This document shows, in pieces, positions 1-64,000 of a stretch of DNA of 64,000 nt. The number at the start of each line of letters is the position of its first letter. Positions within the stretch are counted from its first letter, which is position 1. The notes beneath the pieces were generated by a model. The model saw only the letters and a list, made by a program, of their open reading frames with translations. It was not told where the DNA came from and did no database searches. This DNA is from Pseudomonas antarctica. GTDB lineage: Bacteria > Pseudomonadota > Gammaproteobacteria > Pseudomonadales > Pseudomonadaceae. The stretch spans positions 3,162,001 to 3,226,000 of the forward strand of contig NZ_CP015600.1 in NCBI RefSeq assembly GCF_001647715.1, in the 5' to 3' direction. The position numbers were made by a program, and so were the translations under genes.

Positions 1-550
1 ATCGCCGGCGCGTGCGGCGACGCTGCGCCGAGATGCCGAGTGACGGCTGGTTGAACAAGGTGCCGGACGTATCCAGCGTGCGCATCTGGCCGTCCCGGGC
101 GATGCGTTGCAGGCATTGCCGACGAAAGTCGTCCAGCTCGCAGGCTGGGCGCGTTGCGTAGTGGCCGGCGAAACCGGCGAGCAACGCCAGGCCAAAGACC
201 TCACGTACGGGACCCGCCTCCTCAGGTAGCGCCTGCCAGCGCTGGAAGAACTCCACCCCAGCCCGAGTGGTAAAAAAGTAGTGACGCTGCAAAGGCGAAC
301 GGCGCCAGTCAGCGGCGCCGGGCCACGCGGTGGTCATTGCGGTTTCATCCACCCAGGCCACCACCGCAAACAGCGATTCGCGAACCCATGCCTCGACGTA
401 ACCGCGCTCACGGGCGCGACCGGCCGCCACTTCCAGCTGGTTGATAAGGAGTGCTGTGGCGGTGGCGGCCGACGCCGCAGGATCGGCGAACACGGCCCGA
501 GTGCGTTCAAAGATGCCGACCCAGCAGTCGGCCAAGCGACCTTCGTTCAT
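1..550 (-). CDS. tssL: TssL / DotU (IcmH) family T6SS membrane protein, 3' end cut by window edge
   Basis: Component of the T6SS inner-membrane complex (with TssM and TssJ), which anchors the sheath and tube to the envelope. Translating the minus strand from ATG at 550 gives an open frame to the window edge, beginning MNEGRLADCWVGIF, with the DotU-type helical segments AWVRESLFAVVAWVDETAM and LQRHYFFTTRAGVEFFQRW. The start overlaps the tssK stop as ATGA, which fixes it and implies translational coupling. The C-terminal part, including the membrane anchor and any OmpA-like or PG-binding extension, lies outside the window. Family assignment is by recognition of the DotU cytoplasmic fold residues and by position directly after tssJ-tssK. 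Confidence 0.9.
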   Translation of the reverse strand, partial: MNEGRLADCWVGIFERTRAVFADPAASAATATALLINQLEVAAGRARERGYVEAWVRESLFAVVAWVDETAMTTAWPGAADWRRSPLQRHYFFTTRAGVEFFQRWQALPEEAGPVREVFGLALLAGFAGHYATRPACELDDFRRQCLQRIARDGQMRTLDTSGTLFNQPSLGISAQRRRTRRR

Positions 551-1932
551 GCGCGTACCACCACCAGCTCGACCAGCATGTCTGCCGGGGCGTTGGGCAT
601 AAACAATGCGGCTGCCTGGGTGCTGCAGACTTTTTCCCAGGCTTCGCTCAGTGGCTCCAGGCGGTAATAAAGCGCTCCGGGACGACGGGGCATGCCTTGC
701 GGCGGCACTTGCAGGTAAATCAGCTCGACCCCCGGCAATGCACGGTTGATCAGGTCCGGCATGTCCTGCGGCGCACCCAACTTGCCATCCAGTTCCAGCT
801 GCTGCGCGAGTCGCGTCGGATCACCATCGCTGCGGACCACCAGGTAATAGCGGTGGCGCGGGCCGAGAAATGCGTCCGGCAAGCTGCTTTGGAATAACCC
901 CTCGCTGGGCAGCAACCGCACCAGGAGTTCTGAACCGACGCTGATCTCGTTAAGCAATTGGCCGATCAACCCGGCAGCCAGGGTAATGGCCTGGCCGGAG
1001 GTTTCATGCTGATAGGACGTCAGCAGCGATCGACCGTCGCGGGTTTGCCCCAGCATGTCGCAGCGCTCGCTGAACACACTGAGTTCGCCGATCAATTGAC
1101 GCAGCGTCCCATACACCTGCCACGGCGAGACTTGTGGCGTCTCCAGCAAGTGAGTCAGCAATGGGCCATAACGGTTGAGGATCACCAATGCCAGCAAATT
1201 GTGCGTGTGTGCGGCATCGAAGTCGCCGTAACGCGCGTCGCCGGATTGCTTGAACACCTCCAGCTGGCGGGCTCGGCCGACCAATTCGTCACGGGTGTCT
1301 CGCAACGTTTGCATCAACGCCGGCGAGGCACCGATCATCACGCAAGGTGCGATGTAACGCTCGGCCAAATGAATGCGGTCACCGTCGTGCTCCAACCGCG
1401 CGATAGGCAGCAAGTCATAGGCGCCGAGGTTGTCCAGTTCATCTTCCCAGAACAAGCGCAAAACGTAGGACATTTGCCGCACCAGCGCTTCGGGGGCGTC
1501 GCCGTGACGATCATTCAGTGTGTGCGGGTCGGCCCTTACGGCAAAACGCACGTTGGCTTTTTGGGCGTCTTGCAGGTCTTCGAACACCTGGGCATCCGGT
1601 TCGCCCGGCTGGCTGCGCTTGAGGCCGACATACAGCGTGCGGCTGTCGCTGACAAAGTCTGCAAGCGCCAGCGGGCGGCATTCCAGTGAGGCGTTGCCGG
1701 GGTATTCGACCAGGCTGCCGTCGGTAAACCGCACCGACAGTTGTTCAACCCGACATTGACGCGACGCCAGTGCAGCATCATTCAAACACATCGATATCAG
1801 CCCCCAGGCATGGGGTTGTTGGCAGGCGAGGGTCCTCGTCACGAGGCTTTCCAGGCGAGCGTCATTCTGCTGAAAGTGCTGCGGCTGCAGGAACAGGCCT
1901 TGATGCCAGTAGAGCGGTTTGTCGATGTTCAT
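547..1932 (-). CDS. tssK: TssK, T6SS baseplate protein
   Basis: TssK links the T6SS baseplate (TssEFG) to the membrane complex. The protein starts MNIDKPLYWHQGLFLQPQHFQQ, the highly typical N-terminal shell-domain motif of TssK; full length is about 461 residues, close to the usual 440-450. A longer frame opens at 1962, but ATG at 1932 has a GAGGTG ribosome site about 6-11 bases upstream and begins at the conserved N-terminus, so I use it. The stop overlaps the tssL start. It sits third from the left in the tss operon, after tssJ (40-bp gap). Confidence 0.95.
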   Translation of the reverse strand: MNIDKPLYWHQGLFLQPQHFQQNDARLESLVTRTLACQQPHAWGLISMCLNDAALASRQCRVEQLSVRFTDGSLVEYPGNASLECRPLALADFVSDSRTLYVGLKRSQPGEPDAQVFEDLQDAQKANVRFAVRADPHTLNDRHGDAPEALVRQMSYVLRLFWEDELDNLGAYDLLPIARLEHDGDRIHLAERYIAPCVMIGASPALMQTLRDTRDELVGRARQLEVFKQSGDARYGDFDAAHTHNLLALVILNRYGPLLTHLLETPQVSPWQVYGTLRQLIGELSVFSERCDMLGQTRDGRSLLTSYQHETSGQAITLAAGLIGQLLNEISVGSELLVRLLPSEGLFQSSLPDAFLGPRHRYYLVVRSDGDPTRLAQQLELDGKLGAPQDMPDLINRALPGVELIYLQVPPQGMPRRPGALYYRLEPLSEAWEKVCSTQAAALFMPNAPADMLVELVVVRA

Positions 1933-1972
1933 AGGGCACCTCGACAGAGAGGGGAAACACACGGAACACCGA

Positions 1973-2599
1973 TCATTGGCCGGCGCCAGTCAGGCTGACT
2001 TCGCCTTCGACGGGTTGCTCGGTCAACGGTTTTTCCAGCTGGCTTTGCTGGCTGCGCAACAGTGCGTCAGGCCCCAGCAACAGGTTGATGGCCAGCGTTT
2101 TCGGGCGGGCGGTCCAGGTTTTACTGAAAAAGCCTGTGGAGGCCACGTCCACGCCAATCCGGTAGAGCTTGACGCTGCGCTGCGGGTCCAAGTGGGCATA
2201 GCCGGCGCTGATGCCGACCATTTTTGCCCCCTCCAGGCGTGGCAAACGCACGGTGCGGGTCTGTCCCGGCTCGATAAACAGGCGTGTCAGGCCGATCAGG
2301 TCCGGTGGAGCGCTGTTCATCAGCAACAGCTTGCTCAGTTGCTGGCTGCTGCCGGTGTAGGCACTGAAGGCGTTCGGTTGAGCGAACTGGGTCACGACCA
2401 GCAGGAGGGTGTGTGCCTGGCCGTCGTATTGGTTGAGGTCTTTGTCGGCGGTCAGCGTGAGTTCAATGCTGCCATTGGCGTAGTTCCACTTCAGCTCGTT
2501 CAACGCCTGTTGCTGCGGTGTCGGACCGTTACTGCTACAGGCTGTGAGCAACACGCCGAGCAACAGCACCGCTAGGGGTTTAAGCGCCACTGTGTTCAT
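1973..2599 (-). CDS. tssJ: TssJ, T6SS outer-membrane lipoprotein
   Basis: TssJ is the outer-membrane lipoprotein that binds periplasmic TssM. The N-terminus MNTVALKPLAVLLLGVLLTAC is a lipoprotein signal with lipobox L18-T-A-C21. The mature part is a beta-rich domain of the VasD/Lip type, with the conserved stretch on pilot-lipoprotein behaviour (LTRLFIEPGQTRTVRLPRL, around residues 104-122). At 208 residues it is slightly longer than the usual 150-190. The start overlaps the stop of the upstream PAAR-like gene as ATGA. Placement between the spike module and tssK is typical of this operon type. Confidence 0.9.
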   Translation of the reverse strand: MNTVALKPLAVLLLGVLLTACSSNGPTPQQQALNELKWNYANGSIELTLTADKDLNQYDGQAHTLLLVVTQFAQPNAFSAYTGSSQQLSKLLLMNSAPPDLIGLTRLFIEPGQTRTVRLPRLEGAKMVGISAGYAHLDPQRSVKLYRIGVDVASTGFFSKTWTARPKTLAINLLLGPDALLRSQQSQLEKPLTEQPVEGEVSLTGAGQ

Positions 2600-3003
2600 C
2601 TCATCACCAGCACTTTGGTCTGGCCAGGCGCGCTGACCATGCCCACGGTATTCTGAGGGGCGCCGTTATGCCCGGTCAGGCAGGTCACTCGCACGGCAGG
2701 TTTACCGCCGACCGTGACGCAGGTGCTGGCGTTGAGAAAGGTCATTTCGCCCATGATCCGGCCACTGAGCAGGCCGCCTGCGGCACCGGGTTGATCGCCA
2801 TTGCTGATCGTCACTTTGCTCATCAGCGTCATCGCTGGCATGCCCATCACCAGCACGTTTGACATCAGGCCGCCGGGGTCGGCCATGCGGGTGTCGGCGG
2901 TGTTGGGATAGGGCATGGGCAAAGGCCCGGTCGGGGTTGGTGTGTTGCACATGTCGGGGGCGGTGGCGGTGGCCACTGCGCCATCATTCGTCAGCATGAA
3001 CAT
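2596..3003 (-). CDS. DUF4150 (PAAR-like) T6SS spike-tip protein
   Basis: Predicted tip protein that sharpens the VgrG spike. Starting at ATG 3003 (AGGAG about 6 bases upstream) gives 135 residues beginning MFMLTNDGAV, followed by NTPTPTGPLPMPYPNTA and repeated Gly/Met-rich turns such as GGLMSNVLVMGMPA. These features belong to the DUF4150/PAAR-like family. It has no C-terminal toxin extension, so it is a bare tip. A frame opening at 3084 overlaps the DUF3540 gene and lacks a ribosome site, so it is not used. The gap to the DUF3540 gene is about 11 bp and the overlap with tssJ is 4 bp, which places it inside the operon. Confidence 0.85.
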   Translation of the reverse strand: MFMLTNDGAVATATAPDMCNTPTPTGPLPMPYPNTADTRMADPGGLMSNVLVMGMPAMTLMSKVTISNGDQPGAAGGLLSGRIMGEMTFLNASTCVTVGGKPAVRVTCLTGHNGAPQNTVGMVSAPGQTKVLVMR

Positions 3004-3013
3004 GGGAAGACTC

Positions 3014-3664
3014 CTAACCGAGTTTGATGCGCTGGCCATCCAGCGCGACGGTGATATCGGCGAACAGGTCAAGGGTTTCGCCACGCAATTGCCAATCGTT
3101 TTTCACCTGCTGGCTGACCGAGCCCGCGTACAGCTCTTCGTGCCCTTCCACGCGGCGGCGGCTGTCGCCGAACTCGGCGGTATGGACCTGCACGGTCTGG
3201 TGAGCGTGCAACGCCGTGTCATGGCGTTGCAGCCAATGGCTGTCGGCGCGTTCACCGCTGACCTGCAGCGTTTGGGTCGTCAGGCACGCGTGGGTGCTGT
3301 GCAGCAGGACGTTAGCGCTGCGCACGGCAAGTGCCGCGCCGGCGTCCAGGCTAATACCGTCCCGCGCCTCTATATGCAGCGCACCTGCCGGCAAGTGCAG
3401 GTGCAGGTCGCCGTCCACACTCAAGCGGGCGGGCGTGCTGCTGTCGCGCTCCAGTACGGTGAGGACGTAGCCGCTCGTACCCTCCACGCAGATCAGCACC
3501 GCATCCCCGAGTGCCGGACGCAACAGGCAACCGGCCGCGGGCTTGAGCCAGTAACGGCGCCCGTCGGTACTGACGACACCAAAACGCTCGCCATCCTCGG
3601 CATTGATCCGCCCATGGTGCAACGTGGCCGGGCATTGACTGTGCTGCGGGGCTTGCAGTGGCAT
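3014..3664 (-). CDS. DUF3540 domain protein of the T6SS spike module
   Basis: DUF3540 proteins are found next to DUF2169 and DUF4150 genes in T6SS loci; they are thought to help assemble the spike, but no activity is established. From ATG 3664 (AAGGAG upstream) the 216-residue product starts MPLQAPQHSQCPATLHHGRI. It has repetitive beta-strand text in the second half (DGDLHLHLPAGALHIEARDG), resembling the beta-helix needle of VgrG/gp5. This suggests a spike-like or spike-scaffold protein, which is inference. The longer frame to 3823 overlaps the pentapeptide gene and is rejected. It sits 11 bp downstream of that gene. Confidence 0.75.
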   Translation of the reverse strand: MPLQAPQHSQCPATLHHGRINAEDGERFGVVSTDGRRYWLKPAAGCLLRPALGDAVLICVEGTSGYVLTVLERDSSTPARLSVDGDLHLHLPAGALHIEARDGISLDAGAALAVRSANVLLHSTHACLTTQTLQVSGERADSHWLQRHDTALHAHQTVQVHTAEFGDSRRRVEGHEELYAGSVSQQVKNDWQLRGETLDLFADITVALDGQRIKLG

Positions 3665-3674
3665 GGTGTTCTCC

Positions 3675-4622
3675 TTACAGCGTCGGCTGCCAACGATCGG
3701 CGGCCAGGCGCAGCGGGTCGGTAGGGCGAATGTCGTCGAGCCGCGCGCCTTTCCACTGACAGTTGTCCAGTTCGGCGGCGTGCAGGTTGGCGCCAAACAG
3801 GTCGGCATCGGTGAAGTCGGCACCGCAGGCGCGCAGATAGATGCATTGGGCGTAGCGCAGGCGGGCCCGCAAGAACTGCGCGCCGGGCAGCACTGCGCCG
3901 TTCAGGTTGGCCTGGACCAAGCCACTGTCGGTGAAGTCGGCAGCGTTCAGCCGCGCGTCGGTAAAGATGGCCTGGATGAGGTTCGTGGCGATGAACCGCA
4001 CTCGAGCGCCCTGGCATTGGAACAGCGACAGGGCACGGGTTTCGGCGTGGCTCAGGTCAACATCGGTCAGGCTGCTGCGATCAAAGGCACATTGCTCAAG
4101 GTGTGCGTCGATCAGGTAGAGGTTGCGCAGCAGGCTGTCGGTCACGCGCACCTGCTGCCATTGCGCCGAGCTGGCATCGGCATCACACAGGCTGACATGG
4201 TCCAGTTGGCATTGGCGCATGATGCTGCCGCGCAAATTGGGCACTGAGAATGCGCAGTCAATGAAACTCAGGTTGCTGACACTGGCTTCGTTGAGGTTCA
4301 ACCCAACGGCCTCGCAGCGTAACCAACGGCCACCGTCGAGGGTTGCCGTGGCCAGGTTTGCCCCATCGAATTGGCAGTTTCTGAAGTCGACCTGACGCAA
4401 CTGGCTGCGAGAAAAGTGGCTCCCCGCCAGTTGGCAGTCGACCCAGGTACAGGCCTCCAGGTCGGCGTCGTTGAAGCAGGCGTTGCGCGCGTCGACCTGC
4501 TCCAGGCGCGCATGGCGCAGCGCAACGCCCCGGAAGTCACCATCGGCCAGGCACAGGTCGCGCAGCACGCCACCCTCGGCGACGCGCGCGCGCAGCTGTT
4601 CGGCGGTCATTGATTCAGACAT
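3675..4622 (-). CDS. Pentapeptide-repeat protein of the T6SS spike module
   Basis: The 315-residue protein is built almost throughout from pentapeptide repeats of A(D/N)LXX type (for example ANLATATLDG, ADFTDSGLVQANLNGAVL, ADLFGANLHAAEL), which fold as a right-handed quadrilateral beta-helix. In T6SS loci such proteins sit beside DUF2169 and vgrG and are thought to act as loading or assembly factors; the exact role here is unknown. ATG 4622 overlaps the upstream DUF2169 gene by 8 bp; a second ATG at 4610 is also possible. The repeat start at about residue 20 allows either choice. Confidence 0.85.
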   Translation of the reverse strand: MSESMTAEQLRARVAEGGVLRDLCLADGDFRGVALRHARLEQVDARNACFNDADLEACTWVDCQLAGSHFSRSQLRQVDFRNCQFDGANLATATLDGGRWLRCEAVGLNLNEASVSNLSFIDCAFSVPNLRGSIMRQCQLDHVSLCDADASSAQWQQVRVTDSLLRNLYLIDAHLEQCAFDRSSLTDVDLSHAETRALSLFQCQGARVRFIATNLIQAIFTDARLNAADFTDSGLVQANLNGAVLPGAQFLRARLRYAQCIYLRACGADFTDADLFGANLHAAELDNCQWKGARLDDIRPTDPLRLAADRWQPTL

Positions 4623-7008
4623 GTTCGAGTTCCTCGGGTAATCGGCAATAGCTCAATAAAGCGCCTTCCAGGCGGGCCCCGACACCTCGGGCGCCTTCGC
4701 TGACGACCGCATGCAGATTGCAGTCGCGCAGGTCGGCCTGATCCAGTCGGACTTTGCGTAGGCGGGCTTGCTGCAAGTTGGCGCCCACCCACTGTATTTG
4801 GCAGAGGTCACTGCCGGTGAAGTCGGCATTGCGCGCGTCCAGGCGATAACCCTGGCTGCTGCGCAAGTCGCAGCGAATGAGCAGGGCGTTGTGCAGGTGG
4901 CTGCCCCGCAGGCTTGCCCCCATCAGTGACGCGTCTTGCAGGCTGGCATTCGCAAGGTCTGCGTTATCCAGGCGAATGCCGGGCAACTGGCAACCCAGGT
5001 CCAGTTGCAGTTCGGCGGCGCGGGCATTGGTCAGGTCGATGTCCTGGCCTTCGACCCCTGACCACGCTGCCGCGTGCAGGCCGGCGCCGGCCAGCCGCGC
5101 ATGGTCCAACAGGCAGTCGCGCAGACGTGTTTTGGCTAACTGCGCTTCGCGCAAGTCGATCTGCCGCAAGTCGCAATTTTTTAGGGTGCTGCCGGTCAGG
5201 TCGATACCTGGCCAATGCGCAGCAGCCAGCACACAGTGATCAAACGAACAGCGGTGCAGTACCGCACCGGCCAAATCACTGGCAGACAGGTCCAGGCCGA
5301 CAAAACGTGCGCCTTCCAGGCGGTCACCCCGGGCGTGGGCAGCTTCGAGCAACGCACGAGTCCAGGGACCGGCCTCAGGGGTTACGGTGTCGCCGCCGGC
5401 AGGAGGGGGCGGCGATGGCTTTTTTGGCGGACTGGCCGCCGGCAATTTCGCCCGCAGTGCCTGCATCTTCGCGTTGATCTGCTGCTCTGTCTCACGCATC
5501 TCTTGCAAACCGGCGCTCAGTTGCGCGCGCAATGAGGCTTTGCGTGACGCCGGCAGGGGCAGTGGGTCAAGACTGGACATTGGGTCTGTCTTGACGGGGC
5601 GCGGCGCGTTTTGTTCAACCTGTCTGATCGCCTCGCGCAGCGCCTCAGGCTTCATGTTCAGGCGTACCGCTGTCTCGTCGAGGAACTTCTCGGTTGCCGC
5701 CTCCGCGTGTTCAATGCTGGTTTGGATGCTCGCTTTGAGGGCGGCCGGGTTAAACGGCCGGACCTCGGCCGGCGGGCGTTGCGCCAGTGCGGTGAGGTTA
5801 GGCGCAGTCGCCGGGTACTCCGCCGGGTTCAACGGTTTGCCGAAGCGTTTGCCCACGTCGCCAGCGCAGGCCAATACCCTGGCTTGTTCGGCGGCGAAGG
5901 CCGCGTAACGGGCATTTATCGAGGCCTGCATACGGTGAATGATGGCGTCTTTGTCGACCGTTGCAGGCGGTATTGGCATGGCCGCAGGAGGCGGCTTGAC
6001 CGCGGGCCAGAGTTTTTCGCAGCAGGCTGCGGCGGTTTCGCTTGGCGCGTCGCGGTGTTCATACACGGCGCCCAACTGAGCAATATCGGCGCCGTCAAGA
6101 TCGGCCACGTTGACCTCGGCCCGGTACAGCAGCAACACCCGCTCAACGTCGGGGAATAGCCACACCGTGTCCAGGTCCAGGGGTGGCTCTTCGATCTGTT
6201 GTGCCGGTGCCGCTCGCTTGAGAAACACCCGGGCACGGAATGCGGGCAACGTACCGCGGATTTGCGCATGCTGAGGGTGCATGCCGTCAACGCTCCAGGC
6301 TTCGTTGCCTGCCCAATAACCTGGGTTGCATTGGTCCTGAGCGACTTCATCAAACCAGCGAGCGTCACAATCCAGAGGCGGGCAGGGTGCCCGGCGTGCT
6401 GTCCAGTGTTCATCGCAGGTGCCCCACAAATCGCGGCGTTCACGGCATTGCGGCGGCAGCGGACGCAGGCTGGCAATTGGCAGCGTCTGGCCGGGTACCC
6501 GCAGGGGCAAGTGTTCGTTTTCGATTTGCGGCAACGGCATGCCCACGCTGCTGTCGGGGTCCGCCAGATAGCCGCTGCCTTCGGGATTATCTGCCCAGCC
6601 GGCGCCGCCGAACGCGTGCTGCAAATCCAACGGCAAACGCAGGAGCGGGCCCGTTGGACGCGCGGTGAGGCCGAGCACCCCGCGCTCCCAGCACCTTGGC
6701 GGGTGCAGGTGCAAGGTTTTACTGATGCTTGCGATGCGCACGCGTACGGCCATGCCCGTGTGTTGCTGCTCAGGCGTCAGAGGGTACGCGTCGCCATGCA
6801 CGGCGAAACTGCCACGGGCCTTTTTCAAACCACTGTCGAACGGCTGTTTGTCGAAGCGCTGGCTGAGCCAGGGCAATGCATGTTCAGCGGCCAGCACCTG
6901 ATGGTCGGCACCGAACAGCAGGCCCACGGTAATTGCCAGGGTGGCAGGCCGTGGCCCCTGTTGACGGGCCAGGGTCAGCAGACTCATGTCGGAATAGGAA
7001 AGGTGCAT
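4615..7008 (-). CDS. DUF2169 + pentapeptide-repeat protein, T6SS effector-loading candidate
   Basis: A 797-residue two-part protein. Residues 1-330 carry a DUF2169 domain (PFDSGLKKARGSFAVHGDAYPL near 55-75; ADNPEGSGYLADP near 140). The middle is Ala/Pro-rich and probably helical or linker. Residues from about 560 to the end are pentapeptide repeats (ADLANASLQDASLMGASL). DUF2169 proteins encoded beside vgrG and PAAR genes are regarded as adaptors that load cargo onto the spike, so this is the best candidate for an effector-handling factor here. It lies 28 bp downstream of vgrG and overlaps the second pentapeptide gene by 8 bp. Confidence 0.85.
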   Translation of the reverse strand: MHLSYSDMSLLTLARQQGPRPATLAITVGLLFGADHQVLAAEHALPWLSQRFDKQPFDSGLKKARGSFAVHGDAYPLTPEQQHTGMAVRVRIASISKTLHLHPPRCWERGVLGLTARPTGPLLRLPLDLQHAFGGAGWADNPEGSGYLADPDSSVGMPLPQIENEHLPLRVPGQTLPIASLRPLPPQCRERRDLWGTCDEHWTARRAPCPPLDCDARWFDEVAQDQCNPGYWAGNEAWSVDGMHPQHAQIRGTLPAFRARVFLKRAAPAQQIEEPPLDLDTVWLFPDVERVLLLYRAEVNVADLDGADIAQLGAVYEHRDAPSETAAACCEKLWPAVKPPPAAMPIPPATVDKDAIIHRMQASINARYAAFAAEQARVLACAGDVGKRFGKPLNPAEYPATAPNLTALAQRPPAEVRPFNPAALKASIQTSIEHAEAATEKFLDETAVRLNMKPEALREAIRQVEQNAPRPVKTDPMSSLDPLPLPASRKASLRAQLSAGLQEMRETEQQINAKMQALRAKLPAASPPKKPSPPPPAGGDTVTPEAGPWTRALLEAAHARGDRLEGARFVGLDLSASDLAGAVLHRCSFDHCVLAAAHWPGIDLTGSTLKNCDLRQIDLREAQLAKTRLRDCLLDHARLAGAGLHAAAWSGVEGQDIDLTNARAAELQLDLGCQLPGIRLDNADLANASLQDASLMGASLRGSHLHNALLIRCDLRSSQGYRLDARNADFTGSDLCQIQWVGANLQQARLRKVRLDQADLRDCNLHAVVSEGARGVGARLEGALLSYCRLPEELEHV

Positions 7009-7036
7009 GCTTGAACCCTCGTCAGGAAGAAACGCT

Positions 7037-9589
7037 TTAAGGCTCGAAGTTGTCGACTACCTGGAGTGCCGCATTGGCCCCGTCGTCCAACCCTCTGGCG
7101 ACCGCCTCAGCCATTTCGTTGAGCACCTCAAAGGCTTTGAGCCGCGCGGTTTCTTCGGCTTCTATCAGCGCTTGCGTCGGCGTGGGAGGGATATAAACGG
7201 CGCCCAACGTTGCATTGGTCGCACTCAGTTCGTCGAGGCTGGTGTAGGTGGCTTTCAACTGGGAGGATACGGTCGCGTTTTTGCAGTTGATATCGCCAGC
7301 CACATCGACATTTCCCACGAACCGGGTTTTACCGGTAATGGCCACGTCGCCGTCGATCATGATCGGTTTAGGCGACTGGATCCGAATGCCATCTTGGTTT
7401 AATACGATGGAATGCTCAGCGCATTTCAGCGTGATCGAGGTCGTACCGGTCACCGTGTATAGATCGGCAGTCACCTTGTGCAGCTCTGCTTCAAGTTTTG
7501 AGACGGAGGCCACCGTTTTATCGATGAGCTTCTTGTCTTCGGAAATTGCCGCGACCTTCTTCCCGATCTTTTCCCAGACGTAAGTGAACCCGTTACACGA
7601 CAGTGAAATGCTGACGCCCGACATATTCACGGTGGTCGCTTTTCCTTGCACAGTGAGGCTTCCCTTGGCTCCGCCCAGGCTTGCCTCCAACTGGGCTGCC
7701 GCCGTCTTGAGTGATGTCGAGAAGGTAGGCGCATTGCTGAATTCAGCCTTGGCGCCAAGGTTGAGCCAGTTCGGGCCGCCCCAATTGACACCTGTGTTGA
7801 GTTCCCCCGGTGTTGGTTTGGGTGGCGGAGTCGGCACGGTGGTATCCGGGCCCGAGTCGCTGCCACTGGCTGTCGCCGGGTCCCCGGTGCCCATGGACAA
7901 CGAGTACACGCCGGGCACCTCGTGCGTGAGCGAGGACGATGTCAATTGCATATGGGCGTTGGTGCGCAGTTGCGCGCCGGCGACTTCGCCATTGCCCAGT
8001 GTGAAGGTGCTGTTACCGCCAGGCGCGCCCAGTTTCAGATGGGCGGCCCCAGGGTGGTCTTCCATCGCCAGGAAGTGCCCTCCGGCCGTGGAGAAGCCGC
8101 TCTGAGTGGCGTTACGCTCAATGACCATGCTCGGGTTTTCCGAGTTTGGCACGCAGCCAACGATAATCGGCCGGTCCGGGTCGCCGCCGAGAAATGACAC
8201 CAACACTTCACTGCCTTTGAGCAGCGGAAAGTGCATGCCATGGCTGGAACCGGCAGACAACGACACCCTGCGCAGCCATGCCGAACCCCGAGTGCTGGGT
8301 TTTTGATCGCGGGTAAACGGGAAACGGACTTTGTAGCAGCCGTGCTGGTTGAGCAGGGGCTTGCCGCTGTCGTCGCCATCCACCACGGCACTCAGTACGC
8401 CAAACGCGTTGGGTTTTGGGGTTTCCAGGGGCGGACGGAACTGCACCTCGGCGGGGATCACCAGAAAGCGCGTTTGGGTATCGCGGGCCACGTTATCCTC
8501 GCCCGTAGCGGGCAGTGGTTGTTGCCCGCTGTGGTGCACTTCAAGCACTTGATAAGCCGCATTCATGCAGGGCCGCGCATGCCCGGCCAAGACCATCGAA
8601 CCGCCTGATCGAAGGCCGGTAACATGGCCACTGCCGTGGAACAGCCGATGACGGCATCCCAGCGCCTGGGCACGGCGTTGCGCCAGCCAGATGCCCTGAG
8701 CGTGACTGCCAAAATGCTCACCATAGAGGCCATAGTCGCCGCTGAACGCTGGCGAGGCGCTCGGAGCTTGGGCATCTTCGGCGACGCTACCGGCCGCCAC
8801 CGACGCTGTGCTGTGTAGCGCCAGTTGTGCATTGCTGGCAGAAAAGTCCTGTAGCACCACCTGCTCCGGTTGCACTAGGGTGCGACGGATAAAGGTGTGC
8901 GCTACCGCCTGAAGACCGTTGTTCAGCGCGGTGTCCAAGGGGCGGTACAGCACCGGCAGCACTGTCTTGGGTTGGGCGCTGCGATCACTGCAAATGATCA
9001 GCGCTTCCTGCTGATCCTGCTGCTCGAAGAAGTAGTAGCAGCCGCTGTATTCCAACAGGCGCGACAGAAAGTCGAAGCTGGATTCTTCGTACTGGCAGGT
9101 AAAGTTGGCTTGCGTATGGGGGATGTCGTCGCCCCGCAGGCGTACATCAAAATCGAAGGCGGCCGTGCTGATGCTGTCCGAGCCCGGGCCTTCACGCGTC
9201 AGGTCGGCATTTTTGAGGATGTCGCGGACCAACTCCGGCAGGTTTTTGTCCAGCCAGATTTCGCTGAAGCGCTGCTGGCGGAGTCGAGTGATGCGCGGCT
9301 CCAGCACCACACGGCAATAGTGGTAAAGATCATCGGCGTCCAACAGTTCCACCGACGTGACGATGCCGTGGTACGGGTGAGCAGTGCCCAGGGTGTCAAA
9401 CAGGGTCAGGTGGGCGGCTGCACCGAGCATGGCATCTTCGTTCAGTAACGGGTTCAGCGATGCCAGTACCACCTCGAAGCGATAGGGCCGTGACAACACG
9501 TCTTCACCCTGCCAACGGGCGACCAGCAGGGGTTCCAAGGCGAGCGCGTCACTGAGGAAGGTGCACAGAGGTTGCTCGGTCAATGTCAT
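7037..9589 (-). CDS. vgrG: VgrG (TssI) spike protein
   Basis: Trimeric spike at the tip of the Hcp tube. The 850-residue product has the gp27-like N-terminal half (PLLVARWQGEDVLSRPYRFEVVLAS near residue 20; YEESSFDFLSRLLEYSGCYYFFE near 165-190). It also has the gp5 OB-fold region (GCYKVRFPF, SAWLRRVSLSAGSSHGMHFPLLKGSEVLVSFLGGDPDRPIIVG near 410-470) and a long beta-helical C-terminal part ending in a DUF2345-like stretch. A Pro/Gly-rich joint is near residue 575. I see no recognisable toxin domain after the needle, so it looks structural or a carrier rather than clearly evolved. It lies 91 bp downstream of clpV, the widest gap in this part of the operon. Confidence 0.93.
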   Translation of the reverse strand: MTLTEQPLCTFLSDALALEPLLVARWQGEDVLSRPYRFEVVLASLNPLLNEDAMLGAAAHLTLFDTLGTAHPYHGIVTSVELLDADDLYHYCRVVLEPRITRLRQQRFSEIWLDKNLPELVRDILKNADLTREGPGSDSISTAAFDFDVRLRGDDIPHTQANFTCQYEESSFDFLSRLLEYSGCYYFFEQQDQQEALIICSDRSAQPKTVLPVLYRPLDTALNNGLQAVAHTFIRRTLVQPEQVVLQDFSASNAQLALHSTASVAAGSVAEDAQAPSASPAFSGDYGLYGEHFGSHAQGIWLAQRRAQALGCRHRLFHGSGHVTGLRSGGSMVLAGHARPCMNAAYQVLEVHHSGQQPLPATGEDNVARDTQTRFLVIPAEVQFRPPLETPKPNAFGVLSAVVDGDDSGKPLLNQHGCYKVRFPFTRDQKPSTRGSAWLRRVSLSAGSSHGMHFPLLKGSEVLVSFLGGDPDRPIIVGCVPNSENPSMVIERNATQSGFSTAGGHFLAMEDHPGAAHLKLGAPGGNSTFTLGNGEVAGAQLRTNAHMQLTSSSLTHEVPGVYSLSMGTGDPATASGSDSGPDTTVPTPPPKPTPGELNTGVNWGGPNWLNLGAKAEFSNAPTFSTSLKTAAAQLEASLGGAKGSLTVQGKATTVNMSGVSISLSCNGFTYVWEKIGKKVAAISEDKKLIDKTVASVSKLEAELHKVTADLYTVTGTTSITLKCAEHSIVLNQDGIRIQSPKPIMIDGDVAITGKTRFVGNVDVAGDINCKNATVSSQLKATYTSLDELSATNATLGAVYIPPTPTQALIEAEETARLKAFEVLNEMAEAVARGLDDGANAALQVVDNFEP

Positions 9590-9680
9590 GGTCTGAACTC
9601 CTGGTTACCTGCGCAATCGAGTCACGGGGCCACTGTAGGGCGGGCCCGTTTTTTTTGCGCTCGGGTAAAGACCTGATTGT

Positions 9681-12302
9681 TCAGCTGTCCAGGGCGTCGA
9701 TCCGCCACCCACCACTGGCGTCCATATCGACGCGGATGGCACTGAGCACGCGCTGCTCGGCCATCGCCGTGAGCAGCACGTCCGACAGGCGCGGCGTCAG
9801 GCTTTTGCGCAACATAAAGTCAATGTTGCGCGCGCCGTTTTGGACGTTCGTGCAGCGCTCGGCGAGGGTGCGCGCGACCGACGCGCTGAAGCACAGGCGT
9901 ACCTTGGCCGATGCCAGCAGGCGCGACGCCAGGCGCTGGAGTTTCAGCTCGACAATGCTCGCCAGGTGTTCTGCTTGCAGGGTGAAGTAAGGCACCACGG
10001 TCATGCGGGCGAGCAACGCCGGTTTGAAGTGCGACGACAGCACGGGCTGAATCCGCTCCACCAGCGTGTCGGCACTCGGGCGTTCGCCGGCACACAATGC
10101 GCTGATTTCATCGCTCGCCAAGTTGCTGGTGAGAAATATCACGGTGTTGCTGAAGTCGATTTGGCGGCCTTCACCGTCGGAAAGGATGCCTTTGTCGAAC
10201 ACCTGATAAAACAGGTTGACCACCTCCAGATGGGCCTTTTCCACCTCGTCGAGCAGCACCACCGAATAGGGCCGACGGCGCACGGCTTCTGTCAGCAAGC
10301 CACCTTCTCCATAACCCACATAACCGGGAGGCGAGCCGACCAGGCGACTCACCGTGTGCTTTTCCTGAAACTCACTCATGGCGAGCGTGGTCAGTGCATG
10401 CTCGCCGCCAAACAAGTGATCGGCCACGGCGAGTGCAGTTTCGGTTTTACCGACACCGGAAGGACCCACCAGCAGGAACACGCCCAGGGGTTGTTGCGGA
10501 TCGCGCAGGCCCGATTGTGCCGCCTTGAGTATGTCGGTGATGCATTGGACGGCGGCGTCCTGGCCATGAATCCGGGTGTTGATCGTGGCGGCCAACGACA
10601 TGACGCCGCCGGCGCTATCGCGCAAGACCTTGCCCAGCGGGATGCCGGTCCAGTCAGACACGACTTTGGCGATGGTGTCCGGACCGACCTCGGTGAACAG
10701 CAATGGGTCGTCACCTTGCAGGTGCGCCAGGCTGTCACGGGCCTCAGCCAGCCTTGCTGGCCAGTCGTCAAGGGTTTGCGTCTCGGCGCGCACCTCAAGC
10801 ACGCGATATGCAGCAGCACGCTCTAACTGCCAGCGGTGTTCCAGCGCCTGGTACTCCACACCTAGTTGAATGAGTGTTTGCTCGATGGCCTGTATACGGC
10901 CAGGGTCCACCGGGTGGCCATGGCGTTGATCGCGTTCCAGGGCCTCGCGCTCGCGGGACAAGGCGCCTTGATGCCGTTCGAGCTGTTCCAGGTTCGCGGG
11001 CCGAGTGTCCAGGCCAATACGCACGCGCGCACTGGCCGTGTCTAGCAGGTCGACAGCCTTGTCGGGCAACAACCGCCCTGTGACATAGCGGTCGGACAGT
11101 TCGGCGGCGGCGGTAATTGCATCATCGCGAACGCTGACACCGTGGACTTTTTCATAGTGGGGCTTGAGGCCTCGCAGAATCAGCACAGCGGTTGCCACGC
11201 TCGGCTCCTCAAGCTTGACGAGCTGGAAGCGGCGGGCGAGGGCAGGGTCTTTTTCGAAGTGCTTTTTGTACTCGCCCCAAGTGGTTGCGGCGATGGTGCG
11301 CAGCTCTCCCCGGGCCAGCGCAGGCTTGAGCAGGTTGGCGGCGTCAGTGCCACCGGTCGGCCCCCCGGCGCCAATCAGCATGTGGGCTTCGTCGATAAAT
11401 AGAATGATCGGCACGGTGGACGCTTTAACCTCGTCGATCACCGCGCGCAGGCGACTCTCGAACTCACCTTTGACACTGGCACCGGCCTCCAGCAGGCCCA
11501 TATCGAGACTCAGCAGCCGTGTGTTGCGCAGAAAATCCGGGACATCGCCCAGGTGGATAGCCAGCGCCAGGCCCTCGACCACGGCGGACTTACCAACGCC
11601 CGGTTCACCGACCACAATGGGGTTGTTCTTGCGGCGTCGGGCGAGGATATCCACCATCTGGCGAATTTCCTGGTCACGTCCGAACACGGGGTCAATACCA
11701 CCCTTGGCGGCCTTGGCGGTGAGGTCTTCGCAGAACCGCGCGATGGTGTTTTCGCGATTGACCCCAGCGCTGGTATCAGGCGCGCTGCCGCCCGGCGCTG
11801 CGCCTTGCAGGTGTGCCAATGGGCCTTCGCTGGAACCAGCGACGATATCGGCGAACTGATTACCCAGGCGCTCGCGTGAAACGCCCTTGAGCAGTTCGCC
11901 GTAACGGGTGCCCGCCGTGTAGTAACCCAGGCGCGTGACCAAGGCGAGCAGCAACGTCCCGGCGCGGATGCTGGGGCTGCCGACAATCAGCGAAGCCGCG
12001 ATCCAGGCGTCCTGCACCCACTCGGTCAACAGCGGTGAAAAGACCGGGCGTCCCGGATTACCTCGCTTGAACTGGGCCAGGCTATCGTCAAGCCGGGCTG
12101 AAAGGCGTAAGGGATCTACCTCAAAATACGCAAGAATCAACGCAATATCACCCTGCGGGTCCTGCAGTAATTGGTGCAGGAAATGCTCGATCGTAATTTC
12201 GTAATGGGCGCGCGCCAGCGTCATGCCGGCGCTATTTTCCAGGGCGTGATTGCTGAAGGTATTGAGCCTGGCAAATAACGGCTTGAGTTCTACCTGAATC
12301 AT
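9681..12302 (-). CDS. tssH: TssH / ClpV AAA+ ATPase of the T6SS
   Basis: ClpV disassembles the contracted TssBC sheath using ATP. The 873-residue protein has a Clp N-terminal domain (about 1-160) and a first AAA+ module with Walker A GEPGVGKS and Walker B IILFIDEAH (near 235 and 305). A coiled middle domain near 420-520 follows, then a second AAA+ module with Walker A GPSGVGKTE and Walker B VVLLDEVEKAH. It has the C-terminal D2-small domain and lacks the ClpP-binding loop signature, as expected for ClpV. Its start overlaps the tssG stop as ATGA (12299-12302). Confidence 0.95.
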   Translation of the reverse strand: MIQVELKPLFARLNTFSNHALENSAGMTLARAHYEITIEHFLHQLLQDPQGDIALILAYFEVDPLRLSARLDDSLAQFKRGNPGRPVFSPLLTEWVQDAWIAASLIVGSPSIRAGTLLLALVTRLGYYTAGTRYGELLKGVSRERLGNQFADIVAGSSEGPLAHLQGAAPGGSAPDTSAGVNRENTIARFCEDLTAKAAKGGIDPVFGRDQEIRQMVDILARRRKNNPIVVGEPGVGKSAVVEGLALAIHLGDVPDFLRNTRLLSLDMGLLEAGASVKGEFESRLRAVIDEVKASTVPIILFIDEAHMLIGAGGPTGGTDAANLLKPALARGELRTIAATTWGEYKKHFEKDPALARRFQLVKLEEPSVATAVLILRGLKPHYEKVHGVSVRDDAITAAAELSDRYVTGRLLPDKAVDLLDTASARVRIGLDTRPANLEQLERHQGALSREREALERDQRHGHPVDPGRIQAIEQTLIQLGVEYQALEHRWQLERAAAYRVLEVRAETQTLDDWPARLAEARDSLAHLQGDDPLLFTEVGPDTIAKVVSDWTGIPLGKVLRDSAGGVMSLAATINTRIHGQDAAVQCITDILKAAQSGLRDPQQPLGVFLLVGPSGVGKTETALAVADHLFGGEHALTTLAMSEFQEKHTVSRLVGSPPGYVGYGEGGLLTEAVRRRPYSVVLLDEVEKAHLEVVNLFYQVFDKGILSDGEGRQIDFSNTVIFLTSNLASDEISALCAGERPSADTLVERIQPVLSSHFKPALLARMTVVPYFTLQAEHLASIVELKLQRLASRLLASAKVRLCFSASVARTLAERCTNVQNGARNIDFMLRKSLTPRLSDVLLTAMAEQRVLSAIRVDMDASGGWRIDALDS

Positions 12303-13279
12303 TGTCCGGTCCTCGATTGAGCGCCGGGACTTTGCGCCCCGGCCAGCGTGAATACCGCCTTGCCCTGGTCGACTGTGCGCCCCAGCCAGGTGTTGGTGCC
12401 CAGGCGCTGCCAGCTGTCACCCAATCGCGTGCCACGCTGTTGTTCTGGTTTAAGGCTCAGCACCAGCCGGCATTTGAGCGGGGTGTGCAGGTACAACGCG
12501 GTTAATCGTTCGATACGTTTGTAGAGTGCGGCGCCCGGCATCAGCAGGTGAAAACGCAAGGCGTCCAGGGGGCCGATACGGATGTCCAGAGTACTGGTGC
12601 GGTCGCTGACCTGTTGCCCGAGCAGGCTGTCCTGCCCCAGCACGTTGCCCTGCAGACCCAACCGGCAGCGGGACTGGTCATCAATCGGCACTTGGGTCAG
12701 CACGCAGGGCACGACTTCGACGGGATCGCCGTCCAGTGTGCTGCTGAGCAGTTGCTCCAGGCCGAGCGCCGAGCGCGGGAACTGGTTGAAGATGCCGGCG
12801 TAGCGCACTAATTGCGGTGCATGCTGGCGCCACTGCGGGTCGGCGTCGGCCAGGCCGATCAGCGAACGCACCAGGTTGAGACGGCTCAGGTCACGACGCT
12901 CGCCGATAGCCATCCACAGACGGTGTTTTTCCCAGGCACGAAACAGCAGCGGGTACAGCGCGGCATGCACGATATCGAGAAAATCACGGCCGGCACTGCG
13001 GCCTTGCAGCTGCTCGTCGATCAGGTCTTCGGTGTAGAACGTCGGCAGCGGTGAGGTCACGCCATACAAGCCAAAGAAGCTGGCTTGCAGGTGATAACGC
13101 CCGCTGTCGTCCTGGTCAATGGCTAAAATATCGCTCTCGGGGAACCCCAACCCCAGGCCAGGGCGCACGCGTACGCCATCGCTGAAGGCGTTATCGTCCG
13201 GGAAGCGAAGACGCAGCAAGCGCAACGCCTGGAAAAAAGCATAGTCGCGACCGTTGGCCAGCAAGGCGTCCTGAGTCAT
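12299..13279 (-). CDS. tssG: TssG, T6SS baseplate protein
   Basis: Baseplate wedge component that binds TssF. From ATG 13279 the 326-residue protein begins MTQDALLANGRDYAFFQALRLLR, the classic TssG (VasB/ImpH) N-terminus. It later carries FGLYGVTSPLPTFYTEDLIDE (around residues 80-100), the family's most conserved block. The start overlaps the tssF stop as ATGA; a longer frame to 13312 is just read-through into tssF. Its stop overlaps the clpV start the same way, so the three genes tssF-G-H are translationally coupled. Confidence 0.95.
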   Translation of the reverse strand: MTQDALLANGRDYAFFQALRLLRLRFPDDNAFSDGVRVRPGLGLGFPESDILAIDQDDSGRYHLQASFFGLYGVTSPLPTFYTEDLIDEQLQGRSAGRDFLDIVHAALYPLLFRAWEKHRLWMAIGERRDLSRLNLVRSLIGLADADPQWRQHAPQLVRYAGIFNQFPRSALGLEQLLSSTLDGDPVEVVPCVLTQVPIDDQSRCRLGLQGNVLGQDSLLGQQVSDRTSTLDIRIGPLDALRFHLLMPGAALYKRIERLTALYLHTPLKCRLVLSLKPEQQRGTRLGDSWQRLGTNTWLGRTVDQGKAVFTLAGAQSPGAQSRTGQ

Positions 13280-14988
13280 AGCAGGCGCTGCCGGCCGATT
13301 TTCGCCGGCCACGCCAGTGTTTCCTGATTAACGCTGTCGTACAGGTTGAGCGCTACGAAGCTGTTGAGCGCGACACTGCCGGCAAAGAACTCATCGAGTA
13401 CCACGCCAAACAGGTAAAGCCCTCCGGAACCCAGGAAATGGTCGCCGCGGCACTCAAGGCGCACCACCGTACCTTCGATGGGCAGGCCGTTGATGAAGCG
13501 TCGCTCCTGCGTGGCAAAGACTTTTTCAATGCCGTTGATCCGTCGATTGTTGGCGTCTTGCCCACCCTCATCGGCGCTCGGCAGGTAGAGTTTGAGCAGG
13601 CTCTTGAGGTATTCGGCGTCCAGCAGTTTGAAGTGGTTGGCATTCAGCTGGGAAAGCATGCGCCACAGCAAACGGTCCTGGTATTTGGGCGGATGGCAGG
13701 GGGTGATGCCACGAATGTTGCGCAGCGTGACGCGCGCCGGGGTGTTGTCCATCGGCTGGTTGAGGTCCCCGGGGTGCAAACTCTCGGGCAGCGGGCCGTC
13801 AGTGCACAGCAGCGAGATCGACAGGGTGAGGTCTTCCGGCGATTGACGGTCGACATACGGCAGGCTGATGAAGTGCTCGTAATCACGCGGGTCATTGCTG
13901 CCCTGGCGAATACGCAGGTTGAACGCATCACGCTGGTAAATGGTGTGGAAGGGTTTTAAGGTTTTTTCGTTGCCGGTGCCCGAATAGGCGCTGACACTCA
14001 GCACTGAATGAATGCGCAGGCGTTGGCGCTGGGACTGGTTCGCAGGCTGGATGCGATATTCGGGTTGGCGGTGATCGACCCTGAGCGGGTGAGCGTCCTG
14101 GGTGAACAGATTGACCGCGGGTGTCACCCCGAGCATGAAGCTGTTTTCGGTTATCGAGGGTGCCCACGACGGCACTTTGTCGAACACCAGCTTTACGCTC
14201 ATGCGGGTGTGTTCGCCTCGATGGCGCCAGCGCTGCAAACCGCTCAAGCGCACGAACAGGAATTTTTCCGGCAACGCGAAATACTCCTGCAAGCCCCGGT
14301 AGGCCGGGTGTGCGGCGTCCGGGTAGGGCAACAACGCGTGCTCACGATCAAAGCCGCACGGTTGGATGTGGTTGGCCGACAGCAGCGTTATCGGTTGGCC
14401 TTCACCCTGGATGCGTATTTCGCGCACATGCTGGTCCAGCAGACGGAGCAGGGCGCAGGCTTCGCTGAAGGTATCACCCAGGTAAAAGATCAGGCTGTCG
14501 GCCTTGAAGTCATTGGGCGCGACGGTCAGCGCAAGGTCCAGCACCAGGCAACGGCTGTCTGAGGTTCCGCCCTCCCAGCGCGCACCGGTTAGCGTGACCG
14601 GCTCAAGGTCGACCGGCATCGTGCTGCGAAAGCTCACTCGATGGCCATCAATGGGTACGGAAGCCACTTCGCAGCCGGTATCGATAGCTTGTGTCTGTGA
14701 AAGCGCTGTTCGCGGCGCGAACTGCAGCAGCGTCATGCACGGCAGTGGCTGCAAATACTGCGGATAAAGCAACTGCGCCAGTTCTTGGACAAATTCGGGA
14801 AACTCGTCATCCAACCGCTGGCGCACCATGCCCGTCAGGAAGGCCACGCCTTCGAGCAGCCGCTCCACATCCGGATCACTGGCGGAGCCACTGCCGAGCA
14901 AGGGCGCCAGGGCAGGGTTACGCTGGGCGAACTCATCGGCCAGATGCCGCAGGTTATTCAGTTCACTTTGGTAGTAGAAGTTCTGCAC
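13276..14988 (-). CDS. tssF: TssF, T6SS baseplate protein
   Basis: Baseplate wedge component of the VasA/ImpG family. Conserved opening NFYYQSELNNLRHLADEFAQRNPALAPLL and the block DPDVERLLEGVAFLTGMVRQRLDDEFPEF are diagnostic. I place the start at GTG 14988, directly before the conserved NFYYQSEL: an AGGTGG ribosome site lies 4-9 bases upstream and overlaps the tssE stop. The longer frame to 15069 overlaps tssE and is not needed. The product is about 570 residues, normal for the family. Confidence 0.93.
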   Translation of the reverse strand: MQNFYYQSELNNLRHLADEFAQRNPALAPLLGSGSASDPDVERLLEGVAFLTGMVRQRLDDEFPEFVQELAQLLYPQYLQPLPCMTLLQFAPRTALSQTQAIDTGCEVASVPIDGHRVSFRSTMPVDLEPVTLTGARWEGGTSDSRCLVLDLALTVAPNDFKADSLIFYLGDTFSEACALLRLLDQHVREIRIQGEGQPITLLSANHIQPCGFDREHALLPYPDAAHPAYRGLQEYFALPEKFLFVRLSGLQRWRHRGEHTRMSVKLVFDKVPSWAPSITENSFMLGVTPAVNLFTQDAHPLRVDHRQPEYRIQPANQSQRQRLRIHSVLSVSAYSGTGNEKTLKPFHTIYQRDAFNLRIRQGSNDPRDYEHFISLPYVDRQSPEDLTLSISLLCTDGPLPESLHPGDLNQPMDNTPARVTLRNIRGITPCHPPKYQDRLLWRMLSQLNANHFKLLDAEYLKSLLKLYLPSADEGGQDANNRRINGIEKVFATQERRFINGLPIEGTVVRLECRGDHFLGSGGLYLFGVVLDEFFAGSVALNSFVALNLYDSVNQETLAWPAKIGRQRLL

Positions 14989-14995
14989 AGTCCAC

Positions 14996-15415
14996 CTAGC
15001 GCATCGACAGCGAGACGCGCCCGTCGCAGGAGACGAGGGTCGACAAGTGGATGGGGATGTCGCGGTCATTGATCGCGACCAATCCGTCGAGCATGAAGCG
15101 CAACGACAACACCTCGCAACCGTGTTCGGCCAGGGTGATGCAGGGTGATTTCAGACGCGGTTCGTAACGCGCAACCATGCGTGTCATGTGGTCGATGATT
15201 TGCGCCGTTTCTCCGGTGGCGAAACTGCCGGCCAGGTTGGTGAAGTCGGGCACCCCGAAATCCGGGTCTATCGGCACGCTGCCTTGGCGAGTGTTAAGGA
15301 TCCGGCTCAGATGCTCCATCAGTGAGTCCAGCAGCACTTGCGCCTGGGTCAGGTGGGAGCGTTCGCTGCCCAGTTGCAGGGCGCCAATGCGTTCCAGCAG
15401 GCGTTTTTCTTTCAT
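14996..15415 (-). CDS. tssE: TssE, gp25-like T6SS baseplate protein
   Basis: gp25-like lysozyme-fold wedge protein that nucleates sheath assembly. From ATG 15415 (GAGGG about 8 bases upstream) the 139-residue protein starts MKEKRLLERIGALQLG. It shows the family stretch SRILNTRQGSVPIDPDFGVPDFTNL and the C-terminal EPRLKSPCITLAEHG block with the conserved acidic-to-Arg pattern of TssE. An upstream ATG at 15433 has no ribosome site. It lies 82 bp after tssC and its stop is inside the tssF ribosome site. Confidence 0.92.
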   Translation of the reverse strand: MKEKRLLERIGALQLGSERSHLTQAQVLLDSLMEHLSRILNTRQGSVPIDPDFGVPDFTNLAGSFATGETAQIIDHMTRMVARYEPRLKSPCITLAEHGCEVLSLRFMLDGLVAINDRDIPIHLSTLVSCDGRVSLSMR

Positions 15416-15497
15416 CACCGATCCCTCAATCACTCATGATTCAACGGTTGCGGCCATCGGCAGGGCGGATGACCGCAGAGTGAGCAGCGCGCAGCTT

Positions 15498-16985
15498 TCA
15501 GCTCTTGTCCAGCTTGCCGACCAGCGACAAGGTGAACGAAGCCCCCATGTACTTGAAATGCGGCCGGACCTTGAGGCTCACGCGGTACCAGCCTGGGTCA
15601 CCTTCGACGTCGTTTACGGAAATGTCGGCCTGGCGCAATGGCCGACGGCTGCGCACGCCCACAGCAGGGTTGTCCATGTCGGCGACGTATTGACGGATCC
15701 AGCCATTGAGCTCCGACTCCAGGTCGCCGCGCTCTTTCCAGGTGCCGATGTTTTCGCGCTGGATGACCTTGATGTAGTGAGCCAGGCGACTGACCACGAA
15801 GATGTAGGGCAACTGGGTGCCGAGCTTGTAGTTCAACTCCGCTTCCTTGCCTTCTTTGTCATTGCCAAAGTACTTGGGTTTCTGACAAGAGTTGGCGGAG
15901 AAGAACGCGGCGTTGTCGGTGTTCTTGCGCATGGTCAGGGCAATAAAACCCTGCTCGGCCAGCTCGAATTCCCGCCGCTCGGAGATCAGCACGTCAGTCG
16001 GGATTTTGGTCTGCACCTCACCCATGGCTTCGTAGTTGTAAATCGGCAGGTCGCTGACGGTACCGCCACCTTGCGGGCCGATGACGTTGGCACACCAACG
16101 GTACTGGGCGAAGCTGTCGGACAATCGGCTGGCAAAGGCGAAGGCGGCATTGCCCCACAGGAAATCGTGATTGCTGGAGGTCACGCTTTCGTTGTAACGG
16201 AATTTTCTGACCGGCACCGTTTCTTCCCCGTAGGGCGTGCGCAGCAGGAAGTGCGGCAACGTCAGCCCCACAAAACGTGAGTCTTCACTCTCGCGAAACG
16301 CATTCCACTTGATGAACTGCGGGCCTTCGAATACGGCTTGCAGGTCTTTCAGGTTGGGCAACTGGGAAAAGCTCTCGACACCAAAGAACTGCGGGCCTGC
16401 CGCCGCGATGAAGGGTGTGTGCGACATCGTCGATACGGACGCGATGGACTGCAGCAGCTTGATGTCCTGTGAGCCAGGGTTGAACTCGTAATTGCCGATG
16501 ATGGCGCCGAACGGCTGGCCGCCGAATTGTCCGAACTCTGCGCTGTAAACGGCCTTGTACAGACCCGAGCGCGTGATCTCCGGGGCGTCTTCAAAGTCGT
16601 CCAGCAGCTTTTGCTTGGACACACTGAGAATTTCCAGGCGGTTGTTTTCACGAAAATCGGTACGGTCGACCAAAAATTTCAACGAGCGCCATGACGCCTC
16701 GAGCGCCTGGAAACGCTCATGATGCAAAATAGCGTCGACTTGACGGCAGAGCTTGGCGTCCAACGCTGCAATCATGTCGTCGATCAGGTTGGCGCTGACT
16801 TTTTCGACCGCGCGGCTGGGTTCCAGCAACTGTGCGACAAAGGCCTCCAGACCTTGGCGCGTCACCGCGTAGGCCTCGTCGCCAGGCTTTATTCGCGCGG
16901 TATGGATCAATTGATCCAGCAGCGAACCCTCCTGTTGCGTCGCAGACGGTTGCGTGGCCGGGTTTTGCGTTGCTTCTTGGGTCAT
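15498..16985 (-). CDS. tssC: TssC, T6SS contractile sheath large subunit
   Basis: Large sheath subunit that forms the contractile tubule with TssB. The product is about 495 residues and starts MTQEATQNPATQ, with AGGAG 8 bases upstream of ATG 16985. It carries canonical TssC blocks: ILHHERFQALEASWRSLKFLVDRTDF (near 85-110), FGAIIGNYEFNPG, FFGVESFSQLPNL and the C-terminal RPLRQADISVNDVEGDPGWYRVSLKVRPHFKYMGASFTLSLVGKL. The frame opening at 17039 overlaps tssB and is not used. It lies 4 bp downstream of tssB. Confidence 0.96.
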   Translation of the reverse strand: MTQEATQNPATQPSATQQEGSLLDQLIHTARIKPGDEAYAVTRQGLEAFVAQLLEPSRAVEKVSANLIDDMIAALDAKLCRQVDAILHHERFQALEASWRSLKFLVDRTDFRENNRLEILSVSKQKLLDDFEDAPEITRSGLYKAVYSAEFGQFGGQPFGAIIGNYEFNPGSQDIKLLQSIASVSTMSHTPFIAAAGPQFFGVESFSQLPNLKDLQAVFEGPQFIKWNAFRESEDSRFVGLTLPHFLLRTPYGEETVPVRKFRYNESVTSSNHDFLWGNAAFAFASRLSDSFAQYRWCANVIGPQGGGTVSDLPIYNYEAMGEVQTKIPTDVLISERREFELAEQGFIALTMRKNTDNAAFFSANSCQKPKYFGNDKEGKEAELNYKLGTQLPYIFVVSRLAHYIKVIQRENIGTWKERGDLESELNGWIRQYVADMDNPAVGVRSRRPLRQADISVNDVEGDPGWYRVSLKVRPHFKYMGASFTLSLVGKLDKS

Positions 16986-16989
16986 GGCT

Positions 16990-17487
16990 TTACTCCTTTT
17001 CCTCAACGCCCAACTCACCGAGCAAGCGGGCACGCGCACCGTCGTCTTCGATCAATGCCTGTAATTCCTTGCGAAAATCGGGCACGTTACCCAGTGGGCC
17101 TTTCAACGCTTTGAGTGCATCACGCAGGGCGATCAACTGGCCGAGTTCCGGTACCTGCTCAACCAGGGCGTCCGGTTCAAAGTCACGAATCGATTCGAAC
17201 TTCAGATTCACCGCCAGACGCTCGTCTGGCGTTGCGTCATCCGAGAGGCGGTTGGCGATGGATAGTTGCAGGCTCAGGTTCTGGCCTTTGAGCACGTCGG
17301 TGAAGTTGTCCTTGTCGACGCGAATCGGCTTGAGTTCTTCGACAGGTGTCTGGTCTTCACGCAGGGTGAAGTCACCGATCACCAATTGCTTGAGCGGCAG
17401 CTCGACCTGTTCCTGGGCATCGCCCGTCGCAGGTTTGTAGACAATATTGACGCGCTCTTTAGGCGCGACGGAACCGTCACTTGCCAT
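16990..17487 (-). CDS. tssB: TssB, T6SS contractile sheath small subunit
   Basis: Small sheath subunit. The 165-residue protein begins MASDGSVAPKERVNIVYKPATGDAQEQVELPLK, the standard VipA/TssB N-terminus, and keeps the LSLQLSIANRLSD block that wraps around TssC. ATG 17487 has GGAG 9 bases upstream. It sits between tssA (53 bp upstream) and tssC (4 bp downstream). The length is normal for the family. Confidence 0.96.
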   Translation of the reverse strand: MASDGSVAPKERVNIVYKPATGDAQEQVELPLKQLVIGDFTLREDQTPVEELKPIRVDKDNFTDVLKGQNLSLQLSIANRLSDDATPDERLAVNLKFESIRDFEPDALVEQVPELGQLIALRDALKALKGPLGNVPDFRKELQALIEDDGARARLLGELGVEEKE

Positions 17488-17540
17488 GGTGTTTCTCCTC
17501 AGTGAGCGACTCGCAGAGGCAGTCGCGTCGTGTCAGGGGT

Positions 17541-19055
17541 TCAGTCAGTTGCGGTACAGGCGCTGCGCTTGCGCCAGAACCCGTTAAGGTCCAGGCGTGA
17601 CAATCGCCGTGACCATTCAGACGAGTTGCTGTGCTCAAGCATCATTTCAAGCAGCGGCTTGACCAACTCGGGCTCCCATTGCTCCAGATTGAGCTCGTCG
17701 GCCCGGGCCAGCAGGCCTTCCAGCGCGATACGCAGATCAGGGTGGGGGTCGAACCGATAAACCAGCACGCATTGCGAGGCACTCAGCCTGAAACGGTCGC
17801 GCGCGCTGGCGGTATGAGCGATGCAGCGCTGCAGTTCGGCTAACCCATCATTCAGCCGACCTTCATTGGCCATACGCCGAGCGTCTTCCACGCAGGTCTC
17901 GATAGCGTCCTTGGGGGCGACTACGGGCGTCGTCGGCGCCAGGCTTTCCAGCCACGCTCGGGTGGCGCCATCGGCAAAAGGCATGCCGTCGGCGAAGGTC
18001 AGATCGATAACGCCAGGCAGGCGGCTTACCAACCCTTGCACCTCGTGCGCTATGGCCTGGGCAGCAGCGCTAGCACCCGCCTGTAAAAGGGCGATGTGGC
18101 TGATGCGATTAAGGTCGAGCCAAAAGGGGTAGCTGCTCAGCCGACCTTCGCAGAAACGCGCGATATCCAGCGGCTCGGCGACTTCCTGCAAACGCAGGAG
18201 ACTCTCTCGCAGAGTAAGGGGCGGAGAGGGCAGGCGAGTGTTTCGACCCTGGCTGGGAGGAAGCGCTTCGAGCGTGATCCACAGTGCCTGGCGATTCAGC
18301 CGATAGGTCAAGGGCAGAGCAGGGCGCTGATCCAGGCAGTAGGCGTGCACCGGACGCAGCGACTCGAACACCTTTTCTACGTTGCTGACGATGGCCTCAT
18401 CGCCGTCCAATAAGGTCACTGGCGGGCTGATGACCATGGGCAGGGCGCCGGTCGCGACGTCAGCGGGCGTGGATTGCGCGGCTGGCGACGTCGTGCCCTG
18501 TGACGGCTCTTGGGTTTTGCTACGGGTCAGTTGCTCCAGGCGCCGACGAACTCTGGCAAAGCTCGGGGCCTGGTCATCCTGCGTGCGCCAGAACGCATCA
18601 ATGGCCTCCCAGTCGCTGATCAAACGCTCAGCCGCCAGGGGGTCCAACGGTTCAAAAGGCTCTGCCAGCGTCTTGTCCAGCCACTCGATCAGCCATTGCG
18701 CTTGATTGCGCCGAGCCCGCAAGCGCGAGACGGGTGGCGTCAGGGTGTGCCAATAGAGGTCCAACATCTCTCTGAGCAGATGAACCCCGGCGCTTAGCCC
18801 AGCCATTGCGCGCAGGCGAGTCCAAGCACACAGCAGCCAAATGGCGACACTGAGGTCTTTACCTTCGGATTTGAGAATGCCTTCGCAGAGTGTCGACAGG
18901 CGCTGCCAATCCACGGCGTCGACCGCATGGATATTATTGAGCTTGTCGATCTCTGCCTGAGCCGCAGCAAACGCATCACCCTCGCGAGGGTTGTGACCTG
19001 CCGGGTATTGTTCGTTGATGGGATAAGCCCCCAACTGATCCTGGTCACCATGCAT
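17541..19055 (-). CDS. tssA: TssA (ImpA-N domain) T6SS assembly protein
   Basis: TssA primes baseplate docking and tail polymerisation. The 504-residue protein has an ImpA_N domain in its N-terminal half (INEQYPAGHNPREGDAFAAAQAEIDKLNN near 13-41; EGKDLSVAIWLLCAWTRLRAMAGLSAGVHLLREML near 63-97). It also has a VasJ-type C-terminal helical domain (NEGRLNDGLAELQRCIAHTASARDRFRLSASQCVLVYRFDPHPDLR). It is the first gene of the operon. The ribosome site is weak (AAGG about 9 bases before ATG 19055). Confidence 0.93.
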   Translation of the reverse strand: MHGDQDQLGAYPINEQYPAGHNPREGDAFAAAQAEIDKLNNIHAVDAVDWQRLSTLCEGILKSEGKDLSVAIWLLCAWTRLRAMAGLSAGVHLLREMLDLYWHTLTPPVSRLRARRNQAQWLIEWLDKTLAEPFEPLDPLAAERLISDWEAIDAFWRTQDDQAPSFARVRRRLEQLTRSKTQEPSQGTTSPAAQSTPADVATGALPMVISPPVTLLDGDEAIVSNVEKVFESLRPVHAYCLDQRPALPLTYRLNRQALWITLEALPPSQGRNTRLPSPPLTLRESLLRLQEVAEPLDIARFCEGRLSSYPFWLDLNRISHIALLQAGASAAAQAIAHEVQGLVSRLPGVIDLTFADGMPFADGATRAWLESLAPTTPVVAPKDAIETCVEDARRMANEGRLNDGLAELQRCIAHTASARDRFRLSASQCVLVYRFDPHPDLRIALEGLLARADELNLEQWEPELVKPLLEMMLEHSNSSEWSRRLSRLDLNGFWRKRSACTATD

Positions 19056-19057
19056 AG

Positions 19058-19118
19058 TTCGTTTGCCTTCTACTGCCTGCTTAAAGGAGTCGTGCGAAGG
19101 CCCGAGGCAGTAAACGAA
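19058..19118. promoter_or_regulatory. Split inverted repeat upstream of the T6SS operon
   Basis: Immediately upstream of tssA, two 7-base blocks are repeated inverted: TTCGTTT (19058-19064) and ACTGCCT (19072-19078) face AGGCAGT (19105-19111) and AAACGAA (19112-19118). The left arm carries a 7-base insertion between the blocks. Because it sits 3 bp from the start codon, it would fold in the 5' leader of the tss transcript or serve as a protein-binding site. No regulator can be named from sequence. Confidence 0.45.
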
Positions 19119-19296
19119 GGGCCCGGGGCTTGACGACTAAGCAGTACCGTAGGGGATGGGGGCGATTCATCCCATCAGGTCAACACCTGAAAGCGCGGGC
19201 GCAGATGCGGGACTTAATAACGTCGGCGATAACGGACATAGTGATCTCTGTGCAGGATGTGGAGTGCGCAGGAAACGGTGCTGGCTTTGAGCGAAC

Positions 19297-19650
19297 TCAG
19301 CGGCTGAAGCCATCGAACGGGGTCATGTATACGGCCCCGAATGGGTCCAGGCGTTTGCGAATTTCTGCATCGGGGGTGCCGTATACCACCAGGCTGGTGA
19401 TGGTGCACAGCGCCAGGAAACGCTGGCCGAAAGGGGCGAAAGTGCTGTCTACGTGGCTCACCACGGCATCGGCGTTATACCGCTCAAGAATGTGCACGGT
19501 GCTCAGCTCTTCGTTGACGCTGTATTCGTAAACCCGTGTGCCCGGTTCGGCACGGGTGGCGGCAACGATTGTGGCGATCAAGGCCTTGAATTCAGCGAAC
19601 TGCGCGGGTTTTACCGCGAGAGAAAACAGGCAGGAAATAATGGGGTGCAT
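19297..19650 (-). CDS. Antibiotic-biosynthesis-monooxygenase (ABM) domain protein
   Basis: Small ferredoxin-like-fold protein of the ABM/quinol-monooxygenase family. From ATG 19650 (GGAG 9 bases upstream) it is 117 residues starting MHPIISCLFSLAVKPAQFAEFKALIATIVAATRAEPGTRVYEYSVNEE, the typical ABM pattern of a strand, a helix and the EPG-x-x-x-Y-E block. HILERYNADAVVSHVDS follows, with the helix that closes the active site. Substrate unknown. It runs in the same direction as the tautomerase gene 84 bp upstream, so the two probably form an operon under the divergent LysR regulator. Confidence 0.75.
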   Translation of the reverse strand: MHPIISCLFSLAVKPAQFAEFKALIATIVAATRAEPGTRVYEYSVNEELSTVHILERYNADAVVSHVDSTFAPFGQRFLALCTITSLVVYGTPDAEIRKRLDPFGAVYMTPFDGFSR

Positions 19651-19736
19651 CGTGGTTGTCTCCGGCAGAGGCATTACAAACGCCTGCACCGCCATGTCGC
19701 TGGCCTAGCCGATTCATGCGGTGCGGGCAGGGAGTA

Positions 19737-19934
19737 TCAGGTGTTTTCGGGCGCTTCCCCGAACAGCTTGCCGGCGCCCGCCCAATCCGAGGCGGCGACG
19801 TCTTCGAAAATGACGTAGATGTAATTGGCATCGGTACCGGTGTGTTTGACGATGCTTTGAGTGATATCGGCTGCAACAGCGGCTTTTTGCGCGTGTTCCT
19901 TACCTTCGAACCAGCTCACACGTACGACGGGCAT
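19737..19934 (-). CDS. 4-oxalocrotonate tautomerase-like protein
   Basis: Small tautomerase-superfamily enzyme. Starting at ATG 19934 (AAGGAA 8 bases upstream) gives 65 residues, with Pro as residue 2 (MPVVRVSWFEG). After Met removal this becomes the N-terminal catalytic proline of the family. The length and the ending (IYVIFEDVAASDWAGAGKLFGE) fit the 4-OT/DmpI type. A longer frame to 20015 would bury the proline and is rejected. It is divergent from a LysR gene, which probably controls it and the downstream ABM gene. Substrate not inferable. Confidence 0.82.
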   Translation of the reverse strand: MPVVRVSWFEGKEHAQKAAVAADITQSIVKHTGTDANYIYVIFEDVAASDWAGAGKLFGEAPENT

Positions 19935-20048
19935 GATGTGTTCCTTCAGGACATTGATCGGGGAGGGTGCGCGGTGCACCGTTGTCTGACTGGAATCCAT
20001 CGTACTGTTGAACATGCTGGTGATAAATGGCCTCCAGCTATAATCTGG

Positions 20049-20065
20049 GTAGACTAAAACTCTAC
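20049..20065. promoter_or_regulatory. Candidate LysR operator between tautomerase and LysR genes
   Basis: GTAGA (20049-20053) and TCTAC (20061-20065) form an inverted repeat with a 7-base AT-rich spacer. It lies 17 bp upstream of the LysR start and 115 bp from the tautomerase start. Its position in the divergent promoter is what is expected of an autoregulating LysR-type site. Binding is inferred only. Confidence 0.4.
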
Positions 20066-20081
20066 AATTGGCGAGCCGAGC

Positions 20082-20984
20082 ATGGTACCTATCGATTCCT
20101 TTCAGGGCGTCATCACCTTTGTCGTCGCGGCCCGCTCCTCCAGCTTTACCCAGGCAGCCGAGCGCTTGGGGCTGTCAAAGTCCGCCGTGGGCAAAGCCAT
20201 CGCGCGCCTTGAAGAACGCTTGGGGACGCAGCTGTTTCATCGCACGACGCGACGGATTTCCCTGACTGCGGATGGCGAGGCCTATTTTTTGGCTTGCTCT
20301 ACGGCGCTGGAGGAAATCGGCACAGCTGAAAGTGGGCTGGCTTCGGGAGGTGGAGAGCCAACCGGGCGTTTGCGCGTTGATGTGCCGGTGGCGTTCGGAC
20401 GTCGGGTCGTCGCACCTTTGTTGTTCGAGATCGCCAACAAATACCCTGAACTGCACCTGAGCCTGACCTTCTCCGACCACTTGGTGGACCCGTTCGAAGA
20501 AGGTATTGATCTGCTCGTACGTTTTGGCGAATTGCAGGACACCAGTGGCCTCGTGGCGCGACGACTGACTCGTCAGCGCTGGGCCATCTGTGCAGCCCCT
20601 GATTACCTGGCACGTTTGGGCATCCCGCAAACCCTGGAAGAGCTGAGCCAGCATCGCTGCATTGTCGGCCATCGCCGTGGCCAGCCGCTCGCATGGCGCG
20701 TGATGCAAGCGGGGCAGACCGTACGCTACGCACCGCCCTCAAGCCATCAGATTGGCGACGGCGAAGCCATGATTCTTGCGGCCGTAGCAGGCACCGGCTT
20801 ATGCCAGATGCCGCGCAGCCTGTTCCAGGGCGATATCGAAGCGGGCAGGCTGGTTGAGGTGTTACATGCTTATGAACCTGAAGCGGTTGATGTGCACGCG
20901 GTATGGCCGAAGGTTTCGCACTTGCGACCCAAAGTGCGGTATGTGGTCGATGAGCTGGTCAAACTGTGTGCGCATTGGCAGTAA
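20082..20984 (+). CDS. LysR-family transcriptional regulator
   Basis: The 300-residue protein has the LysR winged helix-turn-helix at residues 8-65 (FVVAARSSSFTQAAERLGLSKSAVGKAIARLEERLGTQLFHRTTRRISLT) and an effector-binding domain from about 90 on (GRLRVDVPVAFGRRVVAPLLFEI). It belongs to the large CrgA-like group. It is divergent from the tautomerase/ABM genes and probably regulates them. A strong hairpin at 21207-21230 lies 220 bp downstream. Confidence 0.9.
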   Translation: MVPIDSFQGVITFVVAARSSSFTQAAERLGLSKSAVGKAIARLEERLGTQLFHRTTRRISLTADGEAYFLACSTALEEIGTAESGLASGGGEPTGRLRVDVPVAFGRRVVAPLLFEIANKYPELHLSLTFSDHLVDPFEEGIDLLVRFGELQDTSGLVARRLTRQRWAICAAPDYLARLGIPQTLEELSQHRCIVGHRRGQPLAWRVMQAGQTVRYAPPSSHQIGDGEAMILAAVAGTGLCQMPRSLFQGDIEAGRLVEVLHAYEPEAVDVHAVWPKVSHLRPKVRYVVDELVKLCAHWQ

Positions 20985-21206
20985 TGGACGTGCACATGCT
21001 TAAGCACTGAACAAATCAAACCGCAAGAGGCCGTCAACCTCATTGAAGGGCTGGAGAACAGGCGTTCGTACGCGCTTGTGCCTGGTGTTCCTTTGCAAAA
21101 TGCTTGGCATCAGGCACCCAACGTTTGGAACTGGAAACACCTGATCAATGAGAGGAGAACCTTTCAGATTGCAGGTTGATGCCATCGCACCTGTGAGCGC
21201 TATCGA

Positions 21207-21230
21207 GAAAACCCGCCGAGGCGGGTTTTC
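21207..21230. terminator. Bidirectional intrinsic terminator
   Basis: A perfect 10-bp stem (21207-21216 with 21221-21230), GC-rich at the loop side and ending in AAAA/TTTT on the outside, around a CGAG tetraloop. It lies between the convergent LysR gene (+) and MXKDX gene (-) and can serve both. The rest of the 280 bp between these genes shows nothing codable. Confidence 0.85.
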
Positions 21231-21264
21231 CAGACGCAGTACAATTTTCCTGTAATGCACCGCT

Positions 21265-21546
21265 TTACTGAGACATGTCATTCTTTTTCATGTCGTCTTT
21301 TTTCATGCCGTCATTGGACATGGAATCTTTCTTCATCGTGTCTTTGCCCATGGTGTCTTTTTTCATCGTGTCCTTACCCATGGTGTCTTTGTGCATTTCG
21401 TCCTTTTTCATCGTGTCCTTTTTCATCGTATCGTGGGACATCGTGTCTTTCTTCATCGTGTCATTGCTCATCGTATCGTCGGCGTGTACAACCGCGACGC
21501 CCACTGCCAGGCACATACCCAGGATTGCAGTCGTTAACCTTTTCAT
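21265..21546 (-). CDS. Pentapeptide MXKDX repeat protein, exported
   Basis: A 93-residue secreted protein: signal peptide MKRLTTAILGMCLAVGVAVVHA, then a mature region made almost only of five-residue units of the form M-(K/S/G/H)-(K/N)-D-(T/S/E/G/D), about 13 in a row (MKKDTMSHDTMKKDTM...). NCBI calls such products pentapeptide MXKDX repeat proteins. They are Met- and Asp/Lys-rich; a role in metal binding (copper via Met) is often suspected but not shown. It precedes the molybdo-oxidoreductase in the opposite map order (70 bp apart, same strand), so it may be the last gene of that operon. Confidence 0.85.
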   Translation of the reverse strand: MKRLTTAILGMCLAVGVAVVHADDTMSNDTMKKDTMSHDTMKKDTMKKDEMHKDTMGKDTMKKDTMGKDTMKKDSMSNDGMKKDDMKKNDMSQ

Positions 21547-21616
21547 CGTGAAGCTCCTTGAGACTCAGGTTGCGAAAAAGCGCAGCCCGGGCTGCGCAAT
21601 GGGGTTGCCATGGGCG

Positions 21617-22402
21617 TCAGCTACCACCGAACCAGTTGTAGCCCTGGTCTTCCCAGTAACCACCCGGATAGGTATTGGTGACGAAAATCGCTTGAATGTG
21701 TTTTGGGTTCTTGTAGCCAAGCTTGGTAGGCATGCGCAGCTTCATTGGGAAGCCATATTCACGCGGCAATACGGCACCGTCGTAGGTCAGCGTCAGCAGC
21801 GTTTGAGCATGTAGCGCCGTGGCCATGTCGATACTGGTGTAGTAATCGTCGGCACATTTGAAGCCGACATACTTTGCGTCGGTGTCGGCCCCGACGCGTT
21901 TTAGGAAATCACTGAAGCGCACACCGCCCCAGCGCCCGATGGCGCTCCAGCCCTCGACACAGATGTGCCGGGTGATCTGATCGCTCTGTGCCATGGCACG
22001 CAGTTCCTCAAGCTTCCAGCTGCGCTTGTCGGCGACCATGCCGGTTACTTCCAATCGGTAGGTGTCCTCATCGACGGCAGGCGCTTCGTCGATGCCGTAG
22101 AAGGCATTGAAGGGAAATGGCCGCGTAATCATCGACTCTGCGTAGGTAGGGGCCATGGCGTTCGGGTTGAACAGCCAGCCCTGCACCCTGTCATTGAAGC
22201 GCGACATGGAGGACAGCGCGGTTTCAACGTGATCGTTATCGGAAATGTTGCAGCCGGACAGCATCGCCACGCCGCCCAAGGTCAAGCTACGCAGCAGGAA
22301 GGCGCGCCTTGAGCGATCTTCGACCTGGAGCGAAATAATTTTCCGTGCATCCTTCAAAATGGACGACTCATCCAGCGCTGGGCGTTGCTCACGCTTGCTC
22401 AT
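21617..22402 (-). CDS. Tat-exported molybdopterin-dependent oxidoreductase (MsrP/SUOX fold)
   Basis: A 261-residue enzyme of the sulfite-oxidase-fold family. The putative molybdenum ligand is Cys148 in RHICVEGW, followed by GRWGGVRFSDFL. The N-terminus has twin arginines in DRSRRAFLLRS (about 29-39), a hydrophobic run and a lipobox-like LSGC (48-51). It is therefore probably exported folded by Tat and perhaps lipidated. Relatives include MsrP (protein-Met-sulfoxide reductase), but the sequence alone does not fix the substrate. It overlaps the cytochrome b gene by 4 bp (ATGA), its likely electron partner. Confidence 0.85.
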   Translation of the reverse strand: MSKREQRPALDESSILKDARKIISLQVEDRSRRAFLLRSLTLGGVAMLSGCNISDNDHVETALSSMSRFNDRVQGWLFNPNAMAPTYAESMITRPFPFNAFYGIDEAPAVDEDTYRLEVTGMVADKRSWKLEELRAMAQSDQITRHICVEGWSAIGRWGGVRFSDFLKRVGADTDAKYVGFKCADDYYTSIDMATALHAQTLLTLTYDGAVLPREYGFPMKLRMPTKLGYKNPKHIQAIFVTNTYPGGYWEDQGYNWFGGS

Positions 22403-23037
22403 ACGCGCTCCTTATGGCCAACAATCATGGCCAATAACGTCTTTGGAACGAGTGCGACCATCACCAAATGCACGGCGATGAATGCCACCAACAAAGACAT
22501 CGCAATGAAGTGCACATGCCGCGCGCTGTCGTAGCCACCCAGCAGTTCACGTAGTAGCGGGAACTGGACTGATTTCCACAGAACCAACCCGGAAACCACT
22601 AGAGCAATAATGTCGAGCATCACAAACAGATACGCCACACGCTGCACGTGGTTGTAATGGCTTATATCGTTATGCCCCAACCGCCCATGGAGTGCAGACC
22701 ACAGGTCATTAAAAAAACCTTTGGGTGATACAGGAAAAAAACGTCGCGACAGACGGCCGCTAAAAAGATTGAAAAGTAGGTAGAAAAGGCTGACGACGAC
22801 CAACATCCACATTGCTGCGAAATGCCATTGCAACGCGCCCCCGAGCCAGCCACCCAAGGTGATCGACGTGGGGAAATTAAAATCGTAAAGGGGAGAGGCG
22901 TTGTAGATACGCCAGCCGCTGGTGACCATCACCAACACCGCCAAAGCGTTCAGCCAATGGGCCAATCTCAACCAGGCTGGATGACTGCTTTGTGGGGCCA
23001 CAGGAGCAGCACGGGTTGTTTCAGGTGCGGCTTGCAT
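22399..23037 (-). CDS. Cytochrome b membrane subunit for the molybdo-oxidoreductase
   Basis: The 212-residue protein has four transmembrane helices (LAHWLNALAVLVMVTSGW, FAAMWMLVVVSLFYLLFNLF, VQRVAYLFVMLDIIALVVSGLVLW, HVHFIAMSLLVAFIAVHLVMVAL) with His residues in several of them. This is the pattern of a di-heme cytochrome b of the thiosulfate-reductase/formate-dehydrogenase gamma type. ATG 23037 with GGAG 9 bases upstream is preferred to a TTG at 23052. Coupling by ATGA to the oxidoreductase suggests it passes electrons between quinol and that enzyme. Confidence 0.85.
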   Translation of the reverse strand: MQAAPETTRAAPVAPQSSHPAWLRLAHWLNALAVLVMVTSGWRIYNASPLYDFNFPTSITLGGWLGGALQWHFAAMWMLVVVSLFYLLFNLFSGRLSRRFFPVSPKGFFNDLWSALHGRLGHNDISHYNHVQRVAYLFVMLDIIALVVSGLVLWKSVQFPLLRELLGGYDSARHVHFIAMSLLVAFIAVHLVMVALVPKTLLAMIVGHKERV

Positions 23038-23239
23038 TGGAGGAGACTCCAAACAGGAATAACGTCATAACCATTTGATCGAGTGTAGACGCTAACTCAA
23101 AACACGATGCTCCTTTGAGGTGGGCGAAGCGTTCCGTACGTCCCATATGCCTATGAGGCAGGTAGTCTCCATCCGAGCCAATGTCGCCAGTCAGCTAGGC
23201 TTGTAACGTCAGGAGGGCGTTATCAGAGAGGGTACGTCT

Positions 23240-24112
23240 ATGCCAACTGTAAAAACTGCTCTTGTACTTGCTGGTGGTGGGAGCCTTGGCGCGGTTCAGG
23301 TCGGAATGTTACAGGCGCTCGTTGAGGCTGAGGTTTCATTCGACCTGGTGGTTGGCGCTTCGGTCGGAGCCATCAATGGTGCCTACTTCGCGGCCAGACC
23401 GAATGCTAAAGGCGTGAGCGAGCTTGCGGATTTCTGGCGCAGCTTACGTAAGTCGGATGTGTTTCCGTTCTCGGCACTCGACACCTTCAAGGGTATTCTG
23501 AATCGTCGCGGTCACCTGCTGAGTGCTTCGGCGCTGCATCGTTTAGTGCGCAGATCTCTCCCGGTCGAATTAATCGAAGAGACTGAACTACCCCTGCATA
23601 TTGTCACCACCAATCTGCTCAGCGGCGCCGAAGAACTTCTGTCCAGTGGTAATGCTGAACAGGCCTTGCTCGCCAGTGCTGCGATTCCGTTAGTGTTTCC
23701 CAATGTCCGGGTGGGAGAAAAGTTCTTGGTCGATGGCGGTGTCACCAGTAACACGCCGATTTCCAGTGCGGTGACATTGGGGGCAACGCGAGTTGTAGTT
23801 CTGCCCACCGGGTTCGGTTGTGCTTGCCTGTGCCCACCGAGCGGGCTCGTTGCGTTAGCCTTGCACACGCTTAACTTGATGAGTATGCGTCAACTGGTAC
23901 GCGACATCGAATTGTACAAGGCGCATGCAGCTATCCATGTAGTGCCGCCGCTGTGCCCACTGGATGCGTCAGTGTTCGATTTCAACCAGACAGATCAACT
24001 GCTGCAACGTGCGTATCAGTCAACCCAAGCCTGGATAGAAGAGGGCGGATTGATGCGCGACGGGGTACCCGATTCGTTACTCGCCCATACTCATCATGTT
24101 GGTGAGCGCTGA
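23240..24112 (+). CDS. Patatin-like phospholipase family protein
   Basis: Serine lipid acyl-hydrolase of the RssA/patatin type, 290 residues. The oxyanion-hole motif GGGSLG (12-17), nucleophile elbow G39-A-S41-V-G43 and catalytic Asp in D165-G-G are all present, so it should be active. No signal peptide. A second, degenerate copy of its last ~50 codons lies at about 34761-34931 (see that entry). The frame ends in HTHHVGER. The substrate is unknown; short bacterial homologues are often phospholipases. Confidence 0.9.
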   Translation: MPTVKTALVLAGGGSLGAVQVGMLQALVEAEVSFDLVVGASVGAINGAYFAARPNAKGVSELADFWRSLRKSDVFPFSALDTFKGILNRRGHLLSASALHRLVRRSLPVELIEETELPLHIVTTNLLSGAEELLSSGNAEQALLASAAIPLVFPNVRVGEKFLVDGGVTSNTPISSAVTLGATRVVVLPTGFGCACLCPPSGLVALALHTLNLMSMRQLVRDIELYKAHAAIHVVPPLCPLDASVFDFNQTDQLLQRAYQSTQAWIEEGGLMRDGVPDSLLAHTHHVGER

Positions 24113-24182
24113 CTTTAGCCACGCAGGCGGTTGCGGAGTTGCACACGAAGGACTACACGCTGCATCGTTGTGTTGAGCGCAA

Positions 24183-24217
24183 ATGAGAGCCCTTTGAGTG
24201 ACATGGCGGGCTCTCAT
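24183..24217. terminator. Hairpin between convergent patatin and response-regulator genes
   Basis: ATGAGAGCCC (24183-24192) pairs perfectly with GGGCTCTCAT (24208-24217) around a 15-base loop. It lies between two convergent genes, where a terminator is expected, but it has no T-run on either strand. I rate it as a probable terminator or processing hairpin. Confidence 0.45.
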
Positions 24218-24236
24218 GGCGTTGAACGGTTGCGCG

Positions 24237-24599
24237 CTATCCTGAAGCCAAGAGTTTTTTAACTTCGGCAATGATCAAATCGATATTGAATGGCTTTGCC
24301 AATACAGCATCGAACAAATCTGATCTCTGCATACCGATATGTGCCTGAGCACCGCTCATCAAGATGATCGGCAAATCATTCGCGCAAGGAAGGGCTCGGA
24401 CGGCGGTGGCGAATTCCAGGCCGTCCATGACCGGCATCATGAAGTCGGTAATGATCAGGGCAGGCCGTTCTCTGTCCAGCACCTCGAGTCCTTTTCGACC
24501 ATTGCTGGCCGTCACCACCATGAACCCCTCATCCTCCAGCGCGAAGCTGAGAATGTCAGCGATCAAATACTCGTCGTCGACGACCAGGATGGTGGTCAT
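24237..24599 (-). CDS. Single-domain response regulator (CheY-like)
   Basis: A 120-residue stand-alone receiver domain: acidic pocket D8-D9, phosphoacceptor D52 (IITDFMMP), switch residue in MSGAQ and the conserved K in AKPF. There is no output domain, so it must act through a protein partner. It is 44 bp downstream of the KaiC-like gene on the same strand and is almost surely cotranscribed. No histidine kinase is next to it. Confidence 0.9.
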   Translation of the reverse strand: MTTILVVDDEYLIADILSFALEDEGFMVVTASNGRKGLEVLDRERPALIITDFMMPVMDGLEFATAVRALPCANDLPIILMSGAQAHIGMQRSDLFDAVLAKPFNIDLIIAEVKKLLASG

Positions 24600-24643
24600 G
24601 TTAATTCAACCCACTTAAAAGCTTAAGAAATTGAACCGGGAGA

Positions 24644-26062
24644 TCACTCAGTGGGGACTGGTGGTTCATGCCTTGAAGCCTTTTTCAGGAAAACGTCTTG
24701 ATCTTGGATGACGACCTCAAATCGCGAGGGGTCATAAGCGCTATCTCGTACTTTAAGAATAGATAGCGTCCTGCTTAGTTCAGAGTGATTCTCAGAAAAT
24801 CGCATCAGCATCAGGTTGTCGACGATGCTGGACAGGTCAGAGCTTGGTGCGCTGACCTCGGAGCCAAATAAATCGCGCATTTCCCAGGATGCAAACACTG
24901 TAACGCCCCGGGATCGCAGCTCGTTCATCAATGCACTGAAGAAGTCATTGATCCGCGCCGGATTTGTCGAGACTCTTGTCATACCGCCAAGGCTATCGAT
25001 GAACAGGCGCTTGATGCCCTTTGCTTCAACGATACTCAGCAGGCGTGCGCCCAGTCCATCCAGCAGGCCTTCCGTAGTAGGCTGCCAGGCAATGGTCAGC
25101 GCGCCGCTGTCTTCCATACCTTTGATATCGATACCCAGTGATTGGCCTTTGAGTCGCAACCGTTGCGGGCTCTCGTAGAAGCCAAAATGCAGCCCCGGAG
25201 TTTCCACCGTCGACTCGGCCAGGAATTTGAGACCCAGCGTGGTTTTACCTATCCCGGAGGGGCCCATGACCAGAGACACACTGGAACTGTAAAGGCCTCC
25301 GCCCAGTATGCTGTCCAGTGATCCAATACCACTGGCAATACGCGTCATGTCGGCGCTGTCGGGGGCGGACGGGTGGCTGTAAAGGCTTTCGAGACGCGGG
25401 TAAACCACCAATCCATTGTCCGTGATTTCACACTCATGCAGACCGGTCATTGCTCCGCTGCCACGGGTTTTACGCAGTTGTATACGACGTGCTGAGCGCG
25501 TTCCATATAGCTCTTCGCCCATCTCGATTACGCCATCAACCATGGTGTGCTCAGGGCTGCCGTCGTCGAGCCGGGAGCTGGTGAGAAACAGCACCGTGCA
25601 ACCCGCGAAAGCGGCATGCCCCTGCAATTCGGAGATGAACTTCTTTGTGTCGATCGGCGAGTCGGCTTTTGAGCGCGCATTGAGCAGACCGTCGACTACC
25701 ATCACCGTGGCTTTTTGACGGCTTATTTCGCGCCGAAGCAGCTTTACTACTTCATCCAGACCTTCGTTTTCCAGAGTGTCAAACGCGCTGACAAATTGAA
25801 TGTCGGCGCCGACTTTGGACGCGTCGAAAAAGCTCAGGGTAGAAAGAAATTGAAAAAGACGGTCATGTGACTCGGCCAATAGCGTGGCGACCAGAACCCG
25901 ACCTCCATTGTTCGCATGATGGAACCCAAGCTGGTTGGCGAGGATCGTTTTGCCAGACCCTGGGCGCCCTTGGATTATGTATGAAGCGCCTGCGACCAGC
26001 CCTCCCTTGAGCAGAGCGTCGAGCCCTTCTATTCCACTTTGGAGGCGTATTAGCTTTTCCAC
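24644..26062 (-). CDS. KaiC-like tandem RecA-fold ATPase
   Basis: A 472-residue protein with two RecA/KaiC modules. The first has Walker A GRPGSGKT at 32-39 and the opening I-x-x-LDALLKGGL. The second begins near 240 (GIGSLDSILGGGLYSSSVSLVMGPSGIGKTTLG), with Walker A GPSGIGKT. Non-cyanobacterial KaiC homologues paired with receiver proteins are linked to stress or signalling roles; no kaiA/kaiB is seen here, so a clock is not implied. The signal must be input by an unknown partner. The start at 26062 fits the family N-terminus (MEKLIRLQSGIEGLD). Confidence 0.9.
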   Translation of the reverse strand: MEKLIRLQSGIEGLDALLKGGLVAGASYIIQGRPGSGKTILANQLGFHHANNGGRVLVATLLAESHDRLFQFLSTLSFFDASKVGADIQFVSAFDTLENEGLDEVVKLLRREISRQKATVMVVDGLLNARSKADSPIDTKKFISELQGHAAFAGCTVLFLTSSRLDDGSPEHTMVDGVIEMGEELYGTRSARRIQLRKTRGSGAMTGLHECEITDNGLVVYPRLESLYSHPSAPDSADMTRIASGIGSLDSILGGGLYSSSVSLVMGPSGIGKTTLGLKFLAESTVETPGLHFGFYESPQRLRLKGQSLGIDIKGMEDSGALTIAWQPTTEGLLDGLGARLLSIVEAKGIKRLFIDSLGGMTRVSTNPARINDFFSALMNELRSRGVTVFASWEMRDLFGSEVSAPSSDLSSIVDNLMLMRFSENHSELSRTLSILKVRDSAYDPSRFEVVIQDQDVFLKKASRHEPPVPTE

Positions 26063-26216
26063 GATGCGACCCTGATCTGAAAAACAGGCTGTTTAAGCCG
26101 AGTGGGCGGAATGCTAACGCTATTTTCGCTCTGGGGCCATTCACGCCTAAAGCATGGTTGGCTACGTGCGTTGTCCGTCGCATTCCAAGGCCGCCTTTTA
26201 CTCGGCCTTATTCCCT

Positions 26217-26474
26217 CTAACGTCCAACTTCCCAGCAAATGACCCTCTCGCCTTGCAGTGATTCAATTTCACTCCATGAATTCTTGACCGTTATCGAGAT
26301 TCCTGAAAACCACTCGCCCCAGATACGTTGAGCGATGACGTTGATCCTTTGGGCGTCTTGGTGATTTGCCTTAATCCGGTATCGCCAGGTGTTGTTATCC
26401 GCAGTCGCCCGGTAGGTGTGATGAGCAGGACGGACGAAGCGGGTGCGGATGCCAAATAAAACGTCAACACTCAT
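26217..26474 (-). CDS. Small hypothetical protein
   Basis: An 85-residue frame ([26 protein letters not shown]...) with a basic, strand-rich composition and no signal peptide or membrane segment. No motif recognised. The ribosome site before ATG 26474 is weak. It is kept because the frame fills the gap between two genes with no competing frame; it could still be spurious. Confidence 0.4.
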
Positions 26475-26728
26475 CCGATTTTGTTGTACGTGGATAAATG
26501 TCGCGTATAAGTTTTGTGTTGCCTTTTAAGGCGTGTTCAGGCGCAAAACGCTCCGGTGATGGATGTGCAGGTACTTGGCTAAATCGGATCGATGACTGAA
26601 ACGGATCATAGGATCGCAACGGCCGACGGTTTTATCCGAGCAGCACATTGAGTCCCGTCATGGGAAGAATCGCTGCAACTATCCTCTTGGAGCGTGGCTC
26701 CGAGGTGGGCCTTAAAGGAAAATTAGCT

Positions 26729-27292
26729 ATGACCCTACAATCGCGCCTCAGCCCACTTTCTGAAGAACAGATGGATGAATCACAGAGAGCTGTCCTCAGC
26801 GAGATTATCAGTGGCCCACGAGGTAACCTTGACGGCCCGTTTTTAGCCTGGATTCACAGTCCCGAGCTTGCCAACCATGCGCAAAAGTTGGGTGCGTTTT
26901 GCCGATACGGTACGCGCGTGGAGCTTCGATTGACCGAGCTGGCAATTCTTGTCACTGCCGCCTGGTGGCAGTCCCAGGCCGAGTGGCAAATTCACGAGCC
27001 CATTGCCCGCAGCGCGGGTGTGTCAGACAGCATCATCGAGTCGCTCAAGCAGCAGGTTTTGCCCGAGTTTCAGCAGGATGACGAACGTATTGTTTATCGT
27101 CTGGGGAGGGCGCTCTATGAGCATCGTCGGGTTGATGATGCTCTGTACACCGACGCCGTCAGTACGCTTGGCGAGCCTGCTGTGGTTGAGTTGATAGGTG
27201 TCTACGGGTACTACGCGTTTGTGGCGATGACACTCAATGTTTTTGCCGTGCGACGCGATGGAGATGCACCACTGCCATTCCCTGAACCCTAG
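26729..27292 (+). CDS. Carboxymuconolactone decarboxylase (CMD) family protein
   Basis: A 187-residue AhpD-fold protein. ATG 26729 with AAAGGA 7-12 bases upstream is the start; the longer frame to 26648 lacks one. The CMD helix pair appears as ELRLTELAILVTAAWWQSQAEWQIHEPIARSAG, where the usual C-x-x-C of AhpD-type peroxidase is absent. The W-x-x-H (EWQIHEP) is kept, so it is closer to the decarboxylase-like group. The second CMD-like half (LGEPAVVELIGVYGYYAFVAMTLNVF) is present. Substrate unknown. It stands alone, with no clear operon partner. Confidence 0.85.
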   Translation: MTLQSRLSPLSEEQMDESQRAVLSEIISGPRGNLDGPFLAWIHSPELANHAQKLGAFCRYGTRVELRLTELAILVTAAWWQSQAEWQIHEPIARSAGVSDSIIESLKQQVLPEFQQDDERIVYRLGRALYEHRRVDDALYTDAVSTLGEPAVVELIGVYGYYAFVAMTLNVFAVRRDGDAPLPFPEP

Positions 27293-27335
27293 GGCTTGCT
27301 GAGGCGAGTTAAGTCTCTATTCAGGCCGCTCATGG

Positions 27336-27773
27336 CTATTGAGCCAGTTGAGCCTTCAAGCTGGCGACTTGCGCTTCAAGTTCACGCACGCGTTCGCGGG
27401 CCTCAAATTCGACGCTGACGTCCTTCTGGATGCCAATGTAATAGGTAAGCTGGTCCGCCTCGTTAAAAACCGGAGTAATCGACAGCTCATTCCAGAAGGC
27501 GCTACCGTCCTTGCGATAGTTTCGAATGATTTGCCGGCAAGGCTGAAGGTTCTTAATGGCCTCGCGAATAGCGGCGAGGCCGGCCTGGTCACGGTCATCC
27601 CCCTGCAGGAAGCGGCAGTCCTGGTACAGCGTTTCGTCGGCGCTATAGCCTGTAAGGCGCAGGAAGGCGGGGTTGGCGTAGATCAGTATGTTCTCATCGC
27701 CTTCCTGCTCCGCAACGACGATGCCATCGTTTGATGCTTCAACAACCAGTTTCAGCAGTTCTGCGTTGATCAT
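27336..27773 (-). CDS. Short LOV (blue-light) photoreceptor, PpSB-LOV type
   Basis: A 145-residue stand-alone LOV domain with no output domain. The FMN-adduct cysteine is Cys53 in YQDCRFLQGDDRDQ; the flavin-binding NYRKDGSAFWNELSITPV block and the FIGIQKDVS-like end (YYIGIQKDVS) are intact. A C-terminal J-alpha-like amphipathic helix follows (EFEARERVRELEAQVASLKAQLAQ), which in short LOV proteins forms a dimer coiled coil. ATG 27773 starts MINAELLKLVVEASNDG, the exact layout of the P. putida SB1/SB2 LOV proteins. It lies downstream of SDR-folE-DCC on the same strand, 220 bp after the SDR, so it may have its own promoter. Confidence 0.92.
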   Translation of the reverse strand: MINAELLKLVVEASNDGIVVAEQEGDENILIYANPAFLRLTGYSADETLYQDCRFLQGDDRDQAGLAAIREAIKNLQPCRQIIRNYRKDGSAFWNELSITPVFNEADQLTYYIGIQKDVSVEFEARERVRELEAQVASLKAQLAQ

Positions 27774-27993
27774 TTTCCGAGCCCCAGTAAATTTCACATC
27801 ATTTTAGGACAATTTGGGGGGCAAGAAGGTTTTCGAGATCATTTGAAAGTATCCCTGTGACTTACCGAGACATTGCCGACGATTCGATGTGCCCTTCACC
27901 TGAGCCGCAAATCTCATCATGGGCGCACTGCAACAACCTGAGTCGATCATTGATGATCGGCCAGCCCCTATAGATTCAAGGTCCACTCCCTGC

Positions 27994-28704
27994 TTACCAG
28001 GGAAGACGTTCGCCGTTATAAGCGAAGAAATTGCCGCTGTCGGCAGGCGCCAAGCGGTCAATCAGAGATAACAACTCATGGGCAGCAATGCTCGCCGGCC
28101 TGGCTGCCGAGGCACCACGAAACGGGTGTGACAGGCCCGAAATTACCGTGCCGGGATGCAGGCTCAACAAGCGGGTCTGAGGGCGGGTTCGCGCCAGTTC
28201 GATGGCAGCCGTTTTAATCAGCATGTTCAGTGCTGCCTTGGATGCACGATAGGCGTACCAGCCGCCCAGGCGGTTATCGCCGATGCTGCCTACCTTGGCA
28301 GAGAGCATCGCCATTGCGCCATGAGCGTCCAGCAACGGCAGGAAGTGACGCAAAACCAGCGCAGGCCCGAACGTGTTGACTTGAAAGACTGACTGCAACG
28401 CGTCTGCTGCAATCGCGGAGTAGCTTTTTTCAGGCTTTATTTCGTCGCGATGAAGCAGGCCTGCAGCATGCACGATCAACTGGTACGGTGCTTCTTCAGT
28501 CAATTCGGCTGCCGCTCTGGCGATACTGTCGGGATCCTCCAGATCAAGGCATGGAACACTGTTGCGCCCCAACTCACGAACATACGCACACCGTGGATCC
28601 TGATTGAGCAACTCACAAAAAGCCGAGCCGAGCGCGCCACTGGCGCCTATCACGAGGGCACGATAGCCCTCACCAAGGGAGTTCATCGTCAAGTGACTGT
28701 TCAT
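27994..28704 (-). CDS. SDR-family oxidoreductase (light-group)
   Basis: A 236-residue classical short-chain dehydrogenase: nucleotide-binding GASGALG (about 20-26), N-A-A-G-equivalent VHAAGLL, and catalytic Tyr/Lys in YRASK near 160. The start context is MNSHLTMNSL; a second Met at residue 7 could also serve. Two-gene spacing to folE upstream is 36 bp. In Pseudomonas such SDRs are found with folE, phr and DCC genes in light-inducible sets. The substrate is not known; a pteridine-reductase-like job beside FolE is a reasonable guess. Confidence 0.85.
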   Translation of the reverse strand: MNSHLTMNSLGEGYRALVIGASGALGSAFCELLNQDPRCAYVRELGRNSVPCLDLEDPDSIARAAAELTEEAPYQLIVHAAGLLHRDEIKPEKSYSAIAADALQSVFQVNTFGPALVLRHFLPLLDAHGAMAMLSAKVGSIGDNRLGGWYAYRASKAALNMLIKTAAIELARTRPQTRLLSLHPGTVISGLSHPFRGASAARPASIAAHELLSLIDRLAPADSGNFFAYNGERLPW

Positions 28705-28740
28705 CCAGGCTCTCCTGCGGTCTGATGCGATTTGTTGGTG

Positions 28741-29301
28741 TTAACCCAGTCGCCCTATCAGTTGGAGGAACTCGTGACGCGTCGCGGAGGACTCGCGAAA
28801 GGCGCCCAGCATCACGGATGAGGTCATCACCGAATTTTGTTTTTCCACGCCCCGCATCATCATGCACATGTGCTTCGCTTCAATGACCACCGCCACGCCG
28901 GCGGCATCGGTGATGTGCTGAATGGCGTCGGCAATTTGTTTGGTCAGGTTTTCCTGGATCTGCAGGCGACGGGCGAACATATCCACCACTCGGGCCACTT
29001 TCGACAGGCCCAGTACCCTGCCGGTGGGGATGTACGCTACATGAGCCTTGCCGATGAAGGGCAGCATGTGATGCTCACACAATGAATACAGTTCGATGTC
29101 GCGCACGATGACCATTTCATCGTTTTGCGATTCGAACAGTGCACCATTGATCACTTCCTCCAGGCTCATTGTGTAGCCATTGCACAGGTACTGCATCGCT
29201 TTGGCGGCACGCTTGGGGGTGTCCAGCAGACCTTCACGCTCAGGGTTCTCGCCTACGCCGACGAGAATTTCACGGTAATGTTCGGCTAATGATGGGTTCA
29301 T
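28741..29301 (-). CDS. folE: GTP cyclohydrolase I (FolE)
   Basis: Makes 7,8-dihydroneopterin triphosphate from GTP, the first step of folate/pterin synthesis. The 186-residue protein has the zinc/active-site motif [27 protein letters not shown] and a second Cys in KHMCMMMRG, with [11 protein letters not shown] helix between. All catalytic residues of type I FolE are present. Since Pseudomonas usually keep a housekeeping copy elsewhere, this one, next to a LOV protein, an SDR and a DCC protein, may make pterin for the light response (for example photolyase cofactor). That link is inference. Confidence 0.95.
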
Positions 29302-29454
29302 CTTGATTCCTCGCAGCCATGCTGCGCTGTATGTGTCGGCAATCCTTGGCGGTAGGAGAGTATCTGCTGCGCACGTCTGACGCAGATGACACAGGGTTCG
29401 CCAAATCAGCCATGAGCCAGGTTCTGCGTCGGGGCCATGACCAGGCGAAGCTTT

Positions 29455-29919
29455 CTAGGTCTGCTTGGTTTTCAACGTTGACGCCTCGTCTGATGCGGGT
29501 TTGGACGCCGGCACCGTGCAACGGTTATCGACACAGCGGCGACCACTGTCTGGGTGGGGTAACCACGCCAAATGGGGCCGTAAGCGGCAGAAAAGGCGAT
29601 AACCCAGTTCAAGCAACGGGCGCAATGCACGCCACGTCAGTGGCGTTGCCCAAAAACCCAAACCGGCGGCTCGCCAGCTCCACAGGGTGGCGTCCAGGCC
29701 GGTTACCCAGCGTCCGTCAGCGAAACGGGCGTGCAACGACGACTGCATGTGCTCGAACGTAAACCCGAGTGCCTCGGCATCGAATGCACCGCTGCTGATG
29801 TCCACAAAAACCAGTCGATCCTTCACCGCATGCCCGCGCAGGTACTTGATTTCGCGCGCACACAGAGGGCATTCACCGTCAAAGTACAGCGTCAGCGGCC
29901 AATTCATTTTGTTGTACAT
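29455..29919 (-). CDS. DCC-family thiol-disulfide oxidoreductase-like protein (DUF393)
   Basis: A 154-residue DCC/DUF393 protein with the motif YFDGECPLC (residues 12-20), including C17-x-x-C20, followed by the LVFVDISS segment. It carries a Lys/Thr-rich tail. ATG 29919 with AAGG upstream is used; ATG 29907 is the alternative. The long frame to 30558 runs through promoter sequence and into the HIU gene and is rejected. First gene of the DCC-folE-SDR set, 154 bp upstream of folE. A strong dyad lies 14 bp upstream of its start. Confidence 0.85.
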   Translation of the reverse strand: MYNKMNWPLTLYFDGECPLCAREIKYLRGHAVKDRLVFVDISSGAFDAEALGFTFEHMQSSLHARFADGRWVTGLDATLWSWRAAGLGFWATPLTWRALRPLLELGYRLFCRLRPHLAWLPHPDSGRRCVDNRCTVPASKPASDEASTLKTKQT

Positions 29920-29931
29920 CGACAAGGCCTT

Positions 29932-29950
29932 TGTATAAGTTTTATACAAG
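29932..29950. promoter_or_regulatory. Perfect 8-bp inverted repeat at the head of the DCC-folE-SDR group
   Basis: TTGTATAA and TTATACAA, each 8 bases, with a 3-base spacer (GTT on the plus strand), lie just upstream of the DCC gene. On the minus strand, TTGTCA at about 29973 and TATCTT at about 29950 (17-bp spacer) make a fair sigma-70 promoter, placing the dyad over the transcription start, an ideal repressor site. The AT-rich TTGTAtAA half site resembles operators of MerR-type LitR/CarH light regulators. No such regulator gene is in the window. Assignment to LitR is inference. Confidence 0.55.
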
Positions 29951-30187
29951 ATATGCCGAAAGAAACAACCTGACAATGGGCAGTGTTTTTTTACTGCGCT
30001 AAGGACGGTGATGCCCGGTTTTGTGAAGGGACTGCCAGTGCCTTCGATAGGAAGGTGGCGGCGAGCTAGGCGAAGGCGTTCATGTTCGGGGGGAGGGCCC
30101 AACCGGTCATTTCCAGCAAAGCGGGGCGTGCAAAAAAATGCCGCCCATGGGATGAGGGGCGGCCTTGTCTCTTTGTCCGGTAGAAGC

Positions 30188-30598
30188 TCAATTCCCTCTG
30201 TAGGTAGAGAAACCGTAGGGGCTGAGCAGCAATGGGATGTGGTAGTGCGCAAGGGTGCCGTCCACCTCAAAAATGACCGGTACCTCCGGAAAGAAACTTG
30301 AGATCTTGTGAGCTTTGAACCACTCACCGGTTTTGAAGGTGACACGGTAGGTGCCTTTTTCCAGGGCCTGACCTTCGGGGTAAAGCCCGGGAATACGACC
30401 TTGCTCGTTTGTCGCTGCGCTGTTGAGTATGTTCCAGCGCTCGCCGTCTTGTTTTTCCAGCGTGACATTGACACCCGGGGACGGCAAACCATCTTGTAAG
30501 TTGAGTACATGCACACTGAGCGGGTTTCCTGCCGCTGATGCCAGTGACGATACGACACTCAATACCACGCCAGCGAAGAGTGCTTTTAATACAGTCAT
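30188..30598 (-). CDS. hiuH: Periplasmic 5-hydroxyisourate hydrolase (transthyretin-like)
   Basis: Converts 5-hydroxyisourate to OHCU in urate breakdown. The 136-residue protein has a signal peptide (cleavage after ASA near residue 22), N-terminal LSVHVLNLQDGLPSPGVNV with the catalytic His, and the C-terminal HYHIPLLLSPYGFSTYRGN. The usual ending is YRGS; here Ser is Asn. Periplasmic HIU hydrolases like E. coli HiuH are controlled by HprRS. It is 10 bp downstream of the heme-binding protein gene and thus cotranscribed. Confidence 0.9.
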   Translation of the reverse strand: MTVLKALFAGVVLSVVSSLASAAGNPLSVHVLNLQDGLPSPGVNVTLEKQDGERWNILNSAATNEQGRIPGLYPEGQALEKGTYRVTFKTGEWFKAHKISSFFPEVPVIFEVDGTLAHYHIPLLLSPYGFSTYRGN

Positions 30599-30608
30599 GA
30601 TGATGTCC

Positions 30609-31112
30609 TTAGTTTTTAACAGCAGGTAAAATTTTGTTGATCGCGACTAATGCGCAACCTTCGTCGAATGCGGCACCACCGGCACCAGCCACTCCGATAG
30701 CGCCAATGACTTGCCCTTCAAACAACAGCGGCACTCCACCGCCCAGCAGCAATAGTTCACCCAGGGTGTTGAGGTTTTCAGCATCGGGTGTACTGCGAGC
30801 ACGCTCTGCCAATAGTCGTGTTGGCGTCTTGGTCGACAGGGCGGTATAGGCCTTGCGTTGGGCCGCTAATGTGTTGTGTGGGCCAACGTTATCGTCGCGC
30901 TGCAGGGCAACTAAATTGCCTCCGCGGTCGACAATTGCAGCAACACCTGTGCGGCCATCGGCATGGCACGCTGCCAGCGCGGCATTTAGCAAATCATTGG
31001 CCATTGCCAGTGACACGTCGTTGCGCTGCACAACTTGAGCCGGGGCTGCAACGGCGAGCGCAGAGCTCATTGCGAGTGACATCAGCAATGAAGTCGATAG
31101 GCTTATACGCAT
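30609..31112 (-). CDS. Exported GlcG/HbpS-family heme-binding protein
   Basis: A 167-residue secreted protein of the GlcG/HbpS fold: signal peptide MRISLSTSLLMSLAMSSALAVAA, then VSLAMANDLLNAALAACHADGRTGVAAIVDRGGNLVALQRDD and the Gly-rich GVPLLFEGQVIGAIGVAGAGG. HbpS relatives bind heme and sense redox stress. ATG 31112 with AAAGGAAA upstream is used; the frame to 31154 is longer without support. The gene diverges from the HprR-like regulator and leads an operon with hiuH, fitting an oxidative or chlorine stress role in the periplasm. Confidence 0.8.
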   Translation of the reverse strand: MRISLSTSLLMSLAMSSALAVAAPAQVVQRNDVSLAMANDLLNAALAACHADGRTGVAAIVDRGGNLVALQRDDNVGPHNTLAAQRKAYTALSTKTPTRLLAERARSTPDAENLNTLGELLLLGGGVPLLFEGQVIGAIGVAGAGGAAFDEGCALVAINKILPAVKN

Positions 31113-31191
31113 GCGTTTTCCTTTGTTTTGTCTGGCTGGGTCATAGCCAGGCATGATGACCCGTGCACTCCGTCAGAATGATTGCCTCATG

Positions 31192-31207
31192 ATTACCAAG
31201 ATGTAAT
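31192..31207. promoter_or_regulatory. HprR/CusR-type box in the divergent promoter
   Basis: The 16 bases ATTACCAAGATGTAAT form ATTAC-N6-GTAAT, matching the ATTAC-N6-GTAAT core of the E. coli CusR/HprR box. It lies 80 bp upstream of the heme-binding protein gene and 52 bp upstream of the regulator gene, so it can control both directions. The link to this regulator is inference from position and family. Confidence 0.6.
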
Positions 31208-31258
31208 GTGCCAAACCGGTCGGGCGCGCTAGCCTATGCTCCCGGTTTGGAGGAAGAG

Positions 31259-31930
31259 ATGCGTATCCTGGTCGTTGAAGATGAAGCGAAAACAGCGGAT
31301 TACCTGCACAAAGCCCTGACTGAATCGGGCTACGTGGTTGAGGTCGCCCTGGATGGCCTGGAGGGCCAGTACCTGGCGCAGGAAAGTGAGTTCGACTTGA
31401 TCATCCTGGACGTCATGCTGCCGGGCCTGGACGGATGGCAATTGCTTCAGATTATTCGGCGCAAGTGGCAAACCCCGGTGCTTTTTCTTACCGCCAGGGA
31501 CTCTGTGGAGGATCGGGTCAAGGGGCTTGAGTCTGGCGCCGATGATTACCTGGTCAAACCTTTTTCCTATGCCGAGTTGTTGGCACGCGTACGTACTCTG
31601 CTGCGCAGGGGGCCGCCCCGTGAGGTCGAGCAGTTCCTGGTTGCAGACCTGAGCCTGGATCTGTTGCGGCGTAAGGTTACGCGCAGGGGAGAGCGCCTGA
31701 CCTTAACCAACAAGGAGTTTGCCCTGTTGCACCTGCTGGTCAGTCGTGAAGGGGAGGTGCTATCGCGCTCGTTGATTGCCTCACAGGTCTGGCAGATGAA
31801 CTTTGACAGTGATACCAATGTGGTCGACGTTGCCATCCGGCGTCTGCGCGCCAAGGTTGACGATCCTTACCCGCTCAAATTGATACACACAGTGCGTGGC
31901 ATCGGCTACATGCTCGAGGTGCAATCCTGA
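31259..31930 (+). CDS. hprR: OmpR-family response regulator, HprR/CusR/CopR type
   Basis: A 223-residue regulator: receiver with D8 and phosphoacceptor D51 ([12 protein letters not shown]), T in FLTARD, K in LVKPFSY; winged-helix effector with [47 protein letters not shown]. These features belong to the heavy-metal/HprR group. ATG 31259 with GGAGG upstream is preferred; a longer frame to 31208 lacks a site. The order hiuH/heme-binding divergent from this regulator and its kinase mirrors the E. coli hiuH-hprRS layout, so the peroxide/HOCl stress role is the favoured one over copper. Confidence 0.85.
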
Positions 31931-33297
31931 AACTGTTCCCGCGTGCCTTGAGCTTGCGCCTGGCAGTCATGTTCGCGTTAGTCAGTGCGCTGCTGCTGGG
32001 CTCGATTGGTTTTTATCTTTATCAGTCGTTACAGCGAGAAATCGCGTGGCGCGATGACCAGGCCCTGCTTGGGCGCCTGGAGCGCATGCAGGCGTTGATC
32101 AATGACAGTGTCAGCGTCGAGCAACTCAGAAATCGGCCCACGCTCTACGAAAATATGCTGGGCAATCGCGACAACCTGCTGTGGATTGTCGATGACACGG
32201 GCCAGGTGCTGATCGAAATCAACCCCGTAAGCATGAGCTTGCCCACGTTACCAGCGGCTGCCCAGGCCCGGCTCGGTGACGGCCATGCCTCGCAGGCAGT
32301 GCGACTTGCCTGGAAGGATGTCATGCAGGGAGGGCGCGGCTTGACCCTTATTGCGGGCAAGTTGTTAAGTGAGCGTGAGCAGATGCTGGGGGCTTATCGA
32401 CTCAAACTCTGGCTGGCCATGTCGGTCGGCGCGCTGTTGGCTTTTTTGCTCGGCGGGTGGGTCAGTCGACGAGCCTTGCAACCTGTGCGCAGGCTGGCGC
32501 AGCGCGCAACCGGCATTGATGTACAGCATCTGCATCTGCGGCTGGATGAGTTCAATGAACTGAGTGAACTGCAAGCGCTCAGCCATGCACTTAATCAAAT
32601 GCTTGCACGCCTTGAAGAAGGGTTCGCCCAGCTCTCACGATTCTCGGAAGACCTCGCCCATGAGATGCGTACCCCGCTCAGTAATCTAATGGGGCATACC
32701 CAACACAGCCTGAGGCACAGTCGTTCAATCGAGGACTACCAGAACCTGCTGGTATCCAATCAAGAGGAATATGAGCGGCTGGCGCGAATGATCGATAGCA
32801 TGCTGTTTCTTGCGCGTACCGAGCAGTCGCAAGCATCCGTGCATGACGAACTTATCAACCTGCATGATCTGGTCGAACAGTTGTGTGAGTATTTCGAGGG
32901 CGTTGCGCAAGAACGCAATGTAACGCTGATCAATCATGCCCATGCTGAATTGCGGGCTGATCCGGCTTTGATCCGTCGAGCATTGGCTAACGTGGTGGCC
33001 AATGCACTGCGCTACGGAGCTCCCGCTGCGGACGTGATTATCAACAGTGTGGTGCGGGAGGACTGGATTGAAGTCTCTGTGCACAACCAAGGCCCGCCGA
33101 TTTCAGCGGAGCATCTACCGCGACTGTTTGAACGCTTCTACAGGTGCGACCCATCACGCAATCAGCCAGATGACTCCGGTGGCCTGGGGTTAGCAATCGT
33201 TCACTCAATTATGCAGTTACATGGCGGTCGGGTGACCGTAGACAGCAGTCCAGCAGGAACGAGCTTTTGCTTGGCGTTTCCTGTTCGAAACGGTTGA
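31927..33297 (+). CDS. hprS: Membrane sensor histidine kinase, HprS/CusS type, probable CTG start
   Basis: Partner kinase of the upstream regulator: two membrane helices ([21 protein letters not shown] near the N-terminus and [21 protein letters not shown] near 150), a ~120-residue periplasmic sensor, HAMP-like [15 protein letters not shown]-box [22 protein letters not shown], and N/G boxes ([23 protein letters not shown]). I place the start at CTG 31927: it overlaps the regulator stop as CTGA, has GAGGTG 5 bases upstream, and gives the conserved opening [11 protein letters not shown]. Alternatives are TTG 31948 or ATG 31969. An ATG-to-CTG change at the usual ATGA junction seems likely. Confidence 0.85.
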
Positions 33298-33437
33298 TAA
33301 GTCGGTTTCTGCGAACGGCTCCTGAGGCTCATCCATTCTGAACTAATCATAATGCCCATCACCCTAACGCTGTGCAAATAGCCCCCAGGTTAGTTCGACC
33401 CTGAGCTAACCCCTTACACGCGAAGGTTTGGTGAATC

Positions 33438-33686
33438 ATGAAGAGTGAACAAGTCGAAGGTGTTGCAGAAAAACTTGCCGGCAAGGCGCAGAGCGCGGTC
33501 GGGAAACTGTTGGGTGATTCGAAAATTGAAGCTGAAGGTGCCGGTCGCCAGGCTGCTGGTCAGTTGACCCAGACCTATGGTGACGCACTGGACAGCGTAT
33601 CTACGTTCGTTAAAGAGAAGCCTGTTGCCGCACTTGCAATCGGCGCAGTGGCCCTGCTGGTGCTGGACCGTTTCCTGCGCCGTTGA
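33438..33686 (+). CDS. CsbD-like stress protein with C-terminal membrane anchor
   Basis: An 82-residue protein starting MKSEQVEGVAEKLAGKAQSAVGKLLGDSKIEAEGAGRQAAG, the CsbD signature of helix-and-turn units. It ends in a hydrophobic anchor (PVAALAIGAVALLVLDRFL) with basic ending RR, as in ElaB/YqjD ribosome-associated inner-membrane proteins. CsbD genes are typically induced by general stress. Upstream, GGTTAG and CTAACC (about 33391-33413) form a weak dyad. Function beyond stress association is unknown. Confidence 0.85.
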   Translation: MKSEQVEGVAEKLAGKAQSAVGKLLGDSKIEAEGAGRQAAGQLTQTYGDALDSVSTFVKEKPVAALAIGAVALLVLDRFLRR

Positions 33687-33908
33687 GCCGCGAGGAGACG
33701 TTTTCAGTGGTTTTCACCTCGTACTCCCCAGGGTTGTCTATCTGGAGAGTGCGAGACCCTGGATTTTGGGAACCTTTAGCCAGAAAGCGGGGTAGAGTGT
33801 TCATCACTGTCTGTTCATAAGAACCCTCCACTCGATTCGCGTAGTCGCGCCAAGCGGTTTCAACGAACGAACCGGGCAAAAAAACGTATATCACTCGTTG
33901 TTTGAAGA

Positions 33909-34559
33909 ATGAATCGTCCGCTGTTTGTTTCTCTAGATGGGCCCAAAGGCACTGGCAAAACAACACTGTTGGAGGCCGTTACGAAAGTACTGAGGGCAGA
34001 CAACCAAAAGGTGATCCGGCTTTGCGAGAAAAAAAGCGATCCCTATAGGGGTGAAACAATGGCCCTCGTTAACAAGCTCGTCAGAAATCCCTCCCGGGAT
34101 TTGGAGCTGGGGGTTTGTGAGCGCTTTGCTGATAGCCGTCACTGGATTTCCCGGCACGTGCTGGCTAAACAGCCACCTGGCAGCATCATTTTGATCGATC
34201 GCTGGTACCCGTCTGATGCCGCGTTTCGCCGGACAATCGCGTTTGCAGAGATTCTACAGTTGAACATTGATCGAAACGTGCGTGTCCCAGACCTGCATGT
34301 CGGGGTTGTCACCGCCCCTGATATTTCATGGGCGAGGGCAGCGGCGCGCCGGCGCGGGCTGAGCAGTACCGTAATCCATAAGCTGGAAGAACATGTCGCT
34401 TGTACCAGGTCGTTCGAGCAAGCGGTTGCAGATCACGGCTGGGTTTTATGCCGTAATGAAGGATCGATCGAAGACGCGACGATGCAGGTAGTTTCGGAGA
34501 TTTATAGAGTCCTTCGATGCCCCTGGACGAAGTTTGCTGCGCCGGCCTTGATGCGGTGA
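33909..34559 (+). CDS. Orphan thymidylate-kinase-like P-loop nucleotide kinase
   Basis: A 216-residue P-loop kinase: Walker A GPKGTGKTT at 11-19, DRWYPSD near 97-103 in place of the dTMP kinase DR(F/Y)-x-x-S motif, and a LID-like RAAARRRG. It resembles Tmk and viral/phage-like deoxynucleoside kinases but is not the housekeeping Tmk in context (no holB, no yceG nearby). The substrate may be dTMP or another nucleotide. No ribosome site of strength is seen before ATG 33909. It sits alone in a debris-rich stretch, which suggests acquisition by transfer. Confidence 0.7.
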   Translation: MNRPLFVSLDGPKGTGKTTLLEAVTKVLRADNQKVIRLCEKKSDPYRGETMALVNKLVRNPSRDLELGVCERFADSRHWISRHVLAKQPPGSIILIDRWYPSDAAFRRTIAFAEILQLNIDRNVRVPDLHVGVVTAPDISWARAAARRRGLSSTVIHKLEEHVACTRSFEQAVADHGWVLCRNEGSIEDATMQVVSEIYRVLRCPWTKFAAPALMR

Positions 34560-34760
34560 GATAGCCGTTGCGAGGAGATGAATTGCCTCCCTTTGTCCAG
34601 TAGGATCACGGGCCGCGCATTGGAAAGATGGACTTCGTTGTGGGCAATGTGATTGCCAGCCTCATCTAAAGCCGACTGGACTCGCCCGAGATGACGCGCG
34701 ATTAGAGTTTGAACTGATGCACAATTTCCAATAAACGCTCGGCGTCTGCGCCGCTTTCGC

Positions 34761-34931
34761 GTCCGCGCTTAATGCCCACTGGACGCTACAGTGTTCGACT
34801 TCAACCAGACAGACCAACTGCTGCAGCTTACTTATCAGTGAACCCAAGCCTGGATAGAAGAGGGCGGATTGATTCGCGACGGGATACCCGATTCGTTACT
34901 CGCCCATACTCATCATTTTGGTAAAGAGTGA
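34761..34931 (+). pseudogene. Degenerate duplicate of the patatin-like gene's 3' end
   Basis: Bases from about 34771 to 34931 match the last ~160 bases of the patatin gene at 23953-24112 with roughly 18 differences (about 89% identity by eye). They are in the same frame up to an in-frame TGA (34838-34840) where the original has TCA, and end in HTHHFGKE-stop in place of HTHHVGER-stop. No 5' part of a patatin gene is present. It is a dead fragment about 10.7 kb from the intact gene and in the same orientation, which suggests an old tandem duplication followed by deletion. Confidence 0.9.
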
Positions 34932-35134
34932 TCTTCGCCTCTCAAAAGGCAGGTTAACCGATTGCATGCGACGGTAGATGACCCTGGCGCTGAATGGTTG
35001 GTTCACGTGCTCCGCCTATTCACTTGATGTACAAGGGTGCGAGTCGATATCAAAAATTGACCAGTTCTTGCTCTTCCATTCGAGAGTTCTTCCGTGCGCA
35101 TCTCTGGTCAGTGAAGTTCGGAGATGTGAAATTC

Positions 35135-35158
35135 GTTTTGTGGTGATCGATACAAAAC
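35135..35158. promoter_or_regulatory. Candidate TetR operator
   Basis: GTTTTGT (35135-35141) and ACAAAAC (35152-35158) form a perfect inverted repeat with a 10-base spacer, ending 43 bp before the TetR start. The size (24 bp) and place are typical of an autoregulated TetR-family operator. Binding not shown. Confidence 0.55.
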
Positions 35159-35201
35159 CTGTGCTATGGTCAACAACAGTTCTCAAATGCGTGCGAAAAC
35201 C

Positions 35202-35837
35202 ATGGCCCGTCCCCGTACATTCGATGAGTCGACTGTTTTAACAGCCGTCGCTGAAGCGTTCTGGACGCAGGGCTACGAGGCCACCTCGACCCGAGACCTC
35301 GTCAATCGCACAGGGCTCAATCAGCCAAGCCTTTACAACGCGTTTGGCGACAAACGTAGTCTTTACCGTCGCGCCCTTGTGCACTATCTGGAGTGCAGTG
35401 TGCGTGATCGAATTCGGCGCCTTGAAGCTCTGCCAAACGCGGGAATGGCCATAACTGGGTTCTTCGCAGAGGTGTTGAGTCGCACACTCAACGATCCTTT
35501 TCATCGTGGGTGTCTGTTGGTGAATTCTGCCCTCGAAGCAAATGCAGAAGACATGGATTTGCGACAGGCCGTCGCAGAAGAATTCGACGCCATTCGCAGT
35601 TTTTTTGAAGGCCGCCTGCAAGCCTTCCGCCTGCAATCTGTCGATTCTGTCGAGATTGATGTGAAGCAGGGGGCGCATCATTTGCTGAGTGTGTTACTTG
35701 GTATTCGAGTTTTGGCTCGGATTAATCCCGATCCTGCGTGTGTAACAGACGCCATTGGTATTGCAATCAAAAGCCTGGGTCTTCCTCCCTTGGCTTTAGC
35801 GATGTTCACTGAAAACCACTGCACGGAGTCAATATGA
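35202..35837 (+). CDS. TetR/AcrR-family regulator of the GST gene
   Basis: A 211-residue regulator: TetR helix-turn-helix at 10-55 (LTAVAEAFWTQGYEATSTRDLVNRTGLNQPSLYNAFGDKRSLYRRAL) and the TetR_C ligand domain (NDPFHRGCLLVNSALE, as in AcrR relatives). ATG 35202 is used; an in-frame ATG at 35166 would add 12 residues. The stop overlaps the GST start by ATGA, so the two are cotranscribed and probably form a small xenobiotic-response unit. The likely ligand is an electrophile or quinone (inference). Confidence 0.9.
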   Translation: MARPRTFDESTVLTAVAEAFWTQGYEATSTRDLVNRTGLNQPSLYNAFGDKRSLYRRALVHYLECSVRDRIRRLEALPNAGMAITGFFAEVLSRTLNDPFHRGCLLVNSALEANAEDMDLRQAVAEEFDAIRSFFEGRLQAFRLQSVDSVEIDVKQGAHHLLSVLLGIRVLARINPDPACVTDAIGIAIKSLGLPPLALAMFTENHCTESI

Positions 35838-36511
35838 TCAAACTCTACTATCACCCGTCTCCTAACCCCGCGAAGGTTGCGCTGTTCTTGGAGGAGTCAG
35901 GCCTTGAGTACGAACTCATCCCTGTTGATACGCGCAAGGGTGAACAGCACGATCCGGCGTTTCTTAAGATCAATCCGAATGCCAAGACACCGGCTCTGAT
36001 TGATGGTGATAACGTGGTATTCGACAGCAACGCCATACTGCTCTATCTAGCCGAAAAGACCGGGATGTTCCTGCCTGCTGACAATCTCAAGGCGCGAGGG
36101 GAGATGTACTCCTGGCTCATGTTCGTCGCGACCGGCATCGGCCCGTACTCTGGACAGGCTGTCCACTTTAAGCACTTCGCACCTGAGCCAAAAGACTACG
36201 CCGTTACCCGCTACACCTTCGAAGCCTGGCGTCATTGGACCATCATCAACGAGCACCTGGCCAAACGGCCTTACATGCTCGGAGGTGAGTACACGCTGGT
36301 GGACATGGCCGTATGGGGGTGGGCGCGCGCGGTACCTTTCATCCTAGGTAATGACGCTTGGGTAAAACTTCCAAACGTGAAACGGCTCCTTGATGACATC
36401 AATGCTCGACCGGCAGCACAGCGAACCGAAGAGCTGAAGACCCAGCACAGTTACAAGACCGAGATGGATGCTGACGCGCGTAAGGCAATGTTCCCTCAGA
36501 TTACTCAGTAG
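35834..36511 (+). CDS. Glutathione S-transferase family protein
   Basis: A 225-residue GST: thioredoxin-like N-terminal domain (MIKLYYHPSPNPAKVALFLEESGLEYELIPVD, PNAKTPALIDGDNVVFDSNAILLYLAEKTG) with glutathione-binding SNA equivalent to the usual ESxAI. The C-terminal helical domain has LAKRPYMLGGEYTLVDMAVWGWA. The first catalytic residue, usually Ser or Tyr near 8-10, may be Ser9/Tyr6. ATGA overlap with the TetR gene. Role: detoxification of electrophiles, substrate unknown. Confidence 0.88.
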   Translation: MIKLYYHPSPNPAKVALFLEESGLEYELIPVDTRKGEQHDPAFLKINPNAKTPALIDGDNVVFDSNAILLYLAEKTGMFLPADNLKARGEMYSWLMFVATGIGPYSGQAVHFKHFAPEPKDYAVTRYTFEAWRHWTIINEHLAKRPYMLGGEYTLVDMAVWGWARAVPFILGNDAWVKLPNVKRLLDDINARPAAQRTEELKTQHSYKTEMDADARKAMFPQITQ

Positions 36512-36582
36512 ACGCACCGCTTGCGCACGGCATTGCTCCAGTGTGCATTGGTAAAAGTTGAGCAATTTGCGCGGTTCAAGAC

Positions 36583-36607
36583 TGCGGGCCCTTACAAGGG
36601 GCCCGCA
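36583..36607 (+). terminator. Hairpin after the GST gene
   Basis: A 9-bp GC-rich stem (36583-36591 with 36599-36607) around a 7-base loop, 70 bp after the GST stop and before the convergent SDR gene. It is followed by CTTGCGGTCTTT, only weakly T-rich, so it is likely a terminator serving both sides. Confidence 0.6.
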
Positions 36608-36655
36608 CCTTGCGGTCTTTACCTATTCTCAGTGCTTTGTCCGTTGCGGCACGAC

Positions 36656-37717
36656 CTAGGGTATCAAGCGCATCTCGAGTAGTTTGTCGAACACATCGAA
36701 GAATGCTTGATCGCTCGCTTGGTAGGCGGTGAAGCCCATTGCACGGCTTTTCGACATATCAGTGACGACTTCGATGGGGCGACCAAGGTCTGCATCGGTA
36801 TGCCATGGGGATATCAGGCGACCAATATCGGCTTCTTTCAAACCGTGCTCCGCGGCTATCTGCGTCCACACGGCTTGGTCGTCAGCCATTTGCTTCCCAA
36901 GAGGTAAGAGTGAGGCGGGATAATCGGCAGCAGGCACGTCGAAGTATTCGGCAATTCGGCTCCACATCCATTTCCAGCGAAACACATCACCATTAGTGAC
37001 ATTGAATGCCTGGTTGGCCGCAGCCGGCGTGGTGGCCGCCCACAGTTGTTGTTTCGCCAATTGCCGTGCATCCGTCATATCGGTGAGGCTGTCCCACTGC
37101 ACTCTTGATCCCGGAAATACAAAAGCGCGATTGGTTTTTTTGCAAATCGAGGCGTAGACGGCGAGGGTGGTTGCCATATTCATCGCGTTGCCTACGGCAA
37201 CCCCGGTGACGGTATGCGGGCGATGAACGCTCCATGTGAAGCCGTCCTTTTCAGCAGCGGCGAAAAGTTCGTCCTCTTGGGCGTAATAGAAATTCTCTAC
37301 ATTCAGACGACCCTGCTCTTCGCGGAACGGTGTTTGCGGAAGGCTGCCTTTACCATAGGCTTCGAAAGGGCCGAGGTAGTGTTTCAGGCCAGTAACCAGT
37401 GCTACGTGCTCAACGCTCTTGGCTGGCCGAATGGCGGCGAGCACGTTGCGTACCATGGCGGCATTAACGCGAATGTTTTCGGCCTCCGTGGCTTGCCGTG
37501 ACCATGTGGTGATGAACACATGAGTGGGTTTCAAATCCGCCAGCGCATGTTCCAGCGAAGCAGGATCCTGAAGGTCTGCCGCGACGGGGATCACGCCTTG
37601 CAATTGTGACGGATGCCTCGATAGCGCGGCGACCTGCCAATTGTTGTCGATGAGTAATTGAGTAATGGCGCTGCCGACGATGCCGCTGGCGCCGACGACC
37701 AAAGCTGTTTGGCTCAT
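36656..37717 (-). CDS. PRISE-type SDR (progesterone 5-beta-reductase/iridoid synthase-like)
   Basis: A 353-residue extended SDR: GASGIVGSA near the N-terminus binds NADPH. VALVTGLKHYLGPFEAYGKG (near 107-126) holds the Lys of the PRISE catalytic motif, and NFYYAQEDELF (142-152) the Tyr. These are signatures of PRISE enzymes, which reduce enones. Bacterial versions have broad activity on small enones. ATG 37717 is preceded by an AGGAGAACCT-like site. It is divergent from a DUF3429 gene. Confidence 0.88.
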   Translation of the reverse strand: MSQTALVVGASGIVGSAITQLLIDNNWQVAALSRHPSQLQGVIPVAADLQDPASLEHALADLKPTHVFITTWSRQATEAENIRVNAAMVRNVLAAIRPAKSVEHVALVTGLKHYLGPFEAYGKGSLPQTPFREEQGRLNVENFYYAQEDELFAAAEKDGFTWSVHRPHTVTGVAVGNAMNMATTLAVYASICKKTNRAFVFPGSRVQWDSLTDMTDARQLAKQQLWAATTPAAANQAFNVTNGDVFRWKWMWSRIAEYFDVPAADYPASLLPLGKQMADDQAVWTQIAAEHGLKEADIGRLISPWHTDADLGRPIEVVTDMSKSRAMGFTAYQASDQAFFDVFDKLLEMRLIP

Positions 37718-37853
37718 AAGGTTCTCCTGGATTTAGATCTGGGAGTCCACCTAGGCAACAGAGGTTCAACCTAAACCGGATCCGTACAATATCTCGCCCA
37801 AGCGGGGCTTTTGGGCCTACAGTCTTGAGTGTCGCTCACTGCAAGGAATACAA

Positions 37854-38318
37854 ATGAACGTGTTTCCTTCAACGTCTCCGCCAAAGCACGTCAGCCTGCT
37901 GGGTTATGGCGGTCTGTTGCCGTTTATTTTTCTGGCGCTGCTGATCCCGTTCTCACTCGACTATCGGCCGTTGTTTGCGATTGCGCTTGTTAACTATGGC
38001 GCAGTCATCCTGAGCTTCGTCGGCGCCTTACACTGGGGCTTCGCCATGACCGTGCGAGACATGAGCGCCGAGCAGGGCAGAGACCGGTTTATCTGGAGTG
38101 TCATTCCGGCGCTTATTGCTTGGATTGCCACGTTATTGCCAATGCCATTGGGTTGCTTGCTATTGGTCATCGGCTTAGTTGTCCACCTCTGGCAGGACAA
38201 GCAGCTATTGCGGGTTATGAACTTGCCCGCTTGGTACCAGCCAATGCGATTACGGCTTACCTTCGTGGCAAGCGTCTGCTTGCTGCTTGCCGCGCTTGTT
38301 GAGGTGCTTCATTTATGA
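37854..38318 (+). CDS. DUF3429 membrane protein
   Basis: A 154-residue membrane protein of the DUF3429 family with about four hydrophobic segments (LLPFIFLALLIPFSL, FAIALVNYGAVILSFVGALHWGFAM, FIWSVIPALIAWIATLLPMPLGCLLLVIGLVVHLW, FVASVCLLLAALVEVLHL). The W-G-F after LSFVGALH is a family feature. Function unknown. It is monocistronic by context. Confidence 0.85.
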   Translation: MNVFPSTSPPKHVSLLGYGGLLPFIFLALLIPFSLDYRPLFAIALVNYGAVILSFVGALHWGFAMTVRDMSAEQGRDRFIWSVIPALIAWIATLLPMPLGCLLLVIGLVVHLWQDKQLLRVMNLPAWYQPMRLRLTFVASVCLLLAALVEVLHL

Positions 38319-38522
38319 AGCCTCGCGTGCCCGGTGCGTTGGCCGTGCTTGGTAGCTGCTTATCGCGGTTGATGCGCTTTGGCAGTTTGGCCTAGAGCGT
38401 CGCGGGCGGCATGCTAGTTATGTTCATGGACGAGGTTTTCCGCTCGTCTGGTCAATCCAGGCTTTGGCGGCTAATTATTGGTGAGGACGCTGCGGTAGAT
38501 GGGCAGGAAGTCGCAGCGGGGT

Positions 38523-38685
38523 TTGATGCTGGCCGATGCTGACATCCGAGCGCCGCTTGGTGCAGCCATCTAGACTGACCATCCCACATGACTACAGCTA
38601 CTGGATCGTCACACCCCGCGCCATCGAACCGCGCCCTGAGCTTTTAGCATTTCGGAATGGCGGCTGGAGTCAGTTGCGCAGATAA
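38523..38685 (+). pseudogene. Remnant of a LysR-regulator C-terminus, frameshifted
   Basis: Frame 1 from 38523 reads LMLADADIR..., then frame 2 from 38548 reads ERRLVQPSRLTIPHDYSYWIVTPRA...ELLAFRNGG up to TAA at 38683. This has the cadence of a LysR effector-domain end (GR-L-V, YW-V-P, LAFRNW). There is no N-terminal helix-turn-helix upstream and a shift splits the two frames, so it is a decayed fragment. Between 38319 and 38522, and between 38686 and 38826, nothing else is seen. Confidence 0.5.
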
Positions 38686-38826
38686 GGCAGGGATGTCAGG
38701 CCAAGTGTAGGCACGCCCGTGATCCCTTTCGCAACGATGAAAGCAAGGTCGCGTACGCTGACCGCGTGATCTGCAATAGAATATCTGAGGGACGTTAGTG
38801 CCGACCCGCCATTGAACGATGAAGAG

Positions 38827-39559
38827 ATGACCAGGATGCGCCAATACTCCGAAGAAGAAGTTCAGGATCTCACGGACAGAGTCTTCTTGCTCCGAGCCCG
38901 GCTCGAAGAGGGAAAACTTCATGTTGCAGCGCATCTGGTAGATGACTTCAGAGGAAGTTTAATGGCGATTCGGTTACGCCCTGATGGCCTTGTCGATCCG
39001 ACAACTGTTGATGGTCGGATTCGCGCCATGACTCTGGCCATCAGAGCCTTTGCCTACCGAGAGGACTCTAAAAAATCGGTAAGCTTGCAAAAAATCCGAA
39101 GTGTATATTTTGATTTTTTGTTCCGGGAATTCGATTTTCTTTACAAGCCGATGGTCAAGGCTGATGCGACACCTGCACAGGCGGCTGCAGTTGCGGTGAG
39201 AAATGACGAGCTGGTGAAGCATTGCACAAAAGCTCTGCCCGAACTGGCAGAGGGTATCAGGGAGTTCTGGTCATCGGTGTCAGATCCAGCCGCATTCCAC
39301 CTCCAAGATGGCCAGCAGTTCAAAGCTACCTTCTCTGGTGACCTGTTCCCCGCGCATTGGGAAAACGTTGTATCGACTGCTGGACTATACATCGACACTA
39401 TCGTGCTCCCTTGCCCGATTCTCAAGATCGCCCCGCTTTTTGAAGCATTGCCAGCCAAACAGGTCGTTGAGCTATTTATCAAGCACGTTTTGAATGCGAT
39501 GACTTATAGGGATATCGCACTGGCGGAAATAGAGCCTCCATTGGTGGTCATTTCACATA
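38827..39559 (+). pseudogene. Unknown gene interrupted by an IS5/IS427-type element
   Basis: An open frame from about ATG 38827 (a TTG at 38812 is possible) gives roughly 244 codons before the IS insertion at 39559; the frame then runs into the element to 39732. The protein is alpha-helical and soluble, with an early acidic stretch (EEEVQDLTDRVFLLRARLEEGK), and I recognise no family. Joining the left flank to the right flank after one TA copy keeps an open frame for 23 more codons (KSRPSNARPPRSDQ...), ending at TGA 40557. The pre-insertion gene may have been about 267 codons. Function unknown. Confidence 0.6.
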
Positions 39560-40480
39560 GGCTCTGTACGAAATCCCTTGAAACATCGATTCCGGTAGAA
39601 TCCGCCGCCATTAACGCCAGGAGGCCACGATGGCAAAGCGGTATGAACTCCCCTATGCAGCCTGGGATTTGGTTGCCGATCTCTTCACTGAAACCCGCCG
39701 CAGCGGGCGCCCTCGAGTCGATGATCGCCTGATGCTCAACGGCATCCTTTGGGTGCTCTGTTCCGGCGCGGCCTGGCGAGACATGCCGGAGCGTTTTGGC
39801 CCTTGGTCAACGGTGTATCAGCGGTTTCGCGACTGGCGTAATTGCAGCGCTTTCGATCAGATGCTCAAGCGCCTGCACATCCGATTGAACGAGCAAGGCT
39901 TGATCGATCTGGAAACCTGGATGATCGACTCCACTGCCATTCGTGCAACCCGAGCCTCATCAGGCGCCGGGAAAAAAGGGGGCCTGAAGAGCCGCAAGAC
40001 CACGCGCTCGGGCGCAGCCGGGGCGGCCTGACGACCAAGATCCACATGCTGTGCGACGCCAATGGTGTGCCGCTGCGTTTCCTGCTTTCAGGCGGGCAAG
40101 CCAGCGATATTGCCTATGCCCAACCGTTGCTGGACGAGGCTTATATCCCCAGCCTGAGCGGCCGTCCTCGCAAACGCTGCCGATGGTTGCTGGCTGACAA
40201 GGGATACGATGCTGAAGCTCTGCGTCGCTACTGTGATCGCTATCGGATGCAACCGGCGATCCCACTACGCGACATGAAACGCAAACCCAGGCCAGGCCTA
40301 CCCAGGTTGTTTGATCGGCCCAAATATCGGCAGCGCAATATCATCGAACGCATGTTCGGCTGGCTGAAGGAGAACCGTCGCATCGTTCCGCGTTTCGACA
40401 AGCTGGCAACAAGTTTTGCGGCGATGGTCTCATTGGCCTGTGCCATGCGGTGCTTGCGACAATACTTTTCGTACAGAACC
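39560..40480 (+). mobile_element. Complete IS5-family (IS427-like) insertion sequence, 921 bp
   Basis: Left end GGCTCTGTACGAAA and right end TTTCGTACAGAACC are inverted repeats (one mismatch in the first 14). The 2-bp target TA is duplicated on both sides (39558-39559 and 40481-40482). Both terminal repeats and the transposase frames are intact, so the element is probably still active or recently so. It lies inside an unknown gene. Confidence 0.9.
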
Positions 40481-40483
40481 TAA
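39630..40483 (+). CDS. IS5-family (IS427 group) transposase, programmed -1 frameshift
   Basis: Two overlapping frames make one DDE transposase: orfA 39630-40031 (MAKRYELPYAAWDLVADLF...GPWSTVYQRFRDW, then MIDSTAIRATRASSG) and orfB 39842-40483 (RGGLTTKIHMLCDANGVPLRFLLSGGQASD, LADKGYDAEALR, NIIERMFGWLKENRRIVPRFDK). They join by a -1 slip at A6G5 (39972-39982), in register with orfA codons AAA AAA GGG. Catalytic D in MIDST, D in LLADKGYD and E in IIERMF are present. The orfB stop TAA is completed by the duplicated TA plus the next flanking A, so translation ends at the host junction. Confidence 0.9.
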
Positions 40484-41097
40484 GAGCAGGCCATCCAACG
40501 CGCGCCCCCCCCGCAGTGATCAAAGCCCGAGCGCGAGATGTTGGGTCGGCCTCTCCTGAGCGGTCGTAGGGCGCCGGACTACAGAAATTCTTTGATGACT
40601 CTGCAGTTGGGCGATGCACTCGTGGAAATTAATAGCGCTTGGCAAAATTGTGGGACTGGTGCCGACGCCACACATAGGAGAGGTTCACCGGCCACAACGA
40701 GCGGCGGAACTAAGCCAGAAGTTGGCTCCTGTTAGGACAGAAGCAAACGCTGACCCCGCGGTCACGGTTCGCGACAGGCACAGCTGTCTCGTTTTGGGGA
40801 GGAATTGTTAAACCCATCCAGGGATGAAGTCTCAGATGAAGCGAAAGGGATTTCTTTCTCTATCACATTTAAGTCTGAATCATTGCTCGGGCTCACGCCG
40901 ATGGTTTGCCGGAATCGTTTTCCCCAACAAAGATGTTCAGTCCGGGGGCAAGCTCCCAATCAAGTGAGGGGGCAACCTTACTGTCGCCAAACGCCCGAAA
41001 ATTTGACGCCCTGATCCGCTTCAAATGCATCTTGCTTCTCCGTCCCGTTGGAAAGCCTGTTCCGGATAGACCACAATGGGGCGGGTAGTGGTTTCAC
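40484..41097. other. Intergenic, no gene seen
   Basis: About 600 bp between the IS and a terminator. A C8 run lies at 40505-40512. Short open frames exist on both strands, but none has a ribosome site or a recognisable product. Nothing else was found. Confidence 0.6.
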
Positions 41098-41138
41098 AAA
41101 AAGGCCCCCGCACTTGGGCCAAGTGTGGGGGCCTTTTT
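41098..41138 (-). terminator. Strong intrinsic terminator
   Basis: A near-perfect hairpin: AAAAAGGCCCCCGCACTTGG (41098-41117) pairs with its complement at 41120-41138, with a GTG/GCA-type imperfection near the top, and ends in TTTTT on both strands. It lies 40 bp downstream of the small minus-strand gene at 41179-41400 and can also stop plus-strand transcripts. Confidence 0.85.
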
Positions 41139-41178
41139 GACATAAGCGGCGTATGTCGATTTAGACAATACCCGGATT

Positions 41179-41400
41179 TTACTCGCTCGAAATTTCCCAG
41201 AGGCGCTTCTCAAGCGCCCCTCTGAACAAAACTCGTAGATTGTCTGCATCGAGTTTGGAAATAGTCTCTCCTAGTTGAAGCTCAAAAATCAGTTCTTGCG
41301 TGCGAGCCTCATTCCTCCGTGCTTCATGTACGGAGGTTGCGTAAGTAATCGTGGCGAGTAGGCTGATCGCGGGATGAATATCGCTCCTGGCAATGGACAT
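41179..41400 (-). CDS. Small hypothetical protein
   Basis: A 73-residue protein (MSIARSDIHPAISLLATITYATSVHEARRNEARTQ...RLWEISSE), probably helical, with no motif I recognise. AGGAAG lies 6 bases before ATG 41400 and a strong terminator follows the stop, so it is likely a real single gene. No membrane segment stands out beyond LLATITYATS. Confidence 0.65.
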   Translation of the reverse strand: MSIARSDIHPAISLLATITYATSVHEARRNEARTQELIFELQLGETISKLDADNLRVLFRGALEKRLWEISSE

Positions 41401-42079
41401 GACTTCCTGACCTCGATCTCAAACGTTTGAAGACACGCTCACAAATCTGCGTCCTTCTCTAGGGAGTGGTGGGTCTCTCACTAAGTTCATAAAGAAACGG
41501 AGTGAATAACCCCGGATTTTCTAGACGCTTACAACTCTCAGTTTTTGGACGTTATCTGCCTGATGCGTAAGGCGGCTAGTCAGAGCGGAGGCATGGTCGA
41601 AAGGAGCCCAATGATACATAAATGGTACGAGCTGAACCCGGGGCATCTGTAGGCCTTTGTTTTAGAGATTCTTTGGTTTAGTAGTTCCAGTCCATCAAGG
41701 GTGCAACGGAGAAGCGACGGGAGAGGGGAGCGGTTTGTAGGGGCATGGGGGGTCTGAGTCAGCGGGGTGAATGGGCGCAGTTTATCAGGGATGGGTCTTG
41801 GGTGTGGGAGGGGCGTGTGCTGTGCTTCTCACGACCTCGCGTTGCGCATTGCTCCGTGTGGAATGTATCGGCATCTGAAGCAGGCCAGTACGTCAGATAT
41901 CGTGGTCTGATCCCCTATACCCCACTGGAGGATGGTCGCAGAGCGAACGCGTCCTTTAGTTCGATCTTTTCTTCGGGGGTAAACGTGATGTCCAGAGCGC
42001 TCACTGTGCGCGCTTCAAGGCGGGAATGACATTTGAAGTGTAGATAAATTACTCAGGAATTTATTTCGCGAACAGCACA
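41401..42079. other. Intergenic, no gene seen
   Basis: About 680 bp. On the minus strand from about 42015 to 41926 a short frame reads ALDITFTPEEKIELKDAFALRP before a stop, which looks like the tail of an unknown protein or debris. The frame 41745-42029 on the plus strand has no ribosome site and an odd composition, so it is not annotated. Confidence 0.45.
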
Positions 42080-43210
42080 CTAGTGGCTCTGATAACGAAC
42101 TAAAGTCAGTGCCTGTCCATCATGGGATAAAAAAGTAGCCGCATCCTCGGCGGCGCTTTTGGCAGATGGAATCAGGCGACGGAACATCCCACGCTCGTAT
42201 TCTGTTATCGCGCTGTTGCACTGGCGACACTCGATCAGCAATTTAGCAAGCTCGGCAGCATCGAGCATAGCGTTGTTCACTCCATCGCCGCCGAAAGGGG
42301 ACATCGCATGTGCCGCATCGCCGATCAGGGTCAAACCCGGGCGGTGGACCCAAGAGTGACCCACAGGCAATGCGAAAATTGGGCGAACGGCAAAATTATT
42401 GGTGCTGGCCCGGAACAGAGCCAGAATCTCGTCGGTATAACCAGCGAACTCTTGAATCAGGCCCTCACGCACTGCGGGCGCCGAGGAGAAGTCAAAGCGT
42501 TTCTCTACCCAGCCCAGGGGAACGCGAAATATCGCATAACCACGGACGTGTGAGTTGCCATTTCGTTGGACGATAAGTGCTTTACCTTCGCCTTGCACTG
42601 AGATTTTTCCGTGCCCCACCATCGCGGCCAAAGCGGGATGCAAGCGGTCGATATCGTCGATACCAAACTCTACAAAGCATAGCCCGCTGTATTGCGGCTC
42701 GTACGCTGAGACTAAGGGCCGGACGCGTGACCATGTGCCATCCGCACCCACAACGCAATCAAAGGGCCCCTCGTTACCATGGTCGAACGTTAGGTTCCAG
42801 CCGCCGTCAGCGGCTTCCTCCAGATCAAGCATCTTGCGATTCCAGCGGACCGTCGACTGCGGCACAGAACCTAAAAGGAGAGCTCGCAACTCGGTGCGAT
42901 CAATTTCGGGTCGATCTTCGCTGCTGGCGCCCTGATCATCGAAAAGCACTTGCCCGGTTTTATCCAAGAGCCGTGTTCCTTGATCTTCGTAGCGCGCAAT
43001 GGTTTGAAATGCGTCGCTCAAACCAGCATGTTCCAGCGCCAGCAAACCGGAGTCCTGGTGCAGGTCCAGCGTGCCACCTTGGGGACGCGAAGGCGGGTGC
43101 TCCTCTCGCTCGTAAACAGTAGCTACAATTCCATGGAGATGAAGAATGCGCGCCAGCGTGAGTCCGCCAGGTCCTGCTCCGATGATCGCGATACGTGGAT
43201 TTGAGTTCAT
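42080..43210 (-). CDS. FAD-dependent monooxygenase, TetX-like
   Basis: A 376-residue flavoprotein of the PHBH/TetX group: GxGxxG in IIGAGPGGLTLARIL, the DG of CVVGADGTWS (near 150), and the FAD/ribityl motif GDAAHAMSPFGGDGVNNAMLDA (near 295). Length and motifs match TetX-like tetracycline-modifying enzymes, but close homologues also act on other phenolics, so resistance cannot be claimed. Divergent MarR regulator with twin operators in the shared promoter suggests drug- or phenol-induced expression. Start ATG 43210. Confidence 0.85.
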   Translation of the reverse strand: MNSNPRIAIIGAGPGGLTLARILHLHGIVATVYEREEHPPSRPQGGTLDLHQDSGLLALEHAGLSDAFQTIARYEDQGTRLLDKTGQVLFDDQGASSEDRPEIDRTELRALLLGSVPQSTVRWNRKMLDLEEAADGGWNLTFDHGNEGPFDCVVGADGTWSRVRPLVSAYEPQYSGLCFVEFGIDDIDRLHPALAAMVGHGKISVQGEGKALIVQRNGNSHVRGYAIFRVPLGWVEKRFDFSSAPAVREGLIQEFAGYTDEILALFRASTNNFAVRPIFALPVGHSWVHRPGLTLIGDAAHAMSPFGGDGVNNAMLDAAELAKLLIECRQCNSAITEYERGMFRRLIPSAKSAAEDAATFLSHDGQALTLVRYQSH

Positions 43211-43227
43211 GGGGAATACTCATTAAG

Positions 43228-43260
43228 ATAGGTGCCTATATAAATAATATAGGTGCCTAT
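43228..43260. promoter_or_regulatory. Twin MarR operators between monooxygenase and MarR genes
   Basis: Two exact copies of ATAGGTGCCTAT (43228-43239 and 43249-43260), each a 5-bp arm palindrome ATAGG/CCTAT around TG, start 21 bp apart, two helical turns. The second ends 2 bp before the MarR start codon, and its AGGTG serves as the ribosome site, so MarR binding would also block translation initiation of its own message. A one-mismatch half copy lies at 43826-43837. Confidence 0.85.
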
Positions 43261-43262
43261 GC

Positions 43263-43721
43263 ATGTCAACAGTGTCCAATTCAAATCCCATGAAGCTGAT
43301 CGGTCAGATCTCTAGAACTTTTTCCCGCTTGGTCGATGCACCGCTACGCGAGCTAGGATTCACGGTTAGCCAGTTACCTGTACTGGTTGCACTAAAAAAA
43401 TCCGGTTCAATGTCGCAGGGAGAACTGGCACGCATCGCGCGCGTAGAACAACCCAGCATGGCGCAACTTCTGAGCCGTATGGAGCGTGATGAGTTGGTAC
43501 AACGCGTGCCTGATCCGGCCGACGGACGGAGTCGCTTGATCTTGCTTTCGGCGCAGGCATCTCGTCAGTTGCCCATAGCAAAGCGCGTGATGGATCAAAC
43601 ATGTATCCAGGCACTCAACGGTTTGACTATTGAAGAACAAACGCTATTGCATGGACTGTTGCTCAAGGTAGATGCCAATCTCAACCAAGCTCTGGATCAA
43701 ATGCAACAGCCGAGTCCGTAA
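43263..43721 (+). CDS. MarR-family transcriptional regulator
   Basis: A 152-residue MarR: winged helix in GFTVSQLPVLVALKKSGSMSQGELARIARVEQPSMAQLLSRMERDELVQRVPDPADGRSRLILLS, then long C-terminal dimer helix. It is divergent from the TetX-like monooxygenase, so it probably represses both genes until bound by an aromatic ligand. ATG 43263 is chosen because the AGGTG of the second operator lies 7 bases upstream. Confidence 0.9.
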   Translation: MSTVSNSNPMKLIGQISRTFSRLVDAPLRELGFTVSQLPVLVALKKSGSMSQGELARIARVEQPSMAQLLSRMERDELVQRVPDPADGRSRLILLSAQASRQLPIAKRVMDQTCIQALNGLTIEEQTLLHGLLLKVDANLNQALDQMQQPSP

Positions 43722-44137
43722 GATGTTCTCGTCTTTCACACTAGGATGCGCTTTTCATTGGTATTGGGACCGCAGCGACAGAGCCGTGAGCCAGGATATC
43801 CCCGTGGTGACATCTGCGGCCGGATATAGGTGCCGATTTACCGGGGGGGGGGGTACGAAAGTGGTACGCGGTTTTAATGGCGGCTCTGGCAGGTAGGGAA
43901 TACGTTGCCTGTAGGCTTAGTCGTTCCAATCCATCACCGAAAAGGCTGATGTTTTCGCTCGTGACCGGCAGCAGTCGGCCCAGAGTGTGTAAAAACGGGC
44001 CAGTGCAATGTCGGCACGTAGCCTCGACGGTTTTTAGCTATGTACTCGCTCGCGGTAAGCCCTGCGGGTCGTCACTAGGGTCTTGGAGGCTTCAATAAAG
44101 CCGCTATGGTGCCAGGTAGGCAACAAAGCCAACCCTT
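43722..44137. other. Intergenic with G11 run and operator-like copy
   Basis: Contains a third ATAGGTGCC-type site (43826-43837, one mismatch to the MarR operator) and, right after, a run of 11 G at 43843-43853. No gene is seen; short frames are unsupported. A mononucleotide run this long can slip, or reflect a sequencing limit. Confidence 0.6.
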
Positions 44138-44494
44138 TCAGCCCGACAACGCCTTCATTAAGCTGCTGGTGCTGAGGATTTTCATAACCCGCTTCATGTT
44201 GTAGGCGAGTACATTCAAGCTCATTTCTGCACTGCCGCCTTCCAGACTTCGCGTCAAAAAATGAGTCGCGCCCATCCACTGTTTGAGCGTCCCGAAGGGA
44301 TGCTCAACTGTGCGCTTTCCGACTCGCATCATGTCCGGCGCGTTGCTAAGCCTGACCTGCATCTCTTCCAATATCGCCTCATGCTCCCATCGCCGAACAC
44401 GGCGTTGCTTGCTCGGTGTGCACTGCGTTTTCAAGGCGCAGCCCTGACATTTTGAACTCCAATATCGGCCGCCACTCGAGCCTGAGTTGTACAT
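44138..44494 (-). pseudogene. IS1182-family transposase C-terminal fragment
   Basis: The frame reads GCALKTQCTPSKQRRVRRWEHEAILEEMQVRLSNAPDMMRVGKRTVEHPFGTLKQWMGATHFLTRSLEGGSAEMSLNVLAYNMKRVMKIL. This is the end of an IS1182-type transposase with its E of the DDE triad in RTVEHPFGTLK. The N-terminal ~350 residues are missing, so the gene is dead. No terminal repeat was found nearby. Confidence 0.85.
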
Positions 44495-44562
44495 GACGAC
44501 TAAGACTGCACGAAGCCAGTTACACGACTAATCCTGCCAGTATTGACCTCTGTCTCAAACGA

Positions 44563-44590
44563 CGCAGGCCCCGCTTTCGATGGGCCTGCG
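44563..44590 (-). terminator. Terminator of the 44602-44787 gene
   Basis: CGCAGGCCC (44563-44571) and GGGCCTGCG (44582-44590) form a perfect 9-bp stem with a 10-base loop, 11 bp after the stop of the minus-strand small gene. The following TCGTTT on the minus strand is the weak U-run. Confidence 0.75.
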
Positions 44591-44601
44591 CATAAACTCA
44601 C

Positions 44602-44787
44602 TTACGCTGTGGTGTTGATTCGCGTCCCGATCGACCCGGAGGTCGCTTTGGGCAGTTGCACTTCGCTCGGCCCGCTAGCGTCATGATCGCCGTCGCTGTC
44701 TACCCGCACAGGCAGAGCTTTTGGGGCTGTCATGGCGGTGGCTTTCGGCAAAGTGACCTGGGTTGAACCATTGATGGCTGACGTCAT
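44602..44787 (-). CDS. Small hypothetical protein, Pseudomonas type
   Basis: A 61-residue protein (MTSAINGSTQVTLPKATAMTAPKALPVRVDSDGDHDASGPSEV...) with two near copies of the motif QV-LPKAT and an acidic DSDGDHD that could bind Ca2+. AAGGGGA lies 6 bases before ATG 44787 and a terminator follows. Function unknown. Confidence 0.7.
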   Translation of the reverse strand: MTSAINGSTQVTLPKATAMTAPKALPVRVDSDGDHDASGPSEVQLPKATSGSIGTRINTTA

Positions 44788-44974
44788 GTTGATCCCCTTT
44801 AAGTACAGTAGTGTGAGCTAATACTATCGGCGTCGTTCTTTAATAGTTAACGAAACTAAAGATTAATTGAAGTAATTGAGAGCGCCTCCTATCATTAAGA
44901 CTCTTAAGGTTTTCAAGTGGCTTAACGGGTAGGCTATGTGAAAAAAGTGTAAGGTTGGTGTGAATTTAGTATTG

Positions 44975-45172
44975 TTATTTTGACGGTTCGGTGTTCGAGG
45001 CACTAGGGCGCGCTTTGGTTAGTCGTGCCAGGCTTATCTCTTCGACCTGCACCCATTGGCTTCCCGGGTTGTGATCGCATTGTTTAAACCCTACGCAGGT
45101 ACCGTTACTATCTATGAGCGCATAGTTTCTAAAATGAGCGTGTCGTTTGAATAGGCATAAAATGGATCCCAT
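44975..45172 (-). CDS. Small hypothetical protein
   Basis: A 65-residue product from ATG 45172 (AAGGGG about 10 bases upstream): MGSILCLFKRHAHFRNYALIDSNGTCVGFKQCDHNPGSQWVQVEEISLARL. An alternative start is ATG 45211 (78 residues). A strand-rich soluble protein with a conserved-looking FRNYALIDSNGTCVGFKQC core; no family named. Confidence 0.6.
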   Translation of the reverse strand: MGSILCLFKRHAHFRNYALIDSNGTCVGFKQCDHNPGSQWVQVEEISLARLTKARPSASNTEPSK

Positions 45173-45349
45173 GATTGAGTGCCCCTTCAAAAGCGTGTAT
45201 GTGTGACCCATAGTTTAGATCGATAAACGTGTAGCGTGACGACTTTTGTTGTCGGCGAATATTTTTTTAGCTTTCTGTTAATCAGATTAAGTCTTATTCT
45301 AGTGTGCCTGAACAGTACGAAGTGAAGACGTCAAAAAATGGAATAAGTA

Positions 45350-45439
45350 ATGGGGCAAAGATGGCTTTTTTTCACCGCCCTGCTGGCATTGATTTGGGGG
45401 CTGTTCGTGGTTCGGGTGGCGCTCAAGCTTTTGGGCTGA
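45350..45439 (+). CDS. Possible 29-residue single-pass membrane peptide
   Basis: ATG 45350 opens a 30-codon frame ending TGA 45439: MGQRWLFFTALLALIWGLF followed by VVRVALKLLG. It has one hydrophobic helix flanked by basic residues, the layout of known bacterial small membrane proteins. The ribosome site is weak (GGAATAAG). Not in a longer frame; it may be chance. Confidence 0.35.
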   Translation: MGQRWLFFTALLALIWGLFVVRVALKLLG

Positions 45440-45513
45440 GAAATGCCTTCAAAGCGCAGCGTCGCAGCGCTGGAACTCCAGGCCCCCGTCTTCGCGCCCA
45501 AAAAACGCGCTAA

Positions 45514-46215
45514 CTAAACTACCGCCCCGAACAGCGCCCCCACGGCTGCCGTAATGCCCATGGCCAACGCACCCCAGAGGGTTACCCGCCAAGCGCCGAT
45601 CCCTATTTTTGCCCCCCCGGCCCTGGCTGCAATGGCGCCAAGGCCGGCAAGAAATACCAGCGACATGCCGGATATCCACGGCACAACACTGTCGGGCGGG
45701 GCGATGAAAATGACCGCCAGGGGCAAGGCGGCACCGAGCACGAAGCTGGCGGCCGAGGCCAGCGCTGCTTGCAGCGGTTTGGCCGCGAGTGCTGCGCTGA
45801 TGCCGAGCTCGTCTCGCGCGTGTGCGCCCAGTGCATCGTGTGCCATTAATTGATCGGCGACCTGATGGGCCAGCTCGGGCGATACCCCACGGTGCATGTA
45901 GATATGGGCAAGCTCGCTGTGCTCGGCTTTCGGGTTGCTGTCCAGCTCCGCCCGCTCCCGAGACAAGTCAGCCCGCTCGGTATCGGCTTGGGAGTGTACG
46001 GAAACATATTCACCCGCCGCCATGGACATCGCGCCCGCCACCAGCCCGGCAATGCCGGTAACGATCAGTGTGGAGTGGCTGGCGTTGGCGGCAGCGACGC
46101 CGATCAACAGGCTGGCCGTGGAGACGATCCCATCATTGGCCCCCAGGACAGCGGCACGCAGCCAGCCGATACGGTCACTGCGGTGGAGCTCGGTGTGCCG
46201 GTGCATGAATTTCAT
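45514..46215 (-). CDS. VIT-family (CCC1/VIT1) iron/manganese transporter
   Basis: A 233-residue membrane protein: first helix WLRAAVLGANDGIVSTASLLIGVA holds the D-G motif conserved in VIT transporters, then AGAMSMAAGEYVSVHSQADTERADLSRERAEL (metal-binding acidic helix) and two C-terminal hydrophobic hairpins. The E/A/D-rich loop is typical. VIT proteins move Fe2+/Mn2+ out of the cytoplasm. It is independent of the flavin operon next to it (44 bp from the ApbE stop). Confidence 0.9.
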   Translation of the reverse strand: MKFMHRHTELHRSDRIGWLRAAVLGANDGIVSTASLLIGVAAANASHSTLIVTGIAGLVAGAMSMAAGEYVSVHSQADTERADLSRERAELDSNPKAEHSELAHIYMHRGVSPELAHQVADQLMAHDALGAHARDELGISAALAAKPLQAALASAASFVLGAALPLAVIFIAPPDSVVPWISGMSLVFLAGLGAIAARAGGAKIGIGAWRVTLWGALAMGITAAVGALFGAVV

Positions 46216-46258
46216 GGTTTGAGGGGACTCAGGTTATTCACGGGTTTGGATTGGCGGC

Positions 46259-47221
46259 TTAAGCCTGCGCTTGCAGGGTGCCGCCTACAATCGAAATTTC
46301 CGTTAGTTCGTCACCGTCGCGCAGCACGAACAATGCGTCCATCCCGCGTTCTTGTGCCAGGCGTGGGCCTTCAACTTCACCCAGCACCATCAGTGCCGTG
46401 GCCCAGGCATCGGCGAGCATGCACGAGCCCGCCACGACGGTAACCGCTGCGAGCGCGTTGCGCAGCGGTGCGCCGGTGACGGGGTTCATGGTGTGGGCGC
46501 AGGATTGCCCACTCATTTCCACCCAGTGGCGGTAGTCCCCGGACGTGGCGATGGCGGCGTCGACGAGTTCCATTACGCCCATGACTTGCCGCACGCCCCG
46601 GCAGGGTTTTTCAATGGCCACGATCCAGGGTTGGGCATCTGGCTTCATGCCCCGGGCGCGCATTTCGCCGTCAATGCCGACCAGGTAGCGGGTGATGTTT
46701 GACGCTTCCAGGCAACGGGCCAGTTCATCGACGCCAAAGCCTTTTGCGATGCCGTTCAAATCCAGGTTCAGCGGCGCCCGTTTGCGCACCCGATTGCGTT
46801 GCGAGTCCACCACCAGCGCCGCGCTGGCAGAGAGTCGCGCGCGTGGCAGTGGCATCGTGAGTGCTTGCGCGGTGATCGTCTGTTCGCCGGGGCCGAAGCC
46901 CCAGGCTTGCACCAGATCGCCGACGGCAATGTCGAAGGCTCCGCCGGATTGCTGGCTGACCCGTAACGCAGCGGCCAGCACCGTGCTCAGTTCCTTGGGC
47001 ACTGGCAGCCATTCCTGCTCGGCGGCTGCGTTGAGGCGGTTGAGGTCAGAGTCGGCTTTCCAGGTAGACATTTGCCGGTCCACCCGGCTCACAGCGTGGG
47101 CCAGGCGCTGGCCGATTTCGTCGGTGTCGATGCCGGCCGCCGCATAGAACACCGCGGTGTAGCGGGTGCCCATGGTCTCGCCGTTCAGGTTGTAGCGCTG
47201 CACATCAGTAGACATCTTCAC
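46259..47221 (-). CDS. apbE: ApbE, FAD:protein FMN transferase
   Basis: Attaches FMN covalently to Thr/Ser of target proteins. The 320-residue enzyme has N-terminal NLNGETMGTRYTAVFY, substrate/FAD motif LDLNGIAKGFGVDELA, and the C-terminal HTMNPVTGAPLRNALAAVTVVAGSCMLADAWATALMVLG (metal-binding D, T). Here no Sec signal is obvious, so it may act in the cytoplasm or be exported otherwise. It overlaps the PepSY flavoprotein gene by 17 bp; the likely target is the DUF2271 protein (SGAS motif). Confidence 0.9.
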   Translation of the reverse strand: MKMSTDVQRYNLNGETMGTRYTAVFYAAAGIDTDEIGQRLAHAVSRVDRQMSTWKADSDLNRLNAAAEQEWLPVPKELSTVLAAALRVSQQSGGAFDIAVGDLVQAWGFGPGEQTITAQALTMPLPRARLSASAALVVDSQRNRVRKRAPLNLDLNGIAKGFGVDELARCLEASNITRYLVGIDGEMRARGMKPDAQPWIVAIEKPCRGVRQVMGVMELVDAAIATSGDYRHWVEMSGQSCAHTMNPVTGAPLRNALAAVTVVAGSCMLADAWATALMVLGEVEGPRLAQERGMDALFVLRDGDELTEISIVGGTLQAQA

Positions 47222-49385
47222 GGTAGCGTCCTTGTGCCTTGAGGGTCAGTACGCTCAGGTTCAGCGGAGCCAATATTTCATCCAGGGCCTGCATCACGCC
47301 TTTGGCCATTTCACGACTGCCGCAGACCAGCACCTGGGCGCCTTTTTCCACCAGCCGGCGCAAGGACAGTGCATCACTGCGCAGCCGGTCCTGGACGTAG
47401 CCACCGTTCTGTACCTGGGAAAAAGCCGCGCGCAATGCGGTAAGTCGCTGGTCTGCCAGGTAGCGGTTAAGTTCAGGCTCGTACAGAAAGTCCGAGGCCG
47501 GGTTGCGCCCGCCCCAATACAAATGCATCGGGTGGCGGGCAGTGTTGTTGCGAATGAAGCCCGCCAGCGGGCCAATGCCGGTACCGGCACCGATCAGGAT
47601 CACCGGGTGTGCCCCCGACGCAGGACGAAACTGTGGGTTGGGCTGGATAAAGGCTTCGACCGAAGCGCCGAGGTCCAGGCCATGCAGGAGTTGCGAGCAG
47701 AGGCCTCCTTGGTGTTTGCGTACGCAAATCTCGAGCACGCCGTCCGTGGAACTGCTGGCCAGTGAATAAAAACGCGGTACCGGGCTATTCGCCGGGATAA
47801 TCCCTACCAGGTCTCCTGCCTGGAAGCCCGGTAGCTCGCTGTGCGCCTTGAAGCGCAGGACGTGGGTTGGCGCATTCACTTCTTCGCCATAAACGATGCG
47901 TTCGGCCAGCTCCAGTTGATAGGTGCGCGGGGGCTCCGGTGTATGGGCCAGGGCCAAGTCATGCCCCAGTGCTGTGGCCAGGGCGTGGCCCCAGCGCGCA
48001 AATTCCTGGGAAGACTGGCGGTTGACGGTTTCCAGCTCCAGCAACGGTGAGGCACCGGCCAGTTCCAGCGCGGCCTGCACCCGATGGGCGTACTGACAGA
48101 ACTGTGGAAACTGGCGGTCCCCAAACCCCAGTACTGCAAAGGGCAGGCCGGGTTTGACGCCCTTGTGGTTCAGCCGTGCCAGAAACTGCGCGGCCGACGC
48201 CGGTGCATCGCCATCACCGTGGGTCGCGGTGAGGATCAACAGTCTCTGGGCGTTGCGGTACTCGCCTTTCCATTCATTCATCGGCGCGCTGTGCACGTGG
48301 TGCCCAGCCTGATGCAAGGCCGCATGTAACGTGTTGGCAAACCCCCATGTGGTGTTGTTTTCAGTGCCTACCAGAATCACGCTGTCGGCCGAGTGAGCGG
48401 GGCTGTTGTGGCGAATGTTCGGACCGGCTTTGCGACGGCGCCACCAGAGCAGGATGCCGGTCACGCTCATCAATGGCACACAGAGGGCACAGAGCCCGAG
48501 TGGCAAGCCCAGCCACCAGAGGCCTTCTGCGGTGTGGAGCTGATAGACCCATTGGTAGACGGTGTGCATGGAGTCGTGGGGTTGATAGGACAGCAGGGCG
48601 CCGCTGACCGGGTCTACGTAGCCAACACCCTGGGCCGTGCGCAACGAGAACACATCGTTTGGGTTGCCCGGGCTCGGGTAGACCAGTTCGCGCAGGTCAT
48701 TCAGGTCGATGGCCTGCAAGGCCTGCAGGTTCGCCACCGGTAACGCCGGGCCGGCGCTGAGGTGGGTGGGGAAGGCCGGTTCACTCTGGCTACCATCGGC
48801 GATCAAGCCGAAGGTCGTGGCGGCCATGTACAGCCCGCTTACGGCCGACAGCAGCAGCCCGAGCAAAGCCAGGCGCCCGACTTCCGCATGCCAGCGTTGG
48901 CTGAACGTGCCGCGCAGTGGCCGCAGCAGGTTGCGCCAGCCACCCAGGCGCCGGGCCAGCAGCAACGCGCCGGACACTGCCAGGATCAACATGAACAACG
49001 CACCGACGCCCGACACGCCATGGCCCGGTGTGCCCATGAACAGCGCGCGGTGCAAGTCTTTCACCCAGCGGGTGAAGGTGGACGGCGCGTAGGGCGCGAG
49101 GCCCTGGCCGGTCAGTGGGTCAACCGTTTCCGCCCCGGACTGGCCATCGCGGTTGTAGTAGACGATGACCGTGCCGGAGGCGGTGCGCTGGATTTGCTCC
49201 ACGCCTGGAAAGTGATGTGCGACGCCTTCCGCCAACTGGCCGACATTAAGCTGGCCGGCAGCGGTGGACGTGTTGTGCAGGCGTTCCAGCGCCGGATCAA
49301 CCGACAATACCGCGCCACTGATGGCCAATATCATGACCAACAGGGCGGCGATCAGACCGGGCAGCGAATGAAACTGGCGAAGCAT
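47205..49385 (-). CDS. PepSY-membrane / flavodoxin-NAD(P)H reductase fusion
   Basis: A 726-residue membrane flavoprotein. The N-terminal half has PepSY-type helices (SLPGLIAALLVMILAISGAVLSVDP, VGALFMLILAVSGALLLARRL, LALLGLLLSAVSGLYMAATTF, WLGLPLGLCALCVPLMSVTGILLWW). A flavodoxin domain (ILTATHGDGDAPASAAQFL near 380) follows. The last part is a ferredoxin-NADP+ reductase-like domain (PRFYSLASSS for FAD; HPVILIGAGTGIGPLAGFI for NAD(P)), ending YREDVY. Predicted to move electrons from NAD(P)H across the membrane to periplasmic flavin partners. Overlaps apbE. Confidence 0.88.
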   Translation of the reverse strand: MLRQFHSLPGLIAALLVMILAISGAVLSVDPALERLHNTSTAAGQLNVGQLAEGVAHHFPGVEQIQRTASGTVIVYYNRDGQSGAETVDPLTGQGLAPYAPSTFTRWVKDLHRALFMGTPGHGVSGVGALFMLILAVSGALLLARRLGGWRNLLRPLRGTFSQRWHAEVGRLALLGLLLSAVSGLYMAATTFGLIADGSQSEPAFPTHLSAGPALPVANLQALQAIDLNDLRELVYPSPGNPNDVFSLRTAQGVGYVDPVSGALLSYQPHDSMHTVYQWVYQLHTAEGLWWLGLPLGLCALCVPLMSVTGILLWWRRRKAGPNIRHNSPAHSADSVILVGTENNTTWGFANTLHAALHQAGHHVHSAPMNEWKGEYRNAQRLLILTATHGDGDAPASAAQFLARLNHKGVKPGLPFAVLGFGDRQFPQFCQYAHRVQAALELAGASPLLELETVNRQSSQEFARWGHALATALGHDLALAHTPEPPRTYQLELAERIVYGEEVNAPTHVLRFKAHSELPGFQAGDLVGIIPANSPVPRFYSLASSSTDGVLEICVRKHQGGLCSQLLHGLDLGASVEAFIQPNPQFRPASGAHPVILIGAGTGIGPLAGFIRNNTARHPMHLYWGGRNPASDFLYEPELNRYLADQRLTALRAAFSQVQNGGYVQDRLRSDALSLRRLVEKGAQVLVCGSREMAKGVMQALDEILAPLNLSVLTLKAQGRYREDVY

Positions 49386-49410
49386 GTTCAGCCTCCTGAA
49401 GGGGTGGGTG

Positions 49411-49881
49411 CTACAGGTCGTAAGTAAACGCGTTGACGTAAGTGCTGCCGGTTGCCGGCTTGCCTGATCCTTGGGTGGTCAGGGGGACGCTGATGTCGGC
49501 TCGTCCTTCACGCTGGTTCTCCACGGCGCTGTCGATTCGGATCTGATACCCGGCATCAATCAAGGTGTCAGCCAATTGAACACTGACTTTGAGGGTGCGT
49601 CCGCTGCCCACACTCGCACCGCTGACCCCATCAAACTCCCTGGGGTTCTGGCCGCTGCCGCGGGCCCAGTCAGTCAAATGCCGGTAGTACTTGGCCTTCT
49701 TGCCGGCGACCCACAGGGTTTTCTGGTACTGGCCGTTGGCATCGGTGAGGTAAATCGCCAGGTACGCATCGTTACCGTTGTAGTCCTTGAGCTGGGTCGT
49801 CAGGGTCACTTCACGGGCCTGGGCCAGCCCCGGCAAGGCAATGGCGCCGGCGAGGCAGGTTGCAGCGATGAATTTTTTCAT
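49411..49881 (-). CDS. DUF2271 protein with predicted flavinylation motif
   Basis: A 156-residue secreted protein: signal MKKFIAATCLAGAIALPGLAQA, then a beta-rich domain with D84-G-V-S-G-A-S90, matching the D-x-x-(S/T)-G-A-(S/T) motif where ApbE attaches FMN; Ser90 would be the flavinylated residue. AGGA precedes ATG 49881; the long frame to 50061 overlaps the PepSY gene. Gene order with apbE and the PepSY reductase suggests an extracytoplasmic electron carrier. Confidence 0.8.
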   Translation of the reverse strand: MKKFIAATCLAGAIALPGLAQAREVTLTTQLKDYNGNDAYLAIYLTDANGQYQKTLWVAGKKAKYYRHLTDWARGSGQNPREFDGVSGASVGSGRTLKVSVQLADTLIDAGYQIRIDSAVENQREGRADISVPLTTQGSGKPATGSTYVNAFTYDL

Positions 49882-49966
49882 GAGGATGTCCTGGTTGAGC
49901 GTTGTAGCGAGAGCCTGGACTTGCTGGCTGACAACAACCTGAAAGCCCGGGGAGAAATCGAAATGC

Positions 49967-50290
49967 TCATTCAGCACCCGGGCTGACGAGGTAGTCCCGG
50001 GCATCGCCGTCGTCGCCGAAATTGACGTGCAACGTGCGCAGACGCAGGGAGGCGGGTGCATAACGCGCCTCGATGGCGTTGCCCCTGCGGTCAGTGCCCC
50101 TGAGCGTGTAGCAACCGTCGTCGACCTTGATGCGCTGCACGCTCCAGCCGTATTGCTGCTCTACGCGTTGACGCAAGGTCTCTCGCGGTTGCCAATCGCT
50201 GACGGGCTCGCTGCAGTCGTCATCGGCCAACACGCTACCGCTGAGCAACAGGCTCAACAGCGCGGTACGTGCAATAAACGCGGTTTTCAT
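49967..50290 (-). CDS. Small secreted PepSY-domain protein
   Basis: A 107-residue protein: signal MKTAFIARTALLSLLLSGSVLA, then WQPRETLRQRVEQQYGWSVQRIKVDDGCYTLRGTDRRGNAIEARYAPASLRLR, a PepSY core. GGAG precedes ATG 50290. First gene of the minus-strand operon, divergent from the two-component system. PepSY domains inhibit or scaffold partner proteins; here it likely belongs to the electron-transfer set. Confidence 0.78.
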   Translation of the reverse strand: MKTAFIARTALLSLLLSGSVLADDDCSEPVSDWQPRETLRQRVEQQYGWSVQRIKVDDGCYTLRGTDRRGNAIEARYAPASLRLRTLHVNFGDDGDARDYLVSPGAE

Positions 50291-50352
50291 GATCTGTCTC
50301 CTGCCGGATAGGCCTCTGTGGCCTACCCTAAGGGGCATTCCTGACAACCAGC

Positions 50353-50368
50353 TGAATCTTCAGATTCA
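50353..50368. promoter_or_regulatory. Operator candidate between the PepSY gene and the response regulator
   Basis: TGAATCT (50353-50359) and AGATTCA (50362-50368) are a perfect 7-bp inverted repeat with a 2-base spacer. It lies 63 bp from the PepSY start and 54 bp from the response-regulator start, between divergent operons, so it is the best candidate site for that regulator. Confidence 0.55.
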
Positions 50369-50421
50369 CCTCAGGTCTGGCGGTTAAGGTGCTGCACGAC
50401 ACTCATCAGGAGAGGTAGCAG

Positions 50422-51081
50422 ATGCGGGTTTTATTGGTTGAGGATGCCCCCGGGTTGGGGGAGGCAGTGCGCGAGCAGATCGCCGACGACGGCCATGCGG
50501 TTGATTGGGTGCAGCGCCTGAACCACGCGAGCAATAGCGTGCGCACCACGCCTTATGACTTGATCCTGCTGGACCTGATGTTGCCGGACGGTCGCGGGTT
50601 GGACTTTTTGCGCGAGCAGCGCTCAGCAGGCAACGTGACCCCGGTGATTATCCTCACCGCCCAGGACCAAATATCCGATCGCATTGCCGGCCTCAATGCC
50701 GGCGCTGACGACTACTTGGTCAAACCGTTCGACCTGTTTGAACTCTCGGCCCGGGTGGCAGCCGTGGCCCGACGTTACAGCGGTAACCCCAACCCGCAGA
50801 TCAAACTCGGTGAACTGCAGATCGACATGAACGCTCGCACAGTCCAGCGCGCCGGTATCACCGTGGATTTGACCGCACGTGAGTGGGCGCTGTTCGAGGC
50901 ATTCGTACAGCGCCCCAATGCGTTGCTGTCGAAGTCCCAGCTCGAAGAGCGCCTGTACGCTTTTGGCGCGGAGATCGAGAGCAACACCATTGAGGTCTAT
51001 ATCAGTCGCCTGCGTAAAAAACTGGGACGCGACCTGGTTGAGACCGTTCGTGGCATGGGTTATCGGTTGACGCCAGTATGA
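50422..51081 (+). CDS. OmpR-family response regulator
   Basis: A 219-residue regulator of the QseB/PmrA type: D8 (VLLVEDAPG), phosphoacceptor D51 (ILLDLMLPDGRG), T in IILTAQD, K in YLVKPFDL; winged helix with VDLTAREWALFEAFVQRPNALLSKSQLEERLY and IEVYISRLRKKLG. AGGAGAGG precedes ATG 50422. It is divergent from the PepSY/DUF2271/ApbE operon, which it probably controls. The trigger is unknown (redox or metal are guesses). Confidence 0.9.
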   Translation: MRVLLVEDAPGLGEAVREQIADDGHAVDWVQRLNHASNSVRTTPYDLILLDLMLPDGRGLDFLREQRSAGNVTPVIILTAQDQISDRIAGLNAGADDYLVKPFDLFELSARVAAVARRYSGNPNPQIKLGELQIDMNARTVQRAGITVDLTAREWALFEAFVQRPNALLSKSQLEERLYAFGAEIESNTIEVYISRLRKKLGRDLVETVRGMGYRLTPV

Positions 51082-52412
51082 AGTCGCCGATAAGCCTGCA
51101 AAAACGCCTCGGCCTGGGATTGACCATGGGTATGACCTTGCTCTGGCTGGGAGCGACCGTCGGTGCCTGGTTGGTGGTGCAACATGAACTGAACGAGGCG
51201 TTCGACAGCGCCCTGGAAGAGACCGCGCAACGCATCCTGCCCTTGGCCGTGCTGGAGATCAGCAACCGCGAGGCGCCCCGCGAAGCACAACACGTGGCCA
51301 CCCTGAAAATGCGCAAGGAATACCTGACCTATCTGGTGCGTGATGCACAGGGCCGGATTTTGATGCAATCCCACGATGCCAACCCGAAGATCTTCAACAA
51401 ACATCCGGATGAAGGGTTTTCCACCACTGAAAAGTACCGGCTGTATGGGGCTAGCGCGCTACGCAAAACGCTGTTCATTGAGATTGCCGAACCGCTGGCG
51501 CATCGCCGTGAAGCGGCGCAGGAAGCCTTGTTTGCGTTGTTGCTGCCGTTGTTGGCGCTGATCCCTATCAGCCTGTTGGGCACCTGGTTATTTGTGCGCA
51601 TCAGCTTGCGCAGCGTATTGGCTTATCGCCGCCCCCTGGAAACCCGGGGGGCAGGGGATTTGTCAGCGATCAACGTGGCAGGGCTGCCGGCAGAAATCGA
51701 CCCGTTGGCCGACGCGGTCAACCACTTGCTTGAGCGCTTGCGCAAAACGCTGGAGGCCGAGCGCAGCTTTACTGCAAACAGCGCCCATGAACTGCGCACG
51801 CCGCTGGCCGCGACATTGGCGCAAATTCAGCGCTTGAGGCAAGAAGCACCAGAAGGCCCTTTACGCGTGCGCGCGGCAAAGATCGAAAACTCATTGCGCG
51901 ACCTGGCGCGGCTCTCGGAAAAGCTCATGCAGCTGGCCAAAGCCGAGGGTGGTGGGCTGTTATCCGAGGCGCCCCAGGACCTGATCCCATTATTGGCCCA
52001 CGGGGTGGACGAGTGGAATCGCAGCAGTGGGCAGCGAATTGAATTGCGGCTACCCACCCAGCGCAGCGTTTACTCAGCCATAGACCCTGATGCGTTTGGC
52101 ATCCTGCTGCGCAACCTGATCGAAAATGCGTTGAAGTACGGTGCCGTGGACCAGCCGGTCGAAGTCAGCCTCACAGACCAGGCGCTGCTGCAGGTGATCA
52201 ACGGCGGCCCGGCCGTGCCGGAGGAGGTGTTGCAGCGCCTGACCGAACGCTTTGTGCGGGGTAACAGCGAAGCCAGTGGTTCAGGGTTGGGCTTGGCGAT
52301 TGCCAAAACGATTGCGCTAGGGGTCAAAGCAACGTTAACCCTGGCCTCGCCCGCAACAGGCCGGGAGGAAGGGTTTGAAGTCCGCGTCCAGTTTTTGTGC
52401 CTGCCAGGGTAA
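51078..52412 (+). CDS. Membrane sensor histidine kinase
   Basis: A 444-residue kinase: N-terminal helix RLGLGLTMGMTLLWLGATVGAWLVV, periplasmic sensor to about 150, second helix ALFALLLPLLALIPISLLGTWLFVRI, HAMP-like, H-box SFTANSAHELRTPLAATLAQIQRL, N-box NLIENALKYG and G-box ASGSGLGLAIAKTIAL. Coupled to the regulator by ATGA overlap. The ligand is not visible. Confidence 0.9.
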   Translation: MKSPISLQKRLGLGLTMGMTLLWLGATVGAWLVVQHELNEAFDSALEETAQRILPLAVLEISNREAPREAQHVATLKMRKEYLTYLVRDAQGRILMQSHDANPKIFNKHPDEGFSTTEKYRLYGASALRKTLFIEIAEPLAHRREAAQEALFALLLPLLALIPISLLGTWLFVRISLRSVLAYRRPLETRGAGDLSAINVAGLPAEIDPLADAVNHLLERLRKTLEAERSFTANSAHELRTPLAATLAQIQRLRQEAPEGPLRVRAAKIENSLRDLARLSEKLMQLAKAEGGGLLSEAPQDLIPLLAHGVDEWNRSSGQRIELRLPTQRSVYSAIDPDAFGILLRNLIENALKYGAVDQPVEVSLTDQALLQVINGGPAVPEEVLQRLTERFVRGNSEASGSGLGLAIAKTIALGVKATLTLASPATGREEGFEVRVQFLCLPG

Positions 52413-52541
52413 ATGCGGATTGAGCCCTTAGCGTTTGAAAAGCGTTACGCATTGGGCTTGCAAGGTGTCTAGAGAGTCCGGGCGATTCACGCCTTCGGCT
52501 GACCAATGACAGTTTTAGCATCCTCAACATATGATCGAGAT

Positions 52542-52559
52542 CAGATTGGGGTCAATCTG
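52542..52559. promoter_or_regulatory. Inverted repeat upstream of the ArsO-like gene
   Basis: CAGATTG (52542-52548) and CAATCTG (52553-52559) form a perfect 7-bp inverted repeat with a GGGT spacer, 47 bp upstream of ATG 52607. It probably binds a regulator of the operon; no regulator gene is adjacent in this window. Confidence 0.5.
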
Positions 52560-52606
52560 GGTCGCTATACTCACGACCGCTCAGCATCGACTTAAGGCCG
52601 CCCCCC

Positions 52607-53686
52607 ATGGCTCATTCAACCAGTGACCAACTAGATGTAGTCATTATCGGCGGGGGGCAGTCAGCCTTAGCGGTAGCGTATTTCCTACGTCGAACCAAAC
52701 TTTCATTCGTTATCCTTGATGCTGAGGAAGAACCCGGTGGTGCTTGGCGGCACGGCTGGAACTCGTTGCGTTTATTCTCCCCCTCCACCTGGAGTTCGAT
52801 CCCTGGCTGGATGATGCCGCCCGAGCAAGAGGGCTATCCAACACGAAATCATGTGGTCGACTATCTCAACCAATATGAGCAGCGCTACCAATTTCCAGTT
52901 GAGCGTCCGGTTCGGGCCGTTTCTGTAGAGCGTATAGAGTCTGGCTTACGAGTGCGTTCTGACGACAAGCATTGGGATGCCAAGGTTGTAATCAGCGCTA
53001 CCGGCACTTGGAGCAATCCGTATATCCCTCACTATCCTAATGCCGAGCTATTCAACGGTCGGCAGTTGCACTCCGCGCACTACGTTGAAGCGCAAGCGTT
53101 TGCTGGCAAGAAGGTTTTGGTGGTGGGTGGTGGTAATTCAGGAGCACAGATTTTGGCGGAAGTATCCAAGGTCGCTGAGACCACTTGGGTAACCTCTACC
53201 GAGCCAGTTTTTTTGCCAGATGAAGTGGATGGACGGGTGCTATTCGAGCGGGCTACTCAGCGCTTGAAAGCTCAACAGGAGGGGCGTGTCATTGATCAAC
53301 CCGTCGGCGGGTTGGGAGACATCGTCATGGTGCCGCCGGTTGTAGAGGCCCGTGAACGTGAAGCTCTAAAATCTGTACGTCCATTTGAAAGTTTCACTCA
53401 CGAAGGCGTTATTTGGGCCGATGGGTCTGAGTCTGCCGTGGATGTGGTGATCTGGTGTACCGGATTTAGACCAGCCCTTGAGCATCTGGATACGCTGGGA
53501 GTGATCAACACCGAAGGCCGTGTTCAGGTCGAAGGCACTCACTCTATCCAAGAACCAAGACTATGGCTGGTCGGCTATGGCGAGTGGACAGGTTCGGCTT
53601 CCGCCACACTGATCGGTGTTACACGCACAGCGCGCAGCACAGTCAATCAGATTGCAACCTTCATTGGCGATCCGTCCTTGGCCTAG
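52607..53686 (+). CDS. ArsO-like NAD(P)/FAD-dependent monooxygenase
   Basis: A 359-residue flavoprotein: two Rossmann motifs ([17 protein letters not shown] near 11-27 for [22 protein letters not shown] near 167-185 for NADPH) and [11 protein letters not shown] near the end. ArsO-like proteins sit in arsenic-resistance loci; here a truncated permease follows but no arsR/arsH/arsC is present, so arsenic use is unsure and a role in sulfur or metalloid redox is possible. ATG 52607. Confidence 0.8.
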
Positions 53687-53713
53687 TACGCCTGCGCTAG
53701 AGGAGTAGTGGAC

Positions 53714-53980
53714 ATGAACAAAATGATTGTGCACTGGCCTGAGAGGAATCCCCGCATGTTTTTAGCGGTAGCAGCGCTTGTCTGGTTCGGATTGTATGAA
53801 GCCCTGATTCCCGTATCAGAAGCTTTGGTCGCAGCGCTTCCTGTTGATCGTAATAGTCATCTTGGAGGCGCCTTACAATTTTTTCTCTACGACACGCCCA
53901 AAGTGTTACGGATATGTCTGAAGCGTGGTCTCTATCCGCTGAGCGATTTCCTCAACGCTTGGTGGAGTCTCTTCGAATGA
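53714..53980 (+). pseudogene. Truncated permease N-terminus, ArsP/DUF318 type
   Basis: From ATG 53714 (AGGAG 8 bases upstream) the first ~65 residues, MNKMIVHWPERNPRMFLAV...RNSHLGGALQFFLYDTPKVL, match the start of ArsP/DUF318-type permeases, which normally continue for about 300 residues with 8-10 helices. Here the frame leaves homology after DTPKVL and stops at 53980. A second frame (53914-54135) overlaps it and abuts the next gene; no family seen. Most of the permease is deleted. Confidence 0.7.
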
Positions 53981-54131
53981 TATCGCCGTCGTTAAAACAA
54001 TGGGAGCATAAATGCGCTGAATGGCTTGCGCATCAGCCACCAGCGCTGCACGAATTTTCAAAGCCATCTACGTCGTCCCTATTAAAACTTAGCAGTACCT
54101 TTTACCAGAACCTCTGTGCAGGAGATGCAAC

Positions 54132-54566
54132 ATGAGCATTGATTGGATCAACTTTACGCCTTGGACTTCCGCAGGCGGAGGGGCCTTGATAGGTCTGGCG
54201 GCTAGCTTGTTCGTTCTCGCAAATGGTCGCATCGCAGGCATCAGTGGTTTGATTGGAAGCGTGATGCAATTTGGCAGTGAAGGCTGGAGCGAGAAGGCGC
54301 TGTTTCTTCTTGGCCTAGTGATTGCTCCTTTGTTGTGGGGAGCCTTCACCTTATTACCGGAGATCGAGATCAAGGCTGAGTGGCCGGCTCTGATTATTGC
54401 GGGGCTGCTAGTAGGCGTGGGCACCCGTTACGGCTCCGGCTGTACAAGCGGTCATGGCGTTTGTGGGATCTCTCGACTGTCAGCCCGATCCATCACGGCA
54501 ACGATGTGCTTTATGTTCGCCGGTTTTGCGACGGTGTACGTCATTCGTCATGTGGTGGGAGCATGA
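54132..54566 (+). CDS. YeeE/YedE-family transporter subunit (PmpA-like)
   Basis: A 144-residue membrane protein with four helices and the family motifs GGALIGLAASLFVLANGRIAGISG and GTRYGSGCTSGHGVCGISRLSARS, in which the Cys residues handle thiosulfate or sulfane sulfur. AGGAG precedes ATG 54132. Coupled by ATGA to the next YeeE-like gene. Confidence 0.88.
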   Translation: MSIDWINFTPWTSAGGGALIGLAASLFVLANGRIAGISGLIGSVMQFGSEGWSEKALFLLGLVIAPLLWGAFTLLPEIEIKAEWPALIIAGLLVGVGTRYGSGCTSGHGVCGISRLSARSITATMCFMFAGFATVYVIRHVVGA

Positions 54567-54988
54567 AGATGATCAAGCTGAGCGCATTTATTTCTGGACT
54601 GATCTTCGGCCTAGGGCTTCTCCTGGCAGGCATGGCGAATCCCGCCAAGGTATTGGCCTTTCTTGACGTGGTCGGGGCCTGGGATCCGTCACTCGCACTG
54701 GTGATGGGAGGGGCCATCGCAGTGGCGGTTATCCCTCTGAATTGGGCGCGCAAGAATAAGCAATCCTTGCTAGGTGTACCCATGCAGTTACCGATGAAAC
54801 GAGAGTTGGATGCCCGCTTGATTGGCGGCAGCCTGGTGTTTGGTATTGGTTGGGGAATTGCGGGGATCTGCCCTGGGCCAGCGGTCGCTATTTTGCTTAC
54901 GGGGAACGGGAAAGTCACCACGTTCGTATTGGCAATGTTGGCCGGTATGTACTTGTTCTCTTTATTAGAACGTCGGCGAACGATCTGA
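54563..54988 (+). CDS. YeeE/YedE-family (DUF6691) transporter subunit (PmpB-like)
   Basis: A 141-residue membrane protein: LSAFISGLIFGLGLLLAGMANPAKVLAFLDV and FGIGWGIAGICPGPAVAILLTG, with the conserved Cys in GICPGPA. Pair of PmpA-like 54132-54566 with ATGA overlap. Such pairs are sulfur-compound (sulfite/thiosulfate) transport components. Start ATG 54563. Confidence 0.88.
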   Translation: MKMIKLSAFISGLIFGLGLLLAGMANPAKVLAFLDVVGAWDPSLALVMGGAIAVAVIPLNWARKNKQSLLGVPMQLPMKRELDARLIGGSLVFGIGWGIAGICPGPAVAILLTGNGKVTTFVLAMLAGMYLFSLLERRRTI

Positions 54989-55307
54989 TTAGGCGATAGC
55001 TATGAAAGCGGTCAGGACATATCCATCGGTTTAGTATTTGCACGCTACCTACTCTAAATTGCGCCAGAAAAATCTCATCGCCGGGTGCTGATTTTGATGC
55101 GTTCTCGCATCGGAAATTTAACTGCCCGCATTAAATTCTAGAGATCGTCGCTTGGAGCGGTGATATCCATCCTGCGTTTTATAAAGCTGGAAGTCCGGTA
55201 CTCAGACAACCTGCGGAAATCTTGACTTACCGCAGAAAAAAACCAGGAAAACCGATTAAAGTTTGAATATGGGATGTTTCCGTTTTTGATGATCCGAGGA
55301 GCACGCT
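54989..55307. other. Intergenic, no gene seen
   Basis: About 320 bp between the PmpB-like gene and cytochrome b561. No open frame of interest, no strong hairpin. It probably holds the promoter of the cytochrome gene. Confidence 0.6.
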
Positions 55308-55865
55308 ATGAGCTGGGAAAATACCGACAGCCGCTACAGCAGCTTGTCGATTGCGCTGCACTGGTTAATGCTCACGCTGCTTGCTGCTGTATATGCCTGC
55401 ATCGAGTTTCGTGAAGTTTTCCCCAAAGGCAGTGGCAACCGTACATTGATTGTTGAGTGGCACTACATGCTCGGCCTGACCGTGTTCATCTTGGTGTGGC
55501 TGCGCTTGCTGGTGCGCACCTTCGGCGTGGCACCGAAAATCACCCCCGCGCCGCCGGCCTAGCAGGTGCTTATTTCACGGGTCATGCACTTGGCGCTGTA
55601 CATGTTCATGATCGCCACACCGATCTTAGGTTGGTTGGTCGTGAGCGCTCAGGGACATTCGGTGATGTTCTATGGCATAGAACTAACGCCACTCGTGGGC
55701 GAAGATAAGGAGTATGCCGACCAGCTTAAGGAGTGGCATGAACTTATTGCCAGCACCGGATACTGGCTGATCGGCCTGCACGCCCTGGCCGGGCTGTTCC
55801 ATCATTACTTCGTGCGGGATAACACCCTGCTGCGCATGTTACCCAAGCGTAGCGACTCAGACTAA
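55308..55865 (+). pseudogene. cybB: Cytochrome b561 gene with one in-frame TAG stop
   Basis: The two open pieces 55308-55562 (MSWENTDSRYSSLSIALHWLMLTLLAAVYACIEF...TPAPPA) and 55566-55865 (MHLALYMFMIATPILGWLV...HALAGLFHHYFVRDNTLLRML) are in the same frame. They are split only by TAG at 55560-55562, where the family has PPAWQ, i.e. TGG (Trp) to TAG. Both heme His pairs (ALHW, EWHYML; MHLALY, GLHALAGLFHHY) remain. The 185-codon total matches b561-type cytochrome length. A single nonsense change, so recent inactivation, read-through or a sequence error. Confidence 0.9.
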
Positions 55866-56116
55866 AGCACAAAACTCCCGCAACTCTTCATGCCGCCGGC
55901 ATGCACGAACACCAGTCGCGTGTCCGACTCGCCACTCGGGTCGTTCAGTCTGCGGCTGACTTCACCTGAGGCTTCTTGCTGCCAGTAAGCCACGCGATCA
56001 TCAGCACCACCTTCCAAGACGACACCATAGAAGTCCTCCTGCGGGTATTGCAGCGACCTGGGATACTGAACCTGATGACACACATTGCCCCATGGGGCCC
56101 TCCCGATTTTTATCAT
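55862..56116 (-). CDS. Short hypothetical frame between cytochrome b561 and the ATPase
   Basis: An 84-residue frame on the minus strand (MIKIGRAPWGNVCHQVQYPRSLQYPQEDFYGVVLEGGADDRV...) with no ribosome site or family. It overlaps the end of the cytochrome gene by 4 bp. It may be a remnant of an unknown protein; listed for completeness. Confidence 0.3.
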   Translation of the reverse strand: MIKIGRAPWGNVCHQVQYPRSLQYPQEDFYGVVLEGGADDRVAYWQQEASGEVSRRLNDPSGESDTRLVFVHAGGMKSCGSFVL

Positions 56117-56142
56117 GACACATCACTCATAGCGGCCATTCG

Positions 56143-58746
56143 GTGAATACTAAGTTACCTGATTCTGGTTCACAGACACCGCTCGAGGGTTTGCGCGAAG
56201 AAGAGGTGCAGCAGCGTCTTGCGCAGGAGGGGCCAAACGAACTTCCCGTATCCCGACCACGCAGCGCGCTGCGTCTAATATGCGAGGTTGCCTTCGAGCC
56301 GATGTTCCTATTGCTGGTCGCGTGCGGCGCTTTGTATATGGTGTTGGGCGATGTCCAGGAAGCACTGATGTTGCTAGGCTTCGTCTTCGTCGTGATGGCT
56401 ATCAGCTTTGTCCAGCAGCGGCGCAGTGAACGCTCCCTGGATGCATTGCGCGATCTTTCCAGCCCAAAGGCTCAAGTGCTAAGGGAAGGGAGGGAGTGCA
56501 GCGTTCCTTCGCGGGATTTGGTAGTTGGTGATGTGGTAATGCTGGCTGAAGGTGATCGCGTACCGGCTGACCTGTTACTAACAACCTGCGCTAACCTTGC
56601 AATCGACGAGTCCTTGTTGACCGGAGAGTCTATGCCGGTAAGCAAGCGTGTCACACCGCAGTCTCATGCGCTTGGTGATCTAGCGCTTCAACCAACGGAT
56701 ACCGCCCTTGCGCAGGCATTTTCAGGCACATTGGTCACCAGCGGCACTGCCCGGGGACATGTGACAGCTACAGGCGAGCGCAGTGCGTTGGGCCGGATCG
56801 GCCAGTCACTCGCAGATATAGAAGTAGAACCTACTCCGACACAGCAGGAAACGCGCCGTGTGGTCAAGCGGATCGCTTTCATTGGCCTTGCGCTCGCGGC
56901 GGCGCTCGCCATCGCTTTCGGGCTGCTGCGCGGCGATTGGCTGCATGGGACACTTGCTGGTCTGACGCTCGCGATGGCTGTTCTTCCGGAAGAGTTGCCG
57001 GTGGTGCTGACGCTCTTTTTAGGCCTTGGTGCCTGGCGACTCGCACGTGAGAAGGTATTAGCGCGTAGCATCCCCGCCGTAGAGTTACTCGGTGCTACCA
57101 CCGTCTTATGCGTCGACAAGACTGGCACACTAACGGCCAACAGAATGACGGTTAAGCGCCTTTGGTCAGAGGAAGCGGTGTATGAAGTCGCTGAGGGCGG
57201 CGCGAAGGTGGGCTCACCTTTGCAGGAAGAACTTCATGGTGTGCTTGAGTACGCTGTTCTAGCTAGCCACCGTCATGCGTTCGATCCGATGGAGTCAGCA
57301 ATTGGCGAGGCCGGGCAGAGCCTGCTGGCACTCACCGAGCACCTTCATACTGACTGGACTCTGATCGATGACTATCCCCTGTCACCCGAGATGCTCGCAA
57401 TGTCGCGAGTCTGGCAATCTCCTGATCGGCAAGAGCAACTCATTGCCGCGAAGGGGGCCCCAGAAGCCATCGTTGATTTGTGCCATCTGGATCCCGCTCG
57501 CAGCGCGCTCATTGCCGCTAAGGTGTCGGCGATGGCTGCTGACGGGCTTCGCGTTCTTGGCGTCGCACAGGCTACCTTCATAGCCAAGGTTCTGCCGGGT
57601 ATACAACACGACTTTGACTTCAGGTTTCTTGGGTTGGTCGGCCTCGAAGACCCAGTGCGGCCAGATGTGCCGCAGGCTATTGCCGAATGCCGAGCAGCAG
57701 GCATCCGTGTGGTTATGATGACCGGCGACCACCCGGCTACAGCGATCTCGGTTGCAAGACAGGCGGGTCTAGGCGCCGATGCCCCTGTGATCACTGGAAC
57801 CGAATTGTCCACCCTAAGCGATGCGGAGTTAGACGTACGGCTTGCTGGGACGCAAATTTTTTGCCGCGTTAAACCAGACCAAAAACTGCGCTTAGTGCGC
57901 GCTTTCCGTGCACATGGCGATGTAGTTGCCATGACCGGCGATGGTGTCAACGACGCCCCCGCACTGAAGGCAGCCGACATTGGTGTTGCAATGGGCGCTC
58001 GCGGTACCGAGGTAGCACGCGAGGCAGCCGCTCTAGTTTTGCTCAATGATGATTTCGCGTCGCTGGTCACCGCAGTGCGCTATGGCCGCCGTATCTTCGC
58101 CAATTTGCGCAAAGCGATTGTATTTGTGGTGGCCGTGCACGTACCAATAGTCGGCCTATCTATGCTTCCAGTGCTTTTCGGCTGGCCGATGGTGCTCATG
58201 CCGGTGCACATCCTATTCCTACAACTGATCATCGACCCTGCCTGCTCGGTCGTGTTCGAAGCCGAACCGCTAGAGCCAGATGCTATGAAGTCTCCTCCAC
58301 GTCGGAGGGATCAACTGCTGTTCGACAGTGCGGTTATAACGCGCGGTATCTGCCAGGGTATTGGCTTACTGATACTTCTTCTGGCGACCTACGCGGGTAT
58401 TAGGTTTTTTGCACCGGTAGAGTCTGGCCGAGATGACCTTGCGAGAACATTAACCTTCGTCGTACTTGTACTGTCCAATCTCGCCCTGATCCATACGAAC
58501 AGGTCATGGGGTCGCACACGCTGGGTGGGGCATGGCGCGTTTGGTGTCCAGCTCATCTGGATCGCTTTCGCTACGTTCTCCATGTTGGCAATAGCGCTCT
58601 TTTTTCCGCCGGTCACCCGGTTGTTCTCATTCGTGACACCTGCGCCGGCGCTTATACTCTTCGCGGTTGGTATCGTCGCTCTCAGCTTGCTTTGGTTTGA
58701 GGTGGTGAAATGGGGGATAAGAATGAAGAACAAGCATAATGACTGA
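56143..58746 (+). CDS. Cation-translocating P-type ATPase
   Basis: An 867-residue P2-type ATPase from GTG 56143. Actuator motif LTGES near 167, phosphorylation D325 in CVDKTGTLT, hinge GDGVNDAPALKAADIG, and about ten membrane helices (MFLLLVACGALYMVL; TLAGLTLAMAVLPEELPVVLTLFLGLGAW; AIVFVVAVHVPIVGLSMLPVLFGWP). P-E-E-L-P in helix 4 fits Ca2+/Mn2+-like or H+/cation types. The ion is not determined. No adjacent regulator. Confidence 0.9.
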   Translation: MNTKLPDSGSQTPLEGLREEEVQQRLAQEGPNELPVSRPRSALRLICEVAFEPMFLLLVACGALYMVLGDVQEALMLLGFVFVVMAISFVQQRRSERSLDALRDLSSPKAQVLREGRECSVPSRDLVVGDVVMLAEGDRVPADLLLTTCANLAIDESLLTGESMPVSKRVTPQSHALGDLALQPTDTALAQAFSGTLVTSGTARGHVTATGERSALGRIGQSLADIEVEPTPTQQETRRVVKRIAFIGLALAAALAIAFGLLRGDWLHGTLAGLTLAMAVLPEELPVVLTLFLGLGAWRLAREKVLARSIPAVELLGATTVLCVDKTGTLTANRMTVKRLWSEEAVYEVAEGGAKVGSPLQEELHGVLEYAVLASHRHAFDPMESAIGEAGQSLLALTEHLHTDWTLIDDYPLSPEMLAMSRVWQSPDRQEQLIAAKGAPEAIVDLCHLDPARSALIAAKVSAMAADGLRVLGVAQATFIAKVLPGIQHDFDFRFLGLVGLEDPVRPDVPQAIAECRAAGIRVVMMTGDHPATAISVARQAGLGADAPVITGTELSTLSDAELDVRLAGTQIFCRVKPDQKLRLVRAFRAHGDVVAMTGDGVNDAPALKAADIGVAMGARGTEVAREAAALVLLNDDFASLVTAVRYGRRIFANLRKAIVFVVAVHVPIVGLSMLPVLFGWPMVLMPVHILFLQLIIDPACSVVFEAEPLEPDAMKSPPRRRDQLLFDSAVITRGICQGIGLLILLLATYAGIRFFAPVESGRDDLARTLTFVVLVLSNLALIHTNRSWGRTRWVGHGAFGVQLIWIAFATFSMLAIALFFPPVTRLFSFVTPAPALILFAVGIVALSLLWFEVVKWGIRMKNKHND

Positions 58747-58815
58747 CACGCCAAGACACGAACGACATCAACAACAGGGAGTTTCTTTTCGAGGTGCAAA
58801 AAAAAGCATCAGGGC

Positions 58816-59028
58816 TTAGGGAAGATTCAACGTATTGAGTTCGTCTTCTACGGCATTTGAAATATTTGACTCAATTCGTTTGAATGAGTCTGCAAGGCGC
58901 TCAGTGTATGCGCAGTTACTACATTTGCTGTTGGTAGAGTTTTTTCTTCTCTTTGAAACTGACTTGTGACGCTGGAAAACTGCTAACCCCTCAATTCCAC
59001 AATTTGGACACTCTAAAACGATTTTCAC
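58816..59028 (-). CDS. Small zinc-ribbon-like protein
   Basis: A 70-residue protein with two CxxC pairs, CPNC (residues 7-10) and CSNC, likely binding one zinc. GTG 59028 with GGAG 8 bases upstream is the start. The remainder is basic then acidic helix. Function unknown; could be a small regulator or nucleic-acid binder. Confidence 0.6.
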   Translation of the reverse strand: MKIVLECPNCGIEGLAVFQRHKSVSKRRKNSTNSKCSNCAYTERLADSFKRIESNISNAVEDELNTLNLP

Positions 59029-59297
59029 CAATCAAACTCCCTTTTTCTCTGAGTGCGCAAAGCTAAGAGTAGCAGCGCGATCTTGTCAGTGGCCGGCAGA
59101 ATTTTCATCGCTTTGATTGATCACGGAAGATCACGCACATTTGCCTCAAACTGCCCGAACACCGCGATTCTGATGAGCGAGATCCACGCAATGGGGTGTC
59201 GACGTTGAACAGGTCTTTGCTAATTAGGTTGGAAAACGACCATCGTAAGTGATCTGGCAATCAAGGTTCTCTGAAGAGGGCGTCAGTCAAAGAAGAT

Positions 59298-62200
59298 CTA
59301 CTCATCGTCGGCGTTCGCATATTCGACCTCATGCAACCCCGATACGGAAGAACGACACTCGACGTGAACTTGGTGCTCCACGCCGTCATCGATAAGCATG
59401 AGTGCGCCTCCTTCAACGTGCTTGTCATCCAGTGTTATTGAAGTGAGTCCGGTGATGCCTTGGGTTATTTTGAAATGGTATTGAGTCAAGCCGAATCGGT
59501 ACGTCAGCGTGAAACCGGGCCAGTCCTGCGGGATCAATGGCTCTATTCTGAGCATGTTTCCATTGCGCTGCAGACCTAGCAGCGACTCCATACCGAGACG
59601 ATACATCCAGCCGGCCGAGCCTGTGTACCACGTCCAACCACCGCGCCCGGCATGGGGTGCAAGACCATAAACATCAGCGGCCATTACATAAGGCTCGACT
59701 TTGTAGATGTCAATCCATGCACTGTTAAGAGGGGTCGCAGGGTTGATCAGGTTGATCAGCTCCCAAGCCTTCGCAGCATCGCCTAATTGAGCAAACGCCA
59801 TGGCTGCCCACACTGCGGCGTGGGTGTACTGCCCACCGTTCTCTCGCACACCTGGCACGTAGCCCTTGATGTAACCGGGGTCTTGTACGCCTTTGTCGAA
59901 CGGCGGGTCGAGTAACAGAATGGCCCGAACTTCAGGTTTCACCAGATACCGGTCAAGCGCCTGCATTGCCAAGCGCTGGCGCTTTAGAGAACCAACGCCG
60001 GACAGGACTGACCAGCTCTGGGCAATGGAGTCGATGCGGCAGTCGTCGTTGACCGATGAGCCCAGTGGCTGGCCGTCGTCAAACCATGCACGTCTGTACC
60101 AGGCACCGTCCCAGGCTGATTTTTCTAGGCTGTCGCTTAGCAGCTTGACGTGTTCGTCACAGCGTCGTGCGAACTCATCATCGCCGAACTGTTGGGCGAC
60201 ATTGGAGAAGCCTTTGAGTACATGACAAGAGAAAAATCCTAGCCAGACGCTTTCTCCCTGGCCCAAGTAACCAACGCGGTTCATGCCATCATTCCAGTCA
60301 CCGCTGCCGATCAGCGGCAGTCCGTGCTCGCCACGACGCATGCTGTGTTCGATGGCCCGTACACAATGCCGATAGAGGGGCTCGCGCAAGTCCGAGATAC
60401 CCGGCAGGTCGTAGTACGACTCTTCTCCACTGTCCAGTGCGCGCCCCGCCAGATAGCCGGCAGGCTCTGCGAGCACCGATAAATCATTGGTGACTTCTAT
60501 ATAGCGGTTCGTGGCCGCCACCAGCCACAAGAAATCGTCTGAGCACGACGTGCGCACGCCGCGATTAAGCGGCGGGTGCCACCAGTGTTGAACATCGCCT
60601 TCCTGAAATTGATGGTTTGCGCACAACAATAAATGAGCACGTACGGTTGCAGGGTCGGCATGAATCATTGCCATGCTGTCCTGGAGCTGATCGCGAAACC
60701 CGATGGCGCCCCCCGATTGGTAGTAGCCGCTTCGGGCCAGGAACCGGCAGGCGATGACCTGGTACATCAGCCAGCCGTTGAGCATGACATTCAAACCGGC
60801 TGACGGCGTTTTCACTTGGATCACCGAAAGCAACGAACGCCAGTGTTCTCGAACTTTCTGCAATTCCGTGGCTGCGACCTGCGCACCCCGGTAGTTTTGT
60901 ACCAATTGGGTGGCTGCGAGGCCGGTTTTTTCAGCACCCATGCGCAGAATCACTTCCGTGCTTTCTCCTGATGCAAGTGCTACCGCTACCTGGATCGCCG
61001 CACAAGGGTCCATGCCACCGCCGAGGCGTCCGGACAGCCCTGCGTGCTGCATAGCGGCGGGAGATTGAAGCGTGCCACTGCGGCCGATGAACTCGCCGCG
61101 ATCACCCGTGACAGTGTGATCAATACCGTCGGTATCGAAAAATGCCACACGCTCACCGAATTCGACCGAATAAGCATTACGGGCAAACAGTGCACCGCTG
61201 ACCGGATCGGATTGGGTCGTGACGTGCATCGCTGACTTGCCGCGTAAATCGCCCAACACCCATTCGATGTATCCCGTCACGGTGAGTTTTCGACTGCGGC
61301 CGGACAGGTTGCGCAGAATCAGTCGTGAGAACTTGATCGGCGCATCCAGGGCTACGTAAACCCACAACTCGGTCTTTATGCCATCTCCTTCATGTTCGAA
61401 AACGCTGTAGCCAAAACCGTGGCGTGTCTCGTACTTACCTGTCGCAGGGCATGGCTTGGGCGTGGCCGACCAGAAATGTCCGGTCTCTTCATCGCGTACA
61501 TAAATAACTTCGCCGCTAAGGTCGGTGACGGGGTCGTTGTGCCAAGGTGTGAGGCGGTATTCATGAGCGTTTTCCGCCCAACTGTAGGCACTCCCGGACT
61601 CAGACACCACGGTGCCCAGTTGTGCGTTCGCGATGACGTTTACCCAAGGCGCAGGTGTGGGCCCGGTTTCCGTCGTGTTAATCACATACTCGCAGCCATC
61701 CTCTGTGAAGCCGCCATAGTCGTTGCCCAGTAACAAAGGGCGAGTGTCTGGCGGCAACCTCGTTGCCGCTGGCGCGGGAAAGTATTGACGGGTTGCAACG
61801 AATGGCGCGTACACCGGGGCCACGCGCCGGCGGTTGACTTGCTCGGCGATAGAGCCTAACCCTTCACTGAGCACCAGCCATGCGACAGAAAGAAACAACG
61901 TACGATCTTCACTCGACATCTGCTGGGCAGTACGCGCGAATATCCCGCCGGGGCGATCCATCAATGTTGCTTCGCTGCCGGAGGTTACAAGCCCCATGAT
62001 CGCGTCCTGCAATTGCTGGCGGTAACCGCTCTGGTCTTCATTCCAGATCAACAGGTCCACAACCAGGCCTTTTTGACGCCAATAAGCGTGGGCCTGAATC
62101 ATCTTCTGGACCAATTCGAAGTTCTCCAGGCTTTTCACCTGCAAAAGCACGATAGGCAAGTCGCCGGAAATCGACTGCCCCCAAAGTCCCTGCTGGTTGC

Positions 62201-64000
62201 GCCGATTGCTCATCAATACTGTGCTGTCAGGGCGCATTGCGGCGTTGGCATAAAGCAGCGAAGAGGCCATTTGTTCAAACAGGCGAGCGTCGGAGTGTGA
62301 GGCGTTAAGCTGCCGCAACAGAACTTGACTGTGGGTCCAGGACAAATCGAAAACCCGATCAGCCAAGTGGCGGTCGCGGTATTTATTGATCAGCGAAATA
62401 CAGCCGTCGCGGTTATCGGCCACGCCGGTCACCAGATCGATAGTAGCTTGCTGTCCTGCTTGCAGAGTGACGCGGCAGCGGATCGACACAATCGGATCAA
62501 GTACCGCGCCTTGGCTTCCCGATAATTGCTCACACCCTGGCGCTAAAGCGGCAGGTGCTCTGAGGCTGAGTCCTCGACCGACAAAACGGGCGCGATCGGT
62601 TTCATAGGAGATATTGTCGATATCCACCCCGTGGGCCGCCAGCAAGTGGCACATCCACGGCGTACTCTCAGTACTGGACCGAGGGCGACGACTGCAAACG
62701 ATAGCTTGCAGCGGCAATAGCAATTCGGTCTGCACAAACAACTTGCTAAACGCGGGATGCATCGCGTCTGTGACGGGCGGGGCCAGCACGACTTCGGCGT
62801 AGGTTGTGATCTCGAACTTTCGGGCAGAGGCGCCGCGATTGGTGATGTGTAGCCGACGTAACTCAATGTTGTCTTCTGGCGAAACGACGATTTCCATATG
62901 GGAATCGTAATCCAGTTCTAGCGCGCGAAACTCTGCACGTGCATCGCTGAAAATGGCCTCTTGGCTTTCTGTTCGACGCAGTGTGGGTTGAAACGCAGCC
63001 GACCAGAATTCGCCTGTCGCGATGTCGCGCAAATAGCAAAAAGTACCCCAGTTATCTTGGGTCGTGTCCTCGTGCCAACGTGTCACCGCCATGTCATTTC
63101 GACGACTATAGCCACCGCCTGCACTGCTGAGCATCACGTGATAATTGCCGTTTGACAGCAGCTGAACAGCGGGGCGCTTGCTCCCAGGATGCGCAAATAA
63201 CCGCAAGGGGGTGTCCTGGCTCTGGGCGATGTCATCAAAGGCGGGTGGTTGTGCGGTTTGTAGGTAAGGCTCTGCAGCTTTGGGCACACGCTCTTGCAGC
63301 AACAGCAGGGCGGATTGCAACGTAGGGTCTGATTCGAACCGCCGCTGCATTGGCTGATTGAGCAGCACACTGGTCAGCGCCAGCAAACTCATTCCTTGAT
63401 GGTGGGCCATGAAAGATTGCACAAGGGCAAACCGCTGACCTCGTGGCAGTCGTGCTTCGGTGTAATCGACGGCCTCATAAAGCCCGTAACGACCGGCGGC
63501 GCCCTGATGAGCGAGACGCTGCAAGTTTTTGCAGGCGGCCTCAGCGTTGACCATCAGCGCCAGAGCACTGGCGTAAGGTGCGATCACTACGTCATCGCTC
63601 AGGCCGCGCTTGAGGCCAAGGGCCTGCACGCCAAACGCGCGATATTGGTAATTGAAGTGGGTATCGAAGGTGTAGTAACCCGACTCAGATACCCCCCAAG
63701 GAATGCCGAGGCTTTTGCCTTGTTCGATTTGTATGCTCACCGCGGCGCGGCAGGTCTGGTCGAGCAGGCTGCCCTCATAGTTGGGCATCACCAGCATCGG
63801 CATCAGGTATTCGAACATCGACCCTGACCAGGACATCAAGGTCGGCACGCCGGCATATTCCCCCAACAATCGCCCAAGCGTAAACCAGGCCCGCTGAGGA
63901 ATTTGGCCTTGAGCGATCACAACGAAGTTGGTCAGGCGTACCTCGGAAGCCAACAGGTCGTAGTAGCCGGAGTCCAATCGCCGTTCTTCAGCGTTGTAAC
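59298..64000 (-). CDS. ndvB: NdvB-like cyclic beta-1,2-glucan synthase (C-terminal part), 5' end outside window
   Basis: The frame runs to the right edge: YNAEERRLDSGYYDLLASEVRLTNFV is in frame before the first listed start. About 1567 residues of a normally ~2800-residue protein. Seen: the glucoamylase-like domain (MSWSGSMFEYLMPMLVMPNYEGSLLDQTCRAAV, FMAHHQGMSLLAL), two GT36/GH94 beta-sandwich units, and the GH94 catalytic block GSGDWNDGMNRVG. This sets the length of cyclic glucans by phosphorolysis. The glycosyltransferase-84 part lies upstream. Confidence 0.92.
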   Translation of the reverse strand, partial: YNAEERRLDSGYYDLLASEVRLTNFVVIAQGQIPQRAWFTLGRLLGEYAGVPTLMSWSGSMFEYLMPMLVMPNYEGSLLDQTCRAAVSIQIEQGKSLGIPWGVSESGYYTFDTHFNYQYRAFGVQALGLKRGLSDDVVIAPYASALALMVNAEAACKNLQRLAHQGAAGRYGLYEAVDYTEARLPRGQRFALVQSFMAHHQGMSLLALTSVLLNQPMQRRFESDPTLQSALLLLQERVPKAAEPYLQTAQPPAFDDIAQSQDTPLRLFAHPGSKRPAVQLLSNGNYHVMLSSAGGGYSRRNDMAVTRWHEDTTQDNWGTFCYLRDIATGEFWSAAFQPTLRRTESQEAIFSDARAEFRALELDYDSHMEIVVSPEDNIELRRLHITNRGASARKFEITTYAEVVLAPPVTDAMHPAFSKLFVQTELLLPLQAIVCSRRPRSSTESTPWMCHLLAAHGVDIDNISYETDRARFVGRGLSLRAPAALAPGCEQLSGSQGAVLDPIVSIRCRVTLQAGQQATIDLVTGVADNRDGCISLINKYRDRHLADRVFDLSWTHSQVLLRQLNASHSDARLFEQMASSLLYANAAMRPDSTVLMSNRRNQQGLWGQSISGDLPIVLLQVKSLENFELVQKMIQAHAYWRQKGLVVDLLIWNEDQSGYRQQLQDAIMGLVTSGSEATLMDRPGGIFARTAQQMSSEDRTLFLSVAWLVLSEGLGSIAEQVNRRRVAPVYAPFVATRQYFPAPAATRLPPDTRPLLLGNDYGGFTEDGCEYVINTTETGPTPAPWVNVIANAQLGTVVSESGSAYSWAENAHEYRLTPWHNDPVTDLSGEVIYVRDEETGHFWSATPKPCPATGKYETRHGFGYSVFEHEGDGIKTELWVYVALDAPIKFSRLILRNLSGRSRKLTVTGYIEWVLGDLRGKSAMHVTTQSDPVSGALFARNAYSVEFGERVAFFDTDGIDHTVTGDRGEFIGRSGTLQSPAAMQHAGLSGRLGGGMDPCAAIQVAVALASGESTEVILRMGAEKTGLAATQLVQNYRGAQVAATELQKVREHWRSLLSVIQVKTPSAGLNVMLNGWLMYQVIACRFLARSGYYQSGGAIGFRDQLQDSMAMIHADPATVRAHLLLCANHQFQEGDVQHWWHPPLNRGVRTSCSDDFLWLVAATNRYIEVTNDLSVLAEPAGYLAGRALDSGEESYYDLPGISDLREPLYRHCVRAIEHSMRRGEHGLPLIGSGDWNDGMNRVGYLGQGESVWLGFFSCHVLKGFSNVAQQFGDDEFARRCDEHVKLLSDSLEKSAWDGAWYRRAWFDDGQPLGSSVNDDCRIDSIAQSWSVLSGVGSLKRQRLAMQALDRYLVKPEVRAILLLDPPFDKGVQDPGYIKGYVPGVRENGGQYTHAAVWAAMAFAQLGDAAKAWELINLINPATPLNSAWIDIYKVEPYVMAADVYGLAPHAGRGGWTWYTGSAGWMYRLGMESLLGLQRNGNMLRIEPLIPQDWPGFTLTYRFGLTQYHFKITQGITGLTSITLDDKHVEGGALMLIDDGVEHQVHVECRSSVSGLHEVEYANADDE

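What the first reader, a model, noticed from the sequence alone, without database searches (positions are those of the whole stretch)
46259..50368. Compact ApbE-flavinylated extracytoplasmic electron-transfer module with its own two-component system
Seen: four minus-strand genes (secreted PepSY, DUF2271, PepSY-flavodoxin-NAD(P)H reductase, ApbE) divergent from a response regulator and kinase, with a perfect 7-2-7 inverted repeat in the shared promoter. Known: ApbE attaches FMN to Ser/Thr in D-x-x-(S/T)-G-A-(S/T). Seen: the DUF2271 protein has D84-G-V-S-G-A-S90 after its signal peptide. Inference: NAD(P)H electrons pass via the fusion flavoprotein to a covalently flavinylated DUF2271 carrier for an unknown periplasmic acceptor, under control of the adjacent system. 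The acceptor is the open question.
Basis: partly seen in the sequence, partly recalled or inferred. Interest (0 to 1): 0.72.

Follow-up and report, generated by a model that had tools for sequence, protein, structure and literature searches.

The report
TCS-controlled flavin electron-export operon
A Pseudomonas operon appears to build a wire that carries electrons out of the cell onto a protein with a glued-on vitamin B2 cofactor, probably to reduce iron; it belongs to a known kind of system, but it has its own sensor switch, and its cofactor-attaching enzyme appears to sit on the wrong side of the membrane.

Summary
Four minus-strand genes (PepSY_2, DUF2271, PepSY_TM-flavodoxin-FNR fusion, ApbE) diverge from an OmpR-type regulator and a QseC/HprS-like kinase, and DUF2271 carries D84-G-V-S-G-A-S90. 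This is a PepSY-like flavinylation system, a kind described by Meheust et al. 2021, so the core idea is right but not new. Added here: (1) VIT1, a ferrous-metal transporter family, lies 43 bp downstream on the same strand (directly after apbE in 32 of 65 distinct loci), pointing to iron. (2) The 7-2-7 palindrome is the junction of two facing direct repeats TTCAG-N6-GTCAG; a third copy precedes DUF2271. All three promoters carry a site 47-66 bp before the start codon, the only three matches in 64 kb, and the site recurs at the regulator or PepSY_2 promoter in distant Pseudomonadota. Local control by this two-component system is well supported. (3) This ApbE lacks a signal peptide, as do nearly all in related loci, while 20 second ApbEs examined all show a lipobox by eye. 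Four of 43 genomes, this one included, have no other ApbE. Flavinylation may therefore precede export, which no paper I opened reports. Acceptor and sensed signal remain unshown.

The parts
45514..46215 (-). VIT1-family Fe2+/Mn2+ transporter, last gene of the probable operon
   Evidence: PF01988, 230 bits; PDB match VIT1 6iu3; 43 bp after apbE, same strand; directly downstream in 32 of 65 distinct loci, gap -4 to 79; no terminator-like site listed in the 43-bp gap
46259..47221 (-). ApbE FAD:protein FMN transferase, without signal peptide
   Evidence: PF02424, 267 bits; PDB ApbE matches; no hydrophobic leader; only ApbE found in the genome; H243, D271, T275 conserved in at least 97% of 70 sequences
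47205..49385 (-). PepSY_TM - flavodoxin - FAD/NAD(P)H reductase fusion, transmembrane electron carrier
   Evidence: Pfam; H6, H112, H166, H284 invariant in 23 aligned sequences; AlphaFold2 model with 4 long hydrophobic helices, pLDDT 81, pTM 0.53
49411..49881 (-). DUF2271 secreted flavin carrier
   Evidence: PF10029, 123 bits; Sec-type leader MKKFIAATCLAGAIALPGLAQA
49612..49632 (-). FMN attachment motif D84-G-V-S-G-A-S90
   Evidence: conservation
49928..49943 (-). Regulator site TTCAGGTTGTTGTCAG, 47-62 bp before the DUF2271 start
49967..50290 (-). PepSY_2 small secreted protein (DbfQ-like position beside the kinase/regulator pair)
   Evidence: PF13670, 80 bits
50341..50356 (-). Regulator site TTCAGCTGGTTGTCAG, 51-66 bp before the PepSY_2 start
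50353..50368 (.). 7-2-7 inverted repeat: junction of the two facing direct repeats
50359..50374 (+). Regulator site TTCAGATTCACCTCAG, 48-63 bp before the response-regulator start (autoregulation)
50422..51081 (+). OmpR/PhoB-type response regulator (PmrA/QseB-like)
   Evidence: PF00072, PF00486; best NCBIfam hits PmrA, RppA, QseB, each below its cut-off
51078..52412 (+). Sensor histidine kinase (QseC/HprS-like, 2CSK_N sensor domain)
   Evidence: PDB QseC and HprS matches

Best explanation
This is a two-component-controlled PepSY-like flavinylation operon. NAD(P)H electrons enter the cytoplasmic FNR and flavodoxin domains of the fusion, cross the membrane over two hemes held by H6/H166 (inner face) and H112/H284 (outer face), and reduce FMN bound covalently to Ser90 of periplasmic DUF2271. 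The carrier most likely delivers electrons to ferric iron or a ferric chelate, and VIT1 handles the resulting Fe2+. Because the only ApbE is leaderless, FMN is probably attached to the DUF2271 precursor in the cytoplasm before Sec export. The kinase, probably gated by the small PepSY_2 protein, phosphorylates the regulator, which binds TTCAG-N6-GTCAG repeats at all three promoters and so controls PepSY_2, DUF2271-fusion-apbE-VIT1 and itself. Shown here: domains, motif, conservation, shared sites, lack of a leader. Inferred: flavinylation of this protein, hemes, electron direction, iron as acceptor, pre-export modification, regulator binding, activation rather than repression.
For: Domains. DUF2271 flavinylation by its ApbE was shown for A. 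ursilacus and lost on mutating the site (PMC8238504, passages). PepSY-like clusters with DUF2271, VIT1 and NAD-binding domains are proposed iron reductases (section 11), and a related Caulobacter operon is a Fur target and matters under EDTA (PMC11870441, passages). Four invariant His and a core of four long helices fit the FoxB two-heme layout described in PMC13038864 (passages). VIT1 follows directly in 32 of 65 distinct loci. Ferric_reduct genes lie between the regulator and DUF2271 in L173, L179 and L180. Sites: exactly 3 in 64 kb, at three promoters; at 62 of 72 DUF2271, 41 of 48 PepSY_2 and 49 of 53 regulator promoters; at the regulator or PepSY_2 promoter in 10 of the 11 loci with the two-component system among 13 more distant loci. 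ApbE leader test: 2 of 77 over threshold, both only from doubtful upstream starts, against 19 of 20 second ApbEs; genomes with only one ApbE: 4 of 43.
Against: No biochemistry was done. VIT1 was not found in 33 of 65 distinct loci and may be an exporter, so assimilation is not secured. No Fur-box-like site rises above shuffles in either promoter, unlike the Fur-controlled systems. In the 13 distant loci the site stands at the DUF2271 start in only 2; in several, other genes lie between and site pairs stand further upstream. Nine loci without an adjacent regulator (L051-L054, L070-L072, L098, L099) keep a site before DUF2271, so another regulator may use it there. The A. ursilacus ApbE of the published test did have a signal peptide, which the authors cut off, so leaderless ApbE is not universal in DUF2271 systems. 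FoxB was not among the 60 of 107 PDB sequence matches shown.
Confidence: 0.6

Rival explanations
1. Same wire, but the acceptor is not iron: copper (as proposed for the PepSY_TM protein CrpH) or an oxidised envelope component, with the two-component system sensing metal or oxidative envelope stress.
For: CrpH is speculated to be a periplasmic copper reductase (PMC13038864, passages). The kinase matches HprS, the partner of the MsrPQ operon (the HprRS-MsrPQ link is recalled). The kinase sensor domain is highly conserved with many acidic and His residues, so one conserved signal is likely.
Against: VIT1 in 32 of 65 distinct loci, Ferric_reduct partners in L173, L179 and L180, and no MsrP, copper protein or TonB receptor among the ten window proteins scanned.
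Confidence: 0.25
2. Iron detoxification: VIT1 exports Fe2+ and the reductase keeps iron ferrous for export, with the kinase sensing excess iron, as PmrB and BqsS do (recalled).
For: The VIT-domain protein MbfA is treated as an iron export system (PMC7762939, passages). VIT proteins exchange Fe2+ for H+ (PfVIT, PMC5309874, title and abstract start in the listing). No Fur-like site was found. E37-x-x-E40 is nearly invariant in the kinase.
Against: Published relatives are Fur-repressed or raised under iron limitation. VIT1 was not found in 33 of 65 distinct loci. ExxE at that spot may be general to the QseC family (recalled).
Confidence: 0.2
3. The leaderless ApbE modifies a cytoplasmic protein, and DUF2271 is flavinylated by another route or not at all.
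For: Cytoplasmic ApbE is known for a soluble Klebsiella fumarate reductase, and the same review says a cytosolic ApbE failed to complement an apbE mutant (PMC12052999, passages). One other frame of unknown function in this genome, L168, has FDGVTGAS.
Against: DUF2271 is the only motif-bearing protein among eight of the cluster and its neighbours. [ST]GA[ST] is kept in 78 of 78 DUF2271 examined (77 by the pattern, L183 by eye). One ApbE and no FMN_bind protein were found in the genome.
Confidence: 0.08

Closest known systems
PepSY-like flavinylation systems (Meheust et al. 2021, PMC8238504)
   Same: PepSY_TM protein with NAD-binding domain, DUF2271, ApbE, sometimes VIT1; flavinylation motif
   Different: Here an adjacent two-component system and no Fur-like site; no DUF4198 or TonB receptor among the ten window proteins scanned; flavodoxin fused in. 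That paper's main text has no 'histidine kinase' or 'response regulator', and 'two-component' only in a reference title; its supplementary tables were not seen
FoxB / CrpH PepSY_TM reductases
   Same: PepSY_TM core with four His at positions fitting two hemes
   Different: Fused cytoplasmic flavodoxin-FNR and a separate flavin carrier
DbfQRS and BqsRS-PA2658 modules (PMC12714742, passages)
   Same: Small secreted PepSY protein beside a kinase and regulator, sometimes on opposite strands
   Different: Here Pfam PepSY_2 rather than PepSY, and the module controls a redox operon
HprRS-MsrPQ (recalled)
   Same: Two-component system beside a heme membrane electron carrier
   Different: No MsrP among the proteins scanned; PepSY_TM instead of MsrQ; flavin carrier

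Membership tests
PepSY-like flavinylation system | PepSY_TM (PF03929) membrane protein in the cluster | tested here: met
   140 bits
PepSY-like flavinylation system | ApbE and a flavinylation substrate (DUF2271) in the cluster | tested here: met
PepSY-like flavinylation system | [S/T]GA[S/T] site conserved | tested here: met
   S90 64 of 64; [ST]GA[ST] 78 of 78
PepSY-like flavinylation system | At least one secreted component | tested here: met
   DUF2271 and PepSY_2 leaders by sequence and hydrophobicity
PepSY-like flavinylation system | FMN really bound at the site | not testable with these tools
   needs mass spectrometry
PepSY-like flavinylation system | Fur control (reported for some members; not defining) | tested here: not met
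   best 9 of 19 matches to a recalled consensus in each of two promoters, below the shuffle means of 9.2 and 9.7
PepSY-like flavinylation system | Secreted DUF4198 (frequent, 1500 of 3220 clusters; not defining) | tested here: not met
   none among ten window proteins
DbfQRS-like module | Small secreted PepSY protein within four genes of kinase/regulator | tested here: met
   PepSY_2 rather than PepSY
DbfQRS-like module | PepSY protein binds and restrains the kinase | not tested
   no complex prediction available
MsrPQ | MsrP molybdoenzyme present in the cluster | tested here: not met
   no such domain among ten window proteins
NQR/RNF/NosR flavinylation | FMN_bind (PF04205) protein | tested here: not met
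   none found in the whole genome

The most novel reading that the evidence does not exclude
Pre-export flavinylation: a cytoplasmic ApbE attaches FMN to the unfolded DUF2271 precursor, and the Sec machinery then moves a flavin-bearing chain across the membrane. This would be general for this branch of DUF2271 systems, so that periplasmic flavin carriers can be made without any periplasmic FAD supply.
Probability: 0.45. Interest if true: 0.75.

Novelty: new variant of a known kind. Interest (0 to 1): 0.52.

Why it matters
It ties a conserved two-component system to flavin-based electron export in several lineages of Pseudomonadota, gives a short binding site that can be tested directly, and offers genomes with a single leaderless ApbE in which the question of where periplasmic flavoproteins receive their flavin becomes a clean experiment. 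ApbE is generally taken to act in the periplasm on secreted targets.

Tried and rejected
Palindrome as operator: rejected. Facing repeats are present in 48 of 53 regulator upstream regions, 19 bp apart in 44, but 23, 26 and 35 bp apart in L040, L065/L066 and L060. They are 34 bp apart at the divergent promoter of six distant loci, 26 in L179 and 54 in L180. A separate copy stands before DUF2271.

Wider regulon: strict CTGAC-N6-CTGAA gave 23 hits in the genome (control pattern 7). Eight are inside one long repetitive ORF, two are ours, 11 are inside mechanically called ORFs of at least 100 aa, and two (L125, L136) lie between genes without the expected placement. A looser pattern was not tried genome-wide.

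Tat export of a pre-folded DUF2271: no twin-Arg motif in 77 distinct sequences. ArsO as a module member: seen near only a few loci, in varying place and strand.

NADPH versus NADH: the residue after S656 that would help bind the 2'-phosphate is Q in 53 and R in 10 of 64, and the window has G where the reductase family usually has Lys (the rule is recalled), so the donor is left open.

Canonical (TonB/Fur-type) DUF2271 clusters: many of their ApbEs also lack a clear leader, but L195 is an evident lipoprotein, L112 is fused behind a leader and L185, L186 and L108 are ambiguous, so I claim nothing general there.

DUF2271 model (alignment A1): never accepted, machine busy. Fold search of the fusion model: busy.

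Literature. For a two-component system with these parts: 7 listed, none opened; 9 listed, one opened, PMC11195947, passages; no papers; 25 listed of 213; opened PMC12714742 and PMC3377617, passages, besides PMC13038864. For DUF2271: (12 papers, 10 listed, five opened in passages). For ApbE leaders: (5 listed, one opened, PMC12052999, passages). None of what I opened reports this combination or a leaderless ApbE serving an exported target; the library holds open-licence papers only, and supplementary files were not seen.
Full report
What is there. The window lies in a 6.6-Mb genome of three contigs; its near relatives are Pseudomonas. Pfam gives, on the minus strand from promoter to end, PepSY_2, DUF2271, a fusion of PepSY_TM, flavodoxin and FAD/NAD-binding domains, and ApbE, then VIT1 43 bp on; on the plus strand an OmpR-type regulator and a QseC-like kinase. 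The fusion and apbE overlap by 17 bp. No terminator-like site was listed in the 43 bp between apbE and VIT1.

Conservation. A DUF2271 homologue was found in 43 of 298 genus genomes, our own included. I fetched 82 loci; 72 match our DUF2271, 65 of them with distinct sequence. Of 65: fusion 65, ApbE 64, kinase 46, regulator 45, PepSY_2 43, VIT1 32. Where VIT1 is present it is on the same strand directly after apbE, gap -4 to 79 bp. A phylum sample found DUF2271 over the cut-off in 65 of 398 genomes. Of 14 further hits scoring 98-123 bits, as ours does, I fetched 13: 11 of 13 have the kinase and regulator, 11 ApbE, 12 the fusion, and 4 VIT1 in the locus, not always adjacent.

The carrier. D84 is kept in 63 of 64 aligned DUF2271; G85, G88, A89 and S90 in 64 of 64. 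The same site in another DUF2271 is flavinylated by its ApbE in E. coli and not after mutation (PMC8238504, passages). ApbE here keeps H243, D271 and T275. The fusion keeps H6, H112, H166 and H284 in all 23 aligned sequences; in a wider set of 64, H6 is at 98%. The AlphaFold2 model (pLDDT 81, pTM 0.53) shows long helices 2-37, 119-147, 161-191 and 290-320 with strands between the first and second and between the third and fourth. With the flavodoxin inside, that puts H6 and H166 on the inner side and H112 and H284 on the outer side, the two-plus-two layout reported for FoxB and modelled for CrpH (PMC13038864, passages). Heme binding is inferred.

Control. The palindrome at 50353-50368 is real and is kept in 32 of 53 regulator upstream regions; a direct repeat CTGA-N7-CTGA is in 53 of 53. 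That repeat occurs 111 times in 23,638 strand-bases upstream of the regulator genes, of 172 times in all 1,910,084 strand-bases of those loci. Read along each gene it is TTCAG-N6-GTCAG, mostly about 45-65 bp before the start: 62 of 72 DUF2271, 41 of 48 PepSY_2, 49 of 53 regulator promoters. TTCAG-N7-TCAG occurs exactly three times in the 64-kb window, at those three promoters; shuffles average 0.44, and 2 of 100 reach three anywhere. In the 11 distant loci with the two-component system, 10 carry it at the regulator or PepSY_2 promoter (9 of 11 regulator, 9 of 10 PepSY_2; L184 misses both), but only 2 of 13 distant loci have it at the DUF2271 start itself. An 11-bp direct repeat is the expected kind of site of an OmpR-family dimer (recalled). 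The variable distance between facing copies argues against a palindromic operator. Much of the DNA-binding domain of the regulator is near-invariant in 55 sequences. Against: nine loci without an adjacent regulator keep a site before DUF2271.

The ApbE puzzle. In most Pseudomonas loci the frame upstream of the apbE start closes within about 10 codons, leaving no room for a leader. By a simple hydrophobicity test, 2 of 77 ApbEs in DUF2271 loci pass (L069 and L108, only from doubtful upstream starts), against 71 of 72 DUF2271, 46 of 47 PepSY_2 and 19 of 20 second ApbEs; all 20 second ApbEs show a lipobox-like L-x-[GA]-C by eye. All 11 ApbEs of the distant loci fail it too. No trained signal-peptide predictor was available. 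Four of 43 genomes (G000, G006, G176, G243) have no second ApbE match, and no FMN_bind protein was found in the window's genome. None of 77 distinct DUF2271 has a twin-arginine motif before the site. A review describes most ApbEs as secreted lipoproteins, names a cytosolic one that serves a cytosolic enzyme, and reports a cytosolic ApbE that failed to complement (PMC12052999, passages). The simplest reading is that FMN is attached before export. ApbE and DUF2271 with their leaders cut off do react inside E. coli, so the chemistry is possible there; that the native A. ursilacus ApbE has a leader also shows that not every DUF2271 system is built this way. That Sec passes a flavin-bearing chain is unshown.

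Function. Published relatives are tied to iron reduction and uptake, VIT1 is a ferrous-iron transporter family, and three distant loci carry a Ferric_reduct gene between the regulator and DUF2271, two others a cytochrome b561. I therefore put iron first. VIT proteins may run outward, so assimilation and detoxification are both open. A small secreted PepSY protein beside a kinase and regulator is a known regulatory arrangement: DbfQ governs V. cholerae DbfS, and such modules are widespread (PMC12714742, passages). PepSY_2 here is best read as such a partner.

Verdict. A sound observation of a known kind of system, with a distinct regulatory branch and a topological oddity that none of the papers I opened discusses. 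New variant of a known kind.

Noticed in passing
L172 7963-8301, L173 6646-7035, L175 4007-4438, L182 9304-9669, L183 8213-8617: Secreted-looking proteins with runs of Asp lie between the PepSY_2 or regulator gene and DUF2271 in distant relatives; L172, L173 and L175 share a C-terminal PP-x-NGLF-like motif. No Pfam match for the four tested. Possibly metal-binding.
   Followed up: partly
L103-L105, L108, L187, L189, L193: Canonical DUF2271 with DGVTGPTRP or DGVTQPTKP instead of the GA motif although apbE is in the cluster: a variant or lost flavinylation site.
   Followed up: no
L185, L186, L199, L204: Canonical-type ApbEs share an N-terminal motif like VLVP before the fold, of unknown role.
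   Followed up: no
L168 (G000:C1:5139401-5139420): A 311-residue frame with FDGVTGAS resembling the DUF2271 site; unknown protein.
   Followed up: no
G000:C1:151566-160401: A very long open frame with matches to the regulator site at multiples of 630 bp: a repetitive gene.
   Followed up: no
window 52607-53686: ArsO-type flavin monooxygenase (589 bits, cut-off 425) just after the kinase gene; not a conserved neighbour.
   Followed up: partly
L182, kinase frame from 9955: The kinase sensor domain carries a long acidic insert, in a locus that also encodes a poly-Asp protein.
   Followed up: no
L180: PepSY_2, kinase, regulator and DUF2271 with a Ferric_reduct/FAD/NAD protein, but no fusion or ApbE found in the 18-kb locus: the membrane carrier seems swapped.
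   Followed up: no
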